From the IMG/VR virus record IMGVR_UViG_3300031933_000167, positions 1-22,152 of that record: a stretch of DNA of 22,152 bases; one strand, 5' to 3'. Of this stretch, positions 1-22,152 are shown in pieces (the stretch's first letter is position 1; every line of letters begins with the position of its first letter). The position numbers and the translations under genes were made by a program. This stretch comes from a virus. The notes below the pieces were generated by a model. It searched no databases and was not told the DNA's origin. It saw only the letters and a list, made by a program, of their open reading frames with translations.

Positions 1-144
1 TCCGCTGCGTCAAACACTGGTGACTGTTCCGCTGCGTCAAACACTGGTGACTATTCCGCTGCGTCAAACACTGGTGACTATTCCGCTGCGTCAAACACTG
101 GTGACTATTCCGCTGCGTCAAACACTGGTGACTGTTCCGCTGCG
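1..144 (+). repeat. 27-bp coding tandem repeat (5 full units plus 9 bases)
   Basis: Units begin at 1, 28, 55, 82 and 109, each opening TCCGCTGCGTCAAACACTGG, with a partial sixth unit at 136-144. Copies are identical except at the last codon, TGT (units 1 and 5) or TAT (units 2-4). The period is a multiple of three, so the reading frame is kept. The near-absence of synonymous differences points to recent expansion or homogenisation. More units may lie left of the window. Confidence 0.97.
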
Positions 145-342
145 TTAGTTGAAGGCAAACAATCAGTGGCTGTTGTCACAGGTTATGATTCAAAAGCCAA
201 GGCATCAGAAGGTTCATGGGTAGTTATCACTGAGCGTGACAACGCGGGTACTATTTTAGCTATAAAAACTGCTAAAGCTGGTGTTGATATTGATGCAGAT
301 ACTTACTACAAACTCATTAACGGAGAATTTGTGAAATGTTAA
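1..342 (+). CDS. SAASNTGDY-repeat phage protein, C-terminal part
   Basis: The reading frame is open from base 1 and stops at 340-342, so the N-terminus lies outside the window. It begins with five copies of the nonapeptide SAASNTGD(Y/C). A roughly 65-residue C-terminal domain follows, starting SAALVEGKQSVAVVTGYDSK and ending LINGEFVKC. This repeat-plus-tail layout matches a family of uncharacterised phage and prophage proteins whose number of SAASNTG-type repeats varies. I know of no established function. The regular polar Ser/Ala/Asn/Thr/Gly repeat would suit a beta-solenoid or a stalk, but that is inference. The stop overlaps the next gene's start by seven bases (ATGTTAA), implying coupled translation with the MazG-like gene. 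The frame is certain; the function is unknown. Confidence 0.85.
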   Translation, partial: SAASNTGDCSAASNTGDYSAASNTGDYSAASNTGDYSAASNTGDCSAALVEGKQSVAVVTGYDSKAKASEGSWVVITERDNAGTILAIKTAKAGVDIDADTYYKLINGEFVKC

Positions 343-863
343 ACCTAATCGAACTACAGAACCGAATTCACCAACAGAACCGCGAAATGGGCTGGTGGGA
401 TAATCCGCGACCATTTGCAACTATGGTGTGCCTGTTTCACTCTGAACTATCCGAAGCGATGGAAGGCGACCGTAAGAGCCTTATGGACGATCGCTTACCA
501 CAGTACCCCATGTTTCAAGTGGAACTGGCTGACTTTGTGATCCGCTGTTTGGATTATTTGGGTAGTGTGGGCTGGGATTGGAATGAAGATATTGGTAATA
601 GTGTAAAGCCTGAGTCTGACCCAACAGAACTATTAGCGGATGCCCATTGCTGTGTATCTTGTGCTTTCAAGTACATTAAACTACAGGCTTACCAATATGG
701 AGCGAGCGAGGAATTAGCTACGGCTGTAAATCAAGTCATGGCATATGCAGAACTTAAAGGTTTCGACCTAGAAACTATCATCAACGAGAAAGTGGCTTAT
801 AACCGCACTCGTGCCGACCATCAACGTGCGGCACGAGCCGCTGAGAACGGAAAAAAATATTAA
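336..863 (+). CDS. MazG-like nucleoside triphosphate pyrophosphohydrolase
   Basis: Probably hydrolyses (d)NTPs to monophosphates plus pyrophosphate in the cytoplasm, adjusting the nucleotide pool. It is an all-alpha MazG-like protein of 175 residues. The Mg-binding acidic pairs are visible as HSELSEAMEG (E37, E40) and VELADFVIRCLD (E63, D66). The usual C-terminal helix NEKVAYNRTR follows at about 149-158, ending with a DH...RAA..GKKY tail. Between the acidic pairs and the C-terminal helix there is an extra helical stretch of about 50 residues (about 85-140), making it longer than the usual 100-120-residue phage members. The ATG overlaps the previous stop by seven bases, and the kinase gene starts two bases after this stop, suggesting a shared nucleotide-metabolism operon. 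The exact substrate is not readable from sequence. Confidence 0.85.
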   Translation: MLNLIELQNRIHQQNREMGWWDNPRPFATMVCLFHSELSEAMEGDRKSLMDDRLPQYPMFQVELADFVIRCLDYLGSVGWDWNEDIGNSVKPESDPTELLADAHCCVSCAFKYIKLQAYQYGASEELATAVNQVMAYAELKGFDLETIINEKVAYNRTRADHQRAARAAENGKKY

Positions 864-865
864 TT

Positions 866-1390
866 ATGATCATTATCCTAAATGGCCCGCCTGGGTGCGG
901 CAAAGACACAATCGCTAATTGGCTACGTGACCACGCTGGCTATGCAAAAACCTGTTTCAAACATGCACTGTATGAAGCCACAGCGGGACACTATGGAATA
1001 CCAGTTACAGAAGTAATCGAACGCAACGAAAACCGCGACTTAAAGGAACTCCCGTGGCATCAGGGACTATCGGTGCGCCAGATGCTCATTCACGTATCGG
1101 AAAACGAGATTAAGCCGAAACATGGCAAGGACTACTTCGGCCGCAAAGCAGCAGCGCGGTTACTTGGTATCGACCGTTCCGTCGTGTTTGCCGATGGTGG
1201 TTTTATCGAGGAACTGCAGCCGCTTAAATTGATGTTTGGCGATCGTGTAAAAGTGGTGCGACTGGTACGTGACGGCTATGATTTCACGGGCGATTCACGG
1301 TCGTATCTGCCCGACCCTGATTTAGTCGTAACGGTTACCCCCGGTAATATCGAACTTACCGCCCGCAGCGTGTTAGAGGGGTTGATGTGA
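866..1390 (+). CDS. P-loop deoxynucleoside monophosphate kinase-like protein
   Basis: Probably phosphorylates (d)NMPs to diphosphates using ATP. The Walker A motif GPPGCGKDT spans residues 7-15, with the GKD form typical of the phage dNMP kinase and adenylate-kinase-like group. The rest fits a small NMP kinase: an FADGGFIEEL strand/helix near 107-116 and an RLVRDGYDF segment (about 131-139) that can supply lid arginines. It has 174 residues, shorter than phage T4 gp1 (about 240). It follows the MazG-like gene by two bases and its stop overlaps the next start (TGATG). Other P-loop kinases of small molecules cannot be excluded. Confidence 0.75.
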   Translation: MIIILNGPPGCGKDTIANWLRDHAGYAKTCFKHALYEATAGHYGIPVTEVIERNENRDLKELPWHQGLSVRQMLIHVSENEIKPKHGKDYFGRKAAARLLGIDRSVVFADGGFIEELQPLKLMFGDRVKVVRLVRDGYDFTGDSRSYLPDPDLVVTVTPGNIELTARSVLEGLM

Positions 1391-1623
1391 TGAAAAATAA
1401 TATTTCCGATTTAAATGATCACCTATTTGCACAAATTGAACGTCTAGGTGATGAAGGACTTTCGAGTGATGAGCTACGACTTGAAATTGAGCGTACAAAG
1501 GCGATTACCAACGTGGCATCTCAAATTGTGCAAAACGGTCGCTTAGCTCTAGATGCGCAAATTGCAGCATCAGATATGATCGTTCCAGAAGACCTGCCTA
1601 AGATGCTAAGGAACAAAGAATGA
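1390..1623 (+). CDS. Small conserved phage protein, function unknown
   Basis: A 77-residue, mostly helical acidic protein beginning MKNNISDLNDHLFAQIERLG. A helical segment around 28-57 (ELRLEIERTKAITNVASQIV then NGRLALDAQI) resembles small proteins often seen next to HNH genes in enteric phages; none has a known function. The ATG at 1390 shares one base with the kinase stop. A GTG three bases upstream is an alternative start. GAGGGG at 1377-1382 serves as Shine-Dalgarno for either. The stop overlaps the HNH gene by four bases (ATGA). Confidence 0.75.
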   Translation: MKNNISDLNDHLFAQIERLGDEGLSSDELRLEIERTKAITNVASQIVQNGRLALDAQIAASDMIVPEDLPKMLRNKE

Positions 1624-2210
1624 GAATATTCACAGATGAGCAAAAACAGTGGGTGATTAAGCAGTATCGAGTTCTATCTTTAAAAGACATGACGGCAGCA
1701 TTTAATGCACACTTCGGTGACTCGAAAACAGTTAGTCAGTTACGGTGCTTCACTCGTAATCACGGCATAAAATCGGGGCGTACTGGTCGGTTTGAGAAAG
1801 GGTGTGATGTGTGGAACAAAGGGGTTTCATTTAATGCTGGTGGTAACTCTGCTAAAACACGCTTCAAGAAAGGCCACACGCCCGCTAATCATCGCCCTGT
1901 TGGTGCTGAGCGCGTTGATAATAAAGATGGCTATGTAAGTGTAAAAGTGGCCGAGCCTAACGAGTGGAAGTTGAAACATATTTTAGTATGGGAACAACAC
2001 CATGGTAGTTTGCCAGCTAACCACGTACTGTGGTTTAAAGATAATGACCGGACCAATTGTGCCATTGATAATCTGATGTGCGTATCTCGTGGTGAGAATG
2101 CCCTGACTAATAAACATGGTTTAGGTAAAGCTGCACCAGAAGATAAGCAAACTGTGCAGCTAATCGCTAAGTTGCGCCTAAAATCAAATGAGCGGAGTGT
2201 GTCACTATGA
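1620..2210 (+). CDS. HNH endonuclease (HNH_3 type) with N-terminal DNA-binding region
   Basis: A 196-residue protein. The N-terminal 50 residues (DEQKQWVIKQYRVLSLKDMT onward) look like a helix-turn-helix of the kind that precedes phage HNH nucleases. A basic linker with repeated F-KG / W-KG motifs follows (about 60-90). The nuclease core lies at about 118-157: WKLKHILVWEQHHG supplies the first histidine, LPANHVLWFKDNDRTN the central His/Asn-Asp part, and CAIDNLMCVSRGEN the last segment. Such proteins nick or cut DNA and are often selfish homing enzymes or packaging helpers. The four-base overlap with both neighbours suggests stable integration in the operon rather than a free-standing intruder. 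Confidence 0.85.
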   Translation: MRIFTDEQKQWVIKQYRVLSLKDMTAAFNAHFGDSKTVSQLRCFTRNHGIKSGRTGRFEKGCDVWNKGVSFNAGGNSAKTRFKKGHTPANHRPVGAERVDNKDGYVSVKVAEPNEWKLKHILVWEQHHGSLPANHVLWFKDNDRTNCAIDNLMCVSRGENALTNKHGLGKAAPEDKQTVQLIAKLRLKSNERSVSL

Positions 2211-2668
2211 CACTAAAACGCAACTCAAAATACTTCGGTGCTCACGATTACGGTATGCTCGGCAGTCTCGCGAAAGTACCGTTATTGACATTTGAGCAGA
2301 TAAGCGGATGCAGCGATCCGATGCAGGAAGTATCGAACCGCTGCGAGGAGTTAATTGAGCGACTAATAGAAATTAAGGAGTGGGCCAGTATGCCAGTCGA
2401 TTATGAAGTAAATCACCGTGTCAAGTTCCACAAGTGCGAAATCGGCGTGATTGTGTGTAAGGACGTCGACACGGGTGAGTTAGACACGACTCTCTGTGTG
2501 CCGGCGTTTTGGTCGAAGCCACAACCGCAACCGACAGGTACCGACTACGTTGCAGGTGTAGCGGCACTGCAAGCAGAGATAAAGAAGCGCATCGAGGAGC
2601 TACAGGAACTGTCCGACACATTCGGCGAATCTGCTGCGTTGTATGAAATGACGGGAGAAACATTGTGA
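2207..2668 (+). CDS. Hypothetical phage protein
   Basis: A 153-residue protein that I do not recognise. The N-terminus is mixed. A helical stretch follows at about 45-58 (NRCEELIERLIEIKEW), then a beta-like middle (VNHRVKFHKCEIGVIVCKD), a Pro-rich linker with KPQPQPTG and a C-terminal amphipathic helix likely to form a coiled coil (AALQAEIKKRIEELQELSDT, about 117-136). No catalytic motif is evident. It overlaps the HNH gene by four bases (ATGA), and its stop overlaps the next gene's start region, so it belongs to the same operon. Confidence 0.7.
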   Translation: MTLKRNSKYFGAHDYGMLGSLAKVPLLTFEQISGCSDPMQEVSNRCEELIERLIEIKEWASMPVDYEVNHRVKFHKCEIGVIVCKDVDTGELDTTLCVPAFWSKPQPQPTGTDYVAGVAALQAEIKKRIEELQELSDTFGESAALYEMTGETL

Positions 2669-2967
2669 TGAAAATAGTTAAACGTAACCTATACGTTTCT
2701 GAGTTTCAGGACTGGCCATACTGGAAACGGTTAGCTTATCTATGGTTAGGAGCATTGATGTCAGAGGAACATTTTGATACACCACTGAACCCATTAGACT
2801 GGTCATTACGTAGCATTTTACGTGACATGTGGATTATCTTTGCTGGTGCTATTTTAGTGCCACTAGCAGGCCTACTTCTATTACCATACATGGCACACCG
2901 ACTTAAAACACGTTATAGCGAGTACGATCCGGATGTATTCATTCGCGACGAATACGTACTCGAATAA
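2668..2967 (+). CDS. Small inner-membrane protein, function unknown
   Basis: A 99-residue protein with one clear hydrophobic helix at about 55-74 (MWIIFAGAILVPLAGLLLLP), followed by a basic stretch (MAHRLKTR), suggesting a single-pass inner-membrane protein with a cytoplasmic C-terminus. The N-terminal half has a weaker amphipathic stretch (YWKRLAYLWLGALM) that might lie along or enter the membrane. The GGGAG at 2653-2657 fits either GTG at 2665 or ATG at 2668; I chose the ATG overlapping the previous stop. It is the last gene of this rightward block. No holin or endolysin neighbour is visible, so a lysis role is not supported. Confidence 0.7.
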   Translation: MKIVKRNLYVSEFQDWPYWKRLAYLWLGALMSEEHFDTPLNPLDWSLRSILRDMWIIFAGAILVPLAGLLLLPYMAHRLKTRYSEYDPDVFIRDEYVLE

Positions 2968-2968
2968 C

Positions 2969-4288
2969 CTATAACTCCTCATCTTCCCCGATAGAGTCGA
3001 CAGGGACGTCGGCCAATGTCAGCAGATACTTTTCAATTTCTGGATTCGGGAATATTGTGGCGCCCGCCGCAGTCAGTTTCTGAATATACGACCCGATTTC
3101 TTCCAGGTTCGACTTATCCAGTGGTGACGGCGTTACGCGTGGCATCGTATTGTCAATTTCCCAGCCGTTAGCAGTCCACAGCCGTGTAACTAACTGACGG
3201 TTCACTACCGTAGCGATAATTTCCGCAAAGCCCATAATGGCGCGCAGAAACGATGATGTCTGTGACGAATCGAGCGCGCGGTTCCCCGAGTCACTGCCGT
3301 TAAACAGGAACTGTGCAATAACAGAGCGCACAATCTGCATATCGTAGTCGCGGATCGCCTCACGGAACTGGACGGTGTTAGTCGTACCGACTGGTGCAAA
3401 CTGGAACTGTACACGCGGGTTACCCGTATCAGTACCATCAGGGTTTTTATAGTTATCAGTCCACAAAGTAAGGCCTGATTGCGAATTCATGCGTACATTT
3501 TTCGGGATAGATTCAATCTGCGAAACTGTTTGGGCCCACACTTTAGCCGCGGCAGTTTCACCTATTGACTGCTCTTTGATTTTTGGGTCAGCGATGATTA
3601 CGGGGAAGCCTGTACCACGTTCGGCAAGGATTGATTCGGTAGTCTGTAGCGCTTCACGACGTTTCCATGACTTATATGACGCGCGGAAAATTGAGCGACC
3701 TTCAGGACTACCTTTTGCCGGATTTGTTTTAAAGTGCAGGAAATACTCGCGTTCAATCGGAGTAATGACATACGTGGCGGGATTCTGCTGCTTAACGCCC
3801 GTTACTTTACCTGTGGCTTCATCGTAAATCCACTCATCGACTGTTTCGGCCGCAATCTGAATCAGCCGACCAATACCAACCAGACCATCAGGCCGTTTCT
3901 TCAGTACTGGGTTAACCAACGAGTAACCCCATGGGCACATATCGAGCGCCATAGCCACGAGGTCATCAAATGTGGCTAACGAATCCGGGTCGTCTTTCGT
4001 ACCAATATCGCGCATGAGTACGTCTTCGAGATACGCCCGGCGCGTTTCAGCGTCAGCATCACCTACGAGTTCTTTTGGCAGCTCAACAGACCATTGCATC
4101 GAACGGAAAAACACGCCCAAGATGAACAACACCGCGCCGTATGTCGGGTCGTCAATCATCAGGCGCATAGTGCGCTTACCGTTAGTGCCGATAAGCGCTG
4201 GCAGGTACTCTTCTAGCACATAACCAGACGAGCGTTTATAGGATTCGACGGCAATGTCAGCCATAGCATAGGTACCAGATAGTTTCAC
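2969..4288 (-). CDS. Phage portal protein (DUF935-type)
   Basis: Forms the ring at the capsid vertex through which DNA is packaged and ejected, and docks the terminase. The 439-residue product carries the landmarks of DUF935/phage portal proteins: an early hydrophobic helix (VLFILGVFF), MCPWGYSLVNPVLKKR, the HFKTN..KGSPEGRSIFR..YKSWKRR segment, SGNRALDSSQTSSFLRA, and NRQLVTRLWTANG near the C-terminus. The start is GTG at 4288, because the frame is closed by a TGA shortly upstream. An ATG at 4264 (MADIAVESY) is an alternative. The Shine-Dalgarno is weak (GGCGG). It follows the accessory cluster and is separated from large terminase by it. It converges on the membrane-protein gene with one base between stop codons. 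Confidence 0.92.
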   Translation of the reverse strand: MKLSGTYAMADIAVESYKRSSGYVLEEYLPALIGTNGKRTMRLMIDDPTYGAVLFILGVFFRSMQWSVELPKELVGDADAETRRAYLEDVLMRDIGTKDDPDSLATFDDLVAMALDMCPWGYSLVNPVLKKRPDGLVGIGRLIQIAAETVDEWIYDEATGKVTGVKQQNPATYVITPIEREYFLHFKTNPAKGSPEGRSIFRASYKSWKRREALQTTESILAERGTGFPVIIADPKIKEQSIGETAAAKVWAQTVSQIESIPKNVRMNSQSGLTLWTDNYKNPDGTDTGNPRVQFQFAPVGTTNTVQFREAIRDYDMQIVRSVIAQFLFNGSDSGNRALDSSQTSSFLRAIMGFAEIIATVVNRQLVTRLWTANGWEIDNTMPRVTPSPLDKSNLEEIGSYIQKLTAAGATIFPNPEIEKYLLTLADVPVDSIGEDEEL

Positions 4289-4322
4289 ATTGCCGCCAGT
4301 GTAGCATAGGGGTCAGGGTGTG

Positions 4323-4856
4323 TCACCTCACCCGTTTATACAGCCACCCACGATACACAACGGAATTCTCTGCATCATGAAGCGCATAACGCGAGACACC
4401 TAGCATCCGTGCTGTTTCGCTTAAGCTGCCAGCCAGCTCCATAACGGCACTGAGCGGCGCGTAAGTGCCCTCTTTCTGCCGCAGTACGTTACCATCGAAC
4501 CATAAATCACCATAGCGACGTTTCTTACGGTTACGTGGCGTATCATCTGCTGCGTAGAGGTTGCACTTCGGTGCAGCATACAGTTTACCGGCAATGACAA
4601 TCGCGTCACGACCAGAGTTTACCGTGTAGCTGATTTTCGTATGGTGCAAACCTAACGTACGCGCAGCGAATACGACACTGCCACCAAGCCAATTGATAAA
4701 GTCACGTAGCGGCATAACCGTAGCCGGTTGCTTGTGCACCACGACGTCACGCATATGGGGTGTGTGATACATCTTATCACCGACCCGCAGCATTCGTTTA
4801 TTGTGGCCAGCAGGTTTACCAGCCACAATTGTTCCGTGATAGACGAAGGAGATCAT
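4323..4856 (-). CDS. DNA-binding-like protein with duplicated HTH plus beta-hairpin module
   Basis: A 177-residue product from the ATG at 4856, chosen because it makes the same ATGA overlap as the other junctions of this cluster; in-frame GTG and ATG codons lie 6-12 bases upstream. It contains two copies of a module: PLRDFINWLGGSVVFAARTL, TSYTV-like turn and IVIAGKLYAA in the middle, then PLSAVMELAGSLSETARMLG with VSRYALHDAEN and VVYRGWLYKR at the C-terminus. Each copy is a helix-turn-helix (S...AA/TARxLGxxxxxxxYxxN/D) followed by a strand. The linker is strongly basic (RNRKKRR), fitting DNA or RNA binding. It is the last gene of the accessory cluster. A regulator is likely, but the target is unknown. 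Confidence 0.75.
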   Translation of the reverse strand: MISFVYHGTIVAGKPAGHNKRMLRVGDKMYHTPHMRDVVVHKQPATVMPLRDFINWLGGSVVFAARTLGLHHTKISYTVNSGRDAIVIAGKLYAAPKCNLYAADDTPRNRKKRRYGDLWFDGNVLRQKEGTYAPLSAVMELAGSLSETARMLGVSRYALHDAENSVVYRGWLYKRVR

Positions 4857-5071
4857 TTCCATCGCCACCGTATTACATAAAACCCATTAGATACTGTGCC
4901 ATCAGGGTTTAATACCGCGTTTCGTATGTCATGTGGCCAGTAACGCTTAGCTGCAAGCCGACCGCTGCTGTCCACATATACTGGAGCAAGTGTTTCCTCA
5001 CCGTCGTAATCAGTTAAGACCACTAATGGAGTTTTAGTAAGCCACGCGTATATTTTAAGTAACATTTTCAT
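4853..5071 (-). CDS. Small conserved phage protein, function unknown
   Basis: A 72-residue protein beginning MKMLLKIYAWLTKTPLVVLT, then a beta-rich core with YDGEETLAPVYVDSSGRLAA, KRYWPHDIRNAVLNPDGTVS and a C-terminal WRWK. Similar short proteins with the KRYWPxDIRxxxLNPDG pattern occur in other phages without a known role. The N-terminal stretch is only weakly hydrophobic and is not a convincing membrane helix. Starts and stops overlap both neighbours by four bases, so translation is coupled within the cluster. Confidence 0.7.
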   Translation of the reverse strand: MKMLLKIYAWLTKTPLVVLTDYDGEETLAPVYVDSSGRLAAKRYWPHDIRNAVLNPDGTVSNGFYVIRWRWK

Positions 5072-5433
5072 AATTCAAAGAATCCCTCTTCCACTAGAGT
5101 CACATGACACATTTCTACCCACTTTGATTTTTTAATCCGCATACCGTTAATTCGAATACCCTCTTCACACTTTTCCACACGGTTATCAGAGGCAACACTC
5201 ACCACCACGTCGCGCCAATCCTCCGGTGCGGCATCGCATGGCCACTGTGGTGGAATTGGTCGGATGCTGTCCGCAATAGCCCCTTTTGATAAGTCTGACT
5301 CTATCCATTTCCCATCCCTCCATGTTAATAAAAGATCATCTGCTATTCGATACAATTTAAAAGATGTGGTGTCCGTGTGAGTAGCCCCAATTTCTTTAGC
5401 TAATTCACGGTTCAGTTTTCTTACTTTGGTCAT
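5068..5433 (-). CDS. Hypothetical accessory protein
   Basis: A 121-residue protein that I do not recognise. It begins with a basic helical stretch (MTKVRKLNRELAKEIGATHT). A beta-rich segment with LYRIADDLLLTWRDGKWIES follows, then Pro/Trp-rich IPPQWPCDAAPEDWRDVVVS, and finally RINGMRIKKSKWVEMCHVTL. No enzymatic signature is visible. The gene looks AT-richer than the portal and terminase genes and shares ATGA overlaps with both neighbours. It is part of the promoter-equipped cluster between large terminase and portal. Confidence 0.65.
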   Translation of the reverse strand: MTKVRKLNRELAKEIGATHTDTTSFKLYRIADDLLLTWRDGKWIESDLSKGAIADSIRPIPPQWPCDAAPEDWRDVVVSVASDNRVEKCEEGIRINGMRIKKSKWVEMCHVTLVEEGFFEL

Positions 5434-5831
5434 AAAGTTTCCTCAATGTTTATTGTTATTAAGCCAAGTTTCTCTAATTTTAATAGATGCTCTAGATTAA
5501 GCTCGGCACCCATCCCAGATAGTCGCCGTAGTTTCTCCGTTCTAGATTCTAGAGTCAGCTCCTGCAGAGGCAATATGCGTAACTCGCCCTTCTCAGTTCT
5601 GATACAGGCCTCCTTGGTTGTTTTAAGCTCCACCCGCCCTTGTTTGACCCACTCACCGGTGCGTAATAAGGCCTGTTTTGCTTCCCGCACCATTCTGTAT
5701 TTACGTAAACACTCGATACAGGCGCCAGTGCTCACATACCGCTCTGCAATATGTCCGTTACAGCAAGACTCACCTTCAAAATATTTCTTAAGACCTTTCT
5801 TCTTTGCGGTTTCTCGTTTTATTTTACGCAC
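5430..5831 (-). CDS. Zinc-finger accessory protein (C..GH..C..C type)
   Basis: A 133-residue basic protein. Near the N-terminus (about 15-45) it has KKYFEGESCCNGHIAERYVS followed by TGACIECLRKYR. This CxxGHxxxRYxSxxxCxxC pattern is a zinc-binding knuckle common at the start of phage endonuclease-VII/HNH-like proteins. Here no nuclease core follows, and the rest is helical and Glu/Lys/Leu-rich. The start is GTG at 5831; the frame is closed upstream by TAA and no ATG is available. Its Shine-Dalgarno GAGG lies in the hairpin at 5838-5863, with eight bases to the start. It is the first gene after the promoter at 5864-5893, so it leads the accessory cluster. DNA or RNA binding is likely; activity is unknown. 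Confidence 0.75.
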   Translation of the reverse strand: MRKIKRETAKKKGLKKYFEGESCCNGHIAERYVSTGACIECLRKYRMVREAKQALLRTGEWVKQGRVELKTTKEACIRTEKGELRILPLQELTLESRTEKLRRLSGMGAELNLEHLLKLEKLGLITINIEETL

Positions 5832-5863
5832 AAAAAAAACCTCACATCGTTAAACGTGAGGTT
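5832..5863 (-). terminator. Rho-independent terminator after large terminase
   Basis: On the minus strand an 8-bp stem (AACCTCAC / GTGAGGTT, bases 5863-5856 and 5845-5838) with a 10-base loop is followed by a run of eight Ts. It lies between the large-terminase stop and the GTG of the next gene. The 3' arm also contains that gene's Shine-Dalgarno (GAGG), so a transcript coming from terminase would hide the ribosome site if it were not terminated. Confidence 0.8.
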
Positions 5864-5893
5864 AGTATAGGCGCAATTCAGTCACTATGTCAA
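5864..5893 (-). promoter_or_regulatory. Sigma70-like promoter for the accessory cluster
   Basis: On the minus strand there is a perfect -35 TTGACA (5893-5888) overlapping the terminase stop codon. After an 18-base spacer comes the -10 TATACT (5869-5864). The predicted start, about 6-7 bases further, falls inside the 5' arm of the terminator hairpin. Transcripts made here should therefore lack most of that arm and leave the GAGG ribosome site free. Confidence 0.7.
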
Positions 5894-7527
5894 AAACTAT
5901 ATGCGCCTGTTGAACCACCCACAGTAATTGGTGCATCACCCGACCCGCCAAGTATCTCTGCGGTCAATCCGATACGGACAGCCATAAACAGGTTATCGCA
6001 CTGGTCATCGTGGTCATGCGAATCATCGGAGGTAAATGCACACATTTCGTCGACCCACTCCTTGAGCTTACGATTGTGATTCTTCGCGTCGAAATCCTCG
6101 TTAAGCCACACTCGGCCATTACTATACTCACTCTGCAGAAACGGTAACGTGTCCTGGCACGATGCCCACTTACCGAGACGGTTAGGTTTATATGGGTTAA
6201 TTGGCACTGGCAGTGAGTTACGCATCAACTGAATAAGCGACGTACCGCTAGCAGCATCTTCGACCCACACGCCACGCAGTTTACCGCTGCCGTAACTGTC
6301 ACGCGTCCGTGCCACCAGCATCCTTAGTTTAACCTGCATCTGCGGTGCTTCCCATTTGCCGCGCTCGATATCGAGCAGGTACAGATTGCCAGCTTTAACG
6401 CCCCACGCGCAAAATACCGTGTAGTCCGACGTATCTTTAGCTTTCTGCGCAGTATCACCAGTGATAAACGTCCAGTCGTATTCAGCTGGCTGTGTTACGT
6501 TATTGCAGTACAGGAACGACTCGCCACTTAACACTTTACCGCCGATAACAGGCGGGTTCTGCTGATACTGCGCCTCGAACATAAACGGGTACTGCTCTTC
6601 AATTTCGAGCATCCCCTGCAGCGTTTCTTTCTCTGGCCAGTAACTGTAACGGCCATACTGGTCCATGTCGTACAGCATACCCGTAACGTAACGCTGGTAC
6701 TTCTCGGGCAGCGATTTCACGTAAGTATCATCAATCAGCGCTGGGATAATAATCTGCCGCGTAATTTTACCGCCAGACTTCCACTCGCACAGCCACGGCG
6801 AATCAGATACTTTCGTCATCTGGCCGCAACGGAACCCCGTGGCATCTAATGCGTGAAGCCGCTGCTGAATAATGATAATTGGTGTTTTAGGTGAACCTAG
6901 ACGTGACTTAACCGTTGCGAGAATTTCGTTACTGTTTTCCCGCTTACGGTTCGTCAGCATATCGAGCGGCTTGTTAGGGTCGTCGAGGATCAGTGCACCA
7001 TAGAATTTATCACGTGCTAATTTACCGGCGCGAAACCCTGTAATAGAGCCGCCGTTTGAGGCACACTTAAACTCCCCAGCTTTCTTGCCACGGTTATTTA
7101 ATAGTTTCCAGTGGTCCTTAGCATCTGTGTCGGTACTCATCTGCACAGGCCACATGTCTTGGTATTCTTCCGATTTAATTACGTCACGGATTGGGCCCGA
7201 GATTACGTTTTTAACCAAGTCGGCTGAATACGAAACGGTGAGGAACCGGCAGTTAATTTCTTGACTGAAACACCACGATGGAAAACAGATACTGCCGAGG
7301 TGCGTTTTCGATCCACCTGGAGGCATGTTGATGATGAGATTATCTGTTTCGCCACGCGCCACCCGTTCCAGCTCGTCACAGATTAAATGATGGTGCCAAT
7401 TCACCATGAACTGGTCTGCTTGCTGAAACCGGAACATTGCGCGACTGTAGAATAGCAGCGACTGATTAGAAAGTTCACGGATGCAGGGTTTCTGAGCGTC
7501 CGTTAGTTCGTCCCATTGTAGTGTCAT
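5890..7527 (-). CDS. terL: Terminase large subunit
   Basis: The packaging motor: an ATPase that drives DNA into the capsid plus a nuclease that cuts the concatemer. In 545 residues the ATPase shows Walker A MPPGGSKT at 68-75, Walker B LILDDP at about 179-184 and a coupling motif IIIIQQRLH near 217-225. The RNase H-like nuclease shows ITGDTA (D358), VWVEDAASG (E423/D424) and the acidic cluster DDSHDHDDQCD (about 501-511). The length is normal for the family. No clear Shine-Dalgarno precedes the ATG, which lies ten bases after the fibre gene, so it may depend on translation from upstream. A terminator and a new promoter follow its stop. The small subunit is not adjacent: the fibre gene and one unknown gene intervene. 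Confidence 0.95.
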   Translation of the reverse strand: MTLQWDELTDAQKPCIRELSNQSLLFYSRAMFRFQQADQFMVNWHHHLICDELERVARGETDNLIINMPPGGSKTHLGSICFPSWCFSQEINCRFLTVSYSADLVKNVISGPIRDVIKSEEYQDMWPVQMSTDTDAKDHWKLLNNRGKKAGEFKCASNGGSITGFRAGKLARDKFYGALILDDPNKPLDMLTNRKRENSNEILATVKSRLGSPKTPIIIIQQRLHALDATGFRCGQMTKVSDSPWLCEWKSGGKITRQIIIPALIDDTYVKSLPEKYQRYVTGMLYDMDQYGRYSYWPEKETLQGMLEIEEQYPFMFEAQYQQNPPVIGGKVLSGESFLYCNNVTQPAEYDWTFITGDTAQKAKDTSDYTVFCAWGVKAGNLYLLDIERGKWEAPQMQVKLRMLVARTRDSYGSGKLRGVWVEDAASGTSLIQLMRNSLPVPINPYKPNRLGKWASCQDTLPFLQSEYSNGRVWLNEDFDAKNHNRKLKEWVDEMCAFTSDDSHDHDDQCDNLFMAVRIGLTAEILGGSGDAPITVGGSTGAYSF

Positions 7528-7537
7528 AGGTTAAATA

Positions 7538-9682
7538 TTATAAATCGCTATCTGTCTTTAGCGATCTCTCAAACTCAACGATTATTTCTGCATCATTGTA
7601 TCCAGCAACAGTATTTAGTATTGATGCGGATAACGGGCCTTGTGGTGATGCAAACCCTGTACCATCATTGCTTGCGCTAGTGTAGAACATTTTAGCAACA
7701 GAATAATCCGCACCAGTGAATGACCTTAACATCTGCAGCCCTAATCCTGACGCTAGGTTTTGACAGTCTTGATATGGGATCATAACGCCAGATGTTTTCC
7801 ACCGAATATAAACACCGACAACAAAATCATTAGCTGTAACACCCATAGATGTAAGCGTTTTTTCTCTAGTTGTTGTACCTGTAAATGTCGTTAAATCTGC
7901 GGATCGTCTATATAGCGCAACGTCTGATTTTGCAGCAATGGCATCACGTTGAACGCCTGTAAGTGGCTGCTTTAATTTAAGCCCAAATGATTTAAGGATA
8001 TTTGACGCTAACTGTTGATGCCCCCTGTCATTAGGATGCAAACCATCACTTAATTGGCTTTGCTCATTTAATTCAAGCGCAGAATGGTCAATTACAGCCC
8101 ATTTTTGTTCAACAGCAAGTTGATAAATCGCTTGCCGATAATCATCATGAGTAATTCCACTAATAGCAACAGGGTATACTGATTCGTTTGATTTTGGAGG
8201 CACAACCAAAACAATAGTGTTGGCCGGTCTGTAAGACTCTAATGTTGTGCCTATTGTTCTTAGGTTATCCGTGTATTCATACGGTGTGCGCGCGGCTGTA
8301 TAAATGTCATTTGTACCGATAGCAAGAACGTAAATAGAATCTGTACCAACATATGCACCGCAAGCGCCAATGCTAACAAGTTGGGCCGGATCTTGCAGAA
8401 AGTCGGTTGTATTAAAACCACTCACGGCCATTTGCATACCAATTGATATGTTTGGCTGGCTAACATTATCCCCAATAGGAACGATTGCAAGGAATTCAAC
8501 AGGGTTGTCAATAACCGTTAATGTTACGTTTGCTCCGCCTGATTCAATGGTTGTGTAGTTAGACAGAATATTTTTAGCGTCAGCACCAGAGCAATCAATA
8601 GTTGCAAGCAATACAGCGTTTTGGCGTATTTCAACACTGCCTGACGTTGTGGTTCTATCAAAGAAAAATGCAATCCTTGTGGCGTTTGGTCTTGTGATAG
8701 TAATTGTTCCGCCAACTGAAATAATTTGGCTTCGTTGAATTGGCCCTGATGACCCAGCGGTTTGTCCAGTTAATGCAACACCACCCATCGAAGTCCAGTT
8801 GAAATCTACCTCATTTGACTGTCCGTATCCACCTTGCTGATAGTCTTGTAGCGCATTAAGAAGAACGCGAGAATATCTAGTATCGTTATTAGTAGCTCCA
8901 ACACCTGCTGTTATTGAGTCACCAAGAATAGTAACAGATCCACCAATCTCAAAATTAGCAGCTCTTTGCGTCCTAGCTTGCAATTTTGCGTTATAGACAG
9001 AAACTGCCTCAGCTTGATGTTCTGGCAAATCATACGGGAATAAGTTTACAAATGTGCTTCCGATGGTTGCTGTCGTTTCTGTAAGTCCAGAAATAACGCC
9101 TGTAGCAGCGGGAACCATGCGCTTGATTCCGTATGCAGTGTTTAAGTGCGTATACCCGCTAGGAATAGTGTCTCCATCACTCACAATCGAATCTGATTCA
9201 ATCGGGTAAATGTCACCTCCAGCTACTGAGGTTCTGAATGACCTTGCTCCATCAAGCTCGGATTCTACGGTTGTATTATCGTAATTAATTAATGATGCAT
9301 CCCTGACATTAACCACTTGATAAGTCGGCTCGCTAGGAATTGTTCCAGCAGTCGCAGTAAACGGCAACGAACCAGTGTAAACCCACTGAGTTGATGCGTA
9401 AACTCCAGGGCTTACTTCTTCCATATAAACAGCGTAGTCAGTGGATTTTGTGAACGTAACACCGTCAGCAAAATTTCCTACTGGACTCCAGTCAAGATTT
9501 TTGACTGTGGCTTCAGCGTCGGCGATTAATTGAGGGATAGTAGGAACAGTAACCCCAGAATCGGGGTTAGTCACTTGAGTGACGGTAGCTCCGGCTGAGG
9601 TTTCACCGGAGCCTACCGTGGCAATAAATTCAGCTTGACGTTCGAGTTTTTCTAGGGAGGCTCGGTTTACCAGATCTGCCAT
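7538..9682 (-). CDS. Tail fibre/tailspike with SGNH (GDSL) esterase domain
   Basis: Probably the receptor-binding fibre, with an esterase that removes acetyl groups from host surface polysaccharide. In 714 residues, positions 1-130 look like a virion-attachment region found in other fibres (GNFADGVTFTKSTDYAVYME, then YTGSLPFTATAG.IPSEPTYQ). From about 245 to 565 there is an SGNH hydrolase: block I ILGDSITAG (nucleophile S256), block III IGTND (455-459) and block V DGLHPND (D546, H549). An inserted beta-rich, lectin-like segment lies between blocks I and III (about 305-400). The last 130 residues form a further C-terminal domain ending KTDSDL. The Shine-Dalgarno AGAGGA sits at a good distance from the ATG. 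Its place between the two terminase genes is unusual. Confidence 0.88.
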   Translation of the reverse strand: MADLVNRASLEKLERQAEFIATVGSGETSAGATVTQVTNPDSGVTVPTIPQLIADAEATVKNLDWSPVGNFADGVTFTKSTDYAVYMEEVSPGVYASTQWVYTGSLPFTATAGTIPSEPTYQVVNVRDASLINYDNTTVESELDGARSFRTSVAGGDIYPIESDSIVSDGDTIPSGYTHLNTAYGIKRMVPAATGVISGLTETTATIGSTFVNLFPYDLPEHQAEAVSVYNAKLQARTQRAANFEIGGSVTILGDSITAGVGATNNDTRYSRVLLNALQDYQQGGYGQSNEVDFNWTSMGGVALTGQTAGSSGPIQRSQIISVGGTITITRPNATRIAFFFDRTTTSGSVEIRQNAVLLATIDCSGADAKNILSNYTTIESGGANVTLTVIDNPVEFLAIVPIGDNVSQPNISIGMQMAVSGFNTTDFLQDPAQLVSIGACGAYVGTDSIYVLAIGTNDIYTAARTPYEYTDNLRTIGTTLESYRPANTIVLVVPPKSNESVYPVAISGITHDDYRQAIYQLAVEQKWAVIDHSALELNEQSQLSDGLHPNDRGHQQLASNILKSFGLKLKQPLTGVQRDAIAAKSDVALYRRSADLTTFTGTTTREKTLTSMGVTANDFVVGVYIRWKTSGVMIPYQDCQNLASGLGLQMLRSFTGADYSVAKMFYTSASNDGTGFASPQGPLSASILNTVAGYNDAEIIVEFERSLKTDSDL

Positions 9683-9722
9683 TGTGGCTATCCTCTGTAA
9701 TTATACGAATACTCCTCACAGT

Positions 9723-10319
9723 TTAACACGGTGGTTGCACATCAGCAACGCTCATGGCACGTAAGGCGTTATCAGCATCGCGGATAGTGACATATGCGCC
9801 ATCGGTGCCGACGACAGCACCACCAGCGACGATATGCCCACGACGTAACTGGTCGGTGCCATTCCATGTGCCTACCGTCGCGTAGTCGTTGCGTAGCTGT
9901 TCCACGGCGATCGTCAGGATATCTTCCAGCGACTCGCCTTTCAGAATGCTCAGGATGTCACGCAGCTGTTCGATTGGTTCTGCTAGCGCCACAGCACGAC
10001 GGATGATTTCGTTTTCGTCCCACTCGGACAGTTGAAACGCTTTGAGCAGTTTGGTGCGGTTGGTTTCGGAGCTGGTGGTTTGTGGCTGTCTGTAGCACTG
10101 AATACGCTCTTGGTTGTCATGTAACGGATTATTTACGTGTGCTAACTTGAAATCACTCTTTGTGATTGGCTCGGCGATACTCGGGTGTACCAGAATCACC
10201 CCAGAGAAAGCTTGATGACTCTCCCAATGCCACCCCATAGGAGCAAAGTTAGGGCAAGTAGTTGGCCACCCAGATAAACAGGCTTTTAAGCACCACTGTA
10301 GCGCTTCGTCAGTATTCAT
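9723..10319 (-). CDS. Hypothetical phage protein
   Basis: A 198-residue protein that I do not recognise. The N-terminal half is Trp/Cys/His-rich (QWCLKACLSGWPTTCPNFAP, MGWHWE). The middle is helical (LLKAFQLSEWDENEIIRRAV). The C-terminal 45 residues look beta-rich (RRGHIVAGGAVVGTDGAYVT), resembling a short capping or binding domain. A Shine-Dalgarno TAGGAA precedes the ATG. It lies between small terminase and the fibre gene in the leftward packaging block. A structural or fibre-assembly role is only a guess from position. Confidence 0.65.
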   Translation of the reverse strand: MNTDEALQWCLKACLSGWPTTCPNFAPMGWHWESHQAFSGVILVHPSIAEPITKSDFKLAHVNNPLHDNQERIQCYRQPQTTSSETNRTKLLKAFQLSEWDENEIIRRAVALAEPIEQLRDILSILKGESLEDILTIAVEQLRNDYATVGTWNGTDQLRRGHIVAGGAVVGTDGAYVTIRDADNALRAMSVADVQPPC

Positions 10320-10337
10320 AATGTCGGGTTCCTAACG

Positions 10338-11048
10338 TTAAATTTCGTCTAGCAAGCCGCGGCAGATTTTCTGCAGTTCATCGCTAGACACTTCCGCAAC
10401 AGCGATACCAATTGGTGCACCGTTACGACCTGTTACTTCGGTGCGATCGATAAACGCACCCTCCGTCTTGAGTAGCATCTCGGCGCATTTGTTTCGGTCT
10501 TTGTCGGCCTGGTTCATTTTCAGGTCAACCAAGAAACCCTCCGCACCGGGCACTTCTCTGAACGACTTAAAGTACTGTAGCAGGTTAGGTGGTATGTCGT
10601 CAATGTTATCAACGAACAGTCCCGTCGCTTGCCCCTTCACTTCACCGGTTTCTTTATCGATGACCGGGTACGTTTTAGTTTTCACCAGATCCGACACGAG
10701 CTGATCGTAACCCCGAACCGCTTTCGTTAAGTATTCGCGAATCTCCGCAACGGTAGCGATTTTGTTTTTCTCGGACTTTTCCGACAGCTGTTTCAGACGT
10801 AACGCAATGTAACGCCCGCAGCGGCTCTTAGGGTCGAGGTGACGCCAAGCTGTAGTCTCGGCACTGTGCTTCTCGATATCGTCCCGTATAGCGTTCATGT
10901 AGAGCTGAGCTAGGGTCAATTCGCCCCGGCAGTAACTATCGAAGTTCTCCAGGTAGAATTCCGCGAAACTCAACATGCGTCCACTGAGCTGCTCTCGCAA
11001 CTCGTCGATCTCTTTTTGCATGGAATCCACACCGGTTTGATTAAACAT
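10338..11048 (-). CDS. terS: Terminase small subunit
   Basis: Recognises the packaging site on phage DNA and loads the large subunit. In 236 residues it has a helical N-terminal part (KEIDELREQLSGRMLSFAEF), a DNA-binding region with many basic residues (about 70-110), and a helical oligomerisation part. The C-terminus AEMLLKTEGAFIDRTEVTGR then NGAPIGIAVAEV matches the common small-terminase tail in which a DRxEVxGxxGxPI stretch follows the last long helix. It is the first leftward gene from the divergent control region. The first ATG (11048) and an internal ATG (11021, MQKEIDELRE) are both possible; neither has a strong Shine-Dalgarno. Confidence 0.75.
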   Translation of the reverse strand: MFNQTGVDSMQKEIDELREQLSGRMLSFAEFYLENFDSYCRGELTLAQLYMNAIRDDIEKHSAETTAWRHLDPKSRCGRYIALRLKQLSEKSEKNKIATVAEIREYLTKAVRGYDQLVSDLVKTKTYPVIDKETGEVKGQATGLFVDNIDDIPPNLLQYFKSFREVPGAEGFLVDLKMNQADKDRNKCAEMLLKTEGAFIDRTEVTGRNGAPIGIAVAEVSSDELQKICRGLLDEI

Positions 11049-11120
11049 GCCGCTAGAGTACCATTTCGCAACGATTATGTCACTATTGGGAATAAACGTA
11101 ATAAAAACAGGATGATACGG

Positions 11121-11366
11121 AGTGTCCGGACAGTGTCCAGCATCAAAAACACCGAAAAACGTAATAGAATCAACAAGTTGTCCGGCTGTCCGGCATATTC
11201 GCGTGTGTAACTTAATTAAAAATAATAGACATATATAACTATAAACAGCTATTTATTAATAGATATAAATTATAAACCGTTTTTATAAAAGTACCTAGAC
11301 ACCGGACAATATAATGATTTTAAAGGGTTTTTCGGTATTTTCGTGCCGGACAGTGTCATGGACAGT
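11121..11366. promoter_or_regulatory. Inverted-repeat control region with TGTCC/GGACA sites and AT-rich core (possible origin or operator)
   Basis: The intergenic stretch 11049-11509 separates the leftward packaging block from the rightward early genes. Two 65-base arms, 11121-11185 and 11302-11366, are inverted copies of each other. About three quarters of bases match if one 1-base shift is allowed. The best blocks are ACCGAAAAAC (11151-11160) against GTTTTTCGGT (11327-11336), and TTGTCCGG (11178-11185) against CCGGACAA (11302-11309). TGTCC or GGACA occurs eight times within it, including the perfect palindrome TGTCCGGACA at 11123-11132. Between the arms lies about 115 bases that become very AT-rich (from about 11210). 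The layout fits an operator array or a replication origin; neither is proven. Confidence 0.6.
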
Positions 11367-11406
11367 ACTTAGGTATTAACAGAAACTGAGATAAATGTGG
11401 TCTAGA

Positions 11407-11472
11407 AGTTATTAATAAAAACTTAGATATTTAAAGTTATTAATAAAAACAGTTGACGTTATAGTTATTAAT
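11407..11472 (+). repeat. Three direct repeats AGTTATTAA at 28-base spacing upstream of the early promoter
   Basis: AGTTATTAATAAAAAC occurs exactly at 11407-11422 and 11435-11450. The shorter core AGTTATTAAT recurs at 11463-11472. All three begin exactly 28 bases apart. The third lies inside the spacer between -35 and -10 of the promoter at 11453-11481, which is the position expected of repressor or activator sites. Confidence 0.85.
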
Positions 11473-11481
11473 GGTTATTAT
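11453..11481 (+). promoter_or_regulatory. Sigma70-like promoter for the rightward early genes
   Basis: -35 TTGACG (11453-11458), a 17-base spacer and -10 TATTAT (11476-11481). The first gene starts at 11510 with AAGGAG at 11495-11500, so the 5' leader is short. The direct repeat copy at 11463 overlaps the spacer. Confidence 0.75.
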
Positions 11482-11509
11482 AAGTCTAACAGTTAAGGAG
11501 AGCACCAAA

Positions 11510-11713
11510 ATGAAAATGTTGAAAGTACGCACTGCCGGACAATATAACTTTTACACCATCATCTTTGACACTCGTGAAGAAGCTGAAGCTAATGCCCCTG
11601 ACATCGAGCACGATATTGTACGCAGGTACGTAGTGTATGATGGGTTCGACGGCTATCTGGTTCGTGTCGGTTTTGCTGGCGAGTACCACGAGTTCCTGAG
11701 ACTCGTGGCATGA
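11510..11713 (+). CDS. Small early phage protein, function unknown
   Basis: A 67-residue protein beginning MKMLKVRTAGQYNFYTIIFD. The start at 11510 is set by AAGGAG nine bases upstream; an in-frame ATG at 11471 lies inside the promoter and cannot be used by that transcript. The predicted fold is alternating beta strands with one helix (TREEAEANAPDIEHDIVRRY), resembling a small ferredoxin-like protein. The codons CCGGACAATATAA at 11535-11547 repeat a 13-base stretch of the upstream control region (11302-11314). It is first in an operon of four small genes with overlapping ends. The function is unknown. Confidence 0.7.
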   Translation: MKMLKVRTAGQYNFYTIIFDTREEAEANAPDIEHDIVRRYVVYDGFDGYLVRVGFAGEYHEFLRLVA

Positions 11714-11904
11714 TAGTTAAGTTCATAGAAGTGGAGATCACGGACGGTTTGACACTCCCTCGGTTCTCCGTAGAGGCAGGTTTCAAGTGGGATTTACGCC
11801 CCGACAGAGTTACAGCCGAAGGGTTTATCTTAGGCAGCGGGTTCGTGAAGACACACCAATACAAAGTAAGAGGGTTTCGATATGGGAAGACCACGCGAGA
11901 ATAG
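11710..11904 (+). CDS. Small early phage protein, function unknown
   Basis: A 64-residue basic, beta-rich protein (MIVKFIEVEITDGLTLPRFS ... GSGFVKTHQYKVRGFRYGKT). No recognisable motif. Its ATG overlaps the previous stop by four bases (ATGA), and its last 23 bases overlap the next gene. Likely translated by coupling within the early operon. Confidence 0.6.
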   Translation: MIVKFIEVEITDGLTLPRFSVEAGFKWDLRPDRVTAEGFILGSGFVKTHQYKVRGFRYGKTTRE

Positions 11905-12184
11905 TAAGTTACGAAATATTCCAGCAGCGGTGCTGAATGATGTAGAACGTGTCACAGGGTTCTATCGTGCCAATCGCAGCACCGAGTTCACTGTGGCCAT
12001 CATGGTAAACGGTCGTGAGGTGATGTGCTGGTTTAGCGTTGATGAGGCCACACCAGAAGCCGACGAATTAGTCACTGTGCGCACCGTCAATAACCTGCTG
12101 TATAAGAACGTCGCATATCGTGACGGTGGTTACTGGCTATTAGGACAGCAGATCAAGAACGTTAAGGAGTGGGGGAGATTATGA
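11882..12184 (+). CDS. Early protein, member 1 of a tandem paralogous pair
   Basis: A 100-residue protein starting MGRPRENSKLRNIPAAVLND. It aligns over most of its length with the next gene's product: (G/S)RPxENSKLRxxPxAxLxxVER, FYRANRxxEFxVxIxxNG, and V.TV..., (V/N)xYR in the second half. The N-terminal part is helical and basic, the rest beta-rich. AGAGGG sits seven bases before the ATG. No known domain is visible. A small DNA- or protein-binding early protein is a guess. Confidence 0.7.
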   Translation: MGRPRENSKLRNIPAAVLNDVERVTGFYRANRSTEFTVAIMVNGREVMCWFSVDEATPEADELVTVRTVNNLLYKNVAYRDGGYWLLGQQIKNVKEWGRL

Positions 12185-12474
12185 GTCGTCCAGTAGAGAA
12201 TAGTAAGTTACGCAGTGTACCGGATGCGATGCTGGAACGTGTGGAGCGTATTTTAAAGTTCTACCGTGCCAATCGTAACGCAGAGTTCGAAGTCCACATT
12301 GTAATGAATGGCAAGCGCTATGGGGAGTGGATAAGTGACGAAGCTCCGGACGACGGCGAAGTAGTGACAGTGATCACCGAAGGAGGCGCTAAATTCGTTA
12401 ACGTGGAATACCGTTGCGGGCAGTTCCACTTGCCACTATCGATGCGTGATTACGTTAAATGTTGGATGAGATAA
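12181..12474 (+). CDS. Early protein, member 2 of a tandem paralogous pair
   Basis: A 97-residue protein from ATG 12181, which overlaps the previous stop (ATGA) and has GGGGGAG just upstream; an in-frame GTG at 12169 is less likely. The N-terminus MSRPVENSKLRSVPDAMLER and the segment FYRANRNAEFEVHIVMNGKR mirror the preceding gene. At DNA level both genes share GAGAATAGTAAGTTACG near their starts. It is the last gene before the terminator at 12483. A product of gene duplication; function unknown. Confidence 0.7.
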   Translation: MSRPVENSKLRSVPDAMLERVERILKFYRANRNAEFEVHIVMNGKRYGEWISDEAPDDGEVVTVITEGGAKFVNVEYRCGQFHLPLSMRDYVKCWMR

Positions 12475-12482
12475 AAACAACA

Positions 12483-12505
12483 ACGGGGCATAAGCCCCGT
12501 TTCTT
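12483..12505 (+). terminator. Bidirectional rho-independent terminator between convergent genes
   Basis: A perfect 7-bp GC-rich stem ACGGGGC (12483-12489) and GCCCCGT (12494-12500), loop ATAA, followed by TTCTT on the plus strand. On the minus strand it is followed by TGTTGTTTTT. It ends both the rightward early operon (stop at 12474) and the leftward replication block (stop at 12504). Confidence 0.85.
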
Positions 12506-14834
12506 ATCGTGTCATTGGCACCACATTACTCGGTGACGAGGCCATAGAGACGACGCCCACACCTTTAAACCCAGATACTCGCGTACCATCCCCCAGCGTG
12601 ATTTTACCGTGCTGTATCTGCCCACGGAATGTATTCTTCATATGATTCGACAGTGAACCCACGTGGCCTGGCTTACGACCATTCTGACGACACCACAGCG
12701 AATACGCCTGAAACAGTGTCTGAGAACCGACTTGTTCCGTTGCGCCGAACTGCAGACACTCTTTAGCAAACGCCAGCAGTGGTGAATATGATTCGGTCAG
12801 CTGCTCAATTTCTTCCATAGAAATGTCAGGTTCAGTGAAACGGCCGTTACTACGCAGACGCACAAGCCCTTCAATAGCCCAGTTAGCGATACCTTGGATC
12901 TCCGTTTCTAATCGGTCACCCAGCGATAGATCCTCACGCCCCTGCCACGACAGGTTAAACGGTAAGATACACAAGCGCCCAGTCATCGCCCCGCTGTCGT
13001 CGCTGAAGTTCAGCATATTATTCGCGGCGATAATAAACCGAGTCGGCAGTGTGGTATCCATGGACGACTTATACTTACGGCCAAATTGGATGGCATCGTT
13101 ACCGGTGATTTTCTTGAAACGGGTAAGTACCTGCCCGCGACTACCTGGTGAAACGTCGTGCGCGTCACCATCGAACGCCACTGTTTTAGTGCGCAGCGCG
13201 TCGAGTGTGGCATCGTTAGCTAAGTCCTCTAAACCCGCTGCTGAGTAATTGTGCGCACCGACGAGCTTACGAATGATGCGGCCGATTGTGCCTTTACCGG
13301 AACGGCGCAGACCGATCATCATCAACGCTTTATGGAACGAGTACGAGCGCACCAGACAGTAACCCATGTACTCCTGCAGCAGGTTGATGCGCTGTTGGTC
13401 TCCCTCGAATACTTCATTTAAAAATGAGGACCACTGCGGACACGTTACGGTGTTCCGGTACTCATAGGGCATGATATTCACGCATAGGTACGCCGGTTCG
13501 TGACCGTAGAACTTCATTTCGTCCAGATCTAAGATGCCATTCTGGTACACGATCAGCGATTCGGTGTTGTGCCCCGGCCAGTCGCCCACGTTTAAGTCGT
13601 TACGTGTGCACAACTGTTTTACGATTTTCAGTGTACCGTCAATCCACGATGACTGAGGCGAAGCGGCTAGCATCGCGCGGGTAATTTCGCCGCGGAGTGT
13701 TTCTTCGGTAACGACGTTCCAGATTTTACCGTCGTAGCGGTAGAGGTCATTTTCGTTACAGATAAGGTAAGCCCCGTCGCCGTACCAGTCACGTAAAAAC
13801 GACACGGCATTAGGGGTGTGGTCTTTGCCGTAGTCGCCACCAGGTTCGACACCGTGGCACCACTGCGGCGTAATGCCGGCGGTAGCAGTAGGAACGGTTT
13901 TAACGAACTCCCGCACCGATTCTGGTGTTGTCTGATACGTTTCTCGGCAGGTTTTAAGCGCACCGGTGATTGTTGACTCGCGATAAGCAGGACGGTTTAA
14001 CCATTTGTCGCGGCAGTGTGGCCACAGATCCGTAATGATGCGCTCGATACGGGCAGCGTTTTTACCTGTCCAGAATGCTAAGTGCGTGGCCAGCGCCGAT
14101 TCGACGCGTGACTCATCCGGAATACCCGCGTCTTGGTCATTGGGGAAATGTTTGGTTAGCTCGTCATCGTCGTGAGTCCACAGAGACTTAAACGAAACGG
14201 CATCGCCGAAACGTACCCGCAGCGATTTAGCGTTTAATGCGAGATTAACTAGGTCCTCATCTGAACCACTGAAGTTATAGCCGTCAACGGCATAGTCCGT
14301 CCAGTCTACGGCGTTAGCGTCCCGTGATTCGAAATGTTCCGTAGTTACTGCGGTTAACTGTGCCGTGTGATCGTATTTGTTGTGATCACCACTGATAACA
14401 GTATCAGGACACAACGCGACGAAACGTTTCTCAGTGTAGATATCGTAACCGTAATCGGATTTGTTTTTATAGCCCACGGGACGTTTGCCAATACCAATAA
14501 TGTGGAGGCCACGCCCTGACTGTGAATATTCGACATAAGCATCGGGGAAACGTGAATAAATCTGTTTCGAAATGGTGTTCCAGTTACCTGCTGCGTCGAT
14601 ACAGTCATCAATATCGATGAAAAAGTAAGGATCGTCAGCGGTAAATACGAAACCGAGATGGTGATCTGCGTGACTAGCGATAAACGTGGTAACGTCGTCA
14701 TAGCTGCCCCACGTGGTCGGATCGACGGAACTGGCTGCGCGCCCAGTGTGTGGGTTAATCAGTAGTTTCTTGGTTTTACCGTTGTCAAGCGGAATACCAC
14801 GCCACGCCACATATTGTTTTAAATTTGTGCGCAT
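12504..14834 (-). CDS. Primase-polymerase (NrS-1 type) fused to D5/SF3 helicase
   Basis: Likely the replicative primase-helicase. The 776-residue product (ATG 14834) has an N-terminal primase-polymerase domain resembling the phage NrS-1 polymerase group: YVAWRG...KTKKLLINPHTGRA, SSVDPTTWGSYDD, GFVFTADDPYFFIDIDD with metal-binding D74/D76, then SQSGRGLHI at about 104-112 with the nucleotide-binding Ser/His. A linker and D5-type region lead to an SF3 helicase: Walker A GLRRSGKGT at about 508-516, Walker B VAFDGDAHD at about 552-560, sensor FIIAANN at about 600-606 and an arginine in GRLCILPF near 620. The ATG was chosen because AGGAG lies 11 bases upstream; a GTG at 14867 has none. Last gene of the leftward block, ending at the shared terminator. 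Confidence 0.9.
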   Translation of the reverse strand: MRTNLKQYVAWRGIPLDNGKTKKLLINPHTGRAASSVDPTTWGSYDDVTTFIASHADHHLGFVFTADDPYFFIDIDDCIDAAGNWNTISKQIYSRFPDAYVEYSQSGRGLHIIGIGKRPVGYKNKSDYGYDIYTEKRFVALCPDTVISGDHNKYDHTAQLTAVTTEHFESRDANAVDWTDYAVDGYNFSGSDEDLVNLALNAKSLRVRFGDAVSFKSLWTHDDDELTKHFPNDQDAGIPDESRVESALATHLAFWTGKNAARIERIITDLWPHCRDKWLNRPAYRESTITGALKTCRETYQTTPESVREFVKTVPTATAGITPQWCHGVEPGGDYGKDHTPNAVSFLRDWYGDGAYLICNENDLYRYDGKIWNVVTEETLRGEITRAMLAASPQSSWIDGTLKIVKQLCTRNDLNVGDWPGHNTESLIVYQNGILDLDEMKFYGHEPAYLCVNIMPYEYRNTVTCPQWSSFLNEVFEGDQQRINLLQEYMGYCLVRSYSFHKALMMIGLRRSGKGTIGRIIRKLVGAHNYSAAGLEDLANDATLDALRTKTVAFDGDAHDVSPGSRGQVLTRFKKITGNDAIQFGRKYKSSMDTTLPTRFIIAANNMLNFSDDSGAMTGRLCILPFNLSWQGREDLSLGDRLETEIQGIANWAIEGLVRLRSNGRFTEPDISMEEIEQLTESYSPLLAFAKECLQFGATEQVGSQTLFQAYSLWCRQNGRKPGHVGSLSNHMKNTFRGQIQHGKITLGDGTRVSGFKGVGVVSMASSPSNVVPMTR

Positions 14835-14836
14835 AA

Positions 14837-14940
14837 TTAGAATGACTCCTGTAAACGAAGTGCCCACTCTGCTGCTAATGCTTTAGCTTTCTCAGTGGTA
14901 ACAGAGGGTAACTCAGTCCTTTTTGAAGAATCTCAATCAT
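14837..14940 (-). pseudogene. Broken or frameshifted small gene between HNH and primase genes
   Basis: After the HNH stop (14935-14933) the same frame stays open for 31 codons, ending at TAA 14839-14837, two bases before the primase ATG. The translation, TELPSVTTEKAKALAAEWAL plus RLQESF, looks like a real helical phage protein tail, but the frame has no start codon. An ATG at 14940 overlapping the HNH stop (ATGATTGA) opens another frame, MIEILQKG..., which joins the coding-like frame only after a one-base shift in the run CAAAAAGG. Best read as the 3' part of a small gene damaged by an indel or by the HNH insertion. A sequencing error or frameshifting is possible. Confidence 0.45.
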
Positions 14941-15496
14941 CCGTGATAGAAATTACTAACCAGTATGAACCCATTCGTCTAAGCGTTGTCATACGCCCCG
15001 CAATCCACTGGTGATAGTAGTTAGGCTCTGCATTGTCTTTTAACCATTCAGTATCTAGCGCTTCTTGTGAAACACCTAATAATTGCCATACTGACGGAAC
15101 TGACAAATTATTTTTTTCGTACCAGAACACTACTGGTTTAGGTGCGATGTCTATTAGTCCAAGACGCTGTAACTGACGCAGACCAGTTGACTGTTTTAAG
15201 GTGTTGATAAACTGGTCTGATATAAGGCTACGGTAAGCCTCAATAGGTAATGAGTGCTTGAAGTTATTACATTGTGGACAAGAAGGTACTAAATTCTCAA
15301 AAGTGTCTAGCTCTGGATAGCGGCACTCTTTCCCTGTTTTGTAGCCAATAGTGACACCTCGTTTATCAACATTAGGCACCACATCTCTTACTATTGGATG
15401 AAAGTGGTCTGCATGCCAACCTTTTTTAAGCTCGCACCCACAGTACCAGCAGCGGCCACCTGATTTATCGAAAATCTTTTCTCTTTTTGTGCGCAC
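14933..15496 (-). CDS. HNH endonuclease with zinc-binding cysteines
   Basis: A 187-residue protein with the classical HNH layout: CWYCG at about 16-20, HADHFHP at about 28-34 (catalytic His), then ENLVPSCPQCNNFKHS near 67-82 with Asn, the second CxxC and the final His. The rest is helical and species-specific. Such genes are often mobile in phages. The start is probably GTG at 15496, four bases after the small HTH gene, with poor Shine-Dalgarno. The first bases GTGCGCACAA resemble the primase start ATGCGCACAA, and the gene looks AT-richer than its neighbours. Together with the damaged small gene downstream this suggests insertion. Confidence 0.85.
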   Translation of the reverse strand: MRTKREKIFDKSGGRCWYCGCELKKGWHADHFHPIVRDVVPNVDKRGVTIGYKTGKECRYPELDTFENLVPSCPQCNNFKHSLPIEAYRSLISDQFINTLKQSTGLRQLQRLGLIDIAPKPVVFWYEKNNLSVPSVWQLLGVSQEALDTEWLKDNAEPNYYHQWIAGRMTTLRRMGSYWLVISITDD

Positions 15497-15499
15497 AAG

Positions 15500-15634
15500 T
15501 TATTTATCCCGTTTCGAAAGGTAATATTTTAATTGCTCTATTGTCACACCGAGGTGTTTAGCGATACGGGTTTTAGGTAGGCCTAGACGTAACCACTCAT
15601 CTAGGTTTTTCTGTTGTGTCGGGGATAGTTGCAT
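15500..15634 (-). CDS. Tiny helix-turn-helix protein (44 aa)
   Basis: The ORF runs from ATG 15634 to TAA 15502-15500. It encodes MQLSPTQQKNLDEWLRLGLP followed by KTRIAKHLGVTIEQLKYYLS. Residues about 20-40 form a convincing HTH (L.K..IAKHLGVT.EQLKYYL) like those of Hin/resolvase and sigma-region-4 motifs. GGTGA lies six bases upstream of the ATG. A stand-alone 44-residue HTH could be a small regulator or a partner of a larger complex. It is followed at once by the HNH gene and may originally have been the DNA-binding arm for it or for the primase operon. Confidence 0.65.
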   Translation of the reverse strand: MQLSPTQQKNLDEWLRLGLPKTRIAKHLGVTIEQLKYYLSKRDK

Positions 15635-15680
15635 ATAGTCACCGTTTCCACGGAAATAGTGGTTAAGAGTACATTAAAAA

Positions 15681-16382
15681 TTAGGAGTTAGCTAGAAAAA
15701 CTGCACGTGCGAACCCACGCGGTGTAGCACTTCTGATATTTTTAGTTTTCATAGACCGACCACCCGTTCTCGACCACCCAGGATTGTCTTTAAACTCCGG
15801 GGCAATTCTTTTCTTTTCTGGCTCAATAAATCCACTCCCACACCAAATACACGTTTTCTTGTTGTATCTATCTTGCGGAGGATAGACTGCTGGATGTAGC
15901 GGGTGCGAGTCATCAGGTGGGAGATAACCAGCATAGTCGCATGGGTCAAACATGAAATCCGGTTTTCTCCAGAGTGATGACAATACACTAATTGGGTTCT
16001 CCGCTCCCCATTTGCACTTAAATTTCTCACCAACTAACTTAACAAGAATTGCTAAGTTTGCAGCCTTAATCTGAATTAGAGGGTCTTTTTCAAGCTTTGA
16101 TTTGAAGTGTCTAGCACCAGAAACCGCCATGTGAGTACATTCTGGAAATCCAAACACAAACAATACCTCGTGGCCAACCATATCTAAAATTTCTTGTGCA
16201 TGTTCTTCAATTTTTTTGGCATCAAACCACACACCAACCTTTACAAGTAGTCCCTCTCTGGTAATTCCGTGTTTGTGCTGGCCGTCAAATAACCAGCACT
16301 CGTAACCAGCCTCTAGCCACGGCTGAGCCATTATCCCAGTGTAGTCATATAGGAACACTGCTTTTCTTTTTATTTCTGACAT
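15681..16382 (-). CDS. Minimal cytosine-C5 methyltransferase-like protein (Dcm-like)
   Basis: A 233-residue protein from ATG 16382 (GGAG 10 bases upstream; overlaps the preceding gene by 13 bases). It shows shrunken motifs of C5-cytosine methyltransferases: FLYDYTGIMAQPWLEAGYEC with WLFDG (motif I-II), FGFPECTHMAVSG (motif IV, catalytic Cys about C82), ENPISVL (motif VI), PQDRYNKKTCIWCGSG (like motif VIII) and TKNIRSATPRGFARAVFLAN (like IX-X). Related phage proteins are often labelled DNA cytosine methyltransferase. It lacks a target-recognition domain, so it might act with a partner, have relaxed specificity, or modify nucleotides instead. It looks AT-richer than the core genes. Confidence 0.7.
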   Translation of the reverse strand: MSEIKRKAVFLYDYTGIMAQPWLEAGYECWLFDGQHKHGITREGLLVKVGVWFDAKKIEEHAQEILDMVGHEVLFVFGFPECTHMAVSGARHFKSKLEKDPLIQIKAANLAILVKLVGEKFKCKWGAENPISVLSSLWRKPDFMFDPCDYAGYLPPDDSHPLHPAVYPPQDRYNKKTCIWCGSGFIEPEKKRIAPEFKDNPGWSRTGGRSMKTKNIRSATPRGFARAVFLANS

Positions 16383-16564
16383 CCGAGACGTTTCTCCGCT
16401 CGATACAGTTTCCACGCTGGCACCATACGGTCATTCGGTTTACCGTTATCGCTCTGGTAGTTGCGCATGGAGCGGTCAGACAGTTCTAATTCTGCCTGTA
16501 CCGCTTCGGCGCCGTGGGTGGAAATCAGTTTTAATAGGAATTGTTTTCGTTGCTCGCGGTCCAT
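16370..16564 (-). CDS. Small HTH-like protein
   Basis: A 64-residue protein: MDREQRKQFLLKLISTHGAE, then AVQAELELSDRSMRNYQSDN, which reads as a helix-turn-helix (A.QAELELSDRSMRNYQ), and a basic tail MVPAWKLYRAEKRLGCQK. The pattern resembles small phage regulators that select a start or operator, but no family can be named. No strong Shine-Dalgarno is visible; 37 non-coding bases precede the ATG. It overlaps the methyltransferase-like gene by 13 bases. Confidence 0.6.
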   Translation of the reverse strand: MDREQRKQFLLKLISTHGAEAVQAELELSDRSMRNYQSDNGKPNDRMVPAWKLYRAEKRLGCQK

Positions 16565-16601
16565 AGTATAAATTCAGTTATGAAATAATACCTAGAGTGT
16601 A

Positions 16602-16967
16602 TCACCGAGTGAACAGCCGGGCAAACTCTCTTTCAGTAACGAACCGCGCACCGACTAGATGCCGCAGTTCTCGTGTGGAATCACCAGCACCGATACTGAC
16701 ATGTGGCCGATACGCATAATCGTAGCGAAACCCCTGCTCAAACCAGTAACTGTGCCGTTGCTCCGCATACTTACATTTAACGATCGCCACAGTCAGGTTC
16801 CGCCCTTGCCAGTATTCTACAGCCGTAACGATACCGGAACGCTCCGCCTCGCCAGTGTGCCAGCGCCCAGTACCAGTGAGCGGCGAAAACATCGTCGTAA
16901 TGTGACCACCATTTAACTCTGGTGATTCTGAGCGCACCGGAAGTGCTGCGTAGAATTTTAAGGTCAT
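16602..16967 (-). CDS. 2H phosphodiesterase family protein (possible anti-CBASS Acb1-like)
   Basis: A 121-residue protein with two H-x-[ST] motifs, the mark of the 2H phosphoesterase fold: GGHITTMFSP (H22, T24) and YRPHVSIGAGDST (H89, S91). They are about 67 residues apart, and the second is preceded by a GFRYDYAYRPH segment. Phage T4 Acb1, which hydrolyses the cyclic nucleotides that trigger the CBASS defence, is a short 2H protein with a similar tail-end (Y.Y..Y.PH[IV][TS]). LigT/2'-5' RNA ligase-like proteins share the fold. GGAG lies 11 bases before the ATG, inside the previous gene's last codons. The fold is well supported; the anti-defence role is inference. Confidence 0.6.
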   Translation of the reverse strand: MTLKFYAALPVRSESPELNGGHITTMFSPLTGTGRWHTGEAERSGIVTAVEYWQGRNLTVAIVKCKYAEQRHSYWFEQGFRYDYAYRPHVSIGAGDSTRELRHLVGARFVTEREFARLFTR

Positions 16968-16969
16968 AA

Positions 16970-17239
16970 TTAGTTTGGCTCCATAGCAGTAGCACGCCCC
17001 ACCAGCGCTTTGACGTCACGCAGTAGCGCATCCCCCTCGTCATTGAGTGGCGTTAGTGCCGCAAACAGTTGCATGATGAATTTTCCAATATCGCAGTCAC
17101 GATTATTGACAATTTCGTCTAACAATGATTCGTCGCTAAATTCACTAAGTACAGACGGCAGAAACATTGAGATATTTTTAGCCCCAATCTGTTTCAGCAG
17201 TGCTTCGAGTTCACACCCGCTTAATTTTTCGATATTCAT
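16970..17239 (-). CDS. Hypothetical acidic helical protein
   Basis: An 89-residue, Leu/Glu/Asp-rich helical protein (MNIEKLSGCELEALLKQIGA ... DEGDALLRDVKALVGRATAM). No enzymatic motif is visible. AAGGAA lies eight bases before the ATG. The start region GATATTCATCGCGCCAGTTC (plus-strand reading) is nearly repeated at the PAPS gene start. It is followed two bases later by the 2H gene, whose Shine-Dalgarno lies in its final codons, so the two are likely co-translated. Confidence 0.6.
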   Translation of the reverse strand: MNIEKLSGCELEALLKQIGAKNISMFLPSVLSEFSDESLLDEIVNNRDCDIGKFIMQLFAALTPLNDEGDALLRDVKALVGRATAMEPN

Positions 17240-17270
17240 CGCGCCAGTTCCTTACTATTAAATGTTATTA

Positions 17271-18218
17271 CTAATATTCTACTTTCACATTAATGAGTTC
17301 CATAGCTTTTCTCATCCCCATCCTATCCATAACTATTGAGTGCTGTCTTGGGTGCGTAACGGACATTCTTTGGAATCTGTTAAGCCCTTTTTCCATATGT
17401 GCGCCAAAGCCGCAAAACATACAACCAGTCCTTTTCTCAGCTGGGATGACGACTTCTTCACCATTATGTTTAAATTTTCTGTCATAATAAACTTCACAAA
17501 TTTCAACATTGAATTTATTTATGTAATCCCAAATATCTTTTTCAGTCCAAAAAAGCATTGGGTGTGAAGCTGGCTTACTTCCGAAATCGTTGCATTTTGT
17601 AAGTTCCCCCCCCCCCCTTATTCCCCCCTCAGATGCCATCATTGCATCAATTCTTTTTAGGCCAGATTCTTTTGCAAATGTGTCTAGAGGTTCTTTTTTC
17701 AGGAAGTCACAACACTTATCCGTTATTGCAATACCAGAGTCGATAAATTTCCGCCACTTATTTGGAAGTTTCCACCTTGGTGACTCATCTCCATTACTGT
17801 TAATCCCTTCATTGTAAAGCTTGTACATGTTTGAATTCTTACCGTTATCACCTTCCTGCAATACGCGGATCATCTTTGCAACCTTCTTTGACCCAACAGG
17901 AATCCCGTATTCCATCCAAACCTCGTTAAACGGTGTTTTTGGCCTGACTTCAACAACACCATCCTGAGATCTAGCAAACTTAACAATTTCTGGCATTTCT
18001 AATCCTGTGTTGCTAAACACGAAAGGCATTTTAAGCCCCATAGATAAAATAAGGTGTCGTAAAACAGTTGAATCCTTACCACCTGAAAAAGCTTCGTAAA
18101 CTTCACCATCCCAATAATCATACCAAGTTTTAAGTCGCTGTTTAGACATGCTAATCTTTGCTTCTAACGGCAATGATTGACGCTGTTGCATTTTTTGTTT
18201 ATCAATCAGAGATATCAT
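17271..18218 (-). CDS. PAPS reductase / DndC-like PP-loop family protein
   Basis: A 315-residue phosphoadenosine-phosphosulfate reductase family protein. These use a PP-loop to bind adenylated nucleotides. The PP-loop SGGKDST is at 45-51, then FSNTGLEMPEI, SEGGIR at 196-201, FWTEKDIWDYI at 223-233 and the late CMFCGFGAHMEKG (C266, C269). An extra CC pair is at 169-170. Phage members have no settled function; sulfur transfer to DNA (DndC-like) or nucleotide metabolism has been suggested. GAGGAA precedes the ATG by eight bases and the ATG overlaps the previous stop. The gene looks AT-rich, contains a run of 12 Gs (residues 201-205) and is bracketed by near-repeats, pointing to recent acquisition. 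Confidence 0.8.
   Translation of the reverse strand: MISLIDKQKMQQRQSLPLEAKISMSKQRLKTWYDYWDGEVYEAFSGGKDSTVLRHLILSMGLKMPFVFSNTGLEMPEIVKFARSQDGVVEVRPKTPFNEVWMEYGIPVGSKKVAKMIRVLQEGDNGKNSNMYKLYNEGINSNGDESPRWKLPNKWRKFIDSGIAITDKCCDFLKKEPLDTFAKESGLKRIDAMMASEGGIRGGGELTKCNDFGSKPASHPMLFWTEKDIWDYINKFNVEICEVYYDRKFKHNGEEVVIPAEKRTGCMFCGFGAHMEKGLNRFQRMSVTHPRQHSIVMDRMGMRKAMELINVKVEY
17606..17617 (-). repeat. Homopolymeric G12 tract inside the PAPS-family coding sequence
   Basis: Twelve Cs on the plus strand (twelve Gs in the coding strand) encode the R-G-G-G-E stretch at residues 201-205. A run of six lies nearby at 17623-17628. Such tracts slip easily during replication; a change of one base would shift the frame and remove the last third of the protein, including CMFC. 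Confidence 0.95.
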
Positions 18219-18382
18219 CGCACTAGTTCCTCAATTTTACGGACGATTGTAGACTCGGACAGTCCGGTACGAAACGGCATAGCTAATAGCAGTTCAATGT
18301 AACGAAAGTCATTCGTTTGACGATCCAGTAGTACATTTTGCGCCATACTGCGTAATTCGTCGCGTGAGTATTTACTTGCCAT
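18215..18382 (-). CDS. Small helical protein, function unknown
   Basis: A 55-residue protein from ATG 18382 (MASKYSRDELRSMAQNVLLD ... RTGLSESTIVRKIEELVR). AGGAG lies nine bases upstream, which decides this start over an in-frame TTG at 18403. The C-terminal half (LSESTIVRKIEEL) could be a small HTH or dimerisation helix. It overlaps the upstream gene by 11 bases (ATGGCAAGTAA) and the PAPS gene by four. Confidence 0.65.
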   Translation of the reverse strand: MASKYSRDELRSMAQNVLLDRQTNDFRYIELLLAMPFRTGLSESTIVRKIEELVR

Positions 18383-18557
18383 TTTCAGTGACTCCTGTAA
18401 CAAGGATGCGGTCGTTTAATTTATATCCAGACACTGTACCCTCATCGGTATTGCATACAAAAAGAGTACCCCATAGCTTAAAAAGTGCTACAGTACCATC
18501 AGGTAACACTAGGTCTTTAATTAACTCTGGTGGGAAATAACTGTTATTACTTGCCAT
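18372..18557 (-). CDS. Small beta-rich protein, function unknown
   Basis: A 61-residue protein from ATG 18557: MASNNSYFPPELIKDLVLPD then GTVALFKLWGTLFVCNTDEG. Strand-rich, possibly an SH3- or OB-like small barrel. The start overlaps the stop of the nuclease gene by 11 bases, in the same ATGGCAAGTAA arrangement seen at its own 3' end. Function unknown. Confidence 0.6.
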   Translation of the reverse strand: MASNNSYFPPELIKDLVLPDGTVALFKLWGTLFVCNTDEGTVSGYKLNDRILVTGVTENGK

Positions 18558-18957
18558 TTTTCCAGTCCCCAATCATCTGCTGGAGCTGCGACGGGTCCGT
18601 TACGAACCCCGCGATGCCACCAGCAGCATTAATATGGTTGATACAATTCAGTTGCGCTTGGGCCCGTTTGTCGCCCGGTGTCAAATGCCACTGTGGGTCT
18701 TTAACTTCGGCACCGAGAAACACCGCTACGTTACGTCCCACCATTTCCGGCGTGATCGTAACCGTTGCCCAGCCGATTAAATCGGGTGTTTTATACTGTG
18801 CGTTAAACTTGGCACTGTCGTTACACCAGCCCCAGCGAGTGCCGGGCGTCGGAGGGTTCTTAGCGGAGTAGGCCCCACTATTGTTACGCCCGAGAAACGC
18901 CCCTAACGTCGTGGCAATCTCGCGGCACTTTGCCTGTACTGCTGCTTCGGTCAGCAT
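18547..18957 (-). CDS. VRR-NUC domain nuclease
   Basis: A 136-residue stand-alone VRR-NUC protein of the PD-(D/E)XK superfamily. Stand-alone phage VRR-NUC proteins are structure-selective DNA nucleases in this family. The core is seen as TPDLIGW (D59), LGAEVKDP (E84, K86) and RAQAQLNCINHINAAGGIAG (Q100/Q102), with an N-terminal helix CREIATTLGAFLGRNNSGAY. The start is ATG 18957 with GGGG as a weak Shine-Dalgarno; a GTG at 18972 is possible. It lies next to the SF2 helicase across one tiny gene, and helicase plus VRR-NUC pairs are a common phage replication/recombination module. Confidence 0.82.
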   Translation of the reverse strand: MLTEAAVQAKCREIATTLGAFLGRNNSGAYSAKNPPTPGTRWGWCNDSAKFNAQYKTPDLIGWATVTITPEMVGRNVAVFLGAEVKDPQWHLTPGDKRAQAQLNCINHINAAGGIAGFVTDPSQLQQMIGDWKNGK

Positions 18958-18962
18958 CGGAA

Positions 18963-19127
18963 TTAACCCCACAGTACACGGTGATACGCATTAGGCGCTG
19001 ATTTACGGCGCGTAACGATTTTAGGTTTCTGGTTATTTCGAGCAGCGAGTTGCCACATCGGGGTAAGGTGCGATGTTGCTGAAGCACCGGTGAATGATGC
19101 GTTAGTTGAAGAGGTACGTACGGTCAT
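18963..19127 (-). CDS. Tiny basic protein (54 aa), function unknown
   Basis: The ORF starts at ATG 19127 with AGGA nine bases upstream and stops at TAA 18965-18963, five bases before the nuclease ATG. Sequence: MTVRTSSTNASFTGASATSH ... KPKIVTRRKSAPNAYHRVLWG. A Ser/Thr-rich N-terminus and a strongly basic C-terminus suggest nucleic-acid contact or disorder. Its tight fit between helicase and nuclease genes and its Shine-Dalgarno support it as real. Confidence 0.6.
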   Translation of the reverse strand: MTVRTSSTNASFTGASATSHLTPMWQLAARNNQKPKIVTRRKSAPNAYHRVLWG

Positions 19128-19156
19128 AATTTATATCCTCAGTAAATTAATTAACA

Positions 19157-20848
19157 CTACTCAGTTACTATAACACCATTATCGACGAGTGCAACAGTTA
19201 TTTTTTCACGTAACTTTTCCGCTTCGGCGCGTTTCAGTGCCCTTGCCTGAAAGATACTCATGCGGTACGCTTTACGAAACTCCTCGTGGATATCCGCATC
19301 GGTCATACCGAACTCGTGCCACATTCCCGCCCACAGCGAAATGATACGGTCTAGCTCCTGCAGTTCCTCTTTACGCTTGCGGTGGTCTTTACGCCACTTC
19401 ATTGGGATAATCCCTGACGCTGCCGCTCCAAATTTCTCGTGCATAGCTTCCGTGGAGTCCTGCCGCGCCGAATCGATTTCGCCGCGCAGATTAGCTAACG
19501 TTTCGGGCGTTAACTCGACTAAATCGTCATCGATTAACACTGGTCCCGCCGATAAGCCGCGCGGAGTAGGTGCGGGGGGCACTGTGCCACAATAAGGACA
19601 AGCGTGTAAGTCAGCGGCGTACGGCGACCAGCAGTTTAAGCAGTTCGTGAGCTTAACGATGTCGTCTTGCTCCTCTTTGCTGCGGGTTTTGGTACGGTCA
19701 AGTGACCATAGCTGCGGTGAGTCAGGTAGCGCATGGTTACCGATATCCCCGATCCTCAGATTGTGAACCATATCGATGTAAATGCCGTACTGTTTCCCCG
19801 GTGCGGTGCGCAGCATACGCCCCCATTTCTGATGAAACTTAATCAGTGACTTAGTAGGCTGGCAGTCGATAACACCGGTTAAACCAGGTACATCGACCCC
19901 CTCATCGAATAACGCGTAGTTAGTCAGAATGCGCAGCTTACCGTTAACAAAGTCACGCATGCCACGCTCGCGTTTCTCATCGTCATCATTCGACGATAGC
20001 GCCAGCGCAGAAATACCAGCAGCGTTAAATTCATTGGCCAGTTCCTCGGCATTCTGTACGCTGCGACCGAATACGATCGCCTGTTCATTCAGCATCACCC
20101 GCTGATACTCGCGTACCGCATTTGACACGATATGTGATCCTAGCAGCGCTTCCTCCACTGACTGCGCCGTAAATTCGTCGCGGATATCGGTTTTCAGTAA
20201 TTCGTCGCGGATATCGGTACGCGGCGCAAATACGCGATACTTTGACAGTGCGCCTAAGTCGATCAGCTGTCGCATAGTTGGACCGAGTACCATATAATCA
20301 GCAAAGCCGTCCGTTTCACGACTCAGGCCACCGCCGTCGGTACGCTGTGGTGTTGCTGTTGGGCCGAGACCGTTAGCATTTTCGAACTTTTCCCATGCTT
20401 TACCCCATATATTACCTTTCTGTAAATGATGAAATTCATCACAGATTTTTAATTTAACCAGCGACTCCCATGACGTAGTGTTACGACGTACCAGCGTTTG
20501 TACTGTAGCAAGACAGACTTTCGCCGTTGTGGAGTAATAGCAGCGTCCTTGGAACTTCTCGCGGTGTAAGCGACAGATGAAGTTAATAGTTTTTTTCGGA
20601 GCAATAAAAGTGTGCATGACGCCGATCGCCGCGAGTGAGCACGATAGTTGCCCAAGGAGTTCCTTACGGTGCACCTGGATAATAACTTTCTCTTGGCGAC
20701 TGGCGTACTCTTTCGCCACGAATGACAGCGTAAATGCCTTGCCCGAACCGGTGGGCATCACTAAGCACACATTCTGGTTACCGTTACGCCACGCCTGATA
20801 TGTTTCGTCCACCGCCGCTTGTTGGTACGGTCTTAGTTGTATGATCAT
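19157..20848 (-). CDS. SF2 DEAD/DEAH-box-like DNA helicase with zinc ribbon
   Basis: A 563-residue superfamily 2 helicase of the phage/restriction-like branch. Motifs: I MPTGSGKA (31-38), II DEFH (137-140), III TATPQR (164-169) and VI HQKWGRMLR (339-347). A four-cysteine zinc ribbon (CLNC 403-406, CPYC 417-420) and a helical basic tail follow. Motif I has Ala instead of the usual Thr/Ser after the lysine, which could lower ATPase activity. A nine-residue tandem duplication (TDIRDE at 211-216 and 220-225) lies between the two RecA-like lobes. The ATG is six bases after a tiny Cys-rich gene. It likely unwinds replication or recombination intermediates with the VRR-NUC nuclease. Confidence 0.88.
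   Translation of the reverse strand: MIIQLRPYQQAAVDETYQAWRNGNQNVCLVMPTGSGKAFTLSFVAKEYASRQEKVIIQVHRKELLGQLSCSLAAIGVMHTFIAPKKTINFICRLHREKFQGRCYYSTTAKVCLATVQTLVRRNTTSWESLVKLKICDEFHHLQKGNIWGKAWEKFENANGLGPTATPQRTDGGGLSRETDGFADYMVLGPTMRQLIDLGALSKYRVFAPRTDIRDELLKTDIRDEFTAQSVEEALLGSHIVSNAVREYQRVMLNEQAIVFGRSVQNAEELANEFNAAGISALALSSNDDDEKRERGMRDFVNGKLRILTNYALFDEGVDVPGLTGVIDCQPTKSLIKFHQKWGRMLRTAPGKQYGIYIDMVHNLRIGDIGNHALPDSPQLWSLDRTKTRSKEEQDDIVKLTNCLNCWSPYAADLHACPYCGTVPPAPTPRGLSAGPVLIDDDLVELTPETLANLRGEIDSARQDSTEAMHEKFGAAASGIIPMKWRKDHRKRKEELQELDRIISLWAGMWHEFGMTDADIHEEFRKAYRMSIFQARALKRAEAEKLREKITVALVDNGVIVTE
20172..20218 (-). repeat. 27-bp tandem duplication inside the helicase gene
   Basis: AATTCGTCGCGGATATCGGT occurs at 20172-20191 and again at 20199-20218 on the plus strand, a 27-base period that keeps the reading frame and doubles nine residues of the linker between the helicase lobes. 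Confidence 0.9.
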
Positions 20849-20854
20849 TAAGTT

Positions 20855-21025
20855 TTATATCCCGTGTCGTTTGTACCACGCTTGGCGAGTACCAGAGAAT
20901 AAAGTAGAGGATTTACCGCACTTGATGCAGGTTTTCACATCGTGGTGCGTATTCGGAGCACTGCATAAAACTAGGTGATGTTGATACCAGTGGCGACAGA
21001 ATAACTGTTTTAACCAGCGTTTCAT
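20855..21025 (-). CDS. Tiny Cys/His-rich protein (56 aa)
   Basis: The ORF runs from ATG 21025 to TAA 20857-20855 and encodes MKRWLKQLFCRHWYQHHLVL ... DVKTCIKCGKSSTLF. It carries CIKCGK plus Cys/His residues at the N-terminus (C10, H12, H16, H17), a possible zinc site. Similar small MKR-LFCRH...C-KCGK proteins occur in other phages with unknown role. The start overlaps the upstream stop by four bases (ATGA). Confidence 0.7.
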   Translation of the reverse strand: MKRWLKQLFCRHWYQHHLVLCSAPNTHHDVKTCIKCGKSSTLFSGTRQAWYKRHGI

Positions 21026-21186
21026 TTCTTAAGACCCTCACAATCTTCACATTGATAACCTACGTGTTTCCATCTATTTCGTGCACCTTTTGGTTTTACT
21101 GGCACTCTTACTAGATAGCGCGTGGATAAATCGAGACTTTTCCCACAGTCCTTGCACACTTTAGGTACATTCGGGTCACTTTTCAT
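21022..21186 (-). CDS. Tiny zinc-ribbon protein (54 aa)
   Basis: The ORF runs from ATG 21186 to TGA 21024-21022: MKSDPNVPKVCKDCGKSLDL ... HVGYQCEDCEGLKK. Two CxxC pairs (C11/C14, C46/C49) separated by a basic, beta-like stretch make a clear zinc ribbon, such as is found in small phage regulators or replication accessory proteins. It overlaps both neighbours by four bases. Confidence 0.75.
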   Translation of the reverse strand: MKSDPNVPKVCKDCGKSLDLSTRYLVRVPVKPKGARNRWKHVGYQCEDCEGLKK

Positions 21187-21461
21187 TTTAGTTGCTCCAT
21201 TAACGATTTATGAACAGATACCACCACGCCCTCAATATCTGCCGTTTTAAGGTCGTCAATATAAAAAGCATGTGGCGCAGTTGCAGTTATAGCGGGTTCG
21301 CCATGTCCACTACCGCCAGTAACGTTTCGCATTTCAACTACTATTTGTCGGCCAAAAACACCAGCTAAAAAGCGCTCATGCGTGGCTTTATATTGAACGC
21401 CAGTATCTACAGCTTCCCAATGTCCAAGCGGATAATAGTCACTCACCCATTTAACGAACAT
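21183..21461 (-). CDS. Hypothetical protein, first gene of the leftward replication block
   Basis: A 92-residue protein from ATG 21461 (GAGG five bases upstream; an in-frame GTG at 21467 is less well placed). It begins MFVKWVSDYYPLGHWEAVDT and later reads VFGRQIVVEMRNVTGGSGHG, ending in an amphipathic helix VVVSVHKSLMEQLK. The fold looks beta-rich. No known motif. It starts divergently from the rightward gene at 21564, so the 102-base gap should carry both promoters. Confidence 0.65.
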   Translation of the reverse strand: MFVKWVSDYYPLGHWEAVDTGVQYKATHERFLAGVFGRQIVVEMRNVTGGSGHGEPAITATAPHAFYIDDLKTADIEGVVVSVHKSLMEQLK

Positions 21462-21504
21462 AATCACCTCACCAAATTAAATTCAGGTTTTTATTGTTGC
21501 ACTA

Positions 21505-21532
21505 TTGACAACTAAGCGCAAGCGATTATTAT
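21505..21532 (+). promoter_or_regulatory. Sigma70-like promoter for the rightward gene at 21564
   Basis: -35 TTGACA (21505-21510), a 16-base spacer and -10 TATTAT (21527-21532), followed by AAAGGAAA before the ATG at 21564. The -35 lies in a small dyad (TTGACAA/TTGTCAA), so a leftward -35 may overlap it, but no good leftward -10 was found. Confidence 0.7.
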
Positions 21533-21563
21533 GTCCCTACCGAAACGAAAAAGGAAACCCGAT

Positions 21564-22152
21564 ATGAAACTAGAGTTAAAAATTATCCCCGATAGTGTAA
21601 GCGAGCTTTCACTTATCACTCAGGCGCTGTCTGGTCTTACCGTGACGCATGAAGTTACTGATACAGTCGGTGAGCTTAGCACCACCTATACGCCCGTCGC
21701 CGAGCCACACATCGCAGACGGGCTGGTAAATATCGAAACTGGCGAACCGCTGGAACTGTCAGATGATCGCGATGCCTCTGGTCGCCGCTGGTGTGGCGAC
21801 ATTAACACCAGTAACAAGTCAACCACTAACGATCAGTTATTCCGCCGCAAGCCACGTATCAGTGACGAGCTGTATAACGCCACACTAGAAAAACTCGATG
21901 TGGACGCAGCGGAATTTGTTGCTGAGCTGAAAGGCGAAGCGAAACGCACAGGTCCGTTTTATTATGCGCACCCAGAGTCAGATAGTTGCGGATTCTGCGA
22001 AACTGAAGCTGAGCTTAACGAGATTCTTAGCTCAGATCCGTTGTGTATGGAAATCGATGCCGAAGAGTATCGAGAGTTAATGGTGAAATACGCCGACGAA
22101 CCAGCACCGGAACCAGCACCGGAACCAGCACCGGAACCAGCACCGGAACCAG
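21564..22152 (+). CDS. Phage protein with EPAP-repeat tail, 3' end outside the window
   Basis: Open from ATG 21564 (AAGGAAA upstream) to the window's end, at least 196 residues. It begins MKLELKIIPDSVSELSLITQ. A central segment DDRDASGRRWCGDINTSNKS, then LFRRKPRISDELY, resembles the [DG]xxW...I...S..K...G..[KR]RR...D..L pattern of phage proteins found near recombination or ssDNA-binding genes. An acidic Cys-containing part (SCGFCETEAE) leads into a Pro/Glu/Ala repeat, (EPAP)n, which is still running at the edge. The repeat probably forms an extended linker to a further domain. It is the first gene of a rightward block and has its own promoter. Function unknown. Confidence 0.8.
   Translation, partial: MKLELKIIPDSVSELSLITQALSGLTVTHEVTDTVGELSTTYTPVAEPHIADGLVNIETGEPLELSDDRDASGRRWCGDINTSNKSTTNDQLFRRKPRISDELYNATLEKLDVDAAEFVAELKGEAKRTGPFYYAHPESDSCGFCETEAELNEILSSDPLCMEIDAEEYRELMVKYADEPAPEPAPEPAPEPAPEP
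22098..22152 (+). repeat. 12-bp tandem repeat encoding EPAP, reaching the window end
   Basis: GAACCAGCACCG repeats exactly from 22098: four full units (22098-22145) and seven bases of a fifth at the edge. The unit keeps frame and encodes Glu-Pro-Ala-Pro. Copies are identical, so the array is young or prone to slippage, and it may be longer than the part visible. Confidence 0.95.

Follow-up and report, generated by a model that had tools for sequence, protein, structure and literature searches.

The window analysed here is the whole of IMG/VR record IMGVR_UViG_3300031933_000167, a fragment of 22,152 bases from an uncultured phage. Positions 16602-16967 of its minus strand hold a real open reading frame of 121 codons, whose 121-aa product resembles a short Acb1-like 2H phosphodiesterase. 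A sequence-only reading of this DNA had placed the frame exactly there, giving no strand, and had described a 121-residue product with the H-x-[ST] motifs HIT (residues 22-24) and HVS (residues 89-91); both frame and motifs are confirmed. Two bases separate the stop codon of an upstream 89-aa ORF from the ATG of the gene. A possible ribosome-binding site read from the sequence, GGAG (16979-16982, minus strand), stands 11 bases before the ATG and falls within the 3' end of the 89-aa ORF.

The gene lies within a minus-strand block of replication genes, which runs in the order SF2 helicase, nuclease-like ORF, PAPS reductase, 89-aa ORF, 121-aa gene and 64-aa ORF, and continues with a methyltransferase-like protein (phrog_757), HNH and a P4-type primase. 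This neighbourhood had been taken for a plausible counter-defence area, a description that is not borne out: the helicase, PAPS reductase, HNH and P4-type primase mark a replication operon instead, and the libraries searched revealed no recognised anti-defence or CBASS-linked neighbour within the 22-kb fragment. PADLOC likewise named no defence partner in the window. TerL and the primase are closest to those of phages of Escherichia, Citrobacter, Proteus and Salmonella (about 38-41% identity), so a gammaproteobacterial host is likely for the window phage.

Two further observations concern other parts of the window. The 714-aa ORF adjoining the terminase (7538-9682) contains a GDSL-type esterase domain (Pfam Lipase_GDSL_2, E 4e-16) and is possibly a virion-associated esterase. 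At 11882-12474 two small ORFs of 100 and 101 aa stand side by side and are mutually similar, both with RPREN/RPVEN-SKLR...FYRANR, and are apparently a tandem duplication.

Relationship to Acb1 by sequence and predicted fold

The motif pair alone is weak evidence, because at least two H-x-[ST] motifs also occur in 15% of shuffles of the 121-aa protein, which is close to chance. A chance reading of the motifs is ruled out by a control with a profile of 53 canonical Acb1 proteins, which scores the ORF at 25.4 bits and the best of 2000 shuffles at 6.0; none of the window's other ORFs was listed by the same profile. The homology of the protein to Acb1, with which phages break down the cyclic di- and trinucleotide signals of bacterial CBASS defence, is not chance. 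Against the Pfam Acb1 family (PF23474) the protein scores 28.5 bits, above the curated cut-off of 27, and its short relatives score about 16-33 bits, straddling that cut-off. The protein also matches phrog_755 (E 6e-9), the family into which T4 57B/Acb1 falls (E 5e-68). The label of PHROG 755, 'RNA ligase', was rejected as evidence for a ligase, since it is a family name only and T4 57B carries the same PHROG. The appearance of this tag on T4 57B (Acb1) and its relatives in PHROGs-based annotation, and in many phage records, conflicts with known nuclease activity.

Sequence searches of the PDB returned FBB1 Acb1 as the best match of the single protein (E 0.0017) and Acb1 as that of a profile containing short relatives only (E 7e-6). 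Profile-profile comparison of the short subfamily with canonical Acb1 gave E 1.8e-9. The Pfam families LigT_PEase and 2_5_RNA_ligase2 did not match the protein at E up to 1, the LigT-type Pfam matches found for some short relatives are weak and below the cut-off, and NCBIfam and PADLOC contain no model that matches it. Weak matches to microvirus replication initiators (E 0.06-0.3) were taken as chance. The region aligned with T4 Acb1 covers T4 residues about 40-141: it opens ahead of the first HxT and closes shortly after the second. The likeness to T4 Acb1 reported by the sequence-only reading is real, but it is not a likeness to the end of T4 Acb1, which the 121-aa protein lacks.

AlphaFold, with 32 aligned sequences, gave a model with pLDDT 94.3. 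Its best PDB match (VIA-align) is FBB1 Acb1 (Z 12.5, rmsd 2.2 over 112 residues), followed by the BCSR5 phosphodiesterase (Z 11.4), the plant (Arabidopsis) CPDase (9.8) and the penguinpox cGAMP PDE (9.4); LigT belongs to the same superfamily and is more distant (Z about 8). Matches to BFVD structures include many proteins named Acb1. A second model (pLDDT 88.8), made from an alignment of six short members and no canonical Acb1, again has Acb1 first (Z 12.3), ruling out the fold as an artefact of an alignment dominated by canonical Acb1. Both models match 2H structures over their whole length, and H22-x-T24 and H89-x-S91 occupy the start of strands 22-29 and 89-94, the placement expected of 2H motifs. 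Whole-length superposition on 7T26 places both motifs on the equivalent Acb1 strands; taken together with the sequence alignment, it would bring H22 and H89 close to each other and R117 into the pocket.

The proposal that the product is a 2H phosphoesterase is borne out by the Pfam, phrog_755, PDB sequence, profile-profile and fold matches. Both comparisons that the sequence-only reading had suggested point the same way: the profile search against 2H families puts Acb1 above its cut-off and the LigT families not, and structure prediction gives Z 12.3-12.5 for Acb1 and about 8 for LigT. A fold other than 2H, which that reading had said would count against it, was looked for in the two models, and in both Acb1 is the best match. 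Sequence and predicted fold support Acb1, not LigT, as the closest characterised relative.

The 121-aa protein has in common with the Acb1 proteins of T4 (gp57B) and Erwinia phage FBB1 (PDB 7T26/7T27, PF23474) the 2H fold, the HxT/Hx(T or S) tetrad, the base-stacking Trp74 and aromatic-107 positions and an origin in phages. Those proteins are about 152 aa long, are about 18-20% identical to the 121-aa protein and possess E141, the lid and W147, whereas the 121-aa protein has Arg and no Acb1-type lid or W147. The phosphodiesterase of Burkholderia phage BCSR5 (PDB 9Q2G/9Q2Y, deposited as Acb1) also has the 2H fold (Z 11.3-11.8 to the models), but is longer, has a lid that opens and closes and is only about 11% identical; a literature search found no paper on this enzyme. 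LigT / RNA 2',3'-cyclic phosphodiesterase and plant Appr>p CPDase share the superfamily fold and motifs, but have lower Z (about 8-10), longer chains and no significant single-sequence match, and the short members stay below the Pfam LigT cut-off.

A short subfamily in phages

The product had been described as short for a LigT-type enzyme. Its length is indeed short, but this is common to a whole subfamily, of which many relatives were found in phages. These comprise Vibrio phage 1.198, Thalassavirus, KIT04, Shewanella phage S0112, Klebsiella phages K9PH25C2 and Kpn2-P2, an E. coli phage and the uncultured viral contigs L012, L013, L014, L025/L026, L110 and L111. The hypothetical gene of Vibrio phage 1.198 (AUR94804.1) encodes a protein with 40% identity over the whole length and the same tetrad and Arg; it lies near terminase and portal genes, whereas the 121-aa gene lies in a replication operon. 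A short relative at L014:997-1366 contains a frameshift, which either stems from an error in sequencing or marks a gene in decay.

In a tree with the 53 canonical Acb1 proteins, a branch with 100/100 support divides the short members from the others, a result that shows separation and not the root, the short and canonical groups having been gathered with different queries. Two pattern scans of 84,980 prokaryote genomes found no relatives, the patterns being so narrow that this does not prove absence. None were found on plasmids, nor by a single-protein scan of viral contigs. These comparisons place the 121-aa protein, as judged by sequence, in a short Acb1-related 2H subfamily of Vibrio, Shewanella and enterobacterial phages and uncultured viruses.

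Catalytic and specificity residues

Residues were compared between 13 short members and 53 canonical Acb1 proteins, with T4 numbering from PMC9117128. H44 and T46 of T4 Acb1 are catalytic (PMC9117128). Alignments equate the tetrad H44/T46/H113/T115 with H22/T24/H89/S91, all present here; the first motif, H22-I-T24, is encoded at 16896-16904 and the second, H89-V-S91, at 16695-16703 (both minus strand). The positions of H44, T46, H113 and W74 are invariant (13/13), and that of T115 is Thr or Ser in all short members, Ser also being found in 3 of the 53 canonical proteins. The frame is open in all 13. The base-stacking aromatics Y12/W74/F107 are represented, again by alignment, by Y6 (16950-16952), W53 (16809-16811) and Y84 (16716-16718), all on the minus strand. 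Y6 is the probable equivalent of Y12, in an alignment that is less certain at this point; the position is not invariant in the short subfamily and is kept in 9/13.

T4 Acb1 E141 contacts adenine N6, which explains the requirement of the enzyme for adenine (PMC9117128). Its position is taken by R117 in the 121-aa protein (16617-16619, minus strand), on the evidence of two MAFFT alignments and of a profile-profile alignment, made independently, which paired REFAR with REYKE and so matched the same residues. Short members have Arg (11/13), Lys (1) or Gln (1) here and never Glu; canonical Acb1 proteins have Glu in 52/53 and Gln in the other. This contrast may be sharper than in nature, the two groups having been gathered with different queries, and a single ancestral substitution may lie behind it.

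The chain ends four residues after R117 and has no Acb1-type C-terminal lid (145-152, with W147). None of the 13 short members has Trp at the W147 position. The lid is a less discriminating difference than E141, because W147 is at its position in only 41 of the 53 canonical proteins and absent there from 12. The distance from strand 1 to the first HxT is also reduced, with a median of 14 residues in the short group against 30 in the canonical group. As far as alignment can tell, neither of the two specificity features that were sought is present: Glu141, which reads adenine, and the C-terminal lid carrying Trp147. Cleavage of the usual CBASS signals can therefore not be assumed, and the name Acb1 is best withheld from the 121-aa protein until an assay supports it. 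What is new, as predicted from sequence, is a short Acb1-related 2H subfamily that has kept the catalytic core and replaced the adenine-reading residue.

Proposed function and alternatives

We propose that the 121-aa protein is a phage 2H phosphodiesterase of the short subfamily, opening defence signals made of cyclic nucleotides and preferring other bases than Acb1 does. Acb1-like action on one or another cyclic nucleotide is the most likely reading, and we give this proposal a probability of roughly 0.6. The enzyme would be metal-independent, with H22/T24 and H89/S91 as acid and base and with the ribose 2'-OH attacking the 3'-5' bond of the phosphodiester, as extrapolated from Acb1. W53 and Y84 (with Y6) would stack on the substrate bases, again by analogy with Acb1. 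Opening of a host cyclic-nucleotide signal made on infection would then delay defence-triggered cell death. The change of Glu141 to Arg and the loss of the lid would be expected to make the base preference, and probably also the ring size accepted, differ from those of T4 Acb1. Arg pairs with acceptor groups on bases, for example guanine N7/O6 or uracil O4. Since Arg replaces a Glu that accepts the adenine amine, adenine-free signals (cGG, cUU) may be favoured; this is reasoning, not data. The earlier suggestion of an anti-CBASS protein stands in so far as the enzyme is a 2H protein nearest to Acb1, but its extension to the usual CBASS signals does not follow with Glu141 and the lid absent. 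The following points weigh against the proposal: (i) E141 and the lid, both of which contribute to Acb1 specificity, are missing; (ii) two Thalassavirus-type relatives (Chloris, KIT04) encode RNA ligases; (iii) the 22-kb fragment contains no CBASS-linked neighbour.

A possible, though not probable, alternative is that the protein is simply a small Acb1 which tolerates the lid and E141 changes and acts on 3'3'-cGAMP, cAAA and the other CBASS signals that contain adenine by cleaving them. Its fold and catalytic tetrad are those of Acb1, Trp147 is missing from its position in 12/53 canonical-type sequences too, and Hobbs et al. found cleavage of both 3'3'-cGAMP and cAAA for every one of the nine further acb1 genes they tested (PMC9117128). 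Against this, Glu141, the residue behind the adenine requirement (PMC9117128), is Arg, Lys or Gln in 13/13 short members.

The RNA ligases of Chloris and KIT04 would suit a role in RNA-end repair, in which a 2H 2',3'-cyclic phosphodiesterase cleans the ends left by anticodon nucleases for a phage RNA ligase. 2H enzymes with this role accompany RNA ligases in large phages (PMC9503650), and cyclic-phosphate esterases such as the Arabidopsis CPDase come next among the fold matches (Z 9.8). We consider this role unlikely. It is weakened because neither an RNA ligase match nor Tpt1 turned up in the records of 1.198, K9PH25C2, S0112 and the L013 virus, which are complete or long; nor does the window have a ligase match, Tpt1 was not found in any record searched, and Acb1 ranks first by sequence and by fold. 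Improbable to a similar degree is an enzyme for another defence messenger, such as type III CRISPR's larger cyclic oligoadenylates or the ADP-ribose signals of Thoeris, in which loss of the lid opens the pocket. The lid and inter-strand segment are absent, and 2H enzymes have repeatedly adapted to different immune messengers (PMC11410667), but T4 Acb1 leaves cA4 uncleaved (PMC9117128). A catalytically dead binder (sponge), or a protein with no defence role, is very improbable: the short members are very divergent and the L014 relative is frameshifted, but all 13 compared keep both His and the first Thr, have Thr or Ser at the remaining position and retain an open frame.

If a cyclic-nucleotide phosphodiesterase with a changed base preference is indeed encoded here, it would bear on CBASS itself. 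T4 Acb1 needs adenine in its target, so hosts with adenine-free CBASS signals should be safe from it. A phage enzyme that kept this catalytic core but reversed the charge where Acb1 reads adenine would directly counter such signals, and would show how little of the Acb1 fold suffices. More speculatively, and with considerable doubt, we suggest a compact Acb1 branch in which Glu has become Arg, destroying signals that ordinary Acb1 cannot (e.g. cGG, cUU) and travelling both as a stand-alone gene and as an Ea22-like cassette in temperate phages.

The cassette is suggested by L110:4767-5501 and L111:4695-5501, where a short 2H domain, Arg kept, is embedded in proteins of 244-268 aa, with a coiled coil on one side and a tail ending FAAQLRKG on the other. 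Both ends of these proteins, and not the 2H core, have matches in E. coli genomes, and one E. coli protein sharing the ends is annotated ead/Ea22-like. Ea22 proteins have a common coiled coil and differing C-terminal domains without assigned function (PMC7093339). The 2H domain appears, from these sequence matches, to be one exchangeable module of Ea22-like proteins, and such fusions suggest a biochemical activity for one variable domain of a long-puzzling lambdoid protein. Acb1-like domains were also seen in another setting. One lies at the end of an annotated portal protein of Rhizobium phage RHph_TM3_3_3 (L024:1507-3333), and the solved Pam3 portal (PDB 8HDS) is likewise matched at its end by a profile in which canonical Acb1 predominates (E 2e-11).
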